The notes under the pieces were generated by a model. That model was not told where the DNA came from, did no database searches, and was given only the letters and a program-made list of their open reading frames with translations. A program made the translations under genes and the position numbers. Of a stretch of 64,000 nucleotides of DNA, positions 1-64,000 are shown in pieces. This DNA is from Micromonospora globbae (GTDB taxonomy: Bacteria > Actinomycetota > Actinomycetes > Mycobacteriales > Micromonosporaceae): assembly GCF_003610785.1 (NCBI RefSeq), contig NZ_RAQQ01000001.1:1-64000 (forward strand). Direction: 5' to 3'. Within the stretch, counting starts at the first letter, position 1; each line of letters starts with the position of its first letter.

Positions 1-16
1 TGCGGCCATCGCGCAT
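1..16 (-). CDS. 5' tip of a leftward gene (partial)
   Basis: Only the first few codons of a probable leftward gene lie in the window. On the minus strand an AAGGAG Shine-Dalgarno (26 to 21) precedes an ATG at 16 by 4 nt, and a second in-frame-looking ATG lies at 9. The product cannot be identified. The call rests only on the ribosome binding site and two start codons. Confidence 0.3.
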
Positions 17-188
17 CACTCTCCTTCACTGGGCTTAGCCGTCTCGAAGGATCGCGCGGTGGCCGTCTCCTATCTACCCAACACGCCCATCACGGGCAAG
101 TCGTACACCACTTCCGTGGACGCAACCAAGGGAGGGCACGGCACACCGGCCACCGAACAGCAGAAGAGCGCGGTACACCGGCCACCGA

Positions 189-1142
189 TCAGGAGGAGGG
201 TGCCCGCCGACGGGCGAGGATGGCGAGCGTCTCCCGGCGTACGGCCTCCGGCTCGCGGGTCAGTCGGCGGTGGGTGAAGCGAACGACGAGGATGCCGAGA
301 GCGGCGAGCTGCGCGTCCCGGCGCAGGTCGACCTCGCGTTGACGCGGGTCGCCGTGGGTCGTGGCGCCGTCGAGTTCGATGTTGACGCGCTCGATCTCGG
401 CGTAGAGGTCGAGGTAGACGTTGCGCGTGCCGATCCGGACGGGAACCTGTCGTCGGAACAGCGGCATTCCCGGGCCGGTGAAGACCCGCTCGTGCCCCCA
501 GATCTCGAGCGGGCTGCGGCAGCCCTCGGCGAGCTGGGTCAGCAGCGTCCGGAACACGCCCCGATCCGCGAGCTTCGGCGCCGCCTCCAGCGCGGACATC
601 AGACGCTGCGGCGTGGAAAGCCGGTTGTTGACGGCCCGGATCACGGGTGCCCGCCGCTCACCGGGCGGCAGCAGCGGCCACGAGTCGACGAGGGCCCGTT
701 CGAGTCGGGTCACCGCCATGCCCTGCCGGCGCACGACGTACGGCGGCTGCAGCAGGAAGGTCCGCCGTCGGTGCACCGCCACTCCGGGCCGGCTGCGGAG
801 GCCGACGCCGGCCGGCACGCTCAGGTGCAGCAGGTCGCCGGCCGCCTGCCGGTGCAGTCCCCACACGGCGAGCGCGCTGAGGTGACTGAGCGCAGCGCGC
901 CCGTCGGCCCAGGCGAGGACCGCGCGGTTGCCGAGGGCCGGGTCGAGTCGACCGACGAGCGGGGCGGTCACGGACCGTTGACCCAGCAGGTGCGCCGCCA
1001 CGTACACCTCGGGCAGGACGCGCACCAGCGTCCCGCCGCGACACGCCCGCTCCAGGGTCCACTCCGGCACCACCTGGACGGCCGCCGTCCGAGTCACCAG
1101 TCCGCCGCGTCGCTCGACCAGCTCCGTCAGCACAGGATTCAC
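189..1142 (-). CDS. DUF559 / AbiEi-like endonuclease-fold protein
   Basis: A 317-aa protein of the actinobacterial family annotated as type IV toxin-antitoxin AbiEi-like or DUF559 protein. The N-terminus (LTELVERRGGLVTRTAAV) resembles the winged-helix AbiEi antitoxin start. The last 90 residues (YLDLYAEIERVNIELDG, then LRRDAQLAALGILVVRF) match DUF559, a Vsr/PD-(D/E)xK-like nuclease fold. I chose the GTG at 1142 because the family begins close to this helix; the frame stays open to an ATG at 1316 with no family-like sequence. No cognate AbiEii nucleotidyltransferase is adjacent. The biochemical role of this solitary family is unknown to me, and a defence role is inferred from its neighbours (VapBC, PglW). 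Confidence 0.7.
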   Translation of the reverse strand: MNPVLTELVERRGGLVTRTAAVQVVPEWTLERACRGGTLVRVLPEVYVAAHLLGQRSVTAPLVGRLDPALGNRAVLAWADGRAALSHLSALAVWGLHRQAAGDLLHLSVPAGVGLRSRPGVAVHRRRTFLLQPPYVVRRQGMAVTRLERALVDSWPLLPPGERRAPVIRAVNNRLSTPQRLMSALEAAPKLADRGVFRTLLTQLAEGCRSPLEIWGHERVFTGPGMPLFRRQVPVRIGTRNVYLDLYAEIERVNIELDGATTHGDPRQREVDLRRDAQLAALGILVVRFTHRRLTREPEAVRRETLAILARRRAPSS

Positions 1143-1319
1143 GCCGACGACCGTGTCCGCCCGCCAGTGGATCGGCAACCACGAGCGCCCCACCTGTGGA
1201 CACCCGCCCCCGCTGTGCACAGCCCCCATCACGCCGCCGGATCTGCTATGGCGAGCTACGCCGGCCGCCCATAAGCGCGGTGAGCGGCTCGTAGACCTCA
1301 AGAAGGCGGAGCACAAGGG

Positions 1320-1898
1320 TCAACAGGAGTCACACGTGCCGCTCACGGGAAGCTGGACGAAGCAGGTGGGGCAGACCGGCCGGCGGGGCGGCGGGGTCTG
1401 AGCGCGACGGCGATTGACGGCTGCCTGCAGCTTCGGTGCCAGCGCTGGCACCCCTCCATCTGGCGGTAACGATGCCCCGAAGTGGTGGTAGCAGGCCAGT
1501 CGGGAGCCGGCAGCATGCTCCTCCCGCGCCATCTCGTCTTCCGCTGGTGGCTCGCCAGTGACCCGAAGCACCTCGTCGTACCCCCCGCCCACCATCCCGT
1601 CCTCCGTCCGGACGACGAGCGCCGACAGCGGCGGGTCACCACGGCGGCGCGACTCGTGGATCACTCGGTTGAGCACCTCTCCGATCCAATTCTGAAGCAG
1701 AGCCGAGGTCCGGATGCCGGAGGCAGCGAAGAGTCGGTCGCGGAGCTCGCCGTAGGTGATCGTCGAGTGGTACGTCTGGGCGACATCGACCAGAATGCCG
1801 TAGGCGTGGCGTGCCCAGATATCCCATGCTTCCCGAGCACTGATCCGCTCGCCGCCTTCCCGCCAGTACCCACGCTGCTGCGTCACCTCTGCCTCCAT
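1320..1898 (-). CDS. hypothetical protein with C-terminal CxxC pair
   Basis: Up to 192 aa, not recognised. The N-terminal half (ISAREAWDIWARHAYGILVDVAQTY, ITYGELRDRL) is helical and resembles actinobacterial hypotheticals found near mobile or defence genes. The C-terminus is proline/arginine-rich and ends in CPTC...CDSC, a possible zinc knuckle. The ATG at 1898 has no clear ribosome site. The in-frame GTG at 1886 has GGAGG 5 nt upstream and may be the true start (188 aa). It lies upstream of and codirectional with the DUF559 gene. No function is assigned. Confidence 0.55.
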   Translation of the reverse strand: MEAEVTQQRGYWREGGERISAREAWDIWARHAYGILVDVAQTYHSTITYGELRDRLFAASGIRTSALLQNWIGEVLNRVIHESRRRGDPPLSALVVRTEDGMVGGGYDEVLRVTGEPPAEDEMAREEHAAGSRLACYHHFGASLPPDGGVPALAPKLQAAVNRRRAQTPPPRRPVCPTCFVQLPVSGTCDSC

Positions 1899-2041
1899 TC
1901 GCCATACGCCTCGCGGCTTCGAGCGGAGAGTACGGCCCCCGTACGACCGCGTGCCGATTCGGCAGGAGCCGACCGGCGTTCACCTGGCTTGCAGGCCACA
2001 ACCCAGAGGCGGTCAAACGTCAGCTTGCACGGCTCGGGGCA

Positions 2042-2308
2042 CTATTCGCAGTGCACGCAGGGCTTCAGCGGGCCGCCGACCACGTTCTGTGCCCAGCGCT
2101 CAAGTTCGGCACGGTTGCCACAGACCTTGATGTAGTCCATCGTCCATCTACCACCGTTCGCCGGACCTTCCGCGATCGTCCTACATGTGGCCCGATGCAA
2201 GATCAGGTAGCCGGGGCTGGGGTTGCGATTGGCGTTCACGACATATCCGTCTGGGTTGCGGGAGAGCCAGCTCAGGTATCCGGCGTCATCATCGGCGAAG
2301 CGCTGCAT
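2042..2308 (-). CDS. small conserved hypothetical protein
   Basis: About 88 aa starting MQRFADDDAGYLSWLSRNPDGYV. It contains NPSPGYLILHRATCRTI and ends in CVHCE. Small proteins of this pattern (an aromatic-rich start, an HRATC motif and a terminal CxxC) recur in actinomycete genomes without known function; I recognise the pattern only. The Cys/His residues could bind zinc. An upstream in-frame ATG at 2332 exists but the conserved block begins at 2308. Confidence 0.55.
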   Translation of the reverse strand: MQRFADDDAGYLSWLSRNPDGYVVNANRNPSPGYLILHRATCRTIAEGPANGGRWTMDYIKVCGNRAELERWAQNVVGGPLKPCVHCE

Positions 2309-2467
2309 GCCAAACATGATGAGCCCGAGCAACCTGGCCTGGAAAGAGTCCGCTGGCCCGGACCCACTCGTCCGCTTCCTGCATCACCGATCGGAGCCGT
2401 CAAACCACACAAGATGCCGGTGCCTCGCCGTGGGCCTCGTCGAGGCGGACCAGGCGTGGCCCGAGGG

Positions 2468-2497
2468 TGATATCAAGAACAAGCTTCCCTGATATCA
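2468..2497. promoter_or_regulatory. twin TGATATCA palindromes, candidate VapBC operator
   Basis: The 8-bp palindrome TGATATCA occurs at 2468-2475 and again at 2490-2497, so the centres are 22 bp apart, about two helical turns. The second copy overlaps a plausible -10 (TATCAT, 2493-2498) upstream of the vapB GTG at 2536. VapBC complexes typically bind paired palindromes at their own promoter, so autoregulation is the simplest reading. Confidence 0.6.
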
Positions 2498-2535
2498 TCG
2501 GCGCTGATCGGCTGCCAACAGAAGGAGGTCGCACG

Positions 2536-2745
2536 GTGTCGCGAACGATCCTGGACGTAGACGACGACCTGCTCGCGGAAGCCGCGAAGATCCTCGGCAC
2601 CACGACGAAGAAGGCGACGGTCAACGCGGCTCTCGAGGCCGTGGTCAACCGGGAGAAGCGGCGCGAGTTCGCCGACTGGCTCAAGACCGGCGGTCTTCCG
2701 GACCTGACCGGTGGAACGGGCACGGCCAAGCCGGACGCGGCGTGA
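2536..2745 (+). CDS. vapB: VapB-type antitoxin
   Basis: A 69-aa antitoxin. It begins MSRTILDVDDDLLAEAAKILG and contains TTTKKATVNAALEAVVN, the ribbon-helix-helix-like N-terminus typical of the VapB/DUF2191 group. The acidic and Pro/Gly tail should wrap the VapC toxin. The GTG at 2536 follows GAAGGAGG (2521-2528). Its TGA overlaps the vapC GTG (2742-2745), indicating translational coupling. It probably represses its own promoter through the twin palindrome upstream. Confidence 0.85.
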   Translation: MSRTILDVDDDLLAEAAKILGTTTKKATVNAALEAVVNREKRREFADWLKTGGLPDLTGGTGTAKPDAA

Positions 2746-3161
2746 GCCGAGAGCTCTACCTCCTCGACAAGTCGGCGCTCGCCCGGTGGCCCAAGCCCGC
2801 CGTCGCACCCGTGCTCGATGAGTTGTCCGACCGGGGGCTACTGGCGGTGTGCGGCGTGGTCGAGATCGAGGTGATCCACAGCGCCCGTACGGCCAAGGAG
2901 GCGCAGCGCGCCCGTTGGCTGCTGGGCGGCTTCCGCTGGCTGGCCATGCCGGACGAGATCTGGGACCGGGCGATCGACGTCCAGGTCCAGGCGCTCCACA
3001 AGGGCAACCACCGAGCCCTGTCGATGGCAGACCTCCTGATCGCCGCCACCGCCGAACGCCACGACGCCACGGTGCTGCACTATGACGGCGACTTCGACAT
3101 GATCACGGCGATCACCGGCCAGCCAACCGCCTGGGTCGTTCCTCCGGGCTCAGCTGATTGA
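2742..3161 (+). CDS. vapC: VapC-type PIN-domain toxin
   Basis: A 139-aa PIN-domain ribonuclease. The acidic metal-binding residues expected of VapC are visible: D9 (LLDKSAL), E41/E43 (VVEIEVIH), D97 (SMADLLIA) and D115/D117 (YDGDFD). VapC toxins cleave tRNA or rRNA in a Mg-dependent manner and are neutralised by VapB. The GTG start overlaps the antitoxin stop by 4 bp (GTGA). The full set of acidic residues suggests an active toxin; the RNA target cannot be inferred from sequence. Confidence 0.88.
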   Translation: MSRELYLLDKSALARWPKPAVAPVLDELSDRGLLAVCGVVEIEVIHSARTAKEAQRARWLLGGFRWLAMPDEIWDRAIDVQVQALHKGNHRALSMADLLIAATAERHDATVLHYDGDFDMITAITGQPTAWVVPPGSAD

Positions 3162-3170
3162 TCCACGGGG

Positions 3171-6100
3171 TCAGGACGCGGCCACGGCGCTGCGGTGGGC
3201 GTTGACGACCCAGGCGTCGGGCAGGGCGATCCACTCGTTGTCGCCCACCCGCACCACGGCACCGTCCAGCTTGGGCAGCATCCCCGGGTCCTCGGTCGGG
3301 CAGAGCAACCACACGTCCCCCGCGCCGCCGCGTGCCGCGTCGGCCAGCTCGTAGAGCCGCTCCATCGCCCGGTACCGCGCCAGCACCGCCGCGTCGTGCA
3401 GCAGCACCGGTCCTTCACCGGGCGACAGCGCCGCCCGCAGCGCCGGAACGGCGAGGTCCCACGCCTGCTCGACGTACTCGCCCAGCTTGATGGCGCCCCG
3501 CGAGCCCGGCTCGGCGATGTCCGCACCCAGCACCGTCTCCCACGTGGGCTTCGGGCGGGCGTCGACCAGGCCACGCAGCTCCCGCAGGAACACCGCCGCC
3601 ACGTTGACCGGCCGGGCGTCGAAGCGCCGGACCAGCTCTTCCCGCGCCGGCACGTACCGGTTGAGGCGTACCGTCAGCGCCCGGAACCCGCCCGCGGACC
3701 TGGCGCCGGTCAGCCGCTCCTCGGCCCGCATCGCCGCCGCCAGCTCCGGCGACTCGGCCGCCCACCGGCTCGGCGCGCTCGTCGCCGACGGGCGGCGCTG
3801 GATGATCGACATCGACGACGAGGCGTTGCGGGGTGGCGGCACATACCGGTCGCGGTCCCAGCGCAGATCGAAGCCGGCCTCGGCGAGCAGTCGGTCCAGC
3901 TTCGGGCGCGACGGCAGCGGCGCCAGCTCCGGGAACCGCGCCTCCACCCGCTGGACGACCTGCTCCGGGGTCAGCCCGCGCCGCCCCTCGGGGGTCGTCG
4001 CCGGGGGTACCACGCCGGCCTGCGCGAGCCGCAGGGCGCGTACCGGGTCGAGGTCACGCGGGTACAGCTCCAACCGCGCGGTCGCCGCGGCCCGTTCGGA
4101 GGCGGCCGCGGCGAGCAGCACCCGACGCCGCTCGTCGATGACGTCGGCCGCGCCGCCGGGCGCGGTCACCGCCGCGAGGGTACGCAGCACGGTCGCCGCG
4201 CTGGGCAGCACCTCGCTGGCCGCGAGCTTGTCGGCGGCCTTGCCGAGCGCGTCGGCGTAGTCGAGCAGCGCCGGCGCGGCCGGGGTGTCGGGGGCGTCGT
4301 CCTCCCCCGCCTCGAGGGCCACGAGCAGGCGGTCGCCGCGCGGGTGCGGCTTCCCGTCGATGTCGCCGCGGGCGTGCCGGCGCAGCAGCAGCCGGGGCTC
4401 CTCCTCCAGCGCGTCGATCTCGACGGCGGCGCGGACGGCGGCGACCGCCACGGCGAGCCGCAGCTCGTCCCCGGTGCGCACCGACCCGCGGCTGACGAGC
4501 AGCGCCGCGGCCAGCTCGGCGACGCCCATCACCCGCCCGCCGTCGCGCAGCAGCTCGATGATCTGGGTACGCACGCTGCGGACCACGGGCAGGCCGTGCC
4601 AGCGCTTGCGTTGTTTGCCGAGGATCTGCGCGATGCGCGCCGGCGTGACGTCCAGGCGCTTGGCGACGAGCGGGTGCTGCGGCCACAGCGGCAGGTCCGG
4701 TAGCGCGCCGGAGGAGTCGGGCAGGTGCAGCAGCAGCCGTGTCCCTTCCACGTCCTTCGGGTTGCGACTCGACGGGATGAGGAGCGTGGCGATGGCGTCG
4801 AGGCCGACGCGTACCAGATCGGTGTCGCCGCCGACGGCGGTGGTCTCGGTGGCCACCTCGGCGGTGGCCTCTTTGCGGGCGGCGGCCGAGGTGGGAATGG
4901 TCTCGCGCTCCCCCAGCCGGGTGCGCCACTCCTTGACCCGGCGCTGCAGCTCCTGCCGTGTCTTGGCGCCGAGGCCGGGCAGGTGGGCGAGCTTGTTGGC
5001 GACGGTGAGCAACTCGCCGACGGTGGTGGCGTCGAGCCGGTGGGCGGCGGAGACCGCGCGCGGGGTGAGCCCGGCGGCCTCCAGGGCCGTGGCGCGGGTG
5101 GCCTTGGCCGCCGCCTCCTCACGCGCCTTCGCGGCGGCCTGCTCGTCCGGCTCGTCCGCCTCGATCTCCGGATGGTCGGTGCCGACCGGCGCGCTGGCGT
5201 CGGAGCGGCGGAACACCTGCTGCCAGGCGTCGCGCATGTCCTTCAGTGCGGCGAACCGGCGGCGGTGGTCGCGGTGCAGCGCCTGGTGGAAGAACTCCAC
5301 CAGGCCGTCGCGGATCGCCGGGTCGAACGCCTCGACGGCCAGCACGGGCGGGCCGTCGGTGAGCTGCGGTTCCGTGCCGCCGTCACCCCAGATCGGCAGT
5401 TCACCGGACGCCATCTCGTGCAGGGTGACGGCGAGGGCGTACCACTCAGCGTGCTTGTCGTAGACCTGGCGGCTGGCGGTGCCGAGGAACGGGTCGAGAT
5501 AACGCGGGGTGCCGGCGGTGAGTTCCTTGACGGAGACCCCGGCCAGGGAGAAGTCGAAGAGAACGAGCTGGCGGGTGCGGTTCGGGCGTACCCGGATGGC
5601 GATGTTGTCCGGCTTGATGTCGCGGTGGTAGACGCCCTCGCCCTCCAGGTAGTCCAGCGCGCCGAACAGGTAGTCGCTGTAGGTCTCCAGCTCATCGACC
5701 GTGAGCCGGCCGTCGTCGCGCAGCTTGCGGGCCAGGGTCAGCTCGCCGGCGTGCTCGAGGACGATCACCGTACGGTTGGCGATCTGCAGCGGTTCGGGCC
5801 GGGCGAGCCGGATCACGCGCGAATCGGTGAGCGGCCGGAGCACCCGCGCCTCATGGGCCAGCCGGGCGCCCTTCTCGTCGGAGAGGCCGACCTTGAGCAC
5901 CTCGTCCTTGCCGGTGCGCTCGTTGTGGGCGAGGAAGGCCCGGCAGGTCGAGCCGGTGCCCAGCCGCTTCTTGATTCTCCATTCGCCGACCAGGTCGCCG
6001 CCGCGGGCTTCGAGCGGGTCGCTCTCCTCCGGTTCCGGCTCCTCGGGATGCACGGAGGCCGGCGGCGGAGCGGTGAGTTCGTTCTCGACCTCTTCGAGCA

Positions 6101-7592
6101 TCTCGACGAACTCGCTGACGGTGGTGAGGCGCTGCGTCGGCACCGGGGCCGTCGCGGCCTGGACCATCTCGTCGGCGAACTCGGTGATGCCGTCGGCCGC
6201 CGACGAGGGCCGCAGGCCGTTGTCGCGGGCGATCCGCGACAGCAACTCCTGGCGCTTCGCCGCCGGCGGCTGGCCGGTGAGGATCAGGTACGCCAGTGCG
6301 CCCAGCCCGAAGACGTCCATCGCCACCGGGTCCGGGCGGGGCGCGGTCAGCTCCGGCGCGAGGTACGCCTCGGCGGAGAGCTCGATGTGCGCCGCCGCGT
6401 GGGACGAGAGCGTGACCGGGTCACCGCTGCTGCCGCCCGCCGAATCGGCCGCGCGGGTGGCGGTCTGCCAGTCGCTGATCTGCAACTGCGGGACCAGCCA
6501 CGCCTCCTCCTCGCTGCCGCCACGCCGCCTGGGCCCGGGCGTGACGAGGACGCTGCGGGCGGAGAGGGCGCGGTGATGCAGGTGACGCCCGTGGGCGTAC
6601 GCGACGGCTTCCGCGAGCTGGCGGATCATCGCGAGGCGGCTCAGGGGGTCGAGCCTGTCGCCGTACTGGGCCATGTAGTGGTCGAGCCGCATCGCGCGGG
6701 GATCGTGGCGGAAGATCAGCGCGGGTCCGGCCTCGTGCGACTCCATCGAGTCGACCCGGACGATGCCGGGGTGGTTGATGCCGTGCAGCACCATCATCTC
6801 GCGCTTTGCGGCGCGCTCGATGCTCGCTCGTTCGGCCTGCACTGCGTTGCGCTCGACGAGGTAGATGCGGATGCGCCGGTGCTCGCGTTCGAGGTCGCGG
6901 TGGCGGGCGTGGTGGTCCTGCCAGGTGGGGCCGAGGTCGAACGGTCGCGGCTCCAACTCCCACGAGCCGACCTGGTAGTGCTTCCGGCTGCGCGCGATAC
7001 CGACGGTGTGCAGCAGGTCGGGCAGGGCCGCGGACAGCTCCTTCGTGACGCGGTGGCGCTCATCCAGCGGAGGGCGCTCCAGCAGCGAGCGGATGGTGGG
7101 TAGCGGGCCGGGCTGGTGCCCGGAGGCCGGTTCAGGCCCGTAGACGCCGTGCAGGTGGTGCTCGGAGAGCGCGACGTGCAGGCCCGGCTTGGACAGGAAC
7201 ACCGCCGCCTGGACGAACGGGATTTTGACCTTCTGTCCCTTCCGCTGGTCGGCGGCGATCTGGAGCAGGGACTTCAGCCTCTTGGCCTTGGCGTCCGCCA
7301 GATGCAGCGGGTTGTCGAAGGTTCGCGTGCCGCTCGGGTTGGAGAGGATCCAGTTGGAGCCGCTGGAGACCAGCCGCCCCGTCAGGCTCTTGATCTCGAT
7401 GAGGTAGAGCCCGCCCGGGCCTGCCACCAGGAGGTCCACCTCGTACGGGTGACCGGTCTGTGCCGTGAAGGTGAAGTTCGACCAGGCGCGGTACGGCTCC
7501 CTGTCCGGCAGCAACGCCTGGACGTGCGCCAGCGCCTCCCGCTCGTGCGTGAACTGCGACGGGGTGATCGTCGTCCACCGGCCCTCCTGCAT
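3171..7592 (-). CDS. pglW: PglW-type protein: NERD nuclease domain plus tandem Ser/Thr kinase domains
   Basis: 1473 aa, close to the size of PglW (about 1500 aa) from phage growth limitation/BREX type 2. Residues 10-130 are a NERD domain with E51-x-D53 and E66-x-K68 of the PD-(D/E)xK core. A first kinase-like domain (about 220-490) has HHRA instead of HRD near residue 340, so it is probably a pseudokinase. A second kinase (about 540-780) has a glycine loop (LGTGSTC), Lys in VLKVG, an intact YHRDIKPDN near 652 and DFS instead of DFG near 680. A helix-hairpin-helix (LPGLGAKT) follows near 880, then a long Ala/Arg-rich C-terminus. None of PglX, PglY or PglZ lies in the window; vapBC is convergent 9 bp away. 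Whether it acts alone or with distant partners is unknown. Confidence 0.85.
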   Translation of the reverse strand: MQEGRWTTITPSQFTHEREALAHVQALLPDREPYRAWSNFTFTAQTGHPYEVDLLVAGPGGLYLIEIKSLTGRLVSSGSNWILSNPSGTRTFDNPLHLADAKAKRLKSLLQIAADQRKGQKVKIPFVQAAVFLSKPGLHVALSEHHLHGVYGPEPASGHQPGPLPTIRSLLERPPLDERHRVTKELSAALPDLLHTVGIARSRKHYQVGSWELEPRPFDLGPTWQDHHARHRDLEREHRRIRIYLVERNAVQAERASIERAAKREMMVLHGINHPGIVRVDSMESHEAGPALIFRHDPRAMRLDHYMAQYGDRLDPLSRLAMIRQLAEAVAYAHGRHLHHRALSARSVLVTPGPRRRGGSEEEAWLVPQLQISDWQTATRAADSAGGSSGDPVTLSSHAAAHIELSAEAYLAPELTAPRPDPVAMDVFGLGALAYLILTGQPPAAKRQELLSRIARDNGLRPSSAADGITEFADEMVQAATAPVPTQRLTTVSEFVEMLEEVENELTAPPPASVHPEEPEPEESDPLEARGGDLVGEWRIKKRLGTGSTCRAFLAHNERTGKDEVLKVGLSDEKGARLAHEARVLRPLTDSRVIRLARPEPLQIANRTVIVLEHAGELTLARKLRDDGRLTVDELETYSDYLFGALDYLEGEGVYHRDIKPDNIAIRVRPNRTRQLVLFDFSLAGVSVKELTAGTPRYLDPFLGTASRQVYDKHAEWYALAVTLHEMASGELPIWGDGGTEPQLTDGPPVLAVEAFDPAIRDGLVEFFHQALHRDHRRRFAALKDMRDAWQQVFRRSDASAPVGTDHPEIEADEPDEQAAAKAREEAAAKATRATALEAAGLTPRAVSAAHRLDATTVGELLTVANKLAHLPGLGAKTRQELQRRVKEWRTRLGERETIPTSAAARKEATAEVATETTAVGGDTDLVRVGLDAIATLLIPSSRNPKDVEGTRLLLHLPDSSGALPDLPLWPQHPLVAKRLDVTPARIAQILGKQRKRWHGLPVVRSVRTQIIELLRDGGRVMGVAELAAALLVSRGSVRTGDELRLAVAVAAVRAAVEIDALEEEPRLLLRRHARGDIDGKPHPRGDRLLVALEAGEDDAPDTPAAPALLDYADALGKAADKLAASEVLPSAATVLRTLAAVTAPGGAADVIDERRRVLLAAAASERAAATARLELYPRDLDPVRALRLAQAGVVPPATTPEGRRGLTPEQVVQRVEARFPELAPLPSRPKLDRLLAEAGFDLRWDRDRYVPPPRNASSSMSIIQRRPSATSAPSRWAAESPELAAAMRAEERLTGARSAGGFRALTVRLNRYVPAREELVRRFDARPVNVAAVFLRELRGLVDARPKPTWETVLGADIAEPGSRGAIKLGEYVEQAWDLAVPALRAALSPGEGPVLLHDAAVLARYRAMERLYELADAARGGAGDVWLLCPTEDPGMLPKLDGAVVRVGDNEWIALPDAWVVNAHRSAVAAS

Positions 7593-7883
7593 GCGAGGAT
7601 CCTAGAACCTGCTGCCTGGCTGGCGCCCTCCGTCCGGGGCGCGCGGGACGTCGCGTCCGCTGTGTGGCGAGCTGACCTGTTCCGGCGAGCCGCCGGGACG
7701 AAGCCGGGGCCACCGTGCCCCTCATGGTTGAGCCCGGTGTCGGTCACCAGCGCCGCGCCACGCGCAGATGCTCAAGCCGAGGTCAAAGCCTGCCGCCGAC
7801 TCCGGCACGGCCCTGGTGATGAGTTGTCGCGCCCGTACCCGTCATACCTACGACAGGCCACGACGAGGCGGAAGGATGACGTG
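7593..7883. other. intergenic region, pglW / sigma factor
   Basis: About 290 bp between the divergent pglW and sigma-factor starts. I see no credible gene here. It must hold both promoters, but no strong palindrome or unambiguous -35/-10 pair stands out. Confidence 0.5.
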
Positions 7884-8882
7884 ATGAACGCGGACACGCG
7901 GCTGGAGGAGCTGGGCGTGAGCGGTCTGGGCGAGGTCGACGAGGCGGCGTTCTCGGGGCTGGCGGAGCGGCACCGGCGGGAGCTGCACGTGCACTGCTAC
8001 CGGATGCTCGGGTCGTTCGAGGACGCCGAGGACACCGTGCAGGAGACCTTCCTGCGTGCCTGGCGGCGGCGGGAGACCTTCGAGGGACGGTCGACGTTCC
8101 GGGCCTGGTTGTACCGGATCGCCACCAACGCCTGCCTCGACCTGCTCGCCAAGTGCCGCCCGGAGCCCGCGACCGGCGGCGAGGTGCGGTGGCTGCAGCC
8201 CTACCCGGACCGGCTCCTCGACGAGCTGCCCGCGGGCGACGCGGACGAGCCGGAGACCGTCGCCGTCGCGCGGGAGACGATCGAGCTGGCGTACCTCGTC
8301 GCGGTCCAGCACCTCGCGCCGCGCCCGCGGGCCGTGCTCATCCTGCGGGACGTGCTCGGCTGGCCGGCGAAGGACGTCGCGGAACTCCTCGGGGTCTCCG
8401 TCAACTCCGTGAACAGCGCGCTGCAACGGGCCCGTGCCGGCATGCGGGAGCACCTGCCCGCCGAGCGGCAGGACTGGACCGGCGGCGAGGGGGACGCCGG
8501 GACGCGTGAGCTGGTACGTCGCTACACCGACGCCAGCGTGGCCACGGACATCGACGGGCTCGCCGCACTGCTGCGCGACGACGTCCGCTGCTCGATGCCG
8601 CCCACGCCGGGCCTGCGCGTCGGCCGCGACGCCGTGGTGAACGACTGGGTCAACGACGGCTTCGAGGACCTGGGGCGCCTGCGCGCCGTCCAGACCTCGG
8701 TGAACCGGCAGCCCGCCGTCGCCTTCTACCTGTGGCGCAAGCAGGAGGGCGCGTACCTGCCGCTGACCATCGACGTCCTGCGGATCAGCGGCGGGACGAT
8801 CACCGAGATCATCACGTTCCACGACGACCAGTTCCCGCGCATCGGGCTGCCGGAGCGCCTGCCGGCGGACGGCACCGAGTAG
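7884..8882 (+). CDS. ECF-type RNA polymerase sigma factor with C-terminal SnoaL/NTF2-like domain
   Basis: A 332-aa sigma-70 family factor of the group annotated TIGR02960/SigG-like. Region 2 is clear (HCYRMLGSFEDAEDTVQETF, then FRAWLYRIATNACLDLL, about residues 30-95). Region 4 follows (LPPRPRAVLILRDVL-like segment, AELLGVSVNSVNSALQRAR, about 135-190). Residues 205-332 form a SnoaL-like NTF2 fold. In related ECF sigma factors such a tail replaces a separate anti-sigma factor. The ATG at 7884 is preceded by GGAAGGA. The next two genes overlap or abut, so it probably heads a three-gene operon whose expression it may also drive. Confidence 0.88.
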   Translation: MNADTRLEELGVSGLGEVDEAAFSGLAERHRRELHVHCYRMLGSFEDAEDTVQETFLRAWRRRETFEGRSTFRAWLYRIATNACLDLLAKCRPEPATGGEVRWLQPYPDRLLDELPAGDADEPETVAVARETIELAYLVAVQHLAPRPRAVLILRDVLGWPAKDVAELLGVSVNSVNSALQRARAGMREHLPAERQDWTGGEGDAGTRELVRRYTDASVATDIDGLAALLRDDVRCSMPPTPGLRVGRDAVVNDWVNDGFEDLGRLRAVQTSVNRQPAVAFYLWRKQEGAYLPLTIDVLRISGGTITEIITFHDDQFPRIGLPERLPADGTE

Positions 8883-9163
8883 TGCCGGTGTGGACGCTCG
8901 CGCTGCGCGGCGGCGAGCGGGTCGCGGTGGTCGCCGCGCAGTGGTCCGACGCGTTCGGCGTCGTCACCCGGGGACGGGTGCAGCTGGAGCTGCGGGACGG
9001 CGAACCCGGGCCGGTCCTCGGACGCGACGCCGGGTTCTGGCTCCGCGGCACCGGCGTCCGGGCCCTGCGGAACCCCGACCGCCGCACAGCGAAGGTGCGC
9101 ATCGTCACCCCCAGGACCCCCAGCTACCGATTGACGGAGGAACGACATGAACAGCGTGGATGA
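8882..9163 (+). CDS. small cupin-like hypothetical protein
   Basis: 93 aa, read from a GTG whose first base is the last base of the sigma-factor stop (TAGTG). The pattern is beta-rich: TLALRGGERVAVV, then VQLELRDG, then GFWLRGTGVRALRNP and VRIVTPR. This could be a short cupin or double-stranded beta-helix domain, but no metal-binding His set is evident. The 1-bp overlap with the sigma gene and 17-bp overlap with the next gene argue that it is a real operon member. Function unknown. Confidence 0.5.
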   Translation: MPVWTLALRGGERVAVVAAQWSDAFGVVTRGRVQLELRDGEPGPVLGRDAGFWLRGTGVRALRNPDRRTAKVRIVTPRTPSYRLTEERHEQRG

Positions 9164-9608
9164 CACCGGGGACGTCGCAGGTCTGACATCGGTCCCGACC
9201 AGTCACCGCCTCCGCGGGCTCGCCGGCATCGGCGTGCTCGCCACGCTCGCGGCGATGGTGGCCACCACCCTCGCCGCCGCGCTCGCCCAGGCCATGGGTG
9301 TCGACTTCGAGATCCCCGACGGCGGGCAGGCGATCCCGTTGCCCGGGTTCGCCGTGGTGACCGGCTTCTTCTCGGTCGTGGGCGTCGTCATCGCCGTCGC
9401 CCTCTTCCGTTGGAGCGGGCGCCCCGCCGACCGGTTCCTGTGGACGGCAGTGACGCTGACCGCGATCTCGCTGGTCCCGCCCCTCATCTCGGGGGCGAAC
9501 ACCGCCACCGCCACGGCCCTCCTCGGGCTGCACCTCGTCCCTGCGGCGGTGATGATCCCGACCCTGACGCGGAGCCTCCGCACCCGAAGCACCATGGCCA
9601 GAGAGTGA
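9147..9608 (+). CDS. DUF6069-type membrane protein
   Basis: A 153-aa integral membrane protein with four predicted helices (about 25-50, 65-90, 98-118, 122-142). Its pattern of PLPGFAVVTGFFSVVGVVIA, then TLTAISLVPP, then LLGLHLVPAAVMIPTL matches the DUF6069 family common in actinomycetes. It overlaps the preceding small gene by 17 bp and shares the sigma-factor operon. It may be a target or membrane partner of that sigma factor; its activity is unknown. Confidence 0.75.
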   Translation: MNSVDDTGDVAGLTSVPTSHRLRGLAGIGVLATLAAMVATTLAAALAQAMGVDFEIPDGGQAIPLPGFAVVTGFFSVVGVVIAVALFRWSGRPADRFLWTAVTLTAISLVPPLISGANTATATALLGLHLVPAAVMIPTLTRSLRTRSTMARE

Positions 9609-9784
9609 CCGACGGGTGACTTATCGTCGGACAGCGGGTCAGTCGATCGACTGTTTCCCGAGGCAACCGTCGCTTGTGTCAACACCGCCGGTGGAGGGCG
9701 TCTGCGGGAAGCTCGTGAGAGCGTCGATGGCACTGCGCTCAGTACGGGGCAGCGCGACACCAGAGCTGGGAGACCTCCACACCG

Positions 9785-10642
9785 ATGACGACCCCCTACG
9801 ATCCTGCCCAGAACCAGCCCGGCCAGCAGTCGGTGCCGCCGACTGCCCAGTTCCCGCAGGTTCCGGGCGGCCAGTACCCGCCGCCGGCACCCGGCCAGTA
9901 CCCACCGCCGGCAAGCGGGCAGTATCCCCCGCCGCCTCCCGGGCAGTACCCGCCGCCTCCCAACGCCAAGAAGCGTCCCGCCTGGGTGCTTCCGACCCTC
10001 ATCGGTGTCGGCGTGTTCGTGCTGCTGTGCTGCGGCGGACCTCTGGTGCTCGGCCTGGTCAGCGAGGACAAGAAGAACGATGGTGTCTCCGCCAGCAAGG
10101 AGATCCCCGCCGCCGATCCCAGCACCTCCGCACCAAGCGCGGCGGCCCCGAGCGCGGCGGCTGCAGCCCCGACAACGAGCTCGGCGGCGCCGACACCGGC
10201 GAAGACCACCGCTGCCCCGGCGCCGGCGAAGCCGAAGACCTTCGGCGTCGGCGACAAGGTCCGCGGTGGCGACTTCGAGTTCACCGTCAACGGCGTGAAG
10301 TGCGGCATCACCCAGGTCGGCAGCAGCTACTTCAACCACAAGGCACAGGGCACCTTCTGTCGAGTCAGCGTGACCGTCAAGAACGTCACCAAGAGCGCCC
10401 ACCTGTTCCACGCCGACGGCACCATCACGGCGCAGGACGCCTCCGGCCGGGAGTACGACGTCGACGGGGAAGCCGCCATCTACGGCAACGACGACGCCAA
10501 GGGCTTCCTCGATGAGATCAACCCGGGCAACTCGGTGAAGGCGAACGTCTACTTCGACGTGCCGAAGGGCACGAAGCTCAAAACCATCACGTTCGACGCC
10601 GGCCTGTTCACCTTCGCCGAGGACGCCGTCGTCACCCTCTGA
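9785..10642 (+). CDS. membrane-anchored DUF4352-type protein with proline-rich N-terminus
   Basis: 285 aa. Residues 1-60 are cytoplasmic and built of GQYPPP-type repeats. A membrane helix follows (WVLPTLIGVGVFVLLCCGGPLVLGL in two halves, about 66-90). An Ala/Pro/Ser/Thr-rich spacer (about 100-150) leads to an extracytoplasmic beta domain typical of DUF4352 (VGDKVRGGDFEFTVNGVKCG, FCRVSVTVKNV, VYFDVPKGTKL). Cys residues near 177 and 195 could form a disulphide. These proteins are Telokin/immunoglobulin-like cell-surface proteins of unknown ligand. It is monocistronic, followed by a strong hairpin. Confidence 0.75.
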   Translation: MTTPYDPAQNQPGQQSVPPTAQFPQVPGGQYPPPAPGQYPPPASGQYPPPPPGQYPPPPNAKKRPAWVLPTLIGVGVFVLLCCGGPLVLGLVSEDKKNDGVSASKEIPAADPSTSAPSAAAPSAAAAAPTTSSAAPTPAKTTAAPAPAKPKTFGVGDKVRGGDFEFTVNGVKCGITQVGSSYFNHKAQGTFCRVSVTVKNVTKSAHLFHADGTITAQDASGREYDVDGEAAIYGNDDAKGFLDEINPGNSVKANVYFDVPKGTKLKTITFDAGLFTFAEDAVVTL

Positions 10643-10681
10643 CCGGCCGCCGGGCAGAGTGGTGACCTGCGAACACCACCG

Positions 10682-10710
10682 ACTGCCCCCGGAGATCCTC
10701 CGGGGGCAGT
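10682..10710. terminator. 13-bp stem hairpin after the DUF4352 gene
   Basis: Perfect arms ACTGCCCCCGGAG and CTCCGGGGGCAGT are separated by the triloop ATC, 39 bp after the stop codon. There is no U-tract, as is usual for actinomycete terminators. Confidence 0.75.
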
Positions 10711-10840
10711 CGCGGATGCCGCCGATGCCGACGCCGACCGGTTCTGGAGGGGCACCGGTTCCCGGGCTGTGGCGTACCGGCGGTGATCGCCGCCGTGCCT
10801 CATGCTGGCCCAGGACCCGAGCGCTACAGGAGCGGTGACG

Positions 10841-11485
10841 ATGAAACTGACGACCGTCACGAACGTCTCCCTCGACGGGGTGACGCAGGGACATCGACGG
10901 ATCGATGCGGGGACGCATCGCGAGCGCGGCGGGCCGAGCGGGGAGGGCGCCGGCGGATTCACGCGCTTCGGGTGGGCCCCGCCGCTCCTCGACGACGAGG
11001 CGTCGGCGTTCATCGGCCACGCGTTCCAGCGCGCGGACGCGTTCCTCTTCGGCCGGCGGACCTACGAGATCTTCGCCGCCTCCTGGGGAGCGGGCATGGA
11101 TCCCGGAAACCCCGTGGGAGAGGCGTTGAACGCGCGACCCAAGTATGTCGCCTCGACCACGCTCACCGACCCGCGATGGGCGAACACGACAGTCCTGTCC
11201 GGCGACGTGGCGGCCGCCATCGGTGAGCTGCGCGCCGAGCCGGACGGTGAACTGCAGGTGTGGGGCAGTGGCACCCTGGTCCGCTGGCTGCTCCACCGCC
11301 GGCTGGTCGACGAGATCGTCCTGCTCACCTATCCCGTGATCGTCGGCCAGGGCACGCGGCTCTTCCCCACCGCTGGCCCGGACGTGGGACTGGAACTGGT
11401 CGACCTGCGGTCCACCCCGCGGGGTATGACGATCCAGACCTACCGCACCACGGGTCGACCGCGGTACGAGACGACCACGAGCTGA
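10841..11485 (+). CDS. dihydrofolate reductase-fold (RibD C-terminal domain) protein
   Basis: 214 aa, beginning MKLTTVTNVSLDGVTQG. Family marks include ADAFLFGRRTYEIF (near 65), KYVASTTL, ELQVWGSGTLVRWLL (NADPH-site glycines) and DEIVLLTYPVIVGQGTRLF. This is the 'dihydrofolate reductase family protein' group common in actinomycetes, most related to the RibD reductase domain. Substrate unknown; true folate reduction is unlikely. AGGAG (10828-10832) sits 8 nt before the ATG. It appears monocistronic. Confidence 0.85.
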   Translation: MKLTTVTNVSLDGVTQGHRRIDAGTHRERGGPSGEGAGGFTRFGWAPPLLDDEASAFIGHAFQRADAFLFGRRTYEIFAASWGAGMDPGNPVGEALNARPKYVASTTLTDPRWANTTVLSGDVAAAIGELRAEPDGELQVWGSGTLVRWLLHRRLVDEIVLLTYPVIVGQGTRLFPTAGPDVGLELVDLRSTPRGMTIQTYRTTGRPRYETTTS

Positions 11486-11513
11486 AGTCTCCTGCACAAA
11501 AACGGGGAGCCGT

Positions 11514-11984
11514 TCAGCGAGCGGTGTCCTTCATGGTGAGGCCGGCGTCCTCGAGGACCTCCCGGCCCGCCCAGCCGCCCGCCAGCGGATAGGCGGAGCC
11601 ATGTCTCATCGCGTCTTCCAACGGGAGCGCCCACAGGTGCTCGATGAGCAGAAGGACCAGATTGCTGCCCGGCGGGAGGCTGACCTTGGGATCCGGGATG
11701 GGGGTTCCCTGCACGAGGAAGCCGGAGGAATCCGTCGTGTAGGAGTTGAGAACCCGGCTAGCGCCGGCCGTTCGCAACATCCTCCGGATGAGTTCTCCGT
11801 CCCAGTCGCTGACCCCGTCGATCGCATGTTCGGTGATGGTGCGGTCCCTGGCCCTGCTGATGGCGTAGACGTCGAGCAGCCGGACGGCGTCACTGGATCG
11901 GAGCAGGTTGATCTGCTGCCCGATCTCCTGGGGCAGGTCGTCCTGCCTGTAGCCGATGGCGAGGATCTGCACGGCACCGATCAC
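11514..11984 (-). CDS. DUF6325-type protein
   Basis: 156 aa from the GTG at 11984, chosen because GGAAGGGG lies about 8 nt upstream. The start (VIGAVQILAIGY) and segment INLLRSSDAVRLLDVYAISRARD resemble DUF6325/DUF1269-like proteins, which share a beta-alpha ferredoxin-like unit. The C-terminus (LVLLLIEHLWALPLEDAM, then AGREVLEDAG) fits the same family. Function unknown. It is convergent with the DHFR-fold gene (29 bp between stops). Confidence 0.6.
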   Translation of the reverse strand: MIGAVQILAIGYRQDDLPQEIGQQINLLRSSDAVRLLDVYAISRARDRTITEHAIDGVSDWDGELIRRMLRTAGASRVLNSYTTDSSGFLVQGTPIPDPKVSLPPGSNLVLLLIEHLWALPLEDAMRHGSAYPLAGGWAGREVLEDAGLTMKDTAR

Positions 11985-12059
11985 GACCGACCCCTTCCGG
12001 GCGACGATGGCGGACCCTGCGCCCACCACCGCCGACGCCTACCCGCGCCGATGCCGCAC

Positions 12060-12131
12060 AAACGGGGCCGCGCGAGCATCCCGAAACGGGGCCGCGCGAG
12101 CATCCCGAAACGGGGCCGCGCGAGCATCCCG
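12060..12131. repeat. three perfect tandem copies of a 24-bp unit
   Basis: The unit (starts AAACGGGGCC, ends GAGCATCCCG) occurs at 12060-12083, 12084-12107 and 12108-12131 without mismatch. It lies between the DUF6325 start and the M14 peptidase stop. Perfect identity suggests a recent slippage or duplication event. Confidence 0.9.
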
Positions 12132-12187
12132 GCTCGGGGAGCGGGGCCGCAGCGACGGCCAGGATCGCCAGATCCCGCGCGACCGGA

Positions 12188-12226
12188 ACGTCGGCTGCGG
12201 CGCCTGGGTGGCACCGCAGCCGACGT
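12188..12226. terminator. 13-bp stem hairpin downstream of the M14 peptidase gene
   Basis: Arms ACGTCGGCTGCGG (12188-12200) and CCGCAGCCGACGT (12214-12226) pair perfectly around a 13-nt loop, about 50 bp past the leftward stop. A second 22-bp palindrome (12250-12271) abuts the stop codon itself. Confidence 0.75.
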
Positions 12227-12273
12227 GGTCGTCCAGGCCGGTGGTCGACCCGGCCGGTCCGGACCGGCCGGCC

Positions 12274-14928
12274 CTACCGGAAGAGGCCGGCGAGTTGTCC
12301 GGCGCCGACGTCCTGCCCCGCGCCGTTGTACATGGCGTTCGTGACCACCGTCCAGGCGGCGCGAGGCCAGGTGCGGAAGGTGATGTGGCCGCCGGCGATG
12401 GTGGCCTCGCCCTCGCCCACCTCGAAGGTGGCGATGTTCGTGGCCCCGCCGATGGCGGCGCTGCCGTGGGCGTAGCCGCTCACGAGCAGGTCGTCCTTGT
12501 CCGGGTACGTGGCGGCCACCCGCGCGTCGCCGGTCACGGTGAAGGCCGCGTCGTTGTTGAACCAGGTCGGCCACGACTCGGGCATTCCCCAGGCCGCGGG
12601 CACGTCCGGGTCGTAGCGCTGCTCCAGCAGCGCGCCGGGCACGTTGAACGCGCTCCGGTCGGTGGGCGTGACGTTCCGGACGGGCAGGCCGAGCGACGTG
12701 GCGGCGGTGGTGGACGCGCTGCCGAGCGCGACGAGGTTGCCGCCGGCGTTCACGAACTGCTTCAGCTTGTCGAGCCCGTCGGGTACGCCCCGGGCCCAGT
12801 GGAACTCGGCGGGGTTCTTCGCGGGGTCGAGACCGCGGGTGATGGTGTTCGCCGAGATGCCCGGGGCGAGCACGATGGTGTCGTACCGGCCGCTGAGGTC
12901 GGCGTAGTCGTCGGCGCTGACGACCTGGTAGTTCACGCCGATCTGGTCGAACATCCACATCATCCACCCGCCGGGCATGTTGTTGGCCCCGCGGATCAGA
13001 CCCACCCGGGTCTTGTCCTTCAGCTTGATCGCGTCGACCTTCGGCACGGTCCGGGTGGCGTACACCGGCAGGCCGGTCTCCTGGCTGGCCCTGGTCAGCA
13101 CCTGGCGCGCCTTCGGGTCCTTCGCGGGTACGAGCAGCGCACCGGCGGGCAGGGTCCGGCCGTCGACGCGGATGCCCGCCTTGGCGCGGTACGTCGGCAC
13201 GGCCGCGTCCTGCAGGTCGGCGATGACCTGGCTGAGGCCGTACGAGGTGGGGCTGAGGACGTAGGCGCCCGTCTGGCCGGGGTGGGCCGGCATCGGCTGC
13301 CGCACCGGCTCGACGCCCCGGATCCGGGTCGTGACGGCCCCGAAGGGCTCCGCCACGGCGTCGACGTCGACGCCCATGAGGAGGGCGAGGTTGTCGGTCG
13401 TCTCGCTGTACGGCATGATCAGCGGGCACTCGGCGCACTTGCGCGCGCTGTCCGGGTACGTGTCGATCCGAAGGAGTTGGTCGACCCACCGGCCCATCGG
13501 CTGGTTCGTCCGGAGGATGTAGGAGCCCTGCGGGTACGTCCTGCCGCCCGCGGTGAACGGCTTCGTGGCCCGGTCGATCTCCACCTGACCGAGGTCGAAG
13601 ATCTTCAGCATGTCGTAGAGGGCGTACGGGTCGCGCTGGTCCGCCGGGACGACGTACGCGTACGGGCCGCCGTTCCACGTCTCACTGTTGCGGTTCGACA
13701 GGTAGAGGTTGTTGTAGAGCCACGACGTGGGGTCGCCGGACACCGTCTTCATGCCGGAGTACGCCGCCGAGGACCCGTACTCCACGATCTGCTTGAGCGA
13801 CCAGGTCTTGCGGTCGTACGGCATCACGGAGCGCAACGTCTTGTCGGCGGGCTCCAGGACGGTGTCGGACGTGTAGGTGTACGCGAGATCCCGGACCGAC
13901 GCGATTTCGGTCAGCCAGGTCGACGTGCCGAGGAACGGGCTGTGGCCGATGACGTCGGCGTTCCAGAGAATGCCGTACGCGTCATTCCACTTCGAGCCCT
14001 TCTTGCCCTCCGCCACGAGGTCGCGCTGGGTCTGCTGGCCGAGGGAATTGGAGGCGGAGACGACGATGGGGTCCAACGTCTCGGACATCGGCTCGTCCCA
14101 CGGCGGCGACCAGATCCGCGGCGAGTTCACTCCCGCCTGGTGCATGTAGTGCTGGGCGACCGGTCGGTACTTCTGCTCCAGCCGGACCCGGGTCCGCGAC
14201 TCCTTCTGGGTCATCATGAACCAGTCCCGGTTGTTGTCGTGCCCGGCGTAGTGGTGGTACAGATCGGGATAGGTCCGGTTGAAATCGGTGCCCGCCGTCT
14301 TGTTGAAGTGGTCGACCACCAGGTGCTGTCCGTCCGGGTTCTGGGACGGGACGACGAGCAGGACCAGGTTGTCGAGGACCTGCCGGGTGAACTCGGAGTT
14401 CTCCGTCGCCAGGCGGTGCACCACGTCGACGAGGGACTGGGTGGCGCCGACCTCGGTCGAGTGGATCGTCGCCTCGATGTAGTAGACGGGCCGGCTCTTC
14501 GCGGCGAGCTGCCTCGCGTACTCGTCCATCGGCATGCGCGCCCGGCTCGCCTCGGCGCGCATGACCCGCGGGTCGGACAGGCGCTTGTTGATGTCGAGGA
14601 TCTGGTCGATCCGCTTGAGATTGTGTCTGCTGCTCAGGAGCAGCACCGGGAACTCGTTGCCGAGTGTCGTCCGGTCCACGACCTGGTACTCGACCTCGTC
14701 CGAGCGGTCCGCGACGAGCGTGAAGTAGCGCTTGACGCTGCCGAAGTCGGCGAGCTTGCCCTCGTCGCCCATCTCGAAGCCGAAGAACTGCTTCGGCGTC
14801 GGCACCCCCTTGACCTTGACGTCGACCCGAGTCGATGGTCGGTCGAGCACCTGGGCCTGCACCGGAACAGCCGCGAGCCCCACCAGGGCCGTGGCAGCCA
14901 CCACGGCGGTCACGTGCCGTAACCTCAT
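12274..14928 (-). CDS. secreted M14-family zinc carboxypeptidase
   Basis: 884 aa from the ATG at 14928, which has GGAGGAGG just upstream; an ATG at 14967 lacks this. Residues 1-26 (MRLRHVTAVVAATALVGLAA...) are a Sec signal ending QAQ. The metallopeptidase domain shows IHSTEVG with the HxxE zinc pair at H156/E159, then VVPSQNPDG, FNRTYPDLY and QHYMHQ. The C-terminal half (PQGSYILRTNQPMGRWVDQLL; DYADLSGRYDTIVLAPG; AGGNLVALGS) looks like a glutamine-amidotransferase-like beta-alpha domain found in large actinomycete M14 proteins. It probably trims extracellular peptides. It appears monocistronic, with a terminator downstream. Confidence 0.85.
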   Translation of the reverse strand: MRLRHVTAVVAATALVGLAAVPVQAQVLDRPSTRVDVKVKGVPTPKQFFGFEMGDEGKLADFGSVKRYFTLVADRSDEVEYQVVDRTTLGNEFPVLLLSSRHNLKRIDQILDINKRLSDPRVMRAEASRARMPMDEYARQLAAKSRPVYYIEATIHSTEVGATQSLVDVVHRLATENSEFTRQVLDNLVLLVVPSQNPDGQHLVVDHFNKTAGTDFNRTYPDLYHHYAGHDNNRDWFMMTQKESRTRVRLEQKYRPVAQHYMHQAGVNSPRIWSPPWDEPMSETLDPIVVSASNSLGQQTQRDLVAEGKKGSKWNDAYGILWNADVIGHSPFLGTSTWLTEIASVRDLAYTYTSDTVLEPADKTLRSVMPYDRKTWSLKQIVEYGSSAAYSGMKTVSGDPTSWLYNNLYLSNRNSETWNGGPYAYVVPADQRDPYALYDMLKIFDLGQVEIDRATKPFTAGGRTYPQGSYILRTNQPMGRWVDQLLRIDTYPDSARKCAECPLIMPYSETTDNLALLMGVDVDAVAEPFGAVTTRIRGVEPVRQPMPAHPGQTGAYVLSPTSYGLSQVIADLQDAAVPTYRAKAGIRVDGRTLPAGALLVPAKDPKARQVLTRASQETGLPVYATRTVPKVDAIKLKDKTRVGLIRGANNMPGGWMMWMFDQIGVNYQVVSADDYADLSGRYDTIVLAPGISANTITRGLDPAKNPAEFHWARGVPDGLDKLKQFVNAGGNLVALGSASTTAATSLGLPVRNVTPTDRSAFNVPGALLEQRYDPDVPAAWGMPESWPTWFNNDAAFTVTGDARVAATYPDKDDLLVSGYAHGSAAIGGATNIATFEVGEGEATIAGGHITFRTWPRAAWTVVTNAMYNGAGQDVGAGQLAGLFR

Positions 14929-15111
14929 CCCGCCTCCTCCCAGGGGAACTGGTGAGGACAGGGTCACGGCGAGATCACGAACCGGTCAATCATTACCAAT
15001 GGGTAGCGCCGAAACAGAGACGATCTTCTTTCTGTCGACCATTTTCGCTGCCATTCGTCCGCCGGGCCGCGTCCGTTCTCGGCTTTGATCCACACCGATA
15101 CGGAATCGCGG

Positions 15112-15146
15112 CCCGGCGCCCGGCACCCGCACGCGCGGGCGCCGGG
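15112..15146. terminator. 11-bp stem hairpin at the end of the ABC-2 exporter operon
   Basis: Arms CCCGGCGCCCG (15112-15122) and CGGGCGCCGGG (15136-15146) directly abut the leftward stop at 15147. The rest of the 15147-14929 gap is relatively AT-rich and shows no gene. Confidence 0.7.
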
Positions 15147-16772
15147 TCAGCTCGGCACGTCGCGGTGGCGGAACGCGGCCACGCCCGCCGCGACGAGCAC
15201 CGCCGCCACCGCCACGAGCACCGCGAGCGGCAGCACGGTCGGGTCGACCGCGGGCACGGACGGGACGTGGGTGAACGGCGAGACGTCGAGCGCGGCCTGC
15301 GGCAGATCCAGCACGGCGCCGAGCTGCCCGAGCAGCAGGAACGCCAGCAGGGCCGTCCAGGACAGCACCACCGACCAACGGGGCAGCAGCCCGAACAGCG
15401 CCGTCACCACCCCGGCCACCACGAGCAGGGCCGGCAGGCGCAGCGCCGCGGCGCCGCCCAGCACCACCGTCTCCCCGAGCACGTCGCCGGAGACGATGCC
15501 GTAACCGAGGCCGGTCGTGGCCCCGGCGAGCAGCAGCAGGGCGAGCGCGCCGAGCACCGCGGCGGCGACCTGCGTGCCCAGCCAGCGGCCGCGGCTCACC
15601 GCGGTGGCGAGGACCGCTTCGAGGATCCCGTCGCTCTCGTCGGCGCGGACCCGCAGCAGGGCCTGCACGACGTACGCCCCGATGGTGAGCGCGAACAGCG
15701 CGAGCATCGCGGCGAGGTAGGCGTCGACGAGGTTCGCGCCGCCACCCATGGCGGCGATGGCCTCGGCGGCCGCCGGGTTCTCCGCGATCATGGTGTTGAA
15801 CTCGTCGGCGGCCACGCCCATGCAGAAGCCGACGACGCCCACGCCGACGGCCCAGCCGAGCAGCGCGCCGCGCTGCAACCGCCAGGCCAGCCCGGCGGGG
15901 CTCAGCAGCGACGCCGGGGCGCGCGCCGGCCCGCGGCGCGGCGCGACGAGGCCGGCGCCGAGGTCGCGCCGCTCCGCCAGGGCGTACGCGACCGCGACCG
16001 CGACGACCAGCAGCGCCACCGGCAGGGCGAGGGTCCACCACTGCTCGCCACCGAAGGCCCGCACCTGGTTGCCCCACCCGAGCGGGGAGAGCCAGGACGG
16101 CCAGGCGCTGTCCACCCGGGTGCCGTCGGCGTTCACGTCGCCGAAGACGTCGCCCGCGGCGCGCAGGAGGAACGCGAGGCCCACGGAGGCGGCGGCGAGC
16201 GCGTTGGCGCCGCGGGAGGTGACGGTGATCTGGGCGGTGACCGCGGCGACGCCGGTGAACGCGAGGCCCACACCGCCGATCGCGGCGGCCGCCGCGACGC
16301 AGCCGGCCACCGGCAGGCCCGTGCCGGCGAGGGCGAGCGCTAGCAGGGCGGCGGACAGCACGTTCACCCCGACGACGACCAGCAGCGCGGCGGTGAGCAG
16401 CGCGTACCGGCCGACCACGGAGGCGCCGAGGAGTTCGGCGCGGCCGGTCTCCTCGTTCTGGCGGGTGTGCCGCACGACCGCGAACGTGCTGAGCAGCGCG
16501 ACGGTCACCGCGAGCGTCACGTACGTCTCGGCGACCACCACGGCGCCGAGGTCCGCGCCGGCTATCGGGCCGTTGAACGCGCGGGCGACGAGGCTGGACG
16601 CCGATGTGGTGGCGTAGCCGTGGCGTGCCGCGTCGTCCGGGTAGACGCCGGACACGCTGGCGGCCAGCGCGTACCCCAGCAGGGGCGTGCCGATCAGCCA
16701 GATGCCGAGCCGGACGCGGTCGCGGCGCAGGACCAGGCGGGTCAGCCGGCCGGTGCCGGCGAACGCGCTCAT
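15147..16772 (-). CDS. ABC-2 exporter permease (polyketide-antibiotic exporter family)
   Basis: 541 aa with about 12 hydrophobic helices arranged as two similar halves (about 15-260 and 300-535), typical of the actinomycete 'exporter of polyketide antibiotics' permeases. Landmarks are [20 protein letters not shown] at the start, [17 protein letters not shown] in half one and [20 protein letters not shown] in half two. The ATG at 16772 overlaps the ATPase stop by 4 bp, so the two form one transporter. Substrate unknown; no biosynthetic cluster is adjacent. Regulation is presumably by the divergent TetR protein. Confidence 0.85.
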
Positions 16773-17710
16773 CGCAGGGCCGCCCGGGACTCGGAGGACG
16801 CGGCGCCGGCCGTCGCGTGCCCGTCGGCGGCGTCGGCGCCGTAGTGCCGCAGGAACAGCTCCTCCAGGGTGGGTGGGGCGCTGGTCAGCGCCCGCACGCC
16901 GAAGCGCACGAGGTGCCCGAGCAGCTCGTCGAGGTGCGCCGGTTCGACCTCCAGGTGGGTGCGTCCGTCGACGTCGCGGACGGCGTGCACGCCGGGCAGC
17001 GCCTCGAGCCCGGTCAGCGGGCGGGCGGTCTCGACGGTCACCGCGGTGCGGGTGAGGTGACGAAGCTCGGCGAGGGTGCCGGACTCGACACTGCGCCCCT
17101 CGCGGATGATGCTGACCCGGTCGCAGAGGGCCTCGACCTCGGCGAGCACGTGGCTGGAGAGCAGCACGGTGCCGCCCTCCCGCTTGATCCGCCGGACCTC
17201 GTCCTGGAACACGGCCTCCATGAGGGGGTCGAGGCCGGAGGTCGGCTCGTCGAGCACGTACAGCTCGACGTCGGAGGCGAACGCCGCCACGATGGCGACC
17301 TTCTGCCGGTTGCCCTTGGAGTACGTGCGGCAGGTGCGGGTGGGGTCGAGGTCGAAGCGCTCCAGCAGCTCGTCGCGGCGACGCCGGTCCAGGCCGCCGC
17401 GGAGCTGCCCGAACAGGTCGATCGCCTCGCCCCCGGACAGGTTCGGCCAGAGACTCACGTCGCCCGGCACGTACGCCAGCCGCCGGTGCAGCCGCACCGC
17501 GTCGCGCCAGGGGTCGGCGCCGAGCACCCGCACCTCGCCGGAGTCGCGGCGCAGCAGCCCGAGCAGGATCCGGATGGTGGTGGACTTCCCGGCGCCGTTG
17601 GGGCCGAGGAAGCCGTGCACCTCCCCCGGTTCCACCCGCAGGTCGAGCCCGTCGAGCGCGCGGACGGCGCCGAAGGTCTTGACCAGGTTGTCGATCGCGA
17701 TGACGGCCAT
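16769..17710 (-). CDS. ABC-2 exporter ATP-binding subunit
   Basis: 313 aa with Walker [10 protein letters not shown] (near residue 38), signature [11 protein letters not shown], Walker [16 protein letters not shown] and the H-loop [11 protein letters not shown]. The C-terminal 90 residues are the usual drug-exporter (DrrA-like) extension. It powers the permease encoded immediately downstream. GGGAGGGG precedes the ATG. It is transcribed away from the TetR gene; a TetR-type operator lies between them. Confidence 0.9.
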
Positions 17711-17769
17711 GGCCCCTCCCGGGGGTGACGCGTGAAGCCGGACGGATGAGACATCGACGCCTCCACTGT

Positions 17770-17786
17770 ACTGACCGGCGGTCAGT
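17770..17786. promoter_or_regulatory. TetR-type operator, ACTGACCGGCGGTCAGT
   Basis: Seven-base arms ACTGACC and GGTCAGT flank a GGC centre, lying in the 130-bp gap between the divergent exporter operon and the TetR gene. The size and symmetry match operators of TetR regulators that control their neighbouring exporter. Confidence 0.75.
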
Positions 17787-17840
17787 CAGATCAACGGTGA
17801 CCCCGGCCACCGGTCAGGACGGGCGACTAGGCTTGCCGGC

Positions 17841-18713
17841 ATGACCGCCGAACCCGCGGACGACACCCGGTCGCGGATCCTGCGCGCCGCGCTCGACCTC
17901 TTCGCCGAGCACGGCTACCAGCGCACCCCGCTGCGTCAGATCGCGGAGCGGCTGCGGTTGACCAAGGCCGCCATCCTCTACCACTTCCCGACCAAGGAGC
18001 ATCTGCTCACCGCCCTCGTCGAGCCGCTCCTGGCCGACCTGGAGCGGCTGCTGGACGCCGCCGAGCGCCTGCCGACCGAGCAGGCCCGCCAGGCGGTGCT
18101 GGAGGGCTGGGTCGACACGATGCTGACCCACCGTCGCCCGCTCGGCATGCTGTTCCACGACATCGCCCTGATCACCCGCGGCGACACGTTCCACCGTCTG
18201 ATGCGGATCGCCATGCGCGCCAACCACCTCATCGCCGGGCCGGAGGCCGGGCGCCGGGCACGGGTCCGGGCCGTGCAGGCCGTGGCCATGTGCAGCGACC
18301 CGGTCGTGTTCTTCGCCGACGTGCCCGACGAGGTGCTCCGCGCCGACATGCTCGACGGCGTACGCCGGCTGCTGGCCACGCCGGCCACCGACGCCGCGAC
18401 GGCCACCGACGCCGCGACGGTCGCGGACGCCGTGGCGAGCACCGGCCCGGCGCCGCGCACCGGCGCCACGGTCACCGGCGCCGCGGGGACCGGCGCGGCC
18501 GGGCGGATCGCGGCGGCCGGAGGGGGCGCGCCCACTCCACGGCGACGGCCCGGCCGGCCCCGCGCGCTGGGCCGCGAGCAGATCGCGGCGGCCCGGCGCA
18601 TGCACGAGGCGGGCACCCACTCGGTGGACGCGATAGCCACCACCCTGGGCGTCTCCCGGGCCACCGTCTACCGCTACCTGGACGAGTCGGCAACCAATAA
18701 CGAGACGGTTTAG
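17841..18713 (+). CDS. TetR-family regulator with an extra C-terminal helix-turn-helix domain
   Basis: 290 aa. Residues 10-60 are a TetR N-terminal HTH (TRSRILRAALDLFAEHGYQRTPLRQIAERLRL in parts, then AAILYHFPTKEHLL). A ligand-type helical domain follows to about 190. An Ala/Thr/Gly-rich linker (about 178-232, encoded by short degenerate repeats) leads to a second HTH, ALGREQIAAARRMHEAG...IATTLGVSRATVYRYL, of the resolvase/Hin type. Two DNA-binding domains in one TetR protein is unusual, although this architecture occurs in actinomycetes. TAGGCT (17828-17833) lies 7 nt before the ATG, suggesting leaderless translation. It probably represses the divergent ABC exporter. Confidence 0.85.
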   Translation: MTAEPADDTRSRILRAALDLFAEHGYQRTPLRQIAERLRLTKAAILYHFPTKEHLLTALVEPLLADLERLLDAAERLPTEQARQAVLEGWVDTMLTHRRPLGMLFHDIALITRGDTFHRLMRIAMRANHLIAGPEAGRRARVRAVQAVAMCSDPVVFFADVPDEVLRADMLDGVRRLLATPATDAATATDAATVADAVASTGPAPRTGATVTGAAGTGAAGRIAAAGGGAPTPRRRPGRPRALGREQIAAARRMHEAGTHSVDAIATTLGVSRATVYRYLDESATNNETV

Positions 18714-18730
18714 CGACAGTTCTGAGACGG

Positions 18731-19225
18731 TTACGAGGGACAGCCGGGGGGCTCGCCCCGGTCCGCCGACGTCCCGACCCGTTCCAGGGCCCGGGCCAGG
18801 CGGGCGAGGTCGATGCCCTCGAAGTGGTCGAGGAACCGCCGTCGGACGCTGGCCAGGTGACTCGGCCAGGACTCTTCGAGACGGGCGAAGCCGGCGTCGG
18901 TGAGGACGGCGTTCCACCCCCGCGCGTCCTCCTCGCTGCGCACCCGTCGCACCAGGCCCTGGCCCTCCAGTCGGCTGATGGTGCGCGTCATGCCGCTGAG
19001 CGAGAGGCGGCAGGCGGCGGCCAGCTCGCTCATCCGCATCTGCCGGCCGGGGGCCTCGGACAGGTGCATGAGCGCGAGGTACTCGGTGAGCGGCAGCTGG
19101 CGGTCACACACCATGTCCGTGTCGATCGCCCGGGGCAGGAGGTAGACGACCCGGAACAGGGCGCGGACCACGGCCTCCTCGTCGGCGTCGAGGGGCCGCA
19201 GGTGCTCCGGGGGCGTGACGGACAT
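18731..19225 (-). CDS. MarR-family transcriptional regulator
   Basis: 164 aa with a winged-helix core: QLPLTEYLALMHLSEAPGRQMRMSELA in parts, recognition helix LSLSGMTRTISRLEGQGLVRR, and wing SEEDARGWNAVLTDAG. It is divergent from an FMN reductase gene. A TTGCTT/AAGCAA palindrome lies between them on that gene's promoter. On its own strand TAGCAT lies 6 nt before the ATG, so its mRNA is probably leaderless. MarR-reductase pairs often sense quinones, diamide or phenolics; the actual inducer is not inferable. Confidence 0.88.
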   Translation of the reverse strand: MSVTPPEHLRPLDADEEAVVRALFRVVYLLPRAIDTDMVCDRQLPLTEYLALMHLSEAPGRQMRMSELAAACRLSLSGMTRTISRLEGQGLVRRVRSEEDARGWNAVLTDAGFARLEESWPSHLASVRRRFLDHFEGIDLARLARALERVGTSADRGEPPGCPS

Positions 19226-19294
19226 GCATCCATGCTAGTTGCGCCGCCGCCCGGCCCTCCCCCGCCGCTGTGACGGTGCCCATAGCCCGAATAA

Positions 19295-19310
19295 TTGCTT
19301 GACGAAGCAA
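19295..19310. promoter_or_regulatory. MarR-type operator on the FMN reductase promoter
   Basis: The inverted repeat TTGCTT-GACG-AAGCAA lies in a short AT-richer stretch. TTGCTT (19295-19300) can serve as a -35 with TAGCGT (19319-19324) as -10 at an 18-bp spacer, so binding here would block the reductase promoter. Confidence 0.6.
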
Positions 19311-19363
19311 ACGTTGTCTAGCGTGTCCGCGTCAGGCACCACTTCTGGAGAGGCACCACACGC

Positions 19364-19924
19364 ATGACCAGGATCGGCATCATCCTCGGCAGCACGCGAC
19401 CCGGCCGTAACGGCGAGGCCGTCGCCCGTTGGGTCCTCGAGCTCGCCAAGCAGCGCTCGGACGCCGAGTTCGAGCTCATCGACCTGCTCGACCACCCGCT
19501 GCCCCACCTCGACGAGGCGATCCCGCCGTCGTACGGGCAGTACGCCCAGCCGCACACCAAGCGCTGGGCCGAGACGATCGCCTCGTACGACGGGTTCGTG
19601 ATCGTCACCCCCGAGTACAACCACTCGACCTCGGGCGCCCTGAAGAACGCCATCGACTACCTCTACGCCGAGTGGAACAACAAGGCCGTCGGCTTCGTGA
19701 GCTACGGCTCCGTGGGCGGCGCCCGCGCCGTGGAGCACCTGCGGCTCATCGCCGGCGAGCTGCAGATGGCCGACGTGCGGGCCCAGGTCGCGCTGTCGCT
19801 CATGCACGACTTCGAGAACTACAGCGTCTTCAAGCCGAACCCCGGCCACGAGGGCGCCCTCCACACCATGCTCGACCAGGTCATCGCCTGGAGCGGTGCG
19901 CTGGCGCACCTGCGCAGGAACTGA
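19364..19924 (+). CDS. NADPH-dependent FMN reductase
   Basis: A 186-aa flavodoxin-like protein. Marks are IGIILGSTRPGRNGEAVARWV (phosphate-binding loop), DGFVIVTPEYNHSTSGALKNAIDYLY (flavin-site motif) and AVGFVSYGSVGGARAVEHLR. This is the YieF/ChrR/azoreductase-like group that reduces quinones, azo dyes or metals using NAD(P)H and FMN. It is monocistronic and probably derepressed when the divergent MarR protein senses its ligand. Physiological substrate unknown. Confidence 0.9.
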   Translation: MTRIGIILGSTRPGRNGEAVARWVLELAKQRSDAEFELIDLLDHPLPHLDEAIPPSYGQYAQPHTKRWAETIASYDGFVIVTPEYNHSTSGALKNAIDYLYAEWNNKAVGFVSYGSVGGARAVEHLRLIAGELQMADVRAQVALSLMHDFENYSVFKPNPGHEGALHTMLDQVIAWSGALAHLRRN

Positions 19925-19987
19925 ACGCACCTCGCAACGGTGGTGGCCGCGGGTCCTCCCCCGCGGCCACCGTCGTCGGCGGCCACC

Positions 19988-21781
19988 TCAGGCGGCCAGG
20001 GCGGCGTACCGGCCGTTGCGGCCCATGAGGCTGTCGTGGGTGCCCCGCTCGACGATCCGGCCGTGGTCGAGGACGGCGATCTGGTCCGCGCCGCGCACGG
20101 TGGAGAGCCGGTGGGCGATCGTGATGGTCGTCCGCCCCTCCGCGAGGGCGTCGAACGCCCGTTGCACGGCCCGCTCGGTCTCGGTGTCGAGCGCGCTGGT
20201 GGCCTCGTCGAGGATCAGCACGCGCGGGTCGCGCAGCAGCGTACGGGCGATGGCCAGCCGCTGCTTCTCGCCGCCCGAGAAGCGGTGGCCCCGCGACCCG
20301 ACGACCGTGTCGTACCCGTCGGGCAGGCCCACGATCACGTCGTGGATGTGGGCGGCGCGGGCCGCGGCCTCGATCTCCGCGTCGGTGGCGTCCGGCCGGG
20401 CGTAGCGCAGGTTCTCCCGCACCGTGGTGTGCAGCAGGTAGGTCTCCTGGCTCACCACCCCGACGATGGCGGCGAGGTCGGCCAGGCGCAGGTCGCGCAG
20501 GTCGACGCCGTCGATGGTGATCCGGCCGCTCGTCGGGTCGTGCAGCCGGCCGACCAGGGCGGCGAGGGTGCTCTTGCCCGATCCTGTCTCGCCGACCAGG
20601 GCCAGCCCGGTGCCGGCGGGCACGTCGAGGGTGACCCCGGCGACGGCCGCCGTGTCACTGCCCGGGTAGCGGTAGGTGACCTCCTCCAGGCGCAGGTGAC
20701 CGCGGACGCGGCGCGGGTCGATCCGGACCGGCCGCGCGGGCTCGGCCACCTCGACCGGCAGGTCCAGGTACTCGAAGATCCGGGCGAAGAGCGCGAGCGA
20801 CGAGGTCAGCGAGACACCCACGTTGAGCAGCTGCATCAGCGGGCGGAACAGCCCGTTCTGCAGCGTGGTGAACGCGACGAGGGTGCCGATGCTGAGACTG
20901 CCGGCGGTGCCGGGCAGGCCGGCGCCGAGGTAGATGAGCGCCGGGACGGCGGCGAACACGACGCTCATCGAGGCCATCCGCCAGCGGCCGGCGAGTTCGC
21001 TGCGCAGCTCCAGGTCGACCAGGCGGGAGGAGGAGGCGGTGAACCGCTCGATCAGCGCCGGCGCGGTGCCGAGCGTCTTGGCGAGCTGCACGCCGCTGAT
21101 CGACAGGCCCTCCTCGACGGTGACGTTGAGGTCGGCGAGTTCGCGCTGGCGGCGGGCCGTGACCTCCCGACGCAGCCGGGCGACCCGGCGGGTCAGCCAC
21201 ACGGCCGGCGGGAGGATGAGCAGCGAGACCAGGGACAGCCGCCAGGAGAGCGCGACCATGGCCACCACGGTGGCCACCACCGTCGTGAGGTTGGCGGCGA
21301 TCGACGTGGCGGTGGAGGTCACCACCGACTGCATGCCGCCGATGTCGTTGGTGATCCGGGACTGCACCTCGCCCGTGCGGGTGCGCGTGAAGAAGTTCAG
21401 CGACTGGCGTTGCAGGTGGGTGAACACGTCGGTGCGCAGGCGGTGCATGACCTCCTGACCGACCCGGGTCGAGATCCAGGTCTGCAGCACGCCGAGCACG
21501 GCGGTGACCGCGGCCACCGCCACCATCCCGACCACCAGCCAGACGAGCAGGGTCAGGTCGCGCTCGGGCAGGGCCCGGTCGATGACGTGTCGGAGCAGGA
21601 ACGGCGAGGCCATCGCGAGGACCGACGAGGCCACGATGATCGCGGTCACGGTGGCGAGCGCGGCCCGGTGCGGGGCGAAGAGTCCGGCGATGCGCCGCAG
21701 CGACACCTGCCGGGCCTGCGCCTTCTCCTCGGCGCTGACGGTACGGGGGCCGCGGTCGCGGCCGGTGGGGGTGGGTTCCAA
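19988..21781 (-). CDS. ABC exporter half-transporter (fused membrane and ATPase domains)
   Basis: About 597 aa from a TTG at 21781, chosen because GGAAGG lies just upstream. An in-frame ATG at 21838 would leave only 25 bp to the divergent MarR gene. Residues about 35-330 hold six membrane helices (ATVTAIIVASSVLAMASPFLLRHVID onward). The ATPase domain shows Walker A VGETGSGKST, the Q-loop, signature RFSGGEKQRLAIARTLL, Walker B VLILDEATSALD and H-loop ITIAHRLS. It should act as a homodimeric or heterodimeric multidrug/lipid-type exporter; no partner half is adjacent. It is probably repressed by the divergent MarR protein. Confidence 0.88.
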   Translation of the reverse strand: MEPTPTGRDRGPRTVSAEEKAQARQVSLRRIAGLFAPHRAALATVTAIIVASSVLAMASPFLLRHVIDRALPERDLTLLVWLVVGMVAVAAVTAVLGVLQTWISTRVGQEVMHRLRTDVFTHLQRQSLNFFTRTRTGEVQSRITNDIGGMQSVVTSTATSIAANLTTVVATVVAMVALSWRLSLVSLLILPPAVWLTRRVARLRREVTARRQRELADLNVTVEEGLSISGVQLAKTLGTAPALIERFTASSSRLVDLELRSELAGRWRMASMSVVFAAVPALIYLGAGLPGTAGSLSIGTLVAFTTLQNGLFRPLMQLLNVGVSLTSSLALFARIFEYLDLPVEVAEPARPVRIDPRRVRGHLRLEEVTYRYPGSDTAAVAGVTLDVPAGTGLALVGETGSGKSTLAALVGRLHDPTSGRITIDGVDLRDLRLADLAAIVGVVSQETYLLHTTVRENLRYARPDATDAEIEAAARAAHIHDVIVGLPDGYDTVVGSRGHRFSGGEKQRLAIARTLLRDPRVLILDEATSALDTETERAVQRAFDALAEGRTTITIAHRLSTVRGADQIAVLDHGRIVERGTHDSLMGRNGRYAALAA

Positions 21782-21812
21782 GAGCGGGCACCTTCCGACG
21801 GGGATCGATTCT

Positions 21813-21832
21813 GAGGTTACCTCATCATGAGG
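21813..21832. promoter_or_regulatory. overlapping palindromes between the MarR and ABC exporter genes
   Basis: GAGGTTACCTC (21813-21823, one central mismatch pair) overlaps the perfect repeat CCTCAT-C-ATGAGG (21820-21832). The region is AT-rich relative to its surroundings and sits between divergent starts, as expected for a MarR operator controlling both directions. Confidence 0.55.
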
Positions 21833-21863
21833 GAACAACCGTACTGGCTGTTACCGTATTCCG

Positions 21864-22286
21864 GTGAATGAGGCGCACGGCGACGACGAGACCCTGGCCG
21901 AGGCGTTCTGGGGGGTGGCCCGGCAGCTGCGGCAACGCACCCGGGAGGCGCTCGCGCCGTGGGACGTCACGCCCAGCCAGGCCCGGGCGCTCGGCGTCCT
22001 GGCCCGCCACGGGGTGCTGCGCCCCGGCGCGCTCGCCGAGCACCTGCGCATCGCCCCCCGCTCGGCCACCGAGGTGGTCGACGACCTGGAACGGCGCGGA
22101 CTGGCCGAACGCCGTCCCGACCCGAACGACCGGCGCGCCACGCTGGTGGCGCTCACCCCGGAGGGCGTACGCACCGGCGCCGCCATCCGGGCCGCCCGGC
22201 AGGCCGAGGCCGACCGGTTCTTCGCGGACCTCGACCCGGCCGACCGGGAGCAGCTCGCCCGCATCCTGCGCACGCTGCGCGGCTGA
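21864..22286 (+). CDS. MarR-family transcriptional regulator
   Basis: 140 aa: LAPWDVTPSQARALGVLARHGV in parts, recognition region LRIAPRSATEVVDDLERRGLAERR, and wing DPNDRRATLVALTPEG, the most typical MarR signature (DxRxxxxxLT). The GTG start lies 6 nt after TACCGT (21852-21857), so translation is probably leaderless. It is divergent from the ABC half-exporter and likely regulates it. Confidence 0.9.
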   Translation: MNEAHGDDETLAEAFWGVARQLRQRTREALAPWDVTPSQARALGVLARHGVLRPGALAEHLRIAPRSATEVVDDLERRGLAERRPDPNDRRATLVALTPEGVRTGAAIRAARQAEADRFFADLDPADREQLARILRTLRG

Positions 22287-22421
22287 CCCCACCCCCGTGC
22301 GGCCCGGGTTTGACCACCGACGGGCCGGGTAGCCGTGCGCGTCCGATGAACGGGACGGTGTGGGCCGACGGGAGGGCCGCGTGGTACGCCTGCTCAGCCG
22401 TGAGACCGGCGGCCGTCGCTG

Positions 22422-24206
22422 ATGTGCGGTATCGCCGGGGAGGCCCGGTTCGACGGGTCGACCCCCGATGACGCGGCGGTGACCCGGATGACCGAGGCGC
22501 TGCGCTCACGCGGCCCGGACGGCGAAGGGCTGTGGCGCGACGGGTGGGTGACCCTCGGGCACCGCCGGCTGACCATCATCGACCTGTCCGACGCCGGCGC
22601 CCAGCCCATGGTGCGCGAGGACCTGGGCCTCGCCCTCGTCTTCAACGGCTGCATCTACAACTATCCCCAGCTGCGCGAGGAACTGCGGGAGGCCGGCCAC
22701 ACCTTCCACTCCACCAGCGACACCGAGGTGATCCTGGTGGCGTACGCGCACTGGGGTGAACGGTTCGTCGACCACCTGGTCGGCATGTTCGCCATCGGGC
22801 TGGTCGACCGGGCGCGGCGGCGGCTGGTGCTGGTCCGCGACCGGCTCGGCATCAAGCCGCTCTACCTCGCCGAGACGCCGGGGCGGCTCCGGTTCGCGTC
22901 CACCCTGCCGGCGCTGCTGGGCGCGGGCGACGTGGACACCGGCATCGACCCCGTGGCGCTGCACCACTACCTCTCCTGGCACTCGATCGTGCCGGCGCCC
23001 CGGACGGTCCTGCGCGGGATCCGCAAGCTGCCACCGGCCACCATGCGGATCGTCGAGGCCGACGGGCGCCGCCGCGACGAGGTGTACTGGCAGCCCGACT
23101 ACGCGCGCGACCCGGCCGACGCCGGCATGGACGCCCGGGACTGGCAGGCCGCCGTCGGGGACGCGCTGCGCACCGCCGTACGCCGGCGGCTCGTCGCCGA
23201 CGTGCCGGTCGGCGTCCTGCTCTCCGGCGGGCTCGACTCCAGCCTCATCGTGGCGCTGCTCGCCGAGGCCGGGCAGGAGCACCTGCGGACGTTCAGCATC
23301 GGCTTCGACAGCCGGGGCGAGGAGGCCGGCGACGAGTTCACCTACTCGGACCTCGTCGCGCGGGCCTTCGACACCGACCACCAGCGGATCCGGCTCGCCG
23401 ACGACGACCTCGTGCCGGCCGTACGGCGCACCGTGCTGGCCATGACCGAGCCGATGGGCAGCCACGACGTCGTCGCCTTCCACCTCCTCTCCGAGCAGGT
23501 GGCCCGGCACGTCAAGGTGGCCCAGTCCGGGCAGGGCGCCGACGAGGTGTTCGCCGGCTACGGCTACCACCAGCCGCTGGCCGGGGCGTCCCGGGAGGCC
23601 GCCGGACCGGTGTTCACGGAGGCGTTCTTCGACCGCGACCACGCCGAGCTGAACCGCGTCGTCGGCCCGGCGTACGCGCTGGACCGCGACGCCAGCCGCG
23701 ACCTGCTCGACGAGCACCTGGCCGCGCCCGGGGCGCAGACGGCGCTGGACGCGGTGCTGCGGCTGGACACCCACCTGATGCTGCCCGACGACCCGGTCAA
23801 GCGGGTGGACAGCATGAGCATGGCGTGGGGGCTGGAGGTGCGCACGCCGTTCCTCGACCAGGACCTCGTGGCCCTCGCGGCCCGCTGCCCACCCGAGCAC
23901 AAGGTCGCCCAGGGCGGCAAGGGGGTGCTCAAGGAGGTGGCCCGGGAGGTGCTGCCGGCCGAGGTCATCGACCGGCCGAAGGGATACTTCCCGGTGCCGG
24001 CGCTGCGCAACGTCGACGGGCCGGTGCGGGAGCTGGTGGTCGAGGCGTTGCAGGCGCCCGAGGCCCGCGAGCGTGCCCTGTTCCGCCCCGAGTACGTGGC
24101 GGGGCTCCTCACCGAGCCGGACAGCGCCGAGGCCGCCGCCGGCAGCAACAAGCTCTGGCAGCTGGGCCTGCTGGAACTCTGGCTCCAGACGCACGGCGTG
24201 CGCTGA
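22422..24206 (+). CDS. N-acetylglutaminylglutamine amidotransferase-like asparagine synthase family protein
   Basis: 594 aa. MCGIAGEARFDG exposes the Cys2 nucleophile of the class II glutaminase, followed by RRLTIIDLS, VFNGCIYNYPQLREEL and GIKPLYLAETPGRLRFASTLPALL. The synthetase half has the PP-loop SGGLDSS near residue 268, FSIGFDSRG and KVAQSGQGADEVFAGY. The length, the NGCIYNYP and SGQGADEVFAGY wording and EPMGSHDVVAFHLLS match my recollection of the NAGGN amidotransferase (AsnO) branch rather than AsnB. AsnO amidates N-acetylglutaminylglutamine to give an osmoprotectant dipeptide. The synthetase gene normally beside it (ngg, GNAT plus ATP-grasp) is absent here. Sequencing the protein branch phylogenetically would decide between AsnO and a general AsnB. 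Confidence 0.75.
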   Translation: MCGIAGEARFDGSTPDDAAVTRMTEALRSRGPDGEGLWRDGWVTLGHRRLTIIDLSDAGAQPMVREDLGLALVFNGCIYNYPQLREELREAGHTFHSTSDTEVILVAYAHWGERFVDHLVGMFAIGLVDRARRRLVLVRDRLGIKPLYLAETPGRLRFASTLPALLGAGDVDTGIDPVALHHYLSWHSIVPAPRTVLRGIRKLPPATMRIVEADGRRRDEVYWQPDYARDPADAGMDARDWQAAVGDALRTAVRRRLVADVPVGVLLSGGLDSSLIVALLAEAGQEHLRTFSIGFDSRGEEAGDEFTYSDLVARAFDTDHQRIRLADDDLVPAVRRTVLAMTEPMGSHDVVAFHLLSEQVARHVKVAQSGQGADEVFAGYGYHQPLAGASREAAGPVFTEAFFDRDHAELNRVVGPAYALDRDASRDLLDEHLAAPGAQTALDAVLRLDTHLMLPDDPVKRVDSMSMAWGLEVRTPFLDQDLVALAARCPPEHKVAQGGKGVLKEVAREVLPAEVIDRPKGYFPVPALRNVDGPVRELVVEALQAPEARERALFRPEYVAGLLTEPDSAEAAAGSNKLWQLGLLELWLQTHGVR

Positions 24207-24220
24207 CGGCCGGGCGCCGG

Positions 24221-24319
24221 CGGCACGGCTCAGCCCGCGACCGTCCAGGCGCCGGGCGGCACGGCTCAGCCGGCGACCGTCCAGGCGCCGGGCGGCACGG
24301 CTCAGCCCGCGACCGTCCA
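24221..24319. repeat. 36-bp tandem repeat, about 2.75 copies, including the 3' end of the next gene
   Basis: Units start at 24221, 24257 and 24293 with the shared core CGGCACGGCTCAGCC. The last copy contains the stop codon and final codons (WTVAG) of the leftward carboxylate-amine ligase, so the array is a tandem duplication of that gene's 3' end. Confidence 0.85.
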
Positions 24320-25435
24320 GGCGGTCAGTTGGGCGAGCACGGCGCGCAGGTCACACGTCTCGTCGAGGATCCGGCGCTGCCGGGTGGCACCGGTGCCCTC
24401 CGCGCGCAGCCGGGTCAGCTGGTCCAGCACGTACCCGAGGTCGCCGTGGCGGACCAGCGCCGGCGACACCGTGGCGAACAGTTCGTCGACCAGCTCCCAG
24501 GCCGGCCGGGCGCCACCGCCCCGCAGGTCGATCAGGTCGCCCTCCAGGCCCTCGTGCGCGGCCCGCCAGTGGGCCGCGGAGACGAGGCAGTCGCGGATGG
24601 GCGCGGCGGGCACCCCGGCGCGGGCGTCGTCGAGGACGGTGGCCACGAGGGCCCGCAGCAGCGCGGCCACCAGCACGGTGTCGTCGACGGTCGGGCAGAC
24701 GTCCCCGACCCGGATCTCCACCGTCGGGTACGCCGCGGACGGCCGCGCGTACCAGTAGACCATCGCGTCGTCGAGCATCACGCCGGCGGCGATCAGCTCC
24801 TGCACCGTCCGGTCGTAGTCGTCGGCCGACGCGAAGTACGGGGTCGGGCCGAGGCTGGGCCAGCGTTCCAGCTGCATGGAGCGCCAACTGGCGTGCCCGG
24901 TGTCGTGGCAGTCGTGCAGCGGTGAGTTGGTGGCGATGGCGTGCACCACGGGCAGCCACGGCCGCAGGTGGTTGCACACCTGGACGGCCAGCTCGCGGTC
25001 CGGCACACCGACGTGCACGTGGCAGCCGCAGACGGCCGGGTCGTGCGCCACCGGCCCGTACCGCCGCGACATGGCGTGGTAGCGCGGTTTGTCCGGCACC
25101 GTCCGGTGCGGCTCGTGCATGGGGGTGGCGCCCACGGCGACCAGCCGGGCGCCGGCCGCCTCGGCCGCCGTGGCCGCGGCGCGCCGCAGCGCCACCAGGT
25201 GCGCGCGCAGCTCGGTCAGCTCGGTGCTCACCGGGGTGACCATCTCGACCATGCTGTGCCGGAACTCCTGCCGGCTCTGGTCCCGCGCCGGCCCGCGCAG
25301 CGCCGTGAGCACCCGCTGGGCCACCGGCAGGTTCTCCCCCGTCGCCGGGTCCAGCAGCAGGAACTCCTCCTCCACGCCGAGGGTCAGCGTGGCGAGGTCG
25401 GGCACCGCGGTGGCGATCGTCGGACGGTACGACAT
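24302..25435 (-). CDS. carboxylate-amine ligase (glutamate-cysteine ligase type 2, YbdK family)
   Basis: 377 aa. It begins MSYRPTIATAVPD, then LTLGVEEEFLLLDP (metal-binding Glu), RHSMVEMVTPVS, CGCHVHVGVPDRE and PTVEIRVGDVCPTVDD, all marks of the GCS2/YbdK family. These enzymes join an amino acid to glutamate (or a related carboxylate) using ATP; many have weak or unknown physiological substrates. It is convergent with the amidotransferase gene. Together the two could make an amidated or gamma-glutamyl dipeptide, but this is conjecture. No ergothioneine or mycothiol genes are adjacent. Confidence 0.85.
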   Translation of the reverse strand: MSYRPTIATAVPDLATLTLGVEEEFLLLDPATGENLPVAQRVLTALRGPARDQSRQEFRHSMVEMVTPVSTELTELRAHLVALRRAAATAAEAAGARLVAVGATPMHEPHRTVPDKPRYHAMSRRYGPVAHDPAVCGCHVHVGVPDRELAVQVCNHLRPWLPVVHAIATNSPLHDCHDTGHASWRSMQLERWPSLGPTPYFASADDYDRTVQELIAAGVMLDDAMVYWYARPSAAYPTVEIRVGDVCPTVDDTVLVAALLRALVATVLDDARAGVPAAPIRDCLVSAAHWRAAHEGLEGDLIDLRGGGARPAWELVDELFATVSPALVRHGDLGYVLDQLTRLRAEGTGATRQRRILDETCDLRAVLAQLTAWTVAG

Positions 25436-25523
25436 CCGTTTCGGCGTCCGTTCGTCGGGCGGCGCGCCGGGCGCCGCGCAGCCGGCGCGGGGGGTTTCCC
25501 ATCGGCCGCGCGGCCAAACACCG

Positions 25524-25560
25524 CGCGGCCCGGACCCCCGCTGCGGGGGTCCGGGCCGCG
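25524..25560. terminator. 17-bp stem hairpin after the RTX gene
   Basis: Arms of 17 nt (25524-25540 and 25544-25560) pair perfectly around a CTG loop, 15 bp downstream of the leftward RTX stop. It is the strongest terminator-like hairpin in this part of the window. Confidence 0.85.
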
Positions 25561-25574
25561 ACGTGCCGGTGCGG

Positions 25575-28500
25575 TCAGTCGGTGCAGGACGGCTGGTCGA
25601 AGTGCCCCGGCGTGCCGGGGTACGCCGGGCCGGCGCCGTGGTCGCGGTTGTCCTTCGGGTACACGAGGGCCAGTTCCACGAACGCCGACGTGCCGGCGGT
25701 CGTGGCGTCCGACGCGTCCCGCCCGGCGCCCGAGCCCCAGGCGACCCGGCTCAGGAAGTTCTGCATGGCCGGGCTGTGCTGGCGGACGTCGTTGAAGCCG
25801 CCGTAGGCCGAGTTGCAGTGGGTGAAGAGGTTGTAGGCGCCGTTCCAGTCGATGAGCCGGTCACCGTTGTTCGGCCCGTTCTTCGTCACGTCGCCCTGCA
25901 GCACGTCCCGGTCCCAGCCGCCGTAGATCCAATCGGTGCCGTGGTGGTGCTGGTTGTCGGCCACCTCGCCGTCGTCCAGCCCGGTCATCTCGAACCAGAG
26001 GCACGGGTCGACGGTGACGCCGCCGTTGGTCACCGGCCAGGCACCGGCCGCGCAGTCGTCCGGGTACGCGCCGCGCGGGCGGAAGTCCAGCAGGTCGGAG
26101 CCGAGGACGGCGTCCACCGCCGGGCCGCCGGTCGCGCCGGCGCCGCCGAAGAGGTGGTCCACGTACTGGTCGTGGTCACCCCGGGCGGCGGCGCTGAACG
26201 CCCCGTTCACCTGGCACTGCGGCTCGGTCGCGTCCAGCACCGGGTCGCAGCCCCTGCCGCCCCAGAGCACGTCCGCACCGTCGGCCCCGAAGAGCTGGTC
26301 GCCGCCGCTGTCGCCGTTGGCCACGTCGTCACCGAAGCCGGCGTGGATGTTGTCCGCGCCCGCGCCGCCGCGGATCCGGTCGTCGCCACCGGCCGTGAGC
26401 CCGTCGTGCGGCATGGACTCCGACGTGGACCCACCGATCCAGGCGTCGCCGTCGGTGTCGTGCCGCAGGTCCACGCGCCGGTCGTAGTCGCCGGCCCGGA
26501 ACCCGGTGTACGTCTCCTGCGGCGGGGACGACAGCGTCACCGTGAACCCGAGCGCCGCCACGTCGTCGGCGTTCAGGTACTGGTTCACCACGCCGCCGCG
26601 ATCGCCGAGGATCGCGTCCCGGCCGTCGTCGCCGTACAGGGTGTCGGCGCCCAGCTCACCGAAGAGGTCGTCGTCGCCGGCACCGCCCCGGATCAGGTCG
26701 TCGCCGTCCTGGCCCCAGATCCCGTCGTCGCCGGCGTCGCCGAAGAGCTGGTCCGCCCCGTACGCCCCGGCCGGCTCGCACGTGGCCTGGGCCGTGGTGC
26801 AGAACCGGGTGGACGGCCCGGGCAGCGCCGGGTCGTGGGTGCGGGAGCGGGTGGCGTCCGCCGGCACCGCGCCGGCCGGGTACCGCTCGCTGTACACCCG
26901 CTCGGCCGGCTGCCCGTCGGTCGTGACGACCGTGCGCAGCAACGAGCCGTTGTCGCCGAGCAGCACGTCCGCGGCGCCGTTGCCCTCGACGACGTCACCG
27001 GTGTCCCGGAAGCCGGGCGCCGCGCTGCCGCCGATCAGGTCGTCCTGCCCGGCCGGCTCGCCCGGCCCGGTCAGGTCCTCGGCCGCCGACGGGGAGCCCG
27101 GCCAGCCGGCGTCCGGCAGCGGGGTGACCGTGGCGTGGCCGGCCGCGCCGAGCGCGGAGTCACCGCGCAGCACGTCGGCGCCGCCGTTGCCCTCCAGGTA
27201 GTCGCCGCCGCCGTCGCCGGTCAGCGCGTCGTCGCCGTCCTGGCCCCAGAGGGTGTCGACGCCGTCGCCGCCGCTGAGGTGGTCGCCACCGTGCCGGGCG
27301 GTGTCGGCCGCCGCCCGGTCGAGCAGCACCACGATCCGCGGCCCGAACGGCGCGCCGCCGGAGCCGAGGCGGACGGTCGCCGCGGTCGGGGTCTCGCCGG
27401 GCAGCGGTCGCAGGACGGCGCCGTTGTCGCCGATCACCGCGTCCGAGCCCGGGCCGCCGAACACGGCGTCCGCGGTGTCCGGCTGGCCCGTGGTGGCCGC
27501 GCCGGAGCCGTCGTACGCGGTGCTCGACCCGCCGACGAGGTCGTCGTCGCCGTAGTTGCCCTCGACCCAGTCGGAGCCCGGGCCGCCCTCGGCGAAGTCC
27601 GCGCCGCCGCCGGCGTGCACCCGGTCGGCGTCGCCCTGGCCGAAGATCACGTCGTCGGCCGCGCCGCCGGAGATTAGGTCCCCGCCGCTGGTGCCGGCGG
27701 CCGGGTCGAACCCGAGGTCGAGCAGGGTGACCCTGCGGGGTGGCCCGGCCCTGCCCTGGGTGACCCGGGTCGCGTCGGCGTCCGCCGGGACGAAGCGGGC
27801 GTTGTCGCCGGCGATCAGGTCCTCGTCGGCGTCGCCGTACAGCTGGTCCCCGGCGTCCGGCCGGCCGGTGCCCGCGGCCGCCTCCTGGCTGGAGCCGCCC
27901 ACGATCTCGTCGCGCCCGGCGTTGCCGTGCACCACGTCCGCGCCGTTGTTGCCCTCCAGCTGGTCGTGGCCGCCGTCGCCGTCGACCCGGTCGCCGCCGA
28001 GGCCGCCGTACGCCACGTCGTCGTCCGGGCCGCCGGAGATGACGTCACCGGCGCCCGCACCGGGCTCGTCACCGGCCAGGTCCAGCGGGTACGGCCCGAC
28101 GTCGCCGACGCGGGCGCTGCCGTTGTCGCCGACGATGCGGTCCGGCCCGTCCTCGCCGTAGATCCGGTCCTGCCCGTCGCCCGCGCCGGCGACCCGTCCG
28201 CCGCCGTAGAGGACGTCGCCGGCCGGCCCGCCGAAGAGCTGGTCGTCGCCCGCGTTGCCCTCGACGGTGTCCACGCCGTCGCCGCCGTGGAGCCCGTCGT
28301 CGCCGGCGTTGCCGAAGAGCAGGTCGTCGTCGCCGTCGCCGTGCAGCTGGTCCACCCCGTCCGCGCCCCACGCCCGGTCCGCGCCGGCGCCCAGGTGCAG
28401 GGTGTCGTTGCCGAGCTGGCCGCAGGCGAGGTCGTCCCCGCCGCCCAGGTCGGTGCGGTCGTCGCCGCCGCCGGCCGCGACCCGGTCCACCCCGGCGCCG

Positions 28501-31500
28501 CCGAGGATGAGGTCCCGGTCGCCCTGGTCGGACGGGGCCGGCTGGCCGTCGGCGAGGGTGGCGTCACCGCAGGTCTCGTCGGGCAGGTGCCGGTCGCCGA
28601 AGACGACCGCGCCGCCGTCGCCGCCGATCACGTGGTCCCGGCCCGCGCCGCCGACCAGCAGCTTGGTCTGCGACTGGACCCCGGTCGGCAACGGCGTGTG
28701 CACCACCTCGCGGAAGCGGCCGTACCCGTCGTCGTCGCCGGCCGGGCCGACCTCGGACGGTTCGGCGATCACGTGGTCGTCGCCGGGGCCGCCGAACACC
28801 TCGTCGGTGCCGTACCCGCCGATGAGGACGTCGTCGGCGCCGTAGCCGTAGAGCCGGCCGGTCTGGCCGTTGGCGGAGTGGGAGACGACCAGGTCGGTGC
28901 CGGCGCTGCCGTGCACGACGTCCTGACCGCTGCCGGTGTCCACCTGGTTGGTGAGCCCGGCGTCGCCGGTGCCGTTCTCGTCCACGCCGGCCGGCACCGT
29001 GGTGTCGAACGTGTGGATGGTGTCGTCACCCCGGCCGCCGTTGATGGTGTCCCCGCCCGGGCCGCCGACCAGCAGGTTGCTTCCGCTGGGCCGGTCGTCG
29101 GCGCGTACGCCGAGCACGTCGTCGCCGCCGTTGCCGTAGACGGTGTTCGCACCGTGCCCGACGGTGACGTGGTCGGCCGCGCCGCCGGTCGAGGCGGTCG
29201 GCTCGGTCAGCGTCGTCCAGTCGACCAGCCCGGTGAGGGTCTTGTCGCCCACCGACGTGTGCACGACCGTCGGCGGCCGGTTGGCGCCGCCGAGCCCGCT
29301 GTCGCCGGCCACCACGTTGTCGCCGTCGCCGGTGGTCACGGTGTCCGCGCCGGGGCCGCCGGCCACGCGGCTGACCACGCCGGGCGCCTCGGCGGTGACG
29401 ATGACGTCGTCGCCGCCGCGCCCGTCGACGTAGGCCGGGCCGGTGCCGGTGCGGATCTGGTCCCGGCCGTCCGAGCCGAGCACGACGGCCGTCCGGTCGA
29501 ACGCCGACGTCCTCCTGCCGTCGCCGCTGGTGTCGCCGTCGCCGAGCAGCAGCACCGACATGGCGGTCTTGCCCGCGTCGGCGACCTGGTAGCCGCGGCC
29601 GTCGACGACCACGCGGGTCAGCCCCGGGTCCAGGAACTCCTGCCGGCGGCCGAGCGCCTCGACCGCGAAGCCGTCGAAGTCGTCGGTGGCGCCCTCCTGG
29701 CCGGCGTCGGCGTAGTGCAGCGCGTACACCTTGACGACGTCGCCGGCGTAGGTGTCGCCGCCGTTGTCCCACGCGTCGTGGCCGCGCTGGTCCTTCGTGC
29801 CGAACTTGCCGGCGAAGACCACGAGCGTGTCGCCCACGGTGCCGCCGAGTTCCGGTGGTGGCGGTGAGCAGTCCGGTTGTGCCCGGAAGTCCAGCAGGGT
29901 CGCGTCGACCAGGGTGAAGTCGAACGTCTTGGAGAACAGGACCAGGTCGATGGTGATGTAGACCTTGAGGAACACCGACAGCGCGCCGCTCGTGGTGAAC
30001 AGGCAGATCGGGTTGACCAGCAGCGCCTGGAGGAACTCGCTGGTGCGGAACTTGCCGTCGTTGTTCGGGTCGTTCCAGCTGAACCCGACGGTCAGCCGGA
30101 TGCCGCCCTCGATCCCGGCCTTGAGGAACAGGACGTTGACCTGGGCGCCGGCGGCGATCTCGCCGCGCAGGGTGACCACCGGGACGGCGTTGCCGTTGCT
30201 GTCGGCGGTCTTGAAGTACAGACCGTCGAGCAGCTTCACGGCGTCGACCGCGGTGCCGTCGGAGGCCGCTTCGATGGCGTGCCGGATGCCGGCGGTGTCC
30301 AGGCCGGCGATGAACCGGGCGGTCACCGAGGCGCTGCCGGCCAGGGTGATCATGACGGGCGGCGGCGCGTAGACCGGGCCGAACGACTGCCGCCAGCTGA
30401 ACCCGAGGGTGAGCGGCCCGGAGTCGAAGCCGACCAGCTCGACGTCCTGGCCCATGAGCAGCCCGAAGAGCGAGCCCGGGTTGTCGAAGACCGGGAAGGT
30501 GAAGCCGATCTTGTCGGCGGTGGACTTGCCGTCGCCGCCCTTGGCGAAGATCTTCTCGCCGTCCTCACCGGCGGCTGTGTCGACCGCCGCCTTGACCTCG
30601 TCGGGGGACTTGGCCTGGGTGAACTCGTCGGCCCGGTCGATCAGGGTCTCCGCCGAGGCCGGCGAGACCTCCGTGGTCAACGCCTTCTCCGGGTTGACCA
30701 GGAACTGGCCCAGCGGGATGGAGCAGCCCGCGTCGCAGTCCGGGATCCGGTTGACGAACGTGACGACGGCGCGGATGGTGTCCACGAACTCCAGGTCCGG
30801 CCCGTCGTTGAGGGTGCTGAACTGTTTGGCCAGCCAGACCAGGGTGATGTCCGGCCCGCCGGTGGCCTTCGACAGGTCGGAGAGGACGGGGATCGGCGCG
30901 TACAACGTGTCGATGACCGGCTGCAACGGCCCGGTGACCGCCTTGAGCTGCTCGACCACCGGCTTGAGGATCTTGTCGAAGAACGCGCCCGCGTCCAGCG
31001 CGATGTCGGTGAACGTGATCCGCAGCCCGTGGTCGGGGTTGTCCCCCGCCGCCGTGAGCGCCCCGCGCTGGTGGGTGAGCTGCCAGCTCAGCCCGAAGCG
31101 GGCACTGATGCCGGGCATCGCCGAGGCGGCCTCGCCGCCCGCGTCGACCTTCGCCGCGAGCTTCCAGTCGATCTTCACCTTGGCGGTGAGGTCGGTGGCG
31201 ACGAGCGAACCGAGGTCGCCGAACTCGGCCAGGGTCAGCTTGGCGTCCGGGTCGGCCACGCACTGCCCCGCCGGGAGGTCACCGAAGCAGCTCTGCTCCC
31301 CCGGCGAACCCTTGAGGTCGATGGCGAAGTACGCGCTGACCAGCGGGTCGGTGCCCTGCTTCTGCGCGTTGACCCGGATGAACGCGAGCTGCGCCGCCAG
31401 GTCGGACGGCATGTCGAAGGACGCGCCGATGGCCAGTTCCGGCGCCCCGTCGCCGGAGTGCGTGGCGACGTGGAAGCCCTCGTCCCGGTCGAGCACCAGG

Positions 31501-34500
31501 TCCAGTCGCAGCTTCCAGCCCAGCCGGGCCTTGATGCCGTCGGTGGCGCCCTTCTCCGCCTTCAGCGACAGGCCGGGGACGCCCAGGTCCAGCGGCACGT
31601 CCACGCCGAGGCAGCCGTCGCCCGTGCAGCCCTGCTGCGGGTCCGGCGCGCCCCGGCTCGCGGTGAGGGTGATGCGTACCGACTGGAAGTCCTCGGGACC
31701 GCAGGTGTCGGCGTTGGCGCGGCAGGTGACCGTGCTCGTCGCCCCCGGCGCCACCTCGGCCAACGCCGCGTCCAGGGCGGCCTGCACGCCGGCCCGGTCG
31801 AGGGTCGCGTCGGCCAGCACCGGCCCGATGGCGGCCTTCACCTCGGCGCGCAGGTCGGCGATGAACCGCTGTCCCTGTTGCAGGTCGTCGCCGACCAGCG
31901 GGAGCTTGCCGTCGAAGCTGGCCAGCCGCAACGCCTCCTCGACCTTGGCGAGGTAGCCGTCGATGCCGACGTTGAAGTCGGTGAGCTTCAGCGACAGGTT
32001 CTCGAAGCAGGCGCTCAGGTCCGGCGTCGTGGTCTGCGCCGCGAGGTCCAGGCCGAGTTCGAGGGAGAGCTGGTTGTCCGCGCCGCCCGGGTCGCAGCCC
32101 TCCACGGAGACGGGCGCGCGGGCGCAGACGGGCGTGTCCTCGCCACCGACGCCGTCGCCGCAGTCGGTGCCGGCGGTGGTGACGCTCGGGGTGACGCCGA
32201 GCAGACCGGAGATCGGCCCGTCCGCGGCGAGCCCGCCGAGGCCGAAGCTGAGGTTGGTGCGTACGGTGCCGGGGTCGTCCTCCGTGCCGAGGTCGAGCGC
32301 GAGGGGGCCGACCCGGGCGGCCACCGCCAGGTCGGTGACGGCGCCGTTCACCGTCACGTTCGCCGACGACGTCCGGTCCAGCAGGGGCACGCCGTCGGCG
32401 CGCAGCGGCAGCAGCAGGCCGAGCTGCGCCCGCGCGTCGACGTCGACCGTGTACGCGCCGGAGGTGTCCAGGCTCACCAGCTCGCGGGCGCCGTCCCAGC
32501 CGAAGGTCAGCGGCCCGCCCGTCTGGAAGCCGCGCTTCCAGTCCAGCCCGAGCCGCAGGTACGGCCCGCCGGCCCGCTCGTCGAGCGTGAACGCGATCCC
32601 GCTACCCTCGCCGATGGCCTTGTTGAGCACGTCGAGCGCGTCCTGGAGGGTGTCCGGCGGCGCGGCCAGCAGCCGGTCCACCGCGTCGGCCAGCTCCGGC
32701 CGGAGGGCGTACGCGGTGCCGTCGGCGGGGGTGGGCGTACCGGCGGGGTCGATCCGCAGGGTCTGCCCGTCGACCCGCTCCAGCACCCGGTACGCCTTGC
32801 TGCCGATCACCACGGCCCGGTCGGCGAGCGTCGGGGCGAAGCCGCTGCCCTCGTCGCGGGTGGTGTCCTTCAGCAGGAACGTGCTGCCGTCGGTGGTGTA
32901 CGAGACGCCGGCGCCCACGCCGCTCTCGTCGCTGCCGAGCAGTTCCCGGGCGGAGCGCCCGAGCAGCGGGATCTCGGTGTCCAGCGGGCCCGTGCCGGCC
33001 GCGGGCGCGCCGAGCGCGGCGTTGACGAGCCGGAGCGCCTCCACCACCAGGGCGAAGAGGGCCTTGGGGTCGTCCGGGTTGAAGTCGAGCGCGAAGAGGC
33101 CGTCCAGCTCCGAGGTGTCGACGCTGGGCTGGCCGCCGGCGGTCCAGCTCACGTCCACCCCGACGCCGTCGCCCAGCGCCCCGGTGGCGCCGGGCACGCT
33201 CACCTCGACCCGGCCGGTGGTCCGCACCGAGTGGCTGGCCGCGAACAGGCCCGTGGGGTCGTCCTTGAGCTGGGTGAACAGGTCACCGAGGCTGATGTCC
33301 CGCGCCTGCTTGAACCGCACCTCGATCATGCGCTGCCCGGCTGCGGCCGGCCCCACGGCGAGGTTGCCGCCCAGCTTGACCTTGAGGAACCCGGCGGTGG
33401 CGTGGAAGTCGACGGCCGTGCTGATCGGGAAGTCGGCGGCGAAGAGCGGGGTGGCGGGATCGGTGCGCAGCAGGATCCGGTCGGCGTTGGCGGCCGGGTC
33501 GCCCAGGTCGCGCAGGTCGAGCACCAGGGTGACGGCGGCCGTGTAGCGCGGCGTGACCGTCGCGAAGCTGGCCTGGGCGTTGGCGGCCCGCAGGCCGACC
33601 TGCTTGCCGCCGACGGTCTTGCTGAAGGCGCTGCCGAGTTCGACGGCGCCGGTGTGCGGGCTGGAGCCGCTGACCACCCACGCGCTGTCGGCGGCCGGCT
33701 GCCCGCCGATCCAGTTCTCCGCCAGCGTGACGGTGTCGGCCGTGTTGCTCTGCACGGTGCCCGCGGACGTGCCGGCGACCACGCGCTGGCCGACGAGGCC
33801 GCCGGGGGTGAACCGGTTGCCGTCGACGCGGAAGCCGTTGGCCGTGAAGGTCGCCCCGCGGCCGGAGACGGAGGGTGCGCCGGGGTCGAGCGGCACCTCG
33901 GCCGTGGCCTCGTGCTCCAGCTTCACCCGGAACACCAGCTTGTCGTCGGCGAACGAGACGCCGTCGACGGGCAGGCCCTCGGCGGCGAGCAGCGTGAACA
34001 GCTCCTGGATGGACTCGAACTTCGGCTGGCCCGCCTTGGCCGGGTCGTCGACGCCGGGCTGGAAGTGCGGGTCCTCGGGGCGCGGGTGCACGTGCTCGCG
34101 GAGGAACGCGACGATCTTCTCGTTCACCTTCACCGCGTCGGCGACGGTGCCGCGCAGGAAGGGCAGGTCGAGGTTGCCGGCCGGCCCGCTCTGCTGCACG
34201 CCGCCGATGAGGGTGGCGAGCTGGGCCAGCCCGGTGGCCAGGTCGAGCGGGCTCATGCTGCGGAACCGGCCGATGGTCTCGTCCAGGCCGGTGGTGGTGA
34301 CGGTCGGGGTGCCGACGGAGATGTCGTTCCAGTCGACGGTCACGGTCGCCGCGATCGGCGGCAGGGCGACGGGCACGCCGGAGGTGGCGGCGCCGAGCTT
34401 CACCACGGCGTGCAGCGAACCGGGGCCGGGCTCGGTCTCGGTGTCGGAGATCCGCCCGCCGCCGGAGTTGTCGAGCGCCACCTGGGCCAGCCCGGCGAGG

Positions 34501-35228
34501 GAGCCGGCGGCCCCGAGCTCGCCGGTGCCGGCGCCGGACGGGGTGTCGAAGGCGAGGCGGCCGTCGCCGTTCGGGTCGGTGAGGGTGACCTTCAGGTGGG
34601 TCCAGGCCTCGAGGGTGCTGCCGCCGGTCAGGGTGACGCCGAGGATGCCGACGGAGGCGGTGGCCTCGTCGAGGTCGCCGCGGAAGCGGGCCACGGCGTC
34701 GATGTCGATGCGCGGCGCGTCGCCGTCGCGCACCAGGTAGGTCTCCCCGCCCGCGGTGTGCCGGGCCCGCAGGTGCAGGGTGGCCCAGCCGGTGACGTCG
34801 ACGGCGTCGGCCACGGTCACCCCGGCGACCGCGAGGTCCTCCTCGGCGATCTGGCGTTTCGTGGTGAGCAGGACGTCGAGCAGGTGGTCCCCGCCCTCCT
34901 CGGTGACGGTGCTGGTCAGCCGGGTGCCTCCGCCGAGGTCGACGTCGCGTGTCAGGTCGTCGGCGAGGGCGTCGGCGGCGGTGCGGGCCAGCTCGTCGGC
35001 CTGGACCAGCGCGCCGGGGCTGGCGTCGAGCAGGGGAAGCGGCTGGGCGAGCGCCCCGATCCGGGACAGGCCACCCTCGGCCCAGGTGGCCGTGCGGTTC
35101 ATCAGTCCCTTGAGGGCGGTCTCCCAGGCCTCGTCGGCGTGGGCCGGCGGCGCCGTCCACACCAGAGCGAAGGTCACCGTGAGCAGGGCCGCGAGCAGTG
35201 CGGCGGTCGTACGCCGGAGGGCCACCAT
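25575..35228 (-). CDS. giant secreted RTX (calcium-binding nonapeptide repeat) protein
   Basis: 3217 aa in one unbroken frame. Residues 1-31 are a Sec signal (ALLAALLTVTFALVWTAPPAHA). Residues about 32-1900 are non-repetitive, beta-rich and Asp/Gly/Leu-rich with recurring short blocks (e.g. ...LDLAAQTT, VSWTAGGQPSVDTSELDGLFALDF). From about 1915 to 3030 there are dozens of GGxGxDxhx-type repeats (GGDDVIV, GGPGADTVTTGDGDN, GNAGDDQLFGG, GGAGDDDLFGE), the calcium-binding beta-roll of RTX proteins. A non-repeat C-terminus closes with a Cys pair. No type I secretion genes (HlyB/HlyD/TolC-like) are present, and the Sec signal makes them unnecessary. Probably a very large calcium-stiffened cell-surface or matrix protein; no catalytic motif was recognised. 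Confidence 0.85.
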   Translation of the reverse strand: MVALRRTTAALLAALLTVTFALVWTAPPAHADEAWETALKGLMNRTATWAEGGLSRIGALAQPLPLLDASPGALVQADELARTAADALADDLTRDVDLGGGTRLTSTVTEEGGDHLLDVLLTTKRQIAEEDLAVAGVTVADAVDVTGWATLHLRARHTAGGETYLVRDGDAPRIDIDAVARFRGDLDEATASVGILGVTLTGGSTLEAWTHLKVTLTDPNGDGRLAFDTPSGAGTGELGAAGSLAGLAQVALDNSGGGRISDTETEPGPGSLHAVVKLGAATSGVPVALPPIAATVTVDWNDISVGTPTVTTTGLDETIGRFRSMSPLDLATGLAQLATLIGGVQQSGPAGNLDLPFLRGTVADAVKVNEKIVAFLREHVHPRPEDPHFQPGVDDPAKAGQPKFESIQELFTLLAAEGLPVDGVSFADDKLVFRVKLEHEATAEVPLDPGAPSVSGRGATFTANGFRVDGNRFTPGGLVGQRVVAGTSAGTVQSNTADTVTLAENWIGGQPAADSAWVVSGSSPHTGAVELGSAFSKTVGGKQVGLRAANAQASFATVTPRYTAAVTLVLDLRDLGDPAANADRILLRTDPATPLFAADFPISTAVDFHATAGFLKVKLGGNLAVGPAAAGQRMIEVRFKQARDISLGDLFTQLKDDPTGLFAASHSVRTTGRVEVSVPGATGALGDGVGVDVSWTAGGQPSVDTSELDGLFALDFNPDDPKALFALVVEALRLVNAALGAPAAGTGPLDTEIPLLGRSARELLGSDESGVGAGVSYTTDGSTFLLKDTTRDEGSGFAPTLADRAVVIGSKAYRVLERVDGQTLRIDPAGTPTPADGTAYALRPELADAVDRLLAAPPDTLQDALDVLNKAIGEGSGIAFTLDERAGGPYLRLGLDWKRGFQTGGPLTFGWDGARELVSLDTSGAYTVDVDARAQLGLLLPLRADGVPLLDRTSSANVTVNGAVTDLAVAARVGPLALDLGTEDDPGTVRTNLSFGLGGLAADGPISGLLGVTPSVTTAGTDCGDGVGGEDTPVCARAPVSVEGCDPGGADNQLSLELGLDLAAQTTTPDLSACFENLSLKLTDFNVGIDGYLAKVEEALRLASFDGKLPLVGDDLQQGQRFIADLRAEVKAAIGPVLADATLDRAGVQAALDAALAEVAPGATSTVTCRANADTCGPEDFQSVRITLTASRGAPDPQQGCTGDGCLGVDVPLDLGVPGLSLKAEKGATDGIKARLGWKLRLDLVLDRDEGFHVATHSGDGAPELAIGASFDMPSDLAAQLAFIRVNAQKQGTDPLVSAYFAIDLKGSPGEQSCFGDLPAGQCVADPDAKLTLAEFGDLGSLVATDLTAKVKIDWKLAAKVDAGGEAASAMPGISARFGLSWQLTHQRGALTAAGDNPDHGLRITFTDIALDAGAFFDKILKPVVEQLKAVTGPLQPVIDTLYAPIPVLSDLSKATGGPDITLVWLAKQFSTLNDGPDLEFVDTIRAVVTFVNRIPDCDAGCSIPLGQFLVNPEKALTTEVSPASAETLIDRADEFTQAKSPDEVKAAVDTAAGEDGEKIFAKGGDGKSTADKIGFTFPVFDNPGSLFGLLMGQDVELVGFDSGPLTLGFSWRQSFGPVYAPPPVMITLAGSASVTARFIAGLDTAGIRHAIEAASDGTAVDAVKLLDGLYFKTADSNGNAVPVVTLRGEIAAGAQVNVLFLKAGIEGGIRLTVGFSWNDPNNDGKFRTSEFLQALLVNPICLFTTSGALSVFLKVYITIDLVLFSKTFDFTLVDATLLDFRAQPDCSPPPPELGGTVGDTLVVFAGKFGTKDQRGHDAWDNGGDTYAGDVVKVYALHYADAGQEGATDDFDGFAVEALGRRQEFLDPGLTRVVVDGRGYQVADAGKTAMSVLLLGDGDTSGDGRRTSAFDRTAVVLGSDGRDQIRTGTGPAYVDGRGGDDVIVTAEAPGVVSRVAGGPGADTVTTGDGDNVVAGDSGLGGANRPPTVVHTSVGDKTLTGLVDWTTLTEPTASTGGAADHVTVGHGANTVYGNGGDDVLGVRADDRPSGSNLLVGGPGGDTINGGRGDDTIHTFDTTVPAGVDENGTGDAGLTNQVDTGSGQDVVHGSAGTDLVVSHSANGQTGRLYGYGADDVLIGGYGTDEVFGGPGDDHVIAEPSEVGPAGDDDGYGRFREVVHTPLPTGVQSQTKLLVGGAGRDHVIGGDGGAVVFGDRHLPDETCGDATLADGQPAPSDQGDRDLILGGAGVDRVAAGGGDDRTDLGGGDDLACGQLGNDTLHLGAGADRAWGADGVDQLHGDGDDDLLFGNAGDDGLHGGDGVDTVEGNAGDDQLFGGPAGDVLYGGGRVAGAGDGQDRIYGEDGPDRIVGDNGSARVGDVGPYPLDLAGDEPGAGAGDVISGGPDDDVAYGGLGGDRVDGDGGHDQLEGNNGADVVHGNAGRDEIVGGSSQEAAAGTGRPDAGDQLYGDADEDLIAGDNARFVPADADATRVTQGRAGPPRRVTLLDLGFDPAAGTSGGDLISGGAADDVIFGQGDADRVHAGGGADFAEGGPGSDWVEGNYGDDDLVGGSSTAYDGSGAATTGQPDTADAVFGGPGSDAVIGDNGAVLRPLPGETPTAATVRLGSGGAPFGPRIVVLLDRAAADTARHGGDHLSGGDGVDTLWGQDGDDALTGDGGGDYLEGNGGADVLRGDSALGAAGHATVTPLPDAGWPGSPSAAEDLTGPGEPAGQDDLIGGSAAPGFRDTGDVVEGNGAADVLLGDNGSLLRTVVTTDGQPAERVYSERYPAGAVPADATRSRTHDPALPGPSTRFCTTAQATCEPAGAYGADQLFGDAGDDGIWGQDGDDLIRGGAGDDDLFGELGADTLYGDDGRDAILGDRGGVVNQYLNADDVAALGFTVTLSSPPQETYTGFRAGDYDRRVDLRHDTDGDAWIGGSTSESMPHDGLTAGGDDRIRGGAGADNIHAGFGDDVANGDSGGDQLFGADGADVLWGGRGCDPVLDATEPQCQVNGAFSAAARGDHDQYVDHLFGGAGATGGPAVDAVLGSDLLDFRPRGAYPDDCAAGAWPVTNGGVTVDPCLWFEMTGLDDGEVADNQHHHGTDWIYGGWDRDVLQGDVTKNGPNNGDRLIDWNGAYNLFTHCNSAYGGFNDVRQHSPAMQNFLSRVAWGSGAGRDASDATTAGTSAFVELALVYPKDNRDHGAGPAYPGTPGHFDQPSCTD

Positions 35229-35283
35229 GAGCCACCTCGTTCCGAAGGGGATGGCCGTTCACCGACGGCGTCGCGGACAGCAC

Positions 35284-35331
35284 ATCGATCGCGGAAATCG
35301 ATCGCAACGAGTGTGTCGACTTGGTGACACA
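35284..35331. promoter_or_regulatory. repeat elements upstream of the RTX gene
   Basis: The direct repeat ATCGATCGC occurs at 35284-35292 and 35297-35305 (13-bp period). An inverted repeat TGTGTC/GACACA spans 35312-35331 with an 8-nt centre. Both lie in the 5' region of the leftward RTX gene and are candidate regulator sites. No clear -35/-10 pair is assigned. Confidence 0.4.
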
Positions 35332-35396
35332 GCGTCAGACCGAACGGTCACCGCGCAGGTGGCCCCCCGGTTGGCGGCGCCGTCCGGACGCGCGGG

Positions 35397-35429
35397 CGGG
35401 CCCGGCCGGGCGGATCCCGGCCGGGCCCG
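35397..35429. terminator. 14-bp stem hairpin after the discoidin/beta-helix gene
   Basis: Arms CGGGCCCGGCCGGG (35397-35410) and CCCGGCCGGGCCCG (35416-35429) pair around the loop CGGAT, about 20 bp past the stop at 35448. It separates this gene's transcript from the RTX gene downstream. Confidence 0.85.
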
Positions 35430-35447
35430 TCGAGGGCGGTCGCGCCC

Positions 35448-38078
35448 CTACGGGTACGCGGTGAGGTACACCTGCTGGTTGGCGGCGTTCGCGGTGCCGC
35501 CGGTGTTGTTGATCACCCGGTTGATGGTGCCGACCCCGCCCAGGGAGACGGTCACCAGGTTGGTGAACCGCACGTTCGGGGTGGTGGGCACCTCGAAGGC
35601 CCGCTCGGCGACCACGGCCGGGTTGACGTTGAAGTAGCAGTAGCTGCCCATGCCCCAGCCCTGGTGGCTGGTCACGCCGTCGCCCACCTTGTACGCGGCG
35701 TAGCCCCGGGTCGCGCCGTTCATCCAGGCGGCCTGGTTCGGCGGGTCGTACGGCATCTCGTTCTGGTAGAAGTACGTCCGCCCGCCGTTGCCGTTCCAGA
35801 CCGTCTGGTACCGCTGGTAGTGCTCGACGAAGAGGCCGTACATGGTGACGTCGTCGCCGTTGACGGTGAGCCCGGTGTCGGCGGTGTTCAGCGTCCACCC
35901 GGTCGGCACGCCGGCCGCCGCGTGGTCGGCCCGCCACAGCCACATGTGGTCGCCGATGACGTTGTCGCTGTTCACGGTCAACGTGGTGGTGGCCTTGCCG
36001 ACGTGCGGCCCGCCGATGCGGAAGAACACGTCGTGCAGCGAGGTCGGGTTCGCGGCGTGGTTCGCCGACGACCCGGGCGGGCCGACCTCCATGAGGACCG
36101 GCGAGTTCGTCGTGCCGGCCTCGAACATGATCCCGGCGACCTTCACGCCGTCCACGTCGGCCACGCGCATGGCCACGGTGCCGTTGTCGGCCTGGATGGT
36201 GGCCAGGCCGAGGCCGAGGATCACCGTGTCCGGACGGTCGACCCGGATCGGCTCGGTGACGTGGTGCACGCCGGGGGTGAACAGCAGGTGCCGTCCCTGG
36301 GCGAGCGCCGCGTTGATGGTGGCCGCGCTCGTGCCGGGCTGGACGACGTAGAACTGCGACAGGGAGATCGACGACCCGGCCGGGGTCTTGCCGTACCAGG
36401 TGGTGCCGGTGGAGTTGGCGCGCAGGGCCGGCACGAAGACCCGGTACTCGCCGGTGCCGTCGACGTAGAGGAACGGCTTCTCCCGCACCACGGGGGTCTG
36501 TGGGATGACGGTGTGGGACGGGTTCGGGAAGTGCGGCGGGGGCGCGCCGACCACGCCCTGGAAGACCATGTTCCACACCGAGCCGGTCCAGCCGTTGCCG
36601 AACTCGCTGTTGCGCGAGTACCACTGCTGCTGGGAGCCGGAGACGACGAGGCCGTCGATGCGGGTGTCGGCCATCAGCCCGCCGCTGGACCAGCCGTCGC
36701 CGCCGTTCCAGAGCTGGATCTGGTTCTGCCCGCCGCGCAGGTGCATCCGGCGGTAGGGCGCCGCCTGCGAGACCGCCCAGCGCTCCACGGTCACCCCGGC
36801 CGGCAGGGTCACCGACAGGTTCTCCGCGGCGCGCCAGAAGTTCTGGGTGGCGTTGCCGTTCATCCAGAACGCCTCGACCCGCACGTGCCCGTTGAGGTTC
36901 ACGTCGTCGGGGCTCATGCCGAGGCCGGCGACCTGGGTGAAGAAGCCGAGGTTGACGTCGGCCGTGTAGGTGCCGGGCTTGAACAGCACCGCGTACCGCT
37001 GCGGGCCGAACTGGTTCTCCTCCTGCTGGGCGAAGAGGCTGTCCAGCCGGCTCTGGATGGTCGCGGTCGGCGTGCCCGGGTCGAAGACGAACGTGTTCGG
37101 CCCGAGGTTCGGGTTGCGCGGGTCGGTGGGCGGGATGGACGGGTCGCCGCCGCTGTCGGTGGTGTTGACCTGGAACTCCCAGAGCGAGTATCCGTAGCCG
37201 GTGCCCCGCGCGGTGCCGTACATCCGCACGTAGCGGCCGCTGCCGTTCACGGTCAGGCTCTGGGTGCCGCCGGTGCCGGTGGTCGTGCTGTAGACGGTGG
37301 TCCAGGCGTTGCCGTCGGTCGAGGTCTGGATCTGGAAGGCCCGGGCGTACGCGGCCTCCCAGGCGAGCACGACCCGGCAGATCGACCGGGTGCTGCCGAG
37401 GTCGACGCGGAGCCACTGCGGGTCGGCGGCGGCGCTGGCCCAGCGGGTGCCGCTGTCGCCGTCGACGGCCGCCGAGGCGGGCAGGCCCGCGTTCTCGGTG
37501 GAGGACGCCGTGGCCGGCCGCCCCTGGGCGGCGTTGGCGCTGCCGCAGGTCGGCGTGGTGCCGCCGGTCTCCCCGTAGACCTGGAACTCCCACAGCGAGT
37601 AGCCGTACGCCGTGGCCCGCGTGGTGCCGTACATCCGCACGTAGCGGCCGGCCCCGGTGACGGCGATGGTCTGGGTGCCGCCGGTGCCCGCGCCGGTGCT
37701 GTGGACGGTGGTCCAGGTGGCACCGTCGTCGGAGGTCTGGATCTGGAAGGAGCGGGCGTAGGCGGCCTCCCACGCCAGCGTCACCTGGGTGATGGTGGCC
37801 CGGGCGCCCAGGTCGACCTGGATCCACTGGGGATCGCCGAAGGCGCTGGACCAGCGGGTGGCGCTGTTGCCGTCGACGGCCGCGGAGGCCGGGGTCGCGG
37901 CGTTCTCGGTGGAGGACGCGGTCGCCGGGCGGCCCTGCGAGAGCAGGGTGGGTGCGGCCTGCGCCGGGGGCGCGGCGACCGCCGGGGTGAGGGCCGCCAC
38001 GAGGGCCACGGCGAGCCCGAGGAGCATGCGGCGCCGCCGGTGGGGAGTCCGGCGTACGGATAAAGCATGAGATGTCAT
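35448..38078 (-). CDS. secreted protein with two discoidin (F5/8 type C) domains and a parallel beta-helix
   Basis: 876 aa. Residues 1-41 are an Arg-rich signal peptide ending AQA. Two near-identical F5/8 type C carbohydrate-binding domains follow (about 45-170 and 180-305; both have RPATASSTEN, AAVDGxSxTRW, WEAAYARxFQIQTS and GRYVRMYGTxR). Residues about 325-870 are a right-handed beta-helix (pectate-lyase-like/GH55-like fold) containing TIQSRLDSLFAQQ, VLFKPGTYTADVN, NSPVLMEVGPPGSS and YFYQNEMPYDPPNQ. Homologues are often mislabelled 'adenylyl cyclase' in databases; no cyclase domain is present. A polysaccharide-binding or -cleaving role fits the neighbouring GH16/GH1 genes. A LacI-type operator overlaps its predicted transcription start. 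Confidence 0.8.
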   Translation of the reverse strand: MTSHALSVRRTPHRRRRMLLGLAVALVAALTPAVAAPPAQAAPTLLSQGRPATASSTENAATPASAAVDGNSATRWSSAFGDPQWIQVDLGARATITQVTLAWEAAYARSFQIQTSDDGATWTTVHSTGAGTGGTQTIAVTGAGRYVRMYGTTRATAYGYSLWEFQVYGETGGTTPTCGSANAAQGRPATASSTENAGLPASAAVDGDSGTRWASAAADPQWLRVDLGSTRSICRVVLAWEAAYARAFQIQTSTDGNAWTTVYSTTTGTGGTQSLTVNGSGRYVRMYGTARGTGYGYSLWEFQVNTTDSGGDPSIPPTDPRNPNLGPNTFVFDPGTPTATIQSRLDSLFAQQEENQFGPQRYAVLFKPGTYTADVNLGFFTQVAGLGMSPDDVNLNGHVRVEAFWMNGNATQNFWRAAENLSVTLPAGVTVERWAVSQAAPYRRMHLRGGQNQIQLWNGGDGWSSGGLMADTRIDGLVVSGSQQQWYSRNSEFGNGWTGSVWNMVFQGVVGAPPPHFPNPSHTVIPQTPVVREKPFLYVDGTGEYRVFVPALRANSTGTTWYGKTPAGSSISLSQFYVVQPGTSAATINAALAQGRHLLFTPGVHHVTEPIRVDRPDTVILGLGLATIQADNGTVAMRVADVDGVKVAGIMFEAGTTNSPVLMEVGPPGSSANHAANPTSLHDVFFRIGGPHVGKATTTLTVNSDNVIGDHMWLWRADHAAAGVPTGWTLNTADTGLTVNGDDVTMYGLFVEHYQRYQTVWNGNGGRTYFYQNEMPYDPPNQAAWMNGATRGYAAYKVGDGVTSHQGWGMGSYCYFNVNPAVVAERAFEVPTTPNVRFTNLVTVSLGGVGTINRVINNTGGTANAANQQVYLTAYP

Positions 38079-38190
38079 GACTTTGCCTGTCGGTAGGGGG
38101 CTGCGGACGCCGGGCGCGACGGGAAGGGGGAAGGGTCGAGCCGGACCGCGGACGCCGGAGTGGAACCGCCGGGGACGGCGCCGCGGATCG

Positions 38191-38238
38191 CGAGAGCGCT
38201 CTCGTAGGAGTGTTACGGCGGGGTTGCGACGGCGTCAA
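38191..38238 (-). promoter_or_regulatory. promoter with LacI-type operator for the discoidin/beta-helix gene
   Basis: On the minus strand TTGACG (38238-38233), a 17-bp spacer and TAACAC (38215-38210) form a sigma-70-type promoter. The perfect 14-bp palindrome CGAGAGCGCTCTCG (38191-38204) follows 5 bp after the -10, covering the expected start point. The core GAGAGCGCTCTC is the same as at 45368-45379 upstream of the GH16 gene and resembles CebR/LacI-family operators of actinomycete sugar genes. Confidence 0.75.
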
Positions 38239-38309
38239 GACATCGATCTATAACGCTGTTATTTATCCCGAAGGTCCCCTGTGACCAACTCGGTCCGCCC
38301 GGGAGACGG

Positions 38310-39509
38310 TCAGCGGCGGAGGCCGCCGTCGGCGAGGAAGCGTGCGATCGGGAGGGTGGCGGCGCCCAGCGCCACGGCGTCCACGCCCAGCCGGCACAGC
38401 TCGATCGAGGCCTGCTCGTACGGCTGGCGCAGCGCCTGCCGGCCGGCCGCGTCGCGGATCGCCGGGAGCAGGTCGCCGAGCGCCATCGCCGCCCAGCCGC
38501 CCAGCACCACCCGCTCCGGGTTGAACAGGTTGATGAGGTTGGCCACCCCGGCGCCGAGGTACGCGGCCGTCTCGTCGAGCACCCGGCGGGCCGTCTCGGT
38601 GGTGGCCGCCGCGTCCAGCAGGGCGGTGAGCTGGGACTCCTCGTCCTCGCCCGGCACCGGGCGCCCGCCCCGCGCCTCCCGGTACCGGTCGATGATCGCC
38701 TCCGCGCCCACGTACGCCTCCAGGCAGCCGCGGGCGCCGCAGCGGCAGGGCCGGCCCCCGTACACCAGGGTGGTGTGCCCCCACTCCCCCGCGCTGCTGG
38801 ACGCGCCGCGGTAGGTGACGCCGCCGGTCACGACGGCCGCGCCGACGCCCGAGCCGACGAGGGCGAAGACGGCGTGCCGGGCGCCGCGGCCCGCGCCGAA
38901 CCACATCTCGGCCTGGCCGAGGGTCTTGGCGCCGTTGTCGATGTGCAGCGGCAGGTCGGTGCCGGTGGCGATGAGCTGTTCCAGCGGCACCCGGTCCCAG
39001 CCGAGGGCCTGCGCGTCGACCACGGCGTGCTCCCCCTGGGTGACCACCCCGGAGACGCCGATGCCGACGCCGAGCACGTCGGCGGGGGCGACCCCGGCCT
39101 CGCCGGTGACCGCGTCGATCCCCGTGAGGACGTGGCCGGCCACCTCGGCCGGCTCGGTGCGGGCCGGGTCCAGCGGGTACTCGACGCTGGCCAGCAGCGT
39201 CATGGCGAAGTCGAAGAGTTCGACCCGGACCCGGGTCTCGCCGACGTCCACCCCGACGACGAAGGCGAAGCGGGGCGCCATGCGGAGCATCATGCTGGGC
39301 CGGCCGCCGTCGGACTCGGCGGCGCCGGCCTCGGCCACCAGGCCCTCCTCGATGAGGTCGCTCACCACGTTGCTGACCGCCGGCTGGCTGAGCCCGGTGC
39401 TGCGGACGAGGTCCTGCCGGGTCAGCGGGCCGTCGAGGAAGAGCTTCGTGAGCAGGGCCGCCCGGTTGCGCAGCCGGACGCTGCGGTTGGTGGCTCGCAC
39501 CAGCTCCAC
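38310..39509 (-). CDS. ROK-family transcriptional regulator
   Basis: 399 aa from a GTG at 39509 with GAGGTGA upstream. The N-terminal winged HTH (LTRQDLVRSTGLSQPAVSNVVSDLIEEGLV in parts) is followed by the ROK sugar-kinase-like fold: VVGVDVGETRVRVELFD, IGVSGVV, GSGVGAAVVTGGVTYRGASSSAGEWGH in parts, and the zinc motif CRCGARGCLEAYV. It should bind a sugar and control the divergent ABC transporter/GH1 operon. An inverted repeat on that operon's promoter is its likely operator. DNA binding plus sugar sensing is expected; whether kinase activity remains is not known. Confidence 0.9.
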   Translation of the reverse strand: MELVRATNRSVRLRNRAALLTKLFLDGPLTRQDLVRSTGLSQPAVSNVVSDLIEEGLVAEAGAAESDGGRPSMMLRMAPRFAFVVGVDVGETRVRVELFDFAMTLLASVEYPLDPARTEPAEVAGHVLTGIDAVTGEAGVAPADVLGVGIGVSGVVTQGEHAVVDAQALGWDRVPLEQLIATGTDLPLHIDNGAKTLGQAEMWFGAGRGARHAVFALVGSGVGAAVVTGGVTYRGASSSAGEWGHTTLVYGGRPCRCGARGCLEAYVGAEAIIDRYREARGGRPVPGEDEESQLTALLDAAATTETARRVLDETAAYLGAGVANLINLFNPERVVLGGWAAMALGDLLPAIRDAAGRQALRQPYEQASIELCRLGVDAVALGAATLPIARFLADGGLRR

Positions 39510-39560
39510 TCGTCACCTCGATCCCGTCGGTCGCCCGAGGCGACTGTACGTGCCCCACGC

Positions 39561-39609
39561 TTGACGACCCACTCGCAGACCACTTTAATGACGGCATTAA
39601 TTAAGCCGT
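39561..39609 (+). promoter_or_regulatory. promoter and ROK-type operator of the sugar ABC/GH1 operon
   Basis: TTGACG (39561-39566) and TTTAAT (39584-39589) form a promoter with a 17-bp spacer. The perfect inverted repeat TTAATG-ACGG-CATTAA (39585-39600) covers the -10, and a second repeat ACGGC/GCCGT (39591-39609) overlaps it. The stretch is strikingly AT-rich for this genome and lies between the ROK gene and its presumed target. Confidence 0.7.
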
Positions 39610-39741
39610 GATGTAACTCCCGGTGAGCGTCGACACATCGACGCGGCCCGGGAACCCGTCCGCACCGGCCGGCCGCCCGTCCCCCCCACGCGTCACGACG
39701 GGCTCCGGCGGGCCCCCACCACTGCACCGGAAGGGCTGATC

Positions 39742-41043
39742 GTGTCGACGAGACGACACCTCGGGATACTCGCCGCCGCCGTCCTGGCGGCGGCCTCGCT
39801 GACCGCCTGCGGCGGCTCCGGCGACGACGCCGGCGGGTCCGGCAAGACCCTCACCTACTGGGCCAGCAACCAGGGCGCCAGCCTGGAGGCCGACAAGGCC
39901 ATCCTCCAGCCCGAACTCGACAAGTTCGAGAAGCAGACCGGCATCAAGGTCAACCTGGAGGTCGTACCCTGGTCGGACCTGCTCAACCGGCTGCTCGCCG
40001 CGGCCACCTCCGGGCAGGGCCCGGACGTGGTCAACATCGGCAACACCTGGTCCGCGTCGCTGCAGGCGACCGGCGCGCTGGTCGAGTTCGACGACGCCAC
40101 GCTCCAGGCCGTCGGCGGCAAGGACCGCTTCGTCCCCGCCGCGCTCGCCGCGGCCGGCGCCCCCGGCAAGCCGCCGGCCGCCGTGCCGCTCTACAGCCTC
40201 GCGTACGCGCTCTACTACAACAAGAAGGCGTTCGCCGACGCCGGCATCACCGCCCCGCCGACCACCTGGGAGCAGCTCGCCGAGTACGGCAGGAAGCTGA
40301 GCACCGGCGGGAAGTGGGGGCTCGCCATCGAGGGGGCGAACCCGTCGGAGAACGCCCACCACGCGTTCACGTTCAGCCAGCAGTACGGCGGCGAGTGGTT
40401 CGACTCGTCGGGCAAGCCGACCTTCGACACGCCGCAGAACGTGGCGGCCGTCAAGCGCTACGTCGACTTCATGGCCACCGACAAGATCACGAACCCGAGC
40501 AACGCCGAGTACGCGCAGAACCAGTCGGTCTCCGACTTCGCCAACGGCAAGGCCGCCATGCTGCTCTGGCAGGCCGCCGGGTCGAACCTCAAGACGCAGA
40601 ACATGGCCGCCGACGCGTACGGCGTGGCCCCGGTGCCGTTCCTGGCCAGCCCGCCGCCCGGCGGCAAGAAGGTCAACAGCATGGTCGCCGGGATCAACAT
40701 GGCGATCTTCAAGCACACCAAGAACCGTGACGGCGCGCTGAGCTTCGTGAAGTTCATGACCAGCGACGAGGAGCAGACGATCCTCAACAAGACGTACGGC
40801 TCGCTGCCCGCCGTGAAGACCGCCGGCACCGACCCGGCGTTCAGCGCGCCGGAGCAGAAGGTGCTCCAGGAGACGCTGTCCACCACCGCGGCCCCGCTGC
40901 CGCAGGTGCCCGACGAGAGCACGTTCGAGACCCTCGTCGGCACGGCCATCAAGGAACTGTTCGCCGACGCGGCCAGCGGCCGCCCGGTCACCGAGGAGTC
41001 GGTGAAGAAGAAGTTGAGCGACGCGCAGCAGAAGATGCGCTGA
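39742..41043 (+). CDS. sugar ABC transporter substrate-binding lipoprotein
   Basis: 433 aa with a lipoprotein signal ending LTAC-GGSG (Cys23). The mature part has the type I extracellular solute-binding fold: LTYWASNQGASLEADKAILQ in parts, EKQTGIKVNLEVVPWSDLLNRL, GPDVVNIGNTW, ALYYNKKAFADAGI and PPTTWEQL. It captures oligosaccharides outside the membrane and delivers them to the two permeases downstream. The GTG start is preceded by GGAAGGG. No ATPase gene is in the operon, so a shared MsiK-type ATPase encoded elsewhere is expected. Confidence 0.92.
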   Translation: MSTRRHLGILAAAVLAAASLTACGGSGDDAGGSGKTLTYWASNQGASLEADKAILQPELDKFEKQTGIKVNLEVVPWSDLLNRLLAAATSGQGPDVVNIGNTWSASLQATGALVEFDDATLQAVGGKDRFVPAALAAAGAPGKPPAAVPLYSLAYALYYNKKAFADAGITAPPTTWEQLAEYGRKLSTGGKWGLAIEGANPSENAHHAFTFSQQYGGEWFDSSGKPTFDTPQNVAAVKRYVDFMATDKITNPSNAEYAQNQSVSDFANGKAAMLLWQAAGSNLKTQNMAADAYGVAPVPFLASPPPGGKKVNSMVAGINMAIFKHTKNRDGALSFVKFMTSDEEQTILNKTYGSLPAVKTAGTDPAFSAPEQKVLQETLSTTAAPLPQVPDESTFETLVGTAIKELFADAASGRPVTEESVKKKLSDAQQKMR

Positions 41044-41107
41044 CCCCGGCGTCACCGGTGGCCGTGGCAGGGCACTGCCACGGCCACCACCTGGCGAGAG
41101 GACCCTG

Positions 41108-42097
41108 ATGGCAACCAGCACCACCGCGCCGGGCGCGGCCCGCCCCGACCGGCGCGACGCCCGGGCCGGGACACCGGAGCCCGCCCGGCGGCGCCGTCCC
41201 CGGCGCCCACTCCTGCCGTACCTTCTGCTCGTCCCGGCCATCGTGCTGGAGCTGGCCGTCCACGTCGTCCCGATGGCCGTCGGCGCCTGGATGAGCCTGC
41301 TGGAGCTGACCCAGTTCCACATCCGGGACTGGTCCACCGCCCCCTTCATCGGGCTGGACAACTACCGGGCGACGCTCGACATCCACACCGCGGCGGGGCG
41401 CGAGCTGCTGCACTCGTTCTGGGTCACCCTCGCCTACACGCTGCTGTCGGTGGGGCTGGCCTGGCTGCTCGGCATGGCCGGCGCCGTCGTCCTGCAACGC
41501 CCGTTCCGGGGGCGGGCGGTCCTGCGGGCGCTCTTCCTCACCCCGTACGCCCTGCCGGTCTACACCGCGGTCATCACCTGGAGCTTCCTGCTCCAGCGGG
41601 ACACCGGCCTGGTCAACCACGTCCTGGTCGACCAGCTCGGGCTGCTCGACGACAGGCCGTTCTGGCTGATCGGCGGCAACAGCTTCTGGTCGCTGCTGGT
41701 CGTCTCCGTCTGGCGCAACTGGCCGTTCGCGTTCCTGTGCCTGATGGCCGGCCTCCAGAACGTCCCCGACGAGCTGTACGAGGCGTCCGCGATCGACGGC
41801 GCGGGCTTCTGGCGGCGGCTGCGCTCGGTCACCCTGCCCCTGCTGCGACCGGTCAACCTCGTCCTGCTGCTGGTGCTGTTCCTGTGGACGTTCAACGACT
41901 TCAACACGCCGTACGTCCTCTTCGGCGGCTCCGCGCCCGAGCAGGCCGACCTCATCTCCATCCACATCTACCGCAGCTCGTTCAAGACCTGGGACTTCGG
42001 GTCCGGTTCGGCGATGTCCGTGGCCCTGCTGCTGTTCCTGCTGGTCGTCTCGGCCGGCTACCTGCTGATCACCAACCGCCGGAGGGACCATGCGTGA
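41108..42097 (+). CDS. sugar ABC transporter permease (MalF type)
   Basis: 329 aa with a Pro/Arg-rich cytoplasmic start and six membrane helices from about residue 38. The EAA loop reads YEASAIDGAGFWRRLRSVTLPLL, the site contacted by the ATPase. Its stop overlaps the start of the second permease by 8 bp. Together they form the membrane channel for the oligosaccharide bound by the upstream lipoprotein. Confidence 0.92.
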   Translation: MATSTTAPGAARPDRRDARAGTPEPARRRRPRRPLLPYLLLVPAIVLELAVHVVPMAVGAWMSLLELTQFHIRDWSTAPFIGLDNYRATLDIHTAAGRELLHSFWVTLAYTLLSVGLAWLLGMAGAVVLQRPFRGRAVLRALFLTPYALPVYTAVITWSFLLQRDTGLVNHVLVDQLGLLDDRPFWLIGGNSFWSLLVVSVWRNWPFAFLCLMAGLQNVPDELYEASAIDGAGFWRRLRSVTLPLLRPVNLVLLLVLFLWTFNDFNTPYVLFGGSAPEQADLISIHIYRSSFKTWDFGSGSAMSVALLLFLLVVSAGYLLITNRRRDHA

Positions 42098-42929
42098 GAC
42101 CGCCGGCGAGCGCTGGGGCCGGCGGATCGTGCTGACCCTGCTCGCCCTCTTCGTCGTCATCCCGCTCTACGTGATGGTCACCTCGGCCGCGAAGCCGTTG
42201 CAGGACGTGCAGAACGGCTTCACGTGGTGGCCGAGCCGGCCGACGCTGCAACCGTTCGTCGACATGTGGAGCACCGTGCCGCTGGCCCGGTACCTGGTCA
42301 ACAGCCTCGTGGTGTCGAGCATCGCCGCGGTCTGCTCGGTGGCCGTGGCCATCTTCGCGGCGTTCGCCGTGAGCCGCTACCGCTTCCGCGGCCGAGGCGT
42401 CTTCTCGGTGACCGTCCTGTCGACGCAGATGTTCCCCGGCATCCTCTTCCTGCTGCCGCTGTTCCTCATCTACGTCAACCTCGGCAACACCACCGGCATC
42501 GAGCTGTACGCGAGCCGCCTGGGCCTGGTCATCACGTACCTGACGTTCTCGCTGCCGTTCTCGATCTGGATGCTGGTCGGCTACTTCGACTCGATCCCGC
42601 GCGGCCTCGACGAGGCGGCCCAGGTCGACGGCGCCGGCCCGCTGCGCACCCTGTTCCAGGTGATCCTGCCGGCCGCCGTGCCGGGCGTGGTCGCGGTGAC
42701 CGTGTACGCGTTCATGACCGCCTGGGGCGAGGTGCTGTTCGCCTCCGTGATGACCGACGAGGGCAGCCGCACCCTGGCCGTCGGCCTCCAGGGCTACTCG
42801 ACCCAGTTCAACGTCTACTGGAACCAGGTGATGGCCGCCTCGCTGGTGGTGAGCGTGCCCGTCGTCGCCGGCTTCCTGGCGCTGCAACGCTACTTCGTCG
42901 CCGGCCTCACCGCCGGCGCCGTCAAGTGA
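42090..42929 (+). CDS. sugar ABC transporter permease (MalG type)
   Basis: 279 aa and six membrane helices. The EAA loop is [21 protein letters not shown]. MalG-type N-terminus ([23 protein letters not shown]) is clear. It overlaps the first permease gene by 8 bp and is followed after 29 bp by the GH1 gene, so transport and intracellular hydrolysis are co-expressed. Confidence 0.92.
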
Positions 42930-42958
42930 TTCGATCCACCGCAGAGGAGAACCGACCC

Positions 42959-44335
<1,377 letters not shown>

Positions 44336-44357
44336 GCGGGCCGACGGGGCCCGGGAT

Positions 44358-44388
44358 CCCCGGGTGCCGCGCCGGGCGGCACCCGGGG
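44358..44388. terminator. 13-bp stem hairpin after the GH1 gene
   Basis: Arms CCCCGGGTGCCGC (44358-44370) and GCGGCACCCGGGG (44376-44388) flank a 5-nt loop, 22 bp after the stop. It is a strong terminator for the ABC-GH1 operon. Confidence 0.85.
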
Positions 44389-44410
44389 CCCGAACCGGGC
44401 GTGTCCGCGG

Positions 44411-44517
44411 CCCGGTCCGCACGCGGCCGGGTCTCGCGGCCGGTCCGCACGCGGCCGGTCCGCACGCGCCCGGTCCGCCCGCGGCCGGGTCTCGCGGCCC
44501 GGTCCGCTCACGGCGGG
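44411..44517. repeat. degenerate short tandem repeats, core GGTCCGC
   Basis: The core CGGTCCGC occurs five times (near 44413, 44441, 44456, 44471 and 44500), interspersed with GGCCGGGTCTCGCGG twice. The block fills the space between the GH1 terminator and the TMEM175-like gene. It encodes nothing recognisable. Confidence 0.7.
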
Positions 44518-44567
44518 TCCGGGCGAAGGGTCCCCACCGTCGGGCGGTGGACGGTTAGCCTGCGGCA

Positions 44568-45259
44568 ATGGCCGCGACAGACGAGGGGCTCGCAGAGCCG
44601 GACGACGGGAGCCGGATGTCGGAGACCGACCGCATGAAGGCGTTCAGCGACGGCGTGTTCGCCATCGTCATCACCCCCTGCTGGTCATCGAGTTGCGGGT
44701 CCCCGAGTACCACGAGGGCGGCCTGCTGGCCGGGCTGAGCCACGAGGGGCCGGCGTACCTGGCGTTCGTGATGTCCTTCGTGTACATCGGCGTGATCTGG
44801 TTGAACCACCACGCGCTGCTGCGCCTGATCCGCGGGACCACGCTGGCGCTGAGCTGGATCAACCTCGCCATCCTCTTCGGCGCCGTCATCATCCCGTTCC
44901 CGACCGCGGTGCTGGCCTCCGCCTTCACCGACGGGGACACGGCCGACCGCAGGGCCGCGGTGGCGTTGTACGCGCTGGCCGCCGCCCTCATGTCCGCGCC
45001 CTGGCTCGCGTTCTTCACCTACCTGCACCGTCACCCGGCGCTGCGGGCCACCGACGTCGACCCCGAGCACATCCGCGACCAGCGCCCTCGCCCCGTCACC
45101 GGCCTGATCCTCTACGGGCTGAGCGGGCTGCTCGGCTGGTTCGTCCACCCCGTGCTCGGGCTGGTCCTCATCATCGTCATGATCGTCTATCACGCGCTCA
45201 CGAGCGAGGGCCTGCGCGCCGGGCCGCTGCGGTGGCTCGCCCCCGGCCGACGGTCCTGA
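44568..45259 (+). pseudogene. TMEM175/DUF1211-family potassium channel gene with a frameshift
   Basis: The family hallmark FSDGVFAIVIT is encoded in the frame that starts at the ATG 44568 (TAGCCT at 44556-44561 suggests a leaderless start). The expected continuation LLVIELRVPEYHEGG appears in another frame. The break lies at a run of five C (44674-44678), where removing two C or adding one restores one continuous protein of about 230 aa. The rest is intact: GPAYLAFVMSFVYIGVIWLNHHALL in parts, then LSWINLAILFGAVIIPFPTAVL and a C-terminal helix pair. DUF1211 proteins are four-helix-like potassium channels. A sequencing error in the C-run is as likely as a true mutation. Confidence 0.75.
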
Positions 45260-45274
45260 CCGCCGGCCGGGGCC

Positions 45275-45326
45275 CGGCCGGGTCGCGCCGGGCGGGCGTA
45301 CGGCCGGGTCGCGCCGGGCGGGCGTA
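45275..45326. repeat. 26-bp tandem duplication
   Basis: Two perfect copies (45275-45300 and 45301-45326; unit begins CGGCCGGGTCGCGCC) and the start of a third lie just after the TMEM175-like gene. Confidence 0.85.
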
Positions 45327-45367
45327 CGGCCGGCGGGTCCGCGCCCGCGCACGGCGCCACGAGGCCG

Positions 45368-45408
45368 GAGAGCGCTCTCTTGACACCGCCGACCACTCTC
45401 AATAGATT
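45368..45408 (+). promoter_or_regulatory. promoter with LacI-type operator for the GH16 gene
   Basis: The perfect 12-bp palindrome GAGAGCGCTCTC (45368-45379) abuts a consensus -35 TTGACA (45380-45385). A 17-bp spacer leads to TAGATT (45403-45408). The palindrome matches the core of the one at 38191-38204. About 100 nt of leader precedes the GTG at 45508. Confidence 0.8.
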
Positions 45409-45507
45409 GTTTTCAATCTATTCTCCGGTTTCTCACAGTTGCCCGTCCGGCACCGGTTCGTCGGGCGGAGCGAGGACCGGACCCCCGAGACCGCAGGGAG
45501 GTTTCCC

Positions 45508-46737
45508 GTGCGCAGAATCCGTGCCATCGCCGCGCTCGCGCTCGCCGGCGTGGGGCTCAGCGTCGCGCTCACCGCGACCACCGAGACCCCCGCCGCCGCG
45601 GCGCCCGGCGCGGTGACCTGGGTCGACGACTTCAACGGCCCCGCCGGCTCCCCACCGGACCCCGCGAAGTGGCGCTACGACATCGGCGGCGGCGGCTGGG
45701 GCAACAACGAGCTCCAGTACTACACGAACAGCACCCGCAACGCGGCACTGGACGGCAACGGCAACCTGGTCATCACCGCCCGGCGCGAGAACCCGGCCAA
45801 CTACACCTGCTGGTACGGCAGCTGCCAGTACACCTCGGCCCGCCTGCTGACCGCCGGCACGTTCGCCCAGGCGTACGGCCGGTTCGAGGCCCGCATCAAG
45901 ATCCCCCGCGGCCAGGGGCTCTGGCCGGCGTTCTGGATGCTCGGCACCAGCAGCAACACCTGGCCCGACCGGGGCGAGATCGACATCATGGAGAACGTCG
46001 GGCGGGAGCCGTCCACCGTGCACGGCACGCTGCACGGGCCGGGGTACTCCGGCGGCAACGCGGTCACCGGGCAGACGTCGCTGCCCGGCGGGCAGGCGCT
46101 CGCCGACGCCTTCCACACGTACGCCGTCGACTGGGCGCCGGACTCGGTCACCTGGTACCTGGACGGCGTGCAGTACTCCCGCAAGACCCCGGCCGACCTG
46201 CGGGGCAACCGGTGGGTCTTCGACCACCCGTTCTTCATGATCATGAATGTGGCCGTGGGCGGCAACTGGCCCGGCTCCCCCGACGGCAGCACGGTCTTCC
46301 CGCAGACGATGGTGGTCGACTACGTCCGGGTGCAGGCGTGGGACACCGGCGGGGGCGGCAGCGGCGCCCCGATCGTCGGCTACGGCGGCAAGTGCGTGGA
46401 CGTGGCCGGCGCGAACACCGCCAACGGCACCCCCGTACAGCTCTGGACGTGCAACGGCACCGCCGCGCAGCGCTGGACCTGGGCCGGTGACGGCTCGGTG
46501 CGGGCGCTGGGCAAGTGCCTCGACGTGTCCGGCGGCGGCACCGCCAACGGCACCCCGGTCCAGCTCTGGGACTGCAACGGCAGCGGCGCCCAACGGTGGG
46601 TCTTCACGGCTGCCGGCGACATCGTCAATCCGCAGGCCAACAAGTGCCTCGACGCGACCGGGGTGAGTTCCGCCGACGGCACGCGGCTGCAGATCTGGGA
46701 CTGCACGGGCGGCCCCAACCAGAAGTGGCGACGCTGA
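45508..46737 (+). CDS. secreted GH16 endo-beta-1,3-glucanase with C-terminal ricin-type lectin (CBM13)
   Basis: 409 aa from the GTG at 45508, preceded by GGGAGG. A signal peptide (AIAALALAGVGLSVALTATTETPAAAA in parts) precedes a GH16 laminarinase domain (about 40-275). Its catalytic motif is GEIDIME with E157 (nucleophile), D159 and E162 (acid/base), preceded by GLWPAFWMLG. A short Gly-rich linker leads to a beta-trefoil of about 125 residues with three QxW repeats (QRWTW, QRWVF, QKWRR) and KCxDV/KCLD motifs. It should cleave laminarin-like or fungal cell-wall beta-1,3-glucan, with the lectin domain holding the substrate. A LacI-type operator touches its -35. Confidence 0.92.
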   Translation: MRRIRAIAALALAGVGLSVALTATTETPAAAAPGAVTWVDDFNGPAGSPPDPAKWRYDIGGGGWGNNELQYYTNSTRNAALDGNGNLVITARRENPANYTCWYGSCQYTSARLLTAGTFAQAYGRFEARIKIPRGQGLWPAFWMLGTSSNTWPDRGEIDIMENVGREPSTVHGTLHGPGYSGGNAVTGQTSLPGGQALADAFHTYAVDWAPDSVTWYLDGVQYSRKTPADLRGNRWVFDHPFFMIMNVAVGGNWPGSPDGSTVFPQTMVVDYVRVQAWDTGGGGSGAPIVGYGGKCVDVAGANTANGTPVQLWTCNGTAAQRWTWAGDGSVRALGKCLDVSGGGTANGTPVQLWDCNGSGAQRWVFTAAGDIVNPQANKCLDATGVSSADGTRLQIWDCTGGPNQKWRR

Positions 46738-46805
46738 CCCGCTCGCGCCGCCCACCCCTCCCGGCCGGCTCGCGGCGGTGATCGCCGAGCGCCGCCGCCG
46801 CCCGC

Positions 46806-46866
46806 GTCGATCATGAGGTTGGCGGGGACGACCCGGACAATCGTCCCCGCCAACCTCATGATCGAC
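46806..46866. repeat. perfect 26-bp inverted repeat (hairpin) after the GH16 gene
   Basis: Arms 46806-46831 and 46841-46866 are perfectly complementary around a 9-nt loop; the outer ends read GTCGATCATG and CATGATCGAC. It can terminate transcription of the GH16 gene and of the leftward cupin remnant. Its length and outer motif suggest a dispersed intergenic element rather than a simple terminator. Confidence 0.85.
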
Positions 46867-46875
46867 AGGAGGGGG

Positions 46876-47055
46876 TCAGGACAGGGGGTGGCCGGTGGTG
46901 GCGTCGACGTGGTCCGGGATCTCGTCGTGCCGGTCACCGACCGACGACGTGCCGGTGGGCTCGAACATCAGGATCGAGGCGCCCGCGACCGACGACGGGC
47001 GGTGCTCGACGCCCCGGGGCACGACGAACATGCCGATCCGCCTCGACAAGCTCCT
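46876..47055 (-). pseudogene. 3' remnant of a cupin gene
   Basis: The minus strand encodes GMFVVPRGVEHRPSS, then GASILMFEPTGTSSVGDRH and a tail ending TTGHPLS before TGA (46876-46878). This is the second half of a small cupin protein (the PRGVEHRP strand and the FEPTGT strand). The first half, with the metal-binding His cluster, is missing: upstream in this frame sits the ArsR promoter. An ATG at 47031 would give only 51 aa. It is best read as a truncated relic. Confidence 0.55.
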
Positions 47056-47071
47056 CGGCGTTTCAGAGTTC

Positions 47072-47098
47072 GCTTAATTAAGCTCACCCTGATATAAC
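47072..47098 (+). promoter_or_regulatory. palindrome and -10 element of the ArsR operon
   Basis: The perfect 12-bp palindrome GCTTAATTAAGC (47072-47083) precedes TATAAC (47093-47098), which lies 6 nt before the ArsR GTG at 47105. The palindrome would occupy the -35 side, a natural site for autorepression, and the mRNA is probably leaderless. Confidence 0.6.
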
Positions 47099-47104
47099 TG
47101 GCGG

Positions 47105-47512
47105 GTGCACGCCTTCGACGTCCTGGGTGATCCGGTCCGGCGCCGGATCCTCGAACTGCTCGCCGAGGGCGAGACGACCGCCGGCGCGATCGGCGCGGTG
47201 ATCCAACGCGAGTTCGGGATCTCGCAGCCCGCCGTGTCCCAGCACCTGAAGGTGCTGCGGGACAACGGTTTCGCGACCGTCCGGCCGGAGGGCACCCGGC
47301 GGCTCTACGCCGTCGACCCGCGGCCGCTGCGCGACGTGGACCGGTGGCTCGACACCTTCCGCCGGTTCTGGACACCACCACTCGCGGCGCTGGCCACCGA
47401 ACTCGCCCGCGGCAAGCGCGAACGGCGGCTGCGCGCGCAGGCCGCCGACCCCCACGACGACCGGCCCGGCGAGCAGCCCGCCGACGTCCCCGACGACAGG
47501 AGAGAGCCATGA
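47105..47512 (+). CDS. ArsR-family transcriptional regulator
   Basis: 135 aa with a winged helix: MHAFDVLGDPVRRRILELLAEGE in parts, recognition helix ISQPAVSQHLKVLRDNGFATVR, wing EGTRRLYAVD, and DRWLDTFRRFW. No metal-binding Cys cluster is seen. It belongs to the metal-independent ArsR group usually coupled to AHSA1/SRPBCC proteins. Its stop overlaps the next start (ATGA). It probably represses its own two-gene operon through the AT-rich palindrome just upstream. Confidence 0.88.
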   Translation: MHAFDVLGDPVRRRILELLAEGETTAGAIGAVIQREFGISQPAVSQHLKVLRDNGFATVRPEGTRRLYAVDPRPLRDVDRWLDTFRRFWTPPLAALATELARGKRERRLRAQAADPHDDRPGEQPADVPDDRREP

Positions 47513-48147
47513 TCGACGTCACCGCCCAGATCAACGCCGTCCGGCGCCAGGTCGGCACCCGCACGCTGGAGGCCGGCGAGGCCCGCGTGAGCACCATCAG
47601 CCAGACGTACGACGCCCCGATCGAGGACGTCTGGGACGCCTGCACGAGCGCCGAGCGGATCCCCCGCTGGTTCCTGCCGATCAGCGGCGAGCTGAAGCTG
47701 GGTGGCCGCTACCAGCTGGAGGGCAACGCCGGCGGCACCGTCGAGAGCTGCGACCCACCGCACAGCTTCTCCGCCACCTGGGAGATGGGCGGCATGGTGA
47801 GTTGGATCGAGGTCCGCCTCTCCGCGGTCGACGGCGACCGGACCCGCTTCGAGCTGGAGCACGTCGCGCACGTCGACGACGACATGTGGGCGCAGTTCGG
47901 CCCGGGCGCCGTCGGCGTCGGCTGGGACGGCGCCCTGCTCGGCCTCGCCTCGCACTTCGCCTCCGACGGCGCCGGCATCCGCCCGGAGGACGCCGAGGCC
48001 TGGATGGCCTCCGAGGAGGGACGGCGGTTCATGGCGCTGGCCAGCGAGCGCTGGGGCGAGGCGAGCATCGCGGCCGGCACCGACCCGGACGCGGCACGCG
48101 CCGCCGCCGAGCGGTGCACGCAGTTCTACACCGGCGCACCGGCCTGA
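47509..48147 (+). CDS. SRPBCC (AHSA1-like) family protein
   Basis: 212 aa of the START/Bet v1-like superfamily. It shows VSTISQTYDAPIEDVWDACTSAERIPRWFLPISG in parts, then GGRYQLEGNAGGTVESCDPP, FSATWEMGG and a C-terminal helix. Such proteins bind hydrophobic ligands. Pairing with an ArsR regulator by a 4-bp overlap is a very common actinomycete arrangement whose role is mostly unknown. Confidence 0.88.
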   Translation: MIDVTAQINAVRRQVGTRTLEAGEARVSTISQTYDAPIEDVWDACTSAERIPRWFLPISGELKLGGRYQLEGNAGGTVESCDPPHSFSATWEMGGMVSWIEVRLSAVDGDRTRFELEHVAHVDDDMWAQFGPGAVGVGWDGALLGLASHFASDGAGIRPEDAEAWMASEEGRRFMALASERWGEASIAAGTDPDAARAAAERCTQFYTGAPA

Positions 48148-48189
48148 ACCGCCCCGGGGCCGGCGGAGTGCACGCCCGCCCGGACGCGA

Positions 48190-48345
48190 TCCCGCCGGGC
48201 CGTCACCCGCGCACGCGTGCCAGCCGCGCACGCGTGCTGCCCCCGCACGCGAGCAGCCCGCGCATGCGTGCCGCCCCGCGCGCGTGCCGCCCCCGCATGC
48301 TCCGGCCCGGGCACGCGCTGCCGGGCGGAACGCGCACCCGCTCGG
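48190..48345. repeat. degenerate GCACGCGTGCC-type repeat block
   Basis: Between the SRPBCC and NUDIX genes the sequence is a run of near-copies of GCACGCGTGC and GCATGCGTGCC. The alternating purine-pyrimidine CG/CA steps could adopt Z-DNA. I see no gene in it. Confidence 0.6.
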
Positions 48346-48366
48346 GCGCGGGTAACGTGCTGCGGC

Positions 48367-48876
48367 ATGACCGGAGCGCCGTACTCCCATTGCTCGTTCT
48401 GCGGAGCCGCCTACCCGGCGGCGGCCGGCTGGCCGCGCGTCTGCCCGATCTGCGGGCAGACCGTCTGGCGCAACCCCCTGCCGGTCGCCGTCGCGGTGTT
48501 GCCGGTGCGCACCGCCGCCGGGATCGGCGTGGTGGTCGTACGGCGCGACATCGAGCCGGCGCGCGGACTCCTCGCCCTGCCCGGCGGCTTCATCGAGTAC
48601 GGCGAGGAGTGGAACCAGGCGCTGGTCCGGGAGCTGCGGGAGGAGACGGGCCTGCTCGCGGCGGCCGAGGACGCGAGCCTCTTCGCGGTGCACAGCGCGC
48701 CCGCGGGCGGCACGATGATGGTCTTCGGCGTGCTGCCGGAGCGGCCGGCGGAGGACCTGCCGCCCTCGGCGCCCACCGACGAGGCGACGGAGTGGCTGGT
48801 GCTGACCGAACCGGTCGAGCTGGCCTTCGACACGCACACCCGCGTGCTGGCCGACTTCCTGGCCGCGGCCCGCTGA
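48367..48876 (+). CDS. NUDIX hydrolase with N-terminal zinc ribbon
   Basis: 169 aa. Two CxxC pairs (CSFCGAAY and CPICGQ, residues 9-37) form a zinc ribbon as in NudC/ADP-ribose-type hydrolases. The Nudix box is intact (GGFIEYGEEWNQALVRELREETGLL in two parts, about 77-100). It should hydrolyse a nucleoside diphosphate derivative; substrate unknown. TAACGT (48353-48358) lies 8 nt before the ATG, so translation is probably leaderless. Confidence 0.88.
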   Translation: MTGAPYSHCSFCGAAYPAAAGWPRVCPICGQTVWRNPLPVAVAVLPVRTAAGIGVVVVRRDIEPARGLLALPGGFIEYGEEWNQALVRELREETGLLAAAEDASLFAVHSAPAGGTMMVFGVLPERPAEDLPPSAPTDEATEWLVLTEPVELAFDTHTRVLADFLAAAR

Positions 48877-48921
48877 CGCGCCACGGGGCCCGCCGGGCAC
48901 GGCCGGAACGCGCACGGTCAC

Positions 48922-48982
48922 GCTCGAACGTGGATGTGGTGGCATCCCGCTGCGTCGGAGACCACCACATCCGACATCGAGC
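48922..48982. terminator. imperfect hairpin between the convergent NUDIX and ABC genes
   Basis: GGATGTGGTGG (48932-48942) pairs with CCACCACATCC (48962-48972), and an outer GCTCGA/TCGAGC pair (48922-48927, 48977-48982) extends it. It lies between two converging genes and may stop transcription from both sides. Confidence 0.5.
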
Positions 48983-49032
48983 ACGATCATGACCTCGGGC
49001 ACCGAGCGGGCGCGCCGCGAACCGGGCGCCCG

Positions 49033-51000
49033 TCACCGGGTCGTCGCGGTGTCCCCCTCGGCCTCGGCCCGGTCGAGGTACCCGGCCGCCTGGAGGTCGA
49101 ACAGCTCCCGGTAGAGGCCCCCGGCGGCCATCAGCTCGTCGTGGGTGCCCTGCTGGACGAGCCTCCCCTGGTCCATGACGAAGATCCGGTCGGCGTGGCG
49201 GACGTTCGCGAGGCGGTGCGTGATCAGCACGACGGCCCGGTCGGGCCGGCGCCGCAGGTGCTGGAACAGGGCGTGCTCGGCCCGCGCGTCGAGCGCGGCG
49301 GACGGCTCGTCGCAGATCAGCAGGGCCGCGTCCCGGTAGAGGCCACGGGCGGCCACGAGCCGCTGCCACTGCCCGCCGGACAGGTCCTGCCCGTTCTTGA
49401 ACTCGCGGTCGAGCAGGGTCTCGTAGCCGTGGGGCAGCCCGAGGATCATCTCGTGGGCCGCGGCGGAGCGGGCCGCGTCCTGCACGCTGGGCCCCGCCGC
49501 GGCGGAGTCCCGGTCGTACCGGCCGATGCGGATGTTCTGCGCGGCCGTGAACGGGAACTTCCACCAGTCCTGGCTCATCACGGCGACATGGGCGGCGAGG
49601 GCCCGGGGATCCAGCTCGGCGGTGTCCACGCCGTCCCACCGGATGACGCCGCCGCTGGGCCGGTACAGCCCGGCCACGAGCTTGGCGAGGGTCGTCTTGC
49701 CCGAGCCGTTCTCCCCGACCAGGGCCACCACCTCGCCGCGGCGGACCGTGAGACTCACCTCGTCGACCGCCGGGCGGTCGGTGTCGGCGTAGCGCAGGCT
49801 CACCCCGTCCAGCTCGATGGTGTCGAAGCCCTCCACGGCGCCGGCGCCGCCGGTGGACACCCGGGCGCGGGCGCGTTCCAGGAAGTCGCGGTAGTCCTGG
49901 TAGTAGAGGGCGTCCTCGTAGAGCGAGTTGGTGGCGAGGACGGCCACCCCCAGACTGGTGCGGGCCGACTGGAGGGCGAGCAGGGCGGTGGCCGCGGCGG
50001 CCAGCGCCACCAGACCGCCGAGCAGCAGCGCGCCGAGGACGGCGTACACGCCGAAGGTGGCCAGCCCGGCGACGCTCGCGCCGACCACCCGCGTGCTCGT
50101 CTGGGACCGGACCAGCCGCAGCTCCGCGCGGGTCTCGACGGCCATCATCGCGCGGTACTCGCCGAGCAGGAACTCCCGCATCTGGTACGCGCGCACCTCG
50201 GCGGCGGTCTGCCGGTTGGCCATGAGCCGGGCGAGCATCCACATGCGACGGCGCCGGTTGATCCGGGCGAGCATGGCGAGGTACCGGCGTCGGGCGATGC
50301 GGACCGCGGTGACCGCCTCCGGCACGGCGGCCAGCAGCAGGCACGGCAGCAGGACGGGCTGGATGATCGCCACCGCGGCCGCGGTCGCGAGCAGGCCGAC
50401 GAGGCCGGTCACCAGGTTCACGGTGTGGTCGACGATGAAGGCGGCCTCGGTCATGCCCCGCTCACGGGCGCGGTCCATCTCCTCGGCGAAACCGGCGTCG
50501 TCGAAGGCCGCCAGGTCGACGGCGGTCGTCGTCTCGAACAGCCGCAACTCCACCGCGTAGTTGATCTGCGGGGTGAGGCGGGCCTGCGCCCACCCGGCCG
50601 CGATCATCAGCCCGCCCCGGGCGGAGACGGCGGCGGCGGCCACCACGAGCGCGGGCAGCGCGGCCCGGACCCGGTCGGGGGTCGGCCCGGCCGCGAAGAG
50701 TTCGCGCAGCACGCCGGTGGTCGCGAGCAGGCCGAAGGTGGTGAGCACCCCGGCGAGCACGTTCAGCCCGATCGACGTGGCCGTGTCCCGCCGGTTGGTG
50801 GCCCAGGCCAGCGCCACCGCCTCGCGGACCAGTCGGGGCAGTCGGCGCGCCACCGCCCAGAAGCTCGTGTGCGCGAACTCCCGGGCGTGGTGCATCCAGG
50901 AGGCGTCCTCCAGTTCGGGCAGCAGCACGGACGCGTCGTCCGGCGGCCGCTCGGCGGCGCCACCGTCGGACGGGGGACGTTGGCGGGCGACGGACTCCAC
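49033..51000 (-). CDS. ABC exporter (fused membrane and ATPase domains)
   Basis: 655 aa. About 70 cytoplasmic residues ([25 protein letters not shown] in parts) precede six membrane helices, then the ATPase: Walker [11 protein letters not shown], signature [17 protein letters not shown], Walker [14 protein letters not shown] and H-loop LITHRLANV. The unusual SGGQWQR wording and the long N-terminus match a group of actinomycete ABC proteins found near lanthipeptide or other natural-product genes, though none are visible here. It is probably a homodimeric exporter of unknown substrate. Confidence 0.85.
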
Positions 51001-51172
51001 GGGCGCCTCCTGCGGCGAGCGGCATCGCCGGGAGCCTACGGTCTGCTACGGGACCGCGTCAGCCGGTCACCGGCGTGGCGTGCGCCCGCGCCGACCGTGT
51101 CCGGGAGCGCCGACGGCGACCCGCCCGCGACCGCGTCGGCCCGCGGCGGCGGACGCCCTCGAACGCGCCGGT

Positions 51173-52630
51173 TCAGGGCCTGGGGAGCGGGTCCGGCGCG
51201 GGCGGCCGCACGGGGTTCAGCGGCAGCAGCACCCGGAACACCGTGTCACCCGGCTCGCTGTGCACCCGGATGTCGCCGTGGTGCTTGTGGACGACGATCC
51301 GGTACGAGATGTCCAGCCCGAGGCCCGTGCCGCTGCCCACCGGCTTGGTGGTGAAGAACGGCTCGAAGATGCGGGGCCGCACCTCCGGCGGGATCCCGGA
51401 CCCGGTGTCGGCGATCTCCACGGCGACCAGGTCACCGTCGCGTCCGGTGCGGACGGTCAGCGTGCCCTTCTCCCCCATCGCGGCGAGGGCGTTGTCGATG
51501 AGGTTCGTCCAGACCTGGTTGAGTTCGGCCGCGTACGCGGGGACGTGCGGCAGGCTCCGGTCGTACTCCTTGACGAGCGTGACCCCGGCGGGGATCTTGG
51601 CCTTGAACATGACGAGCGTGGCGTCGAGCAGGTCGTGGACGTCGACCACCTGGAACGGCGCGCGGTCCAGCTGGGAGTACTGCTTGGCCGCGCCGACCAG
51701 GCCGGAGATGCGGGTGACCGCCTCCCCGATCTCCCGCATGAGCAGCTCGGTCTCGACCGTGTAGGTGAGCCAGCGGATGGCCGTCTCCAGGTCGGCGGGG
51801 CCGACGGACGCCCGCACGCGACCCAGCCACTCGGTGTCCGCGCCGCCCCCGACGAGGATCGGCGCCAGGTCCCAGCCCCCGCGGACACCGTGCTCGTCGA
51901 GCCAGTCGCTCAGCGCGTCCTCGGCGTCGGACGCGGCCATCGGGCTGAGCTTCGGCGCGGCCGCCACCCGGGCCACCGCCTCCTCCTGCAACTCGACCAG
52001 GCGGTGCAGGGCGCTGCCGTCCAGCCGGCCGTCGGCGATCGCCGCGAGCTTGCTCCGCATGGCGGCCACCCGGTCGCGCAGCACCGACGTGGCCCGCACC
52101 GCCGCGGCGGCCGGGTTGTTCAGCTCGTGGGTCAGACCCGCCGACAGCGAGCCGAGGGCGAGCAGCCGCTCCCGCTCACCGACGATGGTCTGCGTGTTGC
52201 GCATGCCGATGAACAGGCCGTCCAGCAGGTGCATCGCCATCGGGAACCAGGACCGGACGGCCTCCGCGAAGTCCTCGGCGGGGAGCACGAAGAACTCCGC
52301 CTCGGTGATCGCCCGCATCGTGTTGCGGTAGACCCGCTGGGTGTCGACGTCGAGGTACGCCTCGGTGGCGCCGCCGTAGACGCCGCGCTGGTCGGTGCGG
52401 GCGAGTTCCAGTTCGGCGCCCTGCACCCGCCGGCTGAGGGTCACCGTGCCGGAGAGCAGGACGAAGAAGCACGTGGCGGGCTCCCCCTCGCCGAACACCA
52501 CGGTGTCCGCGGCGCGCTGCTCCACCCGGCCGGTCTCCGCCAGCCAGGCCAGCTGGTCGGCGTCGAGCGCCTCGAAGAGGAACAGGGTGCGCAGCTGCTC
52601 CGGCGTCAGCCGGTCGCCGGGGGTGGTCAC
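51173..52630 (-). CDS. histidine kinase with N-terminal cyclic-nucleotide-binding domain
   Basis: 485 aa. Residues about 12-140 form a cNMP-binding-like beta-barrel ([33 protein letters not shown]). The H-box is [16 protein letters not shown] with the phospho-His near residue 167. The ATPase lobe has an N-box ([15 protein letters not shown]), G1 (DTGSGIP) and G2 (GSGTGLGL). There is no membrane helix, so it is a cytoplasmic sensor. Its start overlaps the stop of the receiver-thioredoxin-reductase gene by 4 bp (52627-52630). The pair is therefore a two-component-like unit whose receiver sits on a flavoenzyme instead of a DNA-binding protein. Confidence 0.88.
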
Positions 52631-54294
52631 TGGGCCTCCAGGTAGCGGTGCACGAGCGAGACGGCCATCGCCCCCTCGCCGACGGCGGAGGCCACCCGCT
52701 TCACCGACTGGGAGCGGACGTCGCCGGCGGCGAACACCCCCGGGAGGCTGGTCTCCAGGTGGTAGGGGTCCCGCGACAGCGACCAGCCGGACGGCCGCTT
52801 CCCGTCGACCACCAGGTCGGGCCCGGTGACGATGAAGCCCCGCCCGTCACGCACCAGCACGCCGTCCAGCCAGTCGGTTCGCGGCTCGGCGCCGATGAAG
52901 ACGAACAGCCAGGACGTGTCGACGGTGCGCCGCTCGCCCGTACGCCCGTTGCAGAGCGTGAGCTGCTCCAGGTGGTCCCCGCCGGCCGCGCCGACCACCT
53001 GCGTGTGCGCGTGGACGGTGATCCGGTCGCTGCGCTCGATCTGGTCGATCAGGTAGCGCGACATCGAGGCCGTCAGGTCGGGGCCCCGGACCAGCAGGTG
53101 CACCCGGGCGGCGTACCGGGCGAAGTACACGGCCGCCTGACCGGCGGAGTTCGCCCCGCCGACGATGTAGACCTCCTGGTCGACGCAGCTCGGCGCCTCG
53201 GTGGAGACGGCGCCGTAGAAGACGCCGCGCCCGGTGAAGTCGGCGACGCCGGGGGCGTCGAGCACCCGGTAGGAGACGCCGGTGGCGAGCACCACGGTGT
53301 GCGCGGCGATCTCGACACCGTCGTCGAAGCTCAGCAGCCGGGCCCCACCGGCCTCCCGCAGGCCCACCACCTCGCGGGTGCTCAGCAGCTCGGCGCCGAA
53401 CTTCAGCGCCTGCCGCCGCGCCCGGTCGGTGAGCTGGGCGCCGGAGAGGCCGTCGGGGAAGCCCAGGTAGTTCTCGATGCGGCTGCTCTGGCCGGCCTGC
53501 CCCCCGGTGGCGCGGCGCTCCACGAGCACCGTGCGCAGGCCCTCGGAGGCCGCGTACACGGCCGAGCCGAGGCCGGCCGGGCCGCCGCCGACCACCACCA
53601 CGTCGTAGAAGTCGGTGGCCGGCTCCACGGTGAGCCCCACCACGCCGGCCAGCTCGGCGGTGGTCGGGGCGACGAGGGTCTTGCCCTCGGCGGTCACCAC
53701 GAGCGGCACGTCCGCCTCGGTGGCGCCCGCGGCGGCGAGCAGCCGGGCGCCCTCGGGATCGTCGGTGAGCAGCCAGCGGTACGGGACGAGGTTGCGGGCC
53801 AGGAAGTCGCGGACCTTGAAGGAGGGTGCCGACCAGCGGTGCCCGACGACCCGGATCTCGGTCAGGGCCGCGTCCGGCGTCTCCGCCCACGCCTCCAGCA
53901 GGCCGTCCACGACCGGGTAGAGCTTCTCCTCCGGCGGGTGCCACGGCTTGAGCAGGTAGTGGTCGAGGTCGACCACGTTGATCGCCTCGATGGCGGCGTC
54001 GGTGTCGGCGTACGCGGTGAGCAGCACGCGGCGGGCGGCGGGGAACAGGTCCATGGCCGCCTCGAGGAACTCGATCCCCGTCATGCCGGGCATCCGGTGG
54101 TCGGCCAGCAGCAGCGCCACCCGCTCGCCGCGCAGTTTGATCTCGCGCAGCGCGTCGAGCGCCTCGGGGCCGGAACCGGCGCGGACCACCCGGTACCGCT
54201 CGCCGTACCGCCGACGCAGGTCGCGGGCCACCGCCCGCGAGACCACCGGGTCGTCGTCGACGGTCAGGATCACCGGGTTCGCCATGGCGCCCAT
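52627..54294 (-). CDS. response-regulator receiver fused to thioredoxin-reductase-like flavoprotein
   Basis: 555 aa from the ATG at 54294, preceded by GGGGAGG at 7 nt. Residues 1-130 are a receiver domain: acidic pocket VDDDP, phospho-Asp near 64 in LLLADHRMPG, and KPWHPPEE. A linking thioredoxin-like segment (about 145-215) precedes the reductase: FAD site VVVVGGGPAGLGSA (about 232), GGQAGQSSRIENYLGFP, NADPH site VYIVGGANSAGQAAVYFA (about 378) and VFAAGDVRSQSVKRVASAVGEGA at the end. The redox-active CxxC of true thioredoxin reductase is missing: the equivalent stretch reads GVFYGAVSTEAPSC. It must use a different acceptor or disulphide. It is coupled to the histidine kinase gene downstream. 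Confidence 0.88.
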   Translation of the reverse strand: MGAMANPVILTVDDDPVVSRAVARDLRRRYGERYRVVRAGSGPEALDALREIKLRGERVALLLADHRMPGMTGIEFLEAAMDLFPAARRVLLTAYADTDAAIEAINVVDLDHYLLKPWHPPEEKLYPVVDGLLEAWAETPDAALTEIRVVGHRWSAPSFKVRDFLARNLVPYRWLLTDDPEGARLLAAAGATEADVPLVVTAEGKTLVAPTTAELAGVVGLTVEPATDFYDVVVVGGGPAGLGSAVYAASEGLRTVLVERRATGGQAGQSSRIENYLGFPDGLSGAQLTDRARRQALKFGAELLSTREVVGLREAGGARLLSFDDGVEIAAHTVVLATGVSYRVLDAPGVADFTGRGVFYGAVSTEAPSCVDQEVYIVGGANSAGQAAVYFARYAARVHLLVRGPDLTASMSRYLIDQIERSDRITVHAHTQVVGAAGGDHLEQLTLCNGRTGERRTVDTSWLFVFIGAEPRTDWLDGVLVRDGRGFIVTGPDLVVDGKRPSGWSLSRDPYHLETSLPGVFAAGDVRSQSVKRVASAVGEGAMAVSLVHRYLEAQ

Positions 54295-54455
54295 GAAACC
54301 ACCTCCCCGGGCGGCGCACACACACCGGCACCACGACCGCCGGGGCGGATCCCGCCGCCGCGACGGTTGGCGGGCGTTCCTCCGGGTAACCCGGGCCGGG
54401 CGCCGGCGGTGGCCGGACGCCCGGGCCGGGCTGCCGTAGACACCTCGGGGGGCCG

Positions 54456-56693
54456 ATGTCGGAGACGCCAGCGCCGTCGAGCGGGCCGGCGGCGTCCGGC
54501 GATGTCGTCGAGCTGCGCGTGCACGGGGTCTCCGGGGCGGGTGCCGAGCAGGTCCTGGGACGGCCGCACGCCCACCAGGTCGCCGGTGACCGCAACGGCG
54601 GCTTCTTCCGCCCGCGTCCCGGCTATCCCGACACCGCCGGCCCGGCCGGGGTGACGCTGGAGGCGTACCGCTGGAGCGACCTGCCCTCGGGCACGGCGGT
54701 ACGGACGTTGTCGCTGGTGTTCCTGCTGCCGTTCATGCTCTGCAACGTGGCGGTCTGGATGCGCCCGGACACCCCCCGCTCCCACGCCGCCATGAAGGCG
54801 CTGTGCCGGGTGCTCGGGCTCACGCTGACCGTGCTCTACGTGCTCTCCATCGTCGGAGTCGCCCTGGACCTGGTCGCCTGGCAGTGCATGGCCGTCCCGC
54901 GGTGCGTCAGCAACCGGGACTGGCTCTCCTGGCTGGGCGAGCGGCCGACGGGACAGCGCCTCGCGGTGCTCAGCGTCGTCCCGGCGGCCGCCATCGGCCT
55001 GCTGTGGTGGCTCGGCGCCCGGCCCGGCCGCCCCTTCACCGCCTTCCGGTCGCCGCTGGCGGCCCGGGTCAGCGTGCAGGAGCTGAGTGCCGTGGGCCAG
55101 TGGGACACCGCACCGATCGTGGGCAGACTGCGGTCGATCCACGTCGCGACGGCGTTCGCCACGCTGGACGCGACTCTGCTCGCCGCCCGGGCCCGACCCG
55201 GCTCGTCCGTCGCCGCGCAGGTGCTGGCCCTGGTCGTGGGAGCGCTCCTGCTCGTCTGCGTGGCGTTGGTCTGCGCCCATCGCATGATCGACGAGGCCGA
55301 GCCCGGCGCGCGGGTGGACCGGCTCACCCGCAGCCTGCGCACGGTGGCGTGCGGGTTGACCGTCCTGGTCGTGGTGGTCGTCCTCGTCGACCCCGCGCCG
55401 TGGCCGCCGGGCGTCGGGATGCCCGGGTACGGGGAGACGGTCGCCTCGATCTTCATCACCCAGACGGTGCTGCTGGCCGCCATCGGGCTGCTCGTGCTGC
55501 GCCAGCGTCGAGTGCGGGGCGTCCCGCCGCGCGGGCGTGGCGCCCCGGCGGTCGCGGCCATCGCCACGGGTCTCGCGGTGGCGTTCTCCGCCGAGCTGGT
55601 GTACCGGGTCGCGGACCTGCTCAACCGGAACCAGCCCACCCCGGGTCAGCTCCTGATGAGTCCGCCGGTGGCGTACATGTGGGCCATCTTCGGGTTCGTG
55701 CTGGCGGTGGTCGGCACGCTGGTCGTCGCCGGTCTGGTCACCGTCGTCTCGGGTCGGAGTCGGTTCCGCGACGCCGCCGCCATCGTCGCCCGGGACTTCC
55801 CCGACGCCCCGCCCGAGGCGAACGACCGGCTGCGCCAGGTCGAGCGTGCGATCGCCCGGGCCCGGTTCACCGAGCGGCTGGAGTCGCTCACGGTGGTGTA
55901 CGCGTCCCTCGTCGGGCTCGGCCTGGCCACCAGCGCCTTCGGCTTCATGGGGCACTACCCGGCGGACCTCGTCCAGGGCTACATCGGCGTGCCGGGCGAC
56001 CTGGTGAACTTCCTCGTCGGCGTGGGCAGCTGGGTGATCGCCGGCCTCCTCCTCGGCCTGGTCGTCGGCGGCATCTTCGCGTACCGGACCGCCGAGTTCC
56101 GCCGCTACGTCGGCGTCATCTGGGACCTCGGCACGTTCTGGCCCCGCTCGGCCCACCCGTTCGCCCCGCCCTGCTACGCCGAACGGGCCGTGCCCGAGCT
56201 GGCCCGGCGGATCACCTACCTGACCGGGCGGGGCGACCGCGTCCTGCTCTCCGGGCACAGCCACGGCTCGGTGCTGCTCGCCGCGACCGTGCTCCAGCTC
56301 CCGCCCGAGGTGACCGACCGGGTCGCCCTGCTCACCTACGGCTCGCCGCTGCGTCGGCTCTACGGGCCGCTCTTTCCCGCGTACGTCGGCGAGGAGACCC
56401 TGCGGGAGGTGGGGCGGCGGGTGGGCTGGCGATGGATCAACATCTGGCGGGAGACCGACCAGATCGGCGGCTGGATCTTCTCGCCCCGGCGGCAGGACGA
56501 CCCGGCGCCGGCCGACGACCCGGCGGCGATGGTGGACCGGCGGGAGATCGACCCGCCCGACGTGGTCGTCCCACCGAGCGACAGCGTGCCCCCGCAGATC
56601 CTCGGGCACTGGCCGAACGAGACCGACGCGCGGTTCGTGGCCGCCGTGCGGGAACTGGCCGACCGGCTCCAGGCCGACACCGGCCGGCCGTAG
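54456..56693 (+). CDS. large membrane protein with alpha/beta-hydrolase elements
   Basis: 745 aa, not matched to a named family. The N-terminus VVELRVHGVSGAGAEQVLG (residues 17-35) looks like the first strand and oxyanion HG loop of an alpha/beta hydrolase. About eight membrane helices follow between about 75 and 540. A C-terminal part then carries the nucleophile elbow LLSGHSHGSVLLAATV (Ser602, GxSxG) and LTYGSPLRRLYGPLFP. This suggests a lipase-like hydrolase split by a multi-helix membrane insertion. A lipid or surface-ester substrate is inference only. It is divergent from the receiver-reductase operon (about 160 bp apart). Confidence 0.7.
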   Translation: MSETPAPSSGPAASGDVVELRVHGVSGAGAEQVLGRPHAHQVAGDRNGGFFRPRPGYPDTAGPAGVTLEAYRWSDLPSGTAVRTLSLVFLLPFMLCNVAVWMRPDTPRSHAAMKALCRVLGLTLTVLYVLSIVGVALDLVAWQCMAVPRCVSNRDWLSWLGERPTGQRLAVLSVVPAAAIGLLWWLGARPGRPFTAFRSPLAARVSVQELSAVGQWDTAPIVGRLRSIHVATAFATLDATLLAARARPGSSVAAQVLALVVGALLLVCVALVCAHRMIDEAEPGARVDRLTRSLRTVACGLTVLVVVVVLVDPAPWPPGVGMPGYGETVASIFITQTVLLAAIGLLVLRQRRVRGVPPRGRGAPAVAAIATGLAVAFSAELVYRVADLLNRNQPTPGQLLMSPPVAYMWAIFGFVLAVVGTLVVAGLVTVVSGRSRFRDAAAIVARDFPDAPPEANDRLRQVERAIARARFTERLESLTVVYASLVGLGLATSAFGFMGHYPADLVQGYIGVPGDLVNFLVGVGSWVIAGLLLGLVVGGIFAYRTAEFRRYVGVIWDLGTFWPRSAHPFAPPCYAERAVPELARRITYLTGRGDRVLLSGHSHGSVLLAATVLQLPPEVTDRVALLTYGSPLRRLYGPLFPAYVGEETLREVGRRVGWRWINIWRETDQIGGWIFSPRRQDDPAPADDPAAMVDRREIDPPDVVVPPSDSVPPQILGHWPNETDARFVAAVRELADRLQADTGRP

Positions 56694-56709
56694 CCCCGCA
56701 CCGGCCGGG

Positions 56710-57123
56710 TCAGCGCGCCGCCGGCACAGCGGCGGTGACCTCGACCTCGATCACCGCCCCGGGCAGGAAGAGCCGGCTCACCTCGACGGTGGTGCTGGCC
56801 GGTGGTGGCGTGGCCGTGAAGAGCCGGCGCCGGACGGCCGCGTACCCGGGCAGGTCGTCGAGGTCGGTGAGGAAGCTGCGGATGTGCAGCACGTCGGCGA
56901 GGCTCGCCCCGTGCCCGGCGAGCACGCCGCCGACGATCTCGAAGATCCGTTCGGACTGCGCGACGACGTCGCCCGGCGCGACCACGTGGCCGTCGTCGTC
57001 GACGCCGACCTGCCCGGCGAGGAGGAGCAGCGCGCCGCCGCCGACGTCGAGCCGGGCCACGTGGGCGAACCGGTCGCCGAAGGGCGCGGCGACGGTGCGG
57101 GGGTTGTCGAGGGTGGGTCTCAC
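56710..57123 (-). CDS. RidA/YjgF-family protein
   Basis: 137 aa with the YjgF core: LLLAGQVGVDDDGHVVAPGD, AQSERIFEIVGGVLAGHGASLADVLHIRSFLTD in parts, and RLFLPGAVIEVEVTAAVP. RidA proteins deaminate reactive enamine/imine intermediates, but many paralogues have other roles. Its start overlaps the stop of the dehydrogenase gene by 4 bp, so the two are co-translated, and it may process a product of that enzyme. Confidence 0.85.
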   Translation of the reverse strand: MRPTLDNPRTVAAPFGDRFAHVARLDVGGGALLLLAGQVGVDDDGHVVAPGDVVAQSERIFEIVGGVLAGHGASLADVLHIRSFLTDLDDLPGYAAVRRRLFTATPPPASTTVEVSRLFLPGAVIEVEVTAAVPAAR

Positions 57124-57941
57124 AGGAGTTCTCCGTTGGTCAGGGTGGCGATGTCGGCGGTCGGGTCGGGTGCGGCGGCCAGGGCCGCCCGGGCGGCGTG
57201 GACCAGGGGCGCGGGAGCGCCGGCCAGCGCGGTGAGGACGAGGCCCAGGTCCTTGTCGGCCAGCGTGATCGGGAAGTCGGCGTCCGCGCTGGTGGCCCGG
57301 GCGACGGCGGCGCCGAGCGGACCGCCGCCGAGCAGGTCCAGGGCGCTGTCCCGGTCGATCCCGACGGCCCCCGCCACGGCGAGCGCGTCGGCGACCCCGG
57401 CGACCCCGATCAGCAGCGCGGCGTTGAGCACGAGCTTGGCGGCCGCCCCGCTGCCGGTGGGGCCCAGGTGCCGTACGGCGCCGAGCGCCTCCAGCACCGG
57501 GCGGACCCGCGCGACGGCCGCGGCCGGGCCGCCCGCGTACACCCGCAGGCGTCCGGCCGCCGCGGCCGACACGCTCCCGGCCACCGGGGCGTCCACGAGG
57601 TCCACACCGTCGGGGAGCCGGCCGGCCACGGCCCGGACGGCCTCCGGTCCGATGGTGGACATCTCGACGAGGCAGGCGCCCGGGGCGAGGCCCGGGGCGG
57701 CGCCGCCCGGTCCGAACAGGACGGCGTCGACGGCGGCCGGATCGGCCAGCATCGTGACGGTGACGTCGGCTCCGGCGACGGCCTCGGCGGGCGAGTCGGC
57801 CACCTGCCCACCGGCCGCCCGCAGGGGGTCGGTACGGGCGGCCGTGCGGTTCCAGACCGTCACCGGGTGCCCGGCGGCGAGCAGGCGGCGGGCGATGGAC
57901 GCGCCCATCCGTCCGGCGCCGAGTACGGCGATCTTCAGCAT
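57120..57941 (-). CDS. NAD(P)-dependent beta-hydroxyacid dehydrogenase family protein
   Basis: 273 aa from the ATG at 57941 (MLKIAVLGAGRMGASIARRLL). The Rossmann GxGxxG is at the start, then VTVWNRTAAR, the substrate motif DAPVAGSVSAAAAGRL, the catalytic-Lys helix GSGAAAKLVLNAALL and DKDLGLVL. This is the 3-hydroxyisobutyrate dehydrogenase/tartronate semialdehyde reductase/imine reductase-like family; substrate unknown. It overlaps ridA by 4 bp and is divergent from the LysR gene, its probable regulator. Confidence 0.88.
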   Translation of the reverse strand: MLKIAVLGAGRMGASIARRLLAAGHPVTVWNRTAARTDPLRAAGGQVADSPAEAVAGADVTVTMLADPAAVDAVLFGPGGAAPGLAPGACLVEMSTIGPEAVRAVAGRLPDGVDLVDAPVAGSVSAAAAGRLRVYAGGPAAAVARVRPVLEALGAVRHLGPTGSGAAAKLVLNAALLIGVAGVADALAVAGAVGIDRDSALDLLGGGPLGAAVARATSADADFPITLADKDLGLVLTALAGAPAPLVHAARAALAAAPDPTADIATLTNGELL

Positions 57942-57978
57942 GCCCGGAACGCTATGCCGCTCCGCGCGATGCGACCAG

Positions 57979-58029
57979 TGAATGATGTTCATGGCTGGCA
58001 TGCGTGTGCCGCATGGCAGCGGCTATCGT
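57979..58029 (+). promoter_or_regulatory. LysR-type operator and leaderless promoter
   Basis: The perfect inverted repeat CATGCG-TGTGC-CGCATG (57999-58015) contains a T-N11-A LysR box. A weaker TGAA-N5-TTCA lies at 57979-57991. TATCGT (58024-58029) is 6 nt from the lysR ATG at 58036, so the palindrome covers the -35 region of that promoter and sits between the two divergent genes. Confidence 0.65.
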
Positions 58030-58035
58030 CGCGGC

Positions 58036-58929
58036 ATGCAGATCGAGGCGCTCGACGTGCTGCGCACCGTCGTCCGGCACGGATCCATCACGGGGGCCGC
58101 CCGCGAGCTGCGCTACACCCAGTCGGCGGTGTCCCGGCAGATCGCGGCGCTCGAGGCGGAGTTCGGGGTGGTGCTCTTCGACCGGTTGCCGCGGGGCGTG
58201 GCGCTCACCGAGGAGGGGCGGCGGCTCCTCCCCCACGTCGAGGCCGTCCTCGACCGGCTCACCACGGCCCGCCGCGAGTTGGACGCGCTGCGCGGGCTGG
58301 GTGGCGGGCGGCTGCGGGTGGGCGCCTTCCCGACCGCGGTGGCCGCGCTGGTCCCCCGCGCCCTGGCGGCGTTCCGGGCCGCGCACCCCCAGGTCGGCCT
58401 CTCACTCGTGGAGGGGCGTACGCCGGCCCTGCTGGAGCGGCTGCTCGCCGGTGACGCGGACGTCGCCGTGGTGAGCGCACCCCCGGACCAGCCGCTCGAC
58501 GCCGAGCGGTTCGACCTGCACCACCTGCTCGACGAACGTCTGCTCGTCGCGGTGCCCCGGCGGCATCCACTGGCCGGCCGCGACACGGTCCGGTTGGCCG
58601 AGCTGGCCGGCGAGTGCTTCATCGCCGGGTCGGCGGACGGGGCCGACCCGTTGATGCGGGCCGCCATGCCGCCGGGTTTCCGGCCCCGCATCGACATCGT
58701 CTCCGCCGACTGGACCGGGAAGCTGGGCTGCGTGGCGGCCGGGCTGGGCGTCGCGCTCGTGCCCGCCCTGGCCGTCCGGGCCGCCCCGGCGGACCTCGCC
58801 CTGCTGCGGCTGCACCCCGACGACGCGCCGGCGCGGCGGGTGTACGCGGCCACGGTGGCCCACCGGCACCGCGCCCCGGCCGCAGCGGCGCTGCTCCCCG
58901 TCCTGACCAAGGTGGCCACAACCCTATGA
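58036..58929 (+). CDS. LysR-family transcriptional regulator
   Basis: 297 aa: MQIEALDVLRTVVRHGSITGAARELRYTQSAVSRQIAALE in parts is the LysR winged HTH, with LFDRLPRGVALTEEGRRLL after it. The effector domain (about 95-290) is of the periplasmic-binding type (RLRVGAFPTAVAALVPRAL, CVAAGLGVALVPALAV). It is divergent from the dehydrogenase/ridA operon and very likely controls it. The palindrome on its own promoter also suggests autorepression. I chose the ATG at 58036 over upstream starts because the conserved LysR N-terminus begins there. Confidence 0.9.
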   Translation: MQIEALDVLRTVVRHGSITGAARELRYTQSAVSRQIAALEAEFGVVLFDRLPRGVALTEEGRRLLPHVEAVLDRLTTARRELDALRGLGGGRLRVGAFPTAVAALVPRALAAFRAAHPQVGLSLVEGRTPALLERLLAGDADVAVVSAPPDQPLDAERFDLHHLLDERLLVAVPRRHPLAGRDTVRLAELAGECFIAGSADGADPLMRAAMPPGFRPRIDIVSADWTGKLGCVAAGLGVALVPALAVRAAPADLALLRLHPDDAPARRVYAATVAHRHRAPAAAALLPVLTKVATTL

Positions 58930-58952
58930 CCCCGGACCCCCGCGGCCGATCT

Positions 58953-59032
58953 CCCCGCGATCTTGCAGTTTCTGCCCCGGCGTTTCGGGCGTAACGGCGC
59001 AGAACAGGGACCGAAAGTGCAAGATCGCGGGG
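58953..59032. repeat. long imperfect hairpin between lysR and smpB
   Basis: CCCCGCGATCTTGCA (58953-58967) pairs with TGCAAGATCGCGGGG (59018-59032); pairing continues to 20 bp with one mismatch. The 40-nt interior contains further GC-rich complementarity. It looks like a dispersed REP-like element that also serves as the lysR terminator. Confidence 0.75.
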
Positions 59033-59063
59033 GAAAGGGCGGGGCGCGGATATCCTTCGCCGG

Positions 59064-59555
59064 GTGAACGCCTCCCGGCAGCCGTCGCGCCAGCTGATCG
59101 CCTCGAACAAGAAGGCGCGGCACGACTACACGATCCTCAAGACGTACGAGGCCGGCATCGTGCTGGTGGGCACCGAGGTCAAGTCGCTGCGGGAGGGACG
59201 CGCGTCGCTGGTCGACGCGTTCGCCCAGGAGCGCAACGGCGAAATCATGCTGTACGGGCTGCACATCGCCGAGTACGGCTTCGGCAGCTGGACCAACCAC
59301 CAGCCGCGGCGCACCCGGAAGCTGCTGCTGCACCGCGTGGAGATCGAGCGGATCCTCGCGAAGACCCGCGAGGGCGGCATCACGCTGGTGCCCCTGTCGA
59401 TGTACTTCGAGAACGGCTGGGCCAAGGTCGAGCTGGCGCTGGCGCGGGGCCGCCGCTCGTACGACAAGCGCCAGGCGCTCGCCGAGCGCGACGCCAACCG
59501 CGAGATCGCCCGGGAGATGGGCCGACACCTCAAGGGTCGTACGCGCCGGTCCTGA
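59064..59555 (+). CDS. smpB: SsrA-binding protein SmpB
   Basis: 163 aa: [37 protein letters not shown] in parts, then [40 protein letters not shown] and the basic tail [20 protein letters not shown]. SmpB binds tmRNA and recruits it to stalled ribosomes for trans-translation. The GTG is 7 nt after TATCCT (59051-59056), so it is probably leaderless. In many actinomycetes smpB follows ftsX; here a LysR gene precedes it. No tmRNA gene is recognisable downstream in this window. Confidence 0.95.
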
Positions 59556-59863
59556 CCGCGTCCCGCCACCGCCGGCGCCGGGGATCCACCGCTGCCGGCC
59601 TCCTGCCTCACGGCCGGTCGTTGCCGCCGCGCGTGCCACCGCCCGTCCGCCGGTCGGCACCGCTACCCGCCGCGCGTGCCACCGCCCGTCCGCCGGTCGG
59701 CACCGCTACCCGTCGGTCGACGCCGCTACCCGTCGGTCGACGCTGCCCCGCCCGTCGGTCGCACCGGCCCCGCCCGGCCGGCGCGTCGGCGTGTCCCGGG
59801 CCGGCGCGCCGACGGGCGGTTGACCGTCCTCCTCCATCGTGCTGTGCTCGGACCACGACCGTT
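59556..59863. repeat. gene-free gap with 43-bp and 20-bp tandem repeats
   Basis: After smpB about 300 bp carry no credible gene. A 43-bp unit (begins CGCCGCGCGTGCCACC) is perfectly duplicated at 59625-59667 and 59668-59710. It is followed directly by a 20-bp unit (begins CGTCGGTCGACG) at 59711-59730 and, diverging at its end, 59731-59750. Confidence 0.85.
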
Positions 59864-59888
59864 ATTGGAAACGGTTGTCGTTTCGAAT
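59864..59888 (+). promoter_or_regulatory. Zur/Fur-like palindrome upstream of the SCO5389-family gene
   Basis: The perfect arms GAAACG and CGTTTC flank GTTGT (59868-59884). With the flanking ATTG and GAAT bases the symmetry spans 25 bp with one mismatch pair. The arrangement GAAAC-N7-GTTTC resembles actinobacterial zinc-uptake-regulator boxes. It lies 12 bp before the ATG at 59900, overlapping the start of the likely transcript. Confidence 0.5.
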
Positions 59889-59899
59889 GGAGGATGACC

Positions 59900-60292
59900 A
59901 TGTCCCTCACCGTCCCACCGGCCCTGCTCGACACCGCCCAGCGGGGCCCGGTCGACGACGCCGACTTCGTCGCGTGCGTCCGCGATTCGCTGCCGTACGC
60001 CTGGCAGACCGTGAGCCGCGTGGTCGCCGAACTCGACGCCACCGGGGCCGAGCACGCCGACGACGCGCTGCCCCCGCCGACCGAGGCCGAGCGCGGCCAG
60101 TTGCTCCGGGCGCTCGCGAGCGACGCCATCCGCGGCGGCCTGGAGCGGCACTTCGGCGTGCGACTGGCCTTCCAGAACTGCCACCGGGTGGCCGCGTTCC
60201 GCCCGGCGGCCGTCGACTCGGCGGCCTACCGCGACTTCGTCTCGCCCCGGGGCCAGCTGCTCAACCAGTCGCCCGAACTGCGCAACTGCTGA
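59900..60292 (+). CDS. SCO5389-family protein
   Basis: 130 aa from the ATG at 59900 (GGAGG ends 6 nt upstream). The sequence SLTVPPALLDTAQRG, then FVACVRDSLPYAWQTVSRVV, RGQLLRALASDAIRGGLERHFGVRLAFQNCHRVA in parts and GQLLNQSPELRNC matches my recollection of the conserved actinomycete SCO5389 family. No function is known to me. Conserved Cys/His in FQNCHR and the terminal Cys could bind a metal, which would fit the Zur-like palindrome over its promoter. A hairpin terminator follows at once. Confidence 0.75.
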   Translation: MSLTVPPALLDTAQRGPVDDADFVACVRDSLPYAWQTVSRVVAELDATGAEHADDALPPPTEAERGQLLRALASDAIRGGLERHFGVRLAFQNCHRVAAFRPAAVDSAAYRDFVSPRGQLLNQSPELRNC

Positions 60293-60299
60293 TGCGCAC

Positions 60300-60333
60300 G
60301 CCCGCCGTCCCTGCGCTGGCAAGGACGGCGGGC
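60300..60333. terminator. 11-bp stem hairpin after the SCO5389-family gene
   Basis: GCCCGCCGTCC (60300-60310) pairs with GGACGGCGGGC (60323-60333) around a 12-nt loop, 8 bp after the stop. Confidence 0.8.
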
Positions 60334-60343
60334 CTACGCGATT

Positions 60344-60428
60344 CGCAGTTGCGGCATCGTGTCGCCATCGCACCTCGCATCTGCGAGGAAGTCGGCCCCT
60401 TGGCCTCCGCAGCTGCGGAGGCTAGGGT
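60344..60428 (+). promoter_or_regulatory. three evenly spaced CGCANNTGCG operators on the molybdate operon promoter
   Basis: CGCAGTTGCG (60344-60353), CGCATCTGCG (60376-60385) and CGCAGCTGCG (60408-60417) lie exactly 32 bp apart. The second and third extend to longer palindromes (60373-60388 and a perfect 20 bp at 60403-60422). A promoter TTGGCC (60400-60405), 17 bp, TAGGGT (60423-60428) is interleaved: the third palindrome fills its spacer. The GTG of the regulator gene follows 6 nt after the -10. Confidence 0.75.
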
Positions 60429-60434
60429 GCTCCC

Positions 60435-60860
60435 GTGGGATCGTTCCGGATCGGGGAGGCCGCCGAACTGCTCGGCGTCAGCGCGGACACGGTCCGCCGG
60501 TGGATCGACGCCGGCCGGTTGCCGGCCGGCCGCGACGAGCACGGGCACCGCGTGATCGCCGGTGTCGACCTGGCCGCCTTCGCCCGCGGTCAGGGCGCGG
60601 ACCCGGCCGAGGGCGCCGAGTCCTCGTCGGCCCGCAACCGGCTGCGCGGCATCGTGGTCAACGTCGTGAAGGACACGGTGATGGCGCAGGTCGACATCCA
60701 GGCCGGGCCGTTCCGGATCGTGTCGCTCATGAGCCGGGAGGCGGCCGACGAGCTGGATCTCCAGGTCGGGTCGGTGGCCGTCGCGGTCATCAAGTCGACC
60801 ACGGTCGTGGTCGAGCGGGCCGCCCCGGCGGCCGGAGCGCGGGGCAGGGCCGGCGCGTGA
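60435..60860 (+). CDS. HTH-TOBE molybdate-responsive regulator
   Basis: 141 aa. Residues 1-50 are a MerR/excisionase-like HTH (FRIGEAAELLGVSADTVRRWIDAGRLPAGRDEHGHRVI in parts). Residues about 68-132 are a Mop/TOBE domain (ARNRLRGIVVNVVKDTVMAQVDIQAGPFRIVSLMSREAADEL in parts), which binds molybdate or tungstate. This compact architecture is the actinobacterial counterpart of ModE. Its stop overlaps modA (GTGA), so it is the first gene of the molybdate operon. It probably binds the CGCANNTGCG array on its own promoter. The start is leaderless by sequence. Confidence 0.88.
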   Translation: MGSFRIGEAAELLGVSADTVRRWIDAGRLPAGRDEHGHRVIAGVDLAAFARGQGADPAEGAESSSARNRLRGIVVNVVKDTVMAQVDIQAGPFRIVSLMSREAADELDLQVGSVAVAVIKSTTVVVERAAPAAGARGRAGA

Positions 60861-61639
60861 GGCGGGCACGGGTCCGCGCGACGGTGGCCACCGCGCTGGC
60901 GGTCGCCGTGGCGGCGAGCGGTTGCGGCGGTGGCGACAGCCCGGGCGGCGGCGGGTCCGGGACCTCCGGCACCGTGACGGTCTTCGCCGCGGCGTCGCTG
61001 ACCGAGTCCTTCACCCGTATCGGCGATGACTTCGAGGCCGCCAACCCGGGCACCACGGTCGTGTTCAACTTCGGTGGCAGTTCCGGCCTCGCCACCCAGA
61101 TCAACGAGGGCGCGCCGGCCGACGTGTTCGCCGCGGCCGCGCCCCGGAACATGGCGACCGTCACCGACGCCGGCAACGCCGACGGCACGCCGAGCGTCTT
61201 CGCCCGCAACCAGTTGGTGATCGCGGTGGCCCGGGGCAACCCCAGGGGGATCCGCGGCCTCGCCGACCTGACGCGGCCCGGAACGGCGGTGGCGGTCTGC
61301 GCCGAGCAGGTGCCGTGCGGGGCGGCCGCGCGGACGGCCCTGGACGCCGCGTCGGTGGACCTGACCCCGGTCACCCTCGAACAGGACGTGAAGGGCGCCC
61401 TCGCCAAGGTACGGCTCGGCGAGGTCGACGCGGCACTCGTCTACCGCACCGACGCGGCGGCGGCCGACGACGACGTCAGCGCCGTCGAGTTCCCCGAGTC
61501 GGCCCGCGCCGTCAACGACTACCCGATCGTCGCCCTCGCGGACGCGCCGAACCCGGCCGGCGCGCGGGCCTTCGTCGCGTACGTCCGCTCCGACGCCGGC
61601 CGGGCCGTGCTCACCGGGGCGGGTTTCCAGACGCCGTGA
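60857..61639 (+). CDS. modA: molybdate ABC transporter substrate-binding lipoprotein ModA
   Basis: 260 aa from the GTG at 60857, which overlaps the regulator stop by 4 bp. The lipobox is AASGC (Cys23). The mature protein shows TVFAAASLTESFTRIGDDFEAANPG in parts, FNFGGSSGLATQINEGAPADVFAAA, KVRLGEVDAALVYRTDA and FVAYVRSDAGRAVLTGAGF, all typical ModA marks with the Ser residues that bind the oxyanion. It captures molybdate outside the cell for ModBC. Confidence 0.93.
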   Translation: MRRARVRATVATALAVAVAASGCGGGDSPGGGGSGTSGTVTVFAAASLTESFTRIGDDFEAANPGTTVVFNFGGSSGLATQINEGAPADVFAAAAPRNMATVTDAGNADGTPSVFARNQLVIAVARGNPRGIRGLADLTRPGTAVAVCAEQVPCGAAARTALDAASVDLTPVTLEQDVKGALAKVRLGEVDAALVYRTDAAAADDDVSAVEFPESARAVNDYPIVALADAPNPAGARAFVAYVRSDAGRAVLTGAGFQTP

Positions 61640-62475
61640 CCGCGACCCGCGACGCCCCGCCCGCCGCGCCGGCCGTCCGGCGTACGCCCTCGCGGCGCAC
61701 CCGGATCCCCCTGCCGCTGCTGCTCCCCGCCGCGCTCGGCCTGCTCTTCCTCGTCCTGCCGCTGGGTGGACTGCTCGTCCGTACGCCGTGGTCCACCCTG
61801 CCGCAGCGCCTCACCGAGCCGGGCGCGTTGACGGCGCTGCGGCTGTCGTTGCAGACGGCGACGCTGGCCACCGGCCTCTGCCTGCTGCTCGGCGTCCCCC
61901 TGGCGTGGCTGCTCGCCCGCGTCGAGTTCCCCGGCCGGCGGATCGTCCGCGCCCTGGTCACCGTGCCCCTGGTGCTGCCGCCGGTGGTCGGCGGGGTCGC
62001 GCTGCTGCTCGTCTTCGGGCGCCGGGGGCTGCTCGGCGGCTGGCTCGACGCGACGTTCGGGATCACCCTGCCGTTCACCACCGCCGGGGTGGTGCTCGCG
62101 GAGGCGTTCGTGGCGATGCCGTTCCTCGTGATCGCCGTCGAGGGGGCGCTGCGGGCCGCCGACCCGCGCTACGAGGAGGCGGCGGCCACCCTGGGCGCCG
62201 GCCGGTGGACGACCTTCACCCGTGTCACGCTCCCGCTGGTCGCGCCGGGCCTCGCCGCCGGCGCGGTGCTGTGCTGGGCGCGGGCGCTCGGCGAGTTCGG
62301 CGCCACCATCACGTTCGCCGGCAACTACCCCGGCCGGACGCAGACGATGCCACTCGCCGTCTACCTGGCGCTGGAGACCGACCTCGAGGCCGCCATCGTG
62401 CTCAGCGTCGTGCTGCTGGCCGTCTCCGTCACCATCCTCGCGGCGCTGCGCGACCGCTGGATCAGTGCGCCGTGA
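61636..62475 (+). CDS. modB: molybdate ABC transporter permease ModB
   Basis: 279 aa from the GTG at 61636 (4-bp overlap with modA). About six membrane helices; the ModB/CysT pattern is clear (LPQRLTEPGALTALRLSLQTA, VPLVLPPVVGGVALLL, GLLGGWLDATFGITLPFTTAGVVLAEAFVAMPF in parts) with the EAA loop YEEAAATLGAGRWTTFTRVTLPL and ALGEFGATITFAGNYPGRTQTMPLAVY in parts. It forms the channel for molybdate. Confidence 0.93.
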   Translation: MTATRDAPPAAPAVRRTPSRRTRIPLPLLLPAALGLLFLVLPLGGLLVRTPWSTLPQRLTEPGALTALRLSLQTATLATGLCLLLGVPLAWLLARVEFPGRRIVRALVTVPLVLPPVVGGVALLLVFGRRGLLGGWLDATFGITLPFTTAGVVLAEAFVAMPFLVIAVEGALRAADPRYEEAAATLGAGRWTTFTRVTLPLVAPGLAAGAVLCWARALGEFGATITFAGNYPGRTQTMPLAVYLALETDLEAAIVLSVVLLAVSVTILAALRDRWISAP

Positions 62476-63539
62476 CCGCCGCGCTGCTCGACGCCCGGCT
62501 CGTGGTCGACCGGGGAGCCTTCCGGCTCGACGTGCCGCTGCGGGTGGCCGCCGGCGAGGTGGTCGCGCTGCTCGGCCCGAACGGCGCCGGCAAGACCACG
62601 GCGTTGCGGGCGCTCGCCGGCCTGCAACCGCTCACCGACGGGCACGTCACCCTGGCCGGCACGGATCTCGACCGGCCGGCGCGGGGCAGCTGGGTGCCCA
62701 CCGAACGGCGCCCGGTCGGCGTGGTCTTCCAGGACTACCTCCTGTTCCCGCACCTGACGGCCCTGGAGAACGTGGCCTTCGGGCCGCGGCGGCGCGGCGC
62801 CGACCGGCGGGCGGCTCGCGACACCGCCCGGGAGTGGCTGCGCCGGGTCGGGCTGGCCGGGCACGAGCACCGGCGGCCCCGGCAGCTCTCCGGCGGGCAG
62901 GCGCAGCGCGTCGCCCTGGCCCGGGCGCTCGCCGTGGCGCCGTCGCTGCTGCTGCTGGACGAGCCGCTCGCGGCGCTGGACGCGCGGACCCGGTTGGAGA
63001 CGCGGGCGGAGCTGCACCGGCACCTCGCCGCGCACGCCGGTGCGACCCTGCTGGTCACCCACGACCCGCTGGACGCGCTGGCGCTGGCCGACCGGCTGGT
63101 CATCGTGGAGGGTGGCCGGGTGGTGCAGGAGGGCGACGCCGAGAGCGTCACCGCCCGGCCACGCACCGACTACGTGGCCCGGCTCGTCGGCCTGAACCTC
63201 TACCGGGGCCGGGCCGACGGCGACCGGGTACGCGTGGCCGACGGACTGCACCTGACCGTCGCCGACCGGGTCACCGGCGAGGCGTACGTGGCGTTCCGGC
63301 CGGCCGCGGTGGTCGTGCACCCGGCCCGCCCCGACGGCAGCGCGCGCAACGCCTGGCCGGCCACGGTGAGCGGGGTGCAACGGCACGGCGACTACCTGCG
63401 GGTGCGCCTGGACGGGCCGATCGCCGTGGCCGCGGACGTCACGCCGGCCGCCGCCGCGCAGCTCCACCTGACCCCCGGGCAGGAGGTGTGGGCGGCCGTG
63501 AAGGCGGCCGAGACCCACGCGTACCCGGCCACCGGCTGA
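62472..63539 (+). CDS. modC: molybdate ABC transporter ATP-binding protein ModC
   Basis: 355 aa from the GTG at 62472 (4-bp overlap with modB). Walker [12 protein letters not shown]-loop VVFQDYLLFPHLT, signature QLSGGQAQRVALARALA, Walker B LLLLDEPLAALD and H-loop VTHDPLDALALA are all present. The C-terminal 110 residues contain a TOBE domain (ATVSGVQRHGDYLRVRLDG, then AAQLHLTPGQEVWAAVK) that may bind molybdate and inhibit transport at high levels. It completes the regulator-modABC operon, which is overlapped throughout by GTGA. Confidence 0.93.
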   Translation: MTAALLDARLVVDRGAFRLDVPLRVAAGEVVALLGPNGAGKTTALRALAGLQPLTDGHVTLAGTDLDRPARGSWVPTERRPVGVVFQDYLLFPHLTALENVAFGPRRRGADRRAARDTAREWLRRVGLAGHEHRRPRQLSGGQAQRVALARALAVAPSLLLLDEPLAALDARTRLETRAELHRHLAAHAGATLLVTHDPLDALALADRLVIVEGGRVVQEGDAESVTARPRTDYVARLVGLNLYRGRADGDRVRVADGLHLTVADRVTGEAYVAFRPAAVVVHPARPDGSARNAWPATVSGVQRHGDYLRVRLDGPIAVAADVTPAAAAQLHLTPGQEVWAAVKAAETHAYPATG

Positions 63540-63600
63540 CCCGCGGGACCGCCGGAGGACGCCGGCCCACGGCCGACCGCCGGGGACACCGGCGGCGGGC

Positions 63601-64000
63601 TCAGTCGGCGAGCAGGTCGGCGTGGGCGGCGCGGAGCCGGGCCAGGGCCGGGTCGCCGCCCGGCGCGGCCCGCCGGTCGAGTTCGGCCCACGCCTGCGCC
63701 AACGCGGCGCGAAGCGTGCCCAGCTCGGCGGCGTGCCGTCTGCCGCTCTGGCGGCGCAGCTCGTCGAGGCGGCGGGCCCAACCGCTGGTGACGGCGGCGA
63801 GCCGGTCGGCGTCGGCCCGGGTCTGCGCCATCGTGCGGGCGGCGCCGGCCGGCACGATGGCGGCGACGGGACGCGGGTCGCCGTCGCGGGTCACCACGGT
63901 GACGGTGTCGGTCAGCTCGGCGAGGGCGACGAGCTGGGTGAGCCGGGTGCGCACCTCGCGCAGCGGCAGGGTGCGCGGCTGGTCGGAACGAGGGGTGGAG
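63601..64000 (-). CDS. Phd/YefM-like antitoxin-domain protein (5' end outside the window)
   Basis: At least 133 aa, open to the right edge. The visible start (STPRSDQPRTLPLREVRTRL) is followed by TQLVALAELTDTVTVVTRDGDPRPVAAIVP, a Phd/YefM antitoxin fold (LREVRxRLxxLVxxAExTDTVTVVTRDGxPVAxIVP). The remaining 75 residues are helical and Arg/Ala-rich. The true start is probably one or two codons beyond the edge. No toxin gene is visible downstream (leftward) of it, so it may be a solitary regulator or its partner may lie upstream. Confidence 0.65.
   Translation of the reverse strand, partial: STPRSDQPRTLPLREVRTRLTQLVALAELTDTVTVVTRDGDPRPVAAIVPAGAARTMAQTRADADRLAAVTSGWARRLDELRRQSGRRHAAELGTLRAALAQAWAELDRRAAPGGDPALARLRAAHADLLAD

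What the first reader, a model, noticed from the sequence alone, without database searches (positions are those of the whole stretch)
60344..60428. Operator array CGCANNTGCG with exact 32-bp period on the molybdate operon
Three decamers at 60344, 60376 and 60408 are 32 bp apart (about three turns, same DNA face). The last fills the spacer of the promoter, and a degenerate copy (CGCAACTGCT) lies at 60281. The first gene encodes an HTH-TOBE protein, so this is a candidate operator code for the actinobacterial molybdate regulator, different from the E. coli ModE site I know.
Basis: partly seen in the sequence, partly recalled or inferred. Interest (0 to 1): 0.7.

Follow-up and report, generated by a model that had tools for sequence, protein, structure and literature searches.

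The report
Three-site molybdate repressor operator array
Two or three evenly spaced copies of a short palindrome, about 32 base pairs apart, lie in front of molybdate-uptake genes in many actinobacteria, and they are the likely landing sites of a predicted molybdate-sensing repressor that would hold all of them at once.

Summary
Three CGCANNTGCG palindromes, 32 bp apart, precede an operon of a MerR-like-HTH/Mop protein and modABC in a Micromonospora. With a motif learned from promoter-proximal sites, site pairs in 225 non-redundant actinobacterial loci fall mainly at 31-33 or 62-65 bp (140 of 177), with 0 at two or five helical turns and 2 at four. Register 1 is filled in 76 of 184 loci, register 2 in 56 of 183, register 3 in 0 of 183. 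In genomes picked because no modA was found behind a regulator gene, the array sits before modA in 14 of 16 cases, 13 of 14 when two modA genes next to another regulator copy are left out. The last site fills the -35/-10 spacer of a predicted leaderless promoter. Binding, molybdate dependence and oligomer state are untested. The degenerate copy at 60281 is coding sequence. New variant of a known kind.

The parts
60344..60353 (.). Operator site 1, CGCAGTTGCG (register 2 counted from the promoter-proximal site)
   Evidence: matrix score 14.8 bits; register conserved
60373..60388 (.). Operator site 2, perfect 16-bp palindrome CCTCGCATCTGCGAGG around the decamer 60376-60385 (register 1)
   Evidence: 16.8 bits
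60403..60422 (.). Operator site 3, perfect 20-bp palindrome around the decamer 60408-60417; lies in the promoter spacer
   Evidence: 14.6 bits
60400..60405 (+). Predicted -35 element TTGGCC
   Evidence: read; TT at this place is conserved in the genus (28 and 29 of 33 loci)
60423..60428 (+). Predicted -10 element TAGGGT
   Evidence: TANNNT starts 1-6 nt after the decamer in 152 of 182 loci with a proximal site, shuffled mean 20.4, max 33
60435..60860 (+). HTH-Mop protein, 141 aa, predicted molybdate-responsive repressor; GTG start 6 nt after the -10 element (leaderless by prediction)
60857..61639 (+). modA, molybdate-binding protein
   Evidence: TIGR01256 137.4 bits, cut-off 62.5
61636..62475 (+). 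modB, molybdate permease
   Evidence: TIGR02141 244 bits, cut-off 182.6
62472..63539 (+). modC-like ABC ATPase with its own TOBE domain
   Evidence: PF00005 and PF03459 above cut-off; TIGR02142 206.4 bits, below its cut-off of 285

Best explanation
The array is the likely operator of the HTH-Mop protein encoded by the first gene, which is predicted to bind molybdate and then would repress its own gene and modABC by covering the promoter. Shown by sequence: the sites, their 31-32 bp quantum, the absence of a fourth in-register site, the place of the last site between the -35 and -10 elements, and the presence of the array before modA when the regulator gene is elsewhere. Inferred: molybdate joins or stiffens Mop-domain contacts so that two or three HTH dimers, each on one palindrome, sit in one rigid assembly (most simply the hexamer known for single-Mop proteins); site 3 excludes RNA polymerase, and sites 2 and 1 add affinity and make the response steep. 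When molybdate is scarce the complex would fall off and the transporter be made.
For: Spacing: with a matrix from 65 proximal sites outside Micromonospora, distal scores peak at 32 and 64 (31 in order relatives) in five groups, 0 of 200 shuffles reaching the peak in any; 140 of 177 site pairs at 31-33 or 62-65, 0 at 20-22, 2 at 41-43, 0 at 52-54. Cap: register 1 76 of 184, register 2 56 of 183, register 3 0 of 183, half-register controls 0-2; in 59 loci with register 2, none reaches 2 bits in register 3, controls 1-3. Trans test: 14 of 16 modA upstreams carry such a pair, shuffles mean 0.014 and max 1 in 2000 trials, modA coding 0 of 16. Promoter: TANNNT 1-6 nt after the proximal decamer in 152 of 182 loci, first ATG/GTG 6-7 nt later in 123 of 152. 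Operator present in 187 of 208 loci with modA downstream but 12 of 29 without. Protein: residues matching Tub ligands Ser4, Arg6, Lys60 are invariant (S65, R67, K120) and the one matching Ser40 (S100) nearly so; the Mop part resembles hexameric Tub and MopII, the HTH BldC and RacA.
Against: No binding, expression or oligomer data. 41 of 225 loci have no proximal site of 7 bits and 77 of 184 anchored loci show no second site of 6 bits; 9 of 28 family labels in the class sample show no pair. 2 of 16 modA upstreams lack the pair. Exact-match pairs are rare, 5 of 121 family genomes. Shuffles were mononucleotide and the loci are related by descent. Upstream gene ends were not mapped, which could limit a fourth site. 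The Mop domain scores 51.4 bits against an NCBIfam cut-off of 55, though above Pfam's.
Confidence: 0.72

Rival explanations
1. Separate repressor dimers bind the sites and touch only their neighbours on the same DNA face; there is no closed assembly.
For: 31-32 bp is three helical turns. Many loci have only two sites (51 of 184 have register 1 but not register 2) or one (77 of 184), so three dimers are not always needed.
Against: Phasing alone should allow two, four or five turns, which have 0, 2 and 0 of 177 pairs. Open-ended contacts should sometimes give a fourth site: 0 of 183.
Confidence: 0.25
2. The HTH-Mop protein is mainly an activator of modABC, MerR-like, bending or untwisting the promoter from the spacer site when molybdate is low.
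For: The HTH is of the MerR type and the proximal site is in the promoter spacer, as for MerR activators (recalled).
Against: The spacer is 17 bp here, not the 19-20 bp that MerR activators correct (recalled); distal sites are not expected for that mechanism.
Confidence: 0.1
3. Another regulator binds the array, and the HTH-Mop protein is only a neighbour.
For: No binding data for any protein. 21 of 208 loci with modA downstream have no operator of 7 bits although the regulator gene is there.
Against: The array was found by starting from HTH-Mop genes and is seen in 19 of 28 family labels of the class sample; outside the class, relatives with a changed recognition-helix region lack sites, 0 of 11 against 5 of 7, a small sample confounded with phylogeny.
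Confidence: 0.08
4. Chance words in GC-rich DNA, or sequence kept for another reason.
For: Single decamers are common in this genome.
Against: The spacing results; in the genus the stretches between sites are little conserved (0.10-0.23 relative entropy for most, against 0.62-1.25 for the sites; the -35 region 0.77).
Confidence: 0.01

Closest known systems
E. coli ModE (1b9m, 1o7l)
   Same: HTH plus Mop domains, molybdate regulation of modABC (function as told in PMC11980592, passages)
   Different: ModE has two Mop domains, here one; its solved chains match this family by sequence only at the Mop part; its operator is AT-rich (recalled)
Mop/Tub single-Mop proteins (1gug, 9beb)
   Same: One Mop domain, same fold and ligand residues; Tub is a hexamer, a trimer of dimers (PMC11980592, passages)
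   Different: They store oxyanions and have no HTH
One-TOBE 'TudE/ModE-like' regulators predicted in gut microbes (PMC11980592, passages)
   Same: HTH plus one TOBE domain
   Different: The figure legend gives them an HTH-9 domain, here HTH_17/MerR; no operator is given in the passages that I saw
BldC (6amk, 6ama) and RacA (5i44)
   Same: Closest HTH folds together with MerR proteins; RacA binds as a symmetric dimer (PMC5859096, passages)
   Different: BldC binds direct repeats head to tail (PMC5859096); neither has a Mop domain
Ss-LrpB of Sulfolobus (recalled; papers not held)
   Same: Three regularly spaced palindromes in its own control region, DNA wrapping (recalled)
   Different: Unrelated protein family, archaeal

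Membership tests
ModE family | Two Mop domains | tested here: not met
   One TOBE stretch, residues 64-124
ModE family | ModE-type winged HTH | tested here: not met
   By sequence: HTH_17/MerR hits; the ModE model PRK10676 and the ModE chains match only at the Mop part. Foldseek aligns 53 columns of 1b9m without telling which domain
ModE family | Oxyanion-binding Mop residues | tested here: met
   S65, R67, K120 invariant and S100 nearly so in 24 sequences, matched to Tub Ser4, Arg6, Lys60, Ser40
ModE family | Molybdate-dependent repression of the transporter operon | not testable with these tools
   Only linkage and site layout were seen
Mop (molbindin) domain proteins | Mop/TOBE domain | tested here: met
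   PF03459 48.0 bits, cut-off 22.3; TIGR00638 51.4 bits, just below its cut-off of 55
Mop (molbindin) domain proteins | Hexamer, trimer of dimers | not testable with these tools
   Monomer model only
MerR family | MerR-type HTH | tested here: met
   PF00376 47.9 bits, cut-off 28.2
MerR family | Dimerising coiled coil behind the HTH | tested here: not met
   Only a helix of residues 43-53, then a loose linker and the Mop domain
BldC family | HTH-only protein on direct repeats | tested here: not met
   The sites are palindromes and a Mop domain is present; HTH_BldC 21.7 bits, cut-off 77

The most novel reading that the evidence does not exclude
A molybdate-loaded D3 hexamer of HTH-Mop subunits wraps its operator DNA: its three HTH dimers take three palindromes 120 degrees apart on a ring, so that both the spacing (31-32 bp) and the number (at most three) of sites are set by the symmetry of the sensor itself. 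32 bp per 120 degrees gives a DNA-axis radius of about 52 A (arithmetic), roughly what a 45-A Mop core (Tub, PMC11980592) plus one HTH domain would give. It would be a metabolite-gated, nucleosome-like repression complex.
Probability: 0.4. Interest if true: 0.85.

Novelty: new variant of a known kind. Interest (0 to 1): 0.7.

Why it matters
It gives a readable operator code for molybdenum control in actinobacteria, where the regulator is not a ModE, and an unusually clean link between the likely symmetry of a metal sensor and the layout of its DNA. It could also help to find modABC promoters in unannotated genomes.

Tried and rejected

Wider regulon: two moeA loci and the molybdopterin-oxidoreductase loci of the own genome (one is the nuo operon) were scanned. 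Eleven sites of 10 bits or more in about 105 kb, much like the nine outside the array in the 64-kb window; none paired at the quantum in that list. I placed sites against genes only in L159 and L163; the one other promoter-like decamer lies inside a kinase-like gene. A wider regulon is not excluded.

Fourth site at 60281: rejected as coding. '1+3' arrays as true two-site arrays: rejected; in 33 such loci the middle is a degenerate in-register copy, mean 1.65 bits against -8.0 to -10.2 in control windows.

Caveat on the cap: gene ends upstream were not mapped. In the window register 3 (about 60312) is intergenic but lies in a strong hairpin.

Print: 10 searches listed no paper that I recognised as being on this operator; I saw titles and abstract starts, and passages of three papers. 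Most subscription journals are not held.

Rows dropped: upstreams at least 80% identical to a kept one (12 of 237); L176, L178, L183, L193 as repeats; L164-L167 not in the counts; L301 (anchored wrongly). One search left out five loci without a proximal site of 5 bits (L017, L019, L042, L080, L087) and any with too little sequence. G386 and G346 gave only weak ModA matches and are outside the 16.

Full report
Observation. As single words they are ordinary: five in the window against 3.71 expected, 280 in the genome. As an array they are unique there: the pair at 31-33 bp occurs in 7.086 Mb only as these two overlapping pairs, with none in the reversed control. Sites 2 and 3 are longer perfect palindromes (16 and 20 bp). 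Site 3 fills the 17-bp spacer between TTGGCC and TAGGGT, and the GTG start lies 6 nt behind TAGGGT, so the transcript is predicted to be leaderless.

Genes. 60435-60860 encodes 141 residues: a MerR-like HTH (PF12728, PF00376) and one TOBE/Mop domain (PF03459). It is followed, each time with a 4-base overlap, by modA, modB and a modC-like ATPase (the ATPase is below the modC model's cut-off). The genus is inferred to be Micromonospora: same-genus genome G028 has its hit on a contig of 115,458 bases, the length of the Micromonospora sp. H61 contig that holds the same match. The upstream gene is an SCO5389-family (NucS shadow ORF) gene ending at 60292; its last codons make the degenerate copy at 60281.

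Conservation. Relatives came from 61 genomes (59 with a match), 80 named loci (the best 80 of 575 confirmed stretches) and a class sample (126 of 148 genomes matched at E 1e-3, some of them weak matches; 98 loci used). I built a matrix from 65 promoter-proximal sites outside Micromonospora, consensus about YCGCANNTGCGR. Scanning upstream of the proximal site, the mean score peaks at 64 and 32 in the genus (31 of 34 loci scored), at 64 and 32 in named Micromonospora (10 of 12), at 32 and 64 in other Micromonosporaceae-like loci (16 of 18), at 64 and 32 in other named families (42 of 50) and at 31 in order relatives (23 of 23); 0 of 200 shuffles reached the peak in any group. The matrix comes from proximal sites, so the distal peaks are not built in. 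In the class sample 31 bp leads. All site pairs within about 200 nt: 140 of 177 at 31-33 or 62-65 in 225 non-redundant loci; 20-22 had 0, 41-43 had 2, 52-54 had 0; 110 of 225 loci have a periodic pair. In the genus, 33 loci aligned on site 3 show relative entropy 0.66, 0.62 and 1.25 for the sites, 0.10-0.23 for most of the rest and 0.77 for the -35 region. Middle sites are often weak: in 33 loci with register 2 but not register 1 above threshold, the middle is a degenerate copy in register.

Anchored on the proximal site, register 1 is filled in 76 of 184 loci, register 2 in 56 of 183, register 3 in 0 of 183; half-register controls are 0-2. Among 59 loci with register 2, none reaches even 2 bits in register 3, while control windows of the same size give 1-3. 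Fifty two-site loci have little sign of a hidden third site (4 of 50 against 0-2 in controls). Of 74 single-site loci, 27 have a weak register-1 copy (controls 1-5) and 14 a weak register-2 copy (controls 1-5).

Trans test. If the array serves the transporter, it should stay with modA when the genes part. From 29 loci without modA found downstream I took 18 genomes; all matched ModA at E 1e-3, 16 of them strongly. Of these 16 modA upstreams (400 nt; 620 nt for L277), 14 carry a pair at 31-33 or 62-65 bp. Shuffles give 0.014 on average and at most 1 in 2000 trials; 400 nt of modA coding sequence gives 0 of 16. Two of the 16 are not separate after all: L277 (pair present) has an HTH gene of this type between the pair and modA, and L282 (no pair) lies just behind the other regulator copy of its genome. 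Without them it is 13 of 14. Several show the same promoter layout (site, then TANNNT, then GTG), for example L271 and L272. Operators are present in 187 of 208 regulator loci with modA downstream but in 12 of 29 without.

Protein. AlphaFold gives two confident domains joined by a loose linker (mean pLDDT 84.5). Foldseek puts the Mop part on Tub and MopII, and the HTH on BldC, RacA and MerR regulators; ModE 1o7l aligns over both but poorly (143 columns, rmsd 16.7). By sequence no listed PDB chain covers both domains. Residues matching the Tub ligands are invariant or nearly so. Outside the class, relatives with an RRWERxG-like recognition-helix region (families f60, f87) have no site (0 of 11); of the other 8, one was anchored wrongly, 5 of 7 have a site and 3 of 7 a pair, one pair using a site over the start codon. 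The sample is small and confounded with phylogeny.

Mechanism. Shown: layout, spacing, cap, linkage to modA. Inferred: molybdate binding, repression, assembly. Phasing alone does not explain why three- and six-turn spacings are common while two, four and five turns are absent or nearly so, nor the missing fourth site. A closed assembly with three dimers does, and the single-Mop protein Tub is a trimer of dimers, 45 A across (PMC11980592, passages). If 32 bp spans 120 degrees, the DNA axis runs at about 52 A; this is arithmetic, not evidence.

Comparison. It may work like ModE but is not a member: one Mop domain instead of two, and another HTH by sequence. It shares the HTH with MerR and BldC proteins but neither the coiled coil nor direct repeats. 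The paper on TOBE architectures predicts one-TOBE HTH regulators; the passages I read show no operators. My 10 literature searches listed nothing that I recognised on this operator; coverage of subscription journals is poor.

Against. 41 of 225 loci have no proximal site at 7 bits and 77 of 184 anchored loci show no second site at 6 bits; 9 of 28 family labels have no pair, 2 of 16 modA upstreams none; exact pairs are rare (5 of 121 genomes). Shuffles were mononucleotide and lineages are related. Upstream gene ends were not mapped, which matters for the cap. No wider regulon was found in the few loci scanned.

Noticed in passing
window 60299-60336: Very stable hairpin between the SCO5389-family gene and the array (-37.3 kcal/mol for 60290-60345, z -5.6), without a T run; perhaps a terminator.
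   Followed up: partly
window 59624-59776: GC-rich tandem repeats behind smpB, a 43-bp unit twice at 100% and 20-22-bp units.
   Followed up: no
window 44406-44549: A tRNA-Val gene (44474-44549) whose first half overlaps a 28/58-bp tandem repeat (44406-44521).
   Followed up: no
G000:C24:71303-72865 (in L160): Molybdopterin-oxidoreductase gene of the own genome with an in-frame TGA inside the match; perhaps a selenocysteine enzyme or a sequencing error.
   Followed up: no
L037:1-57: Contig end just before the regulator gene reads like an Illumina Nextera adapter (recalled), so the promoter of that genome is missing.
   Followed up: no
L277, L278, L279 (family f33): Their modA upstreams carry pairs at 63 bp, although the main regulator genes of these genomes lack an operator; in L277 an HTH gene of this type lies between the pair and modA.
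   Followed up: partly
L316-L326 (families f60, f87): HTH-Mop relatives outside the class with a changed recognition-helix region and no CGCANNTGCG-like site upstream; they may use another operator code.
   Followed up: no
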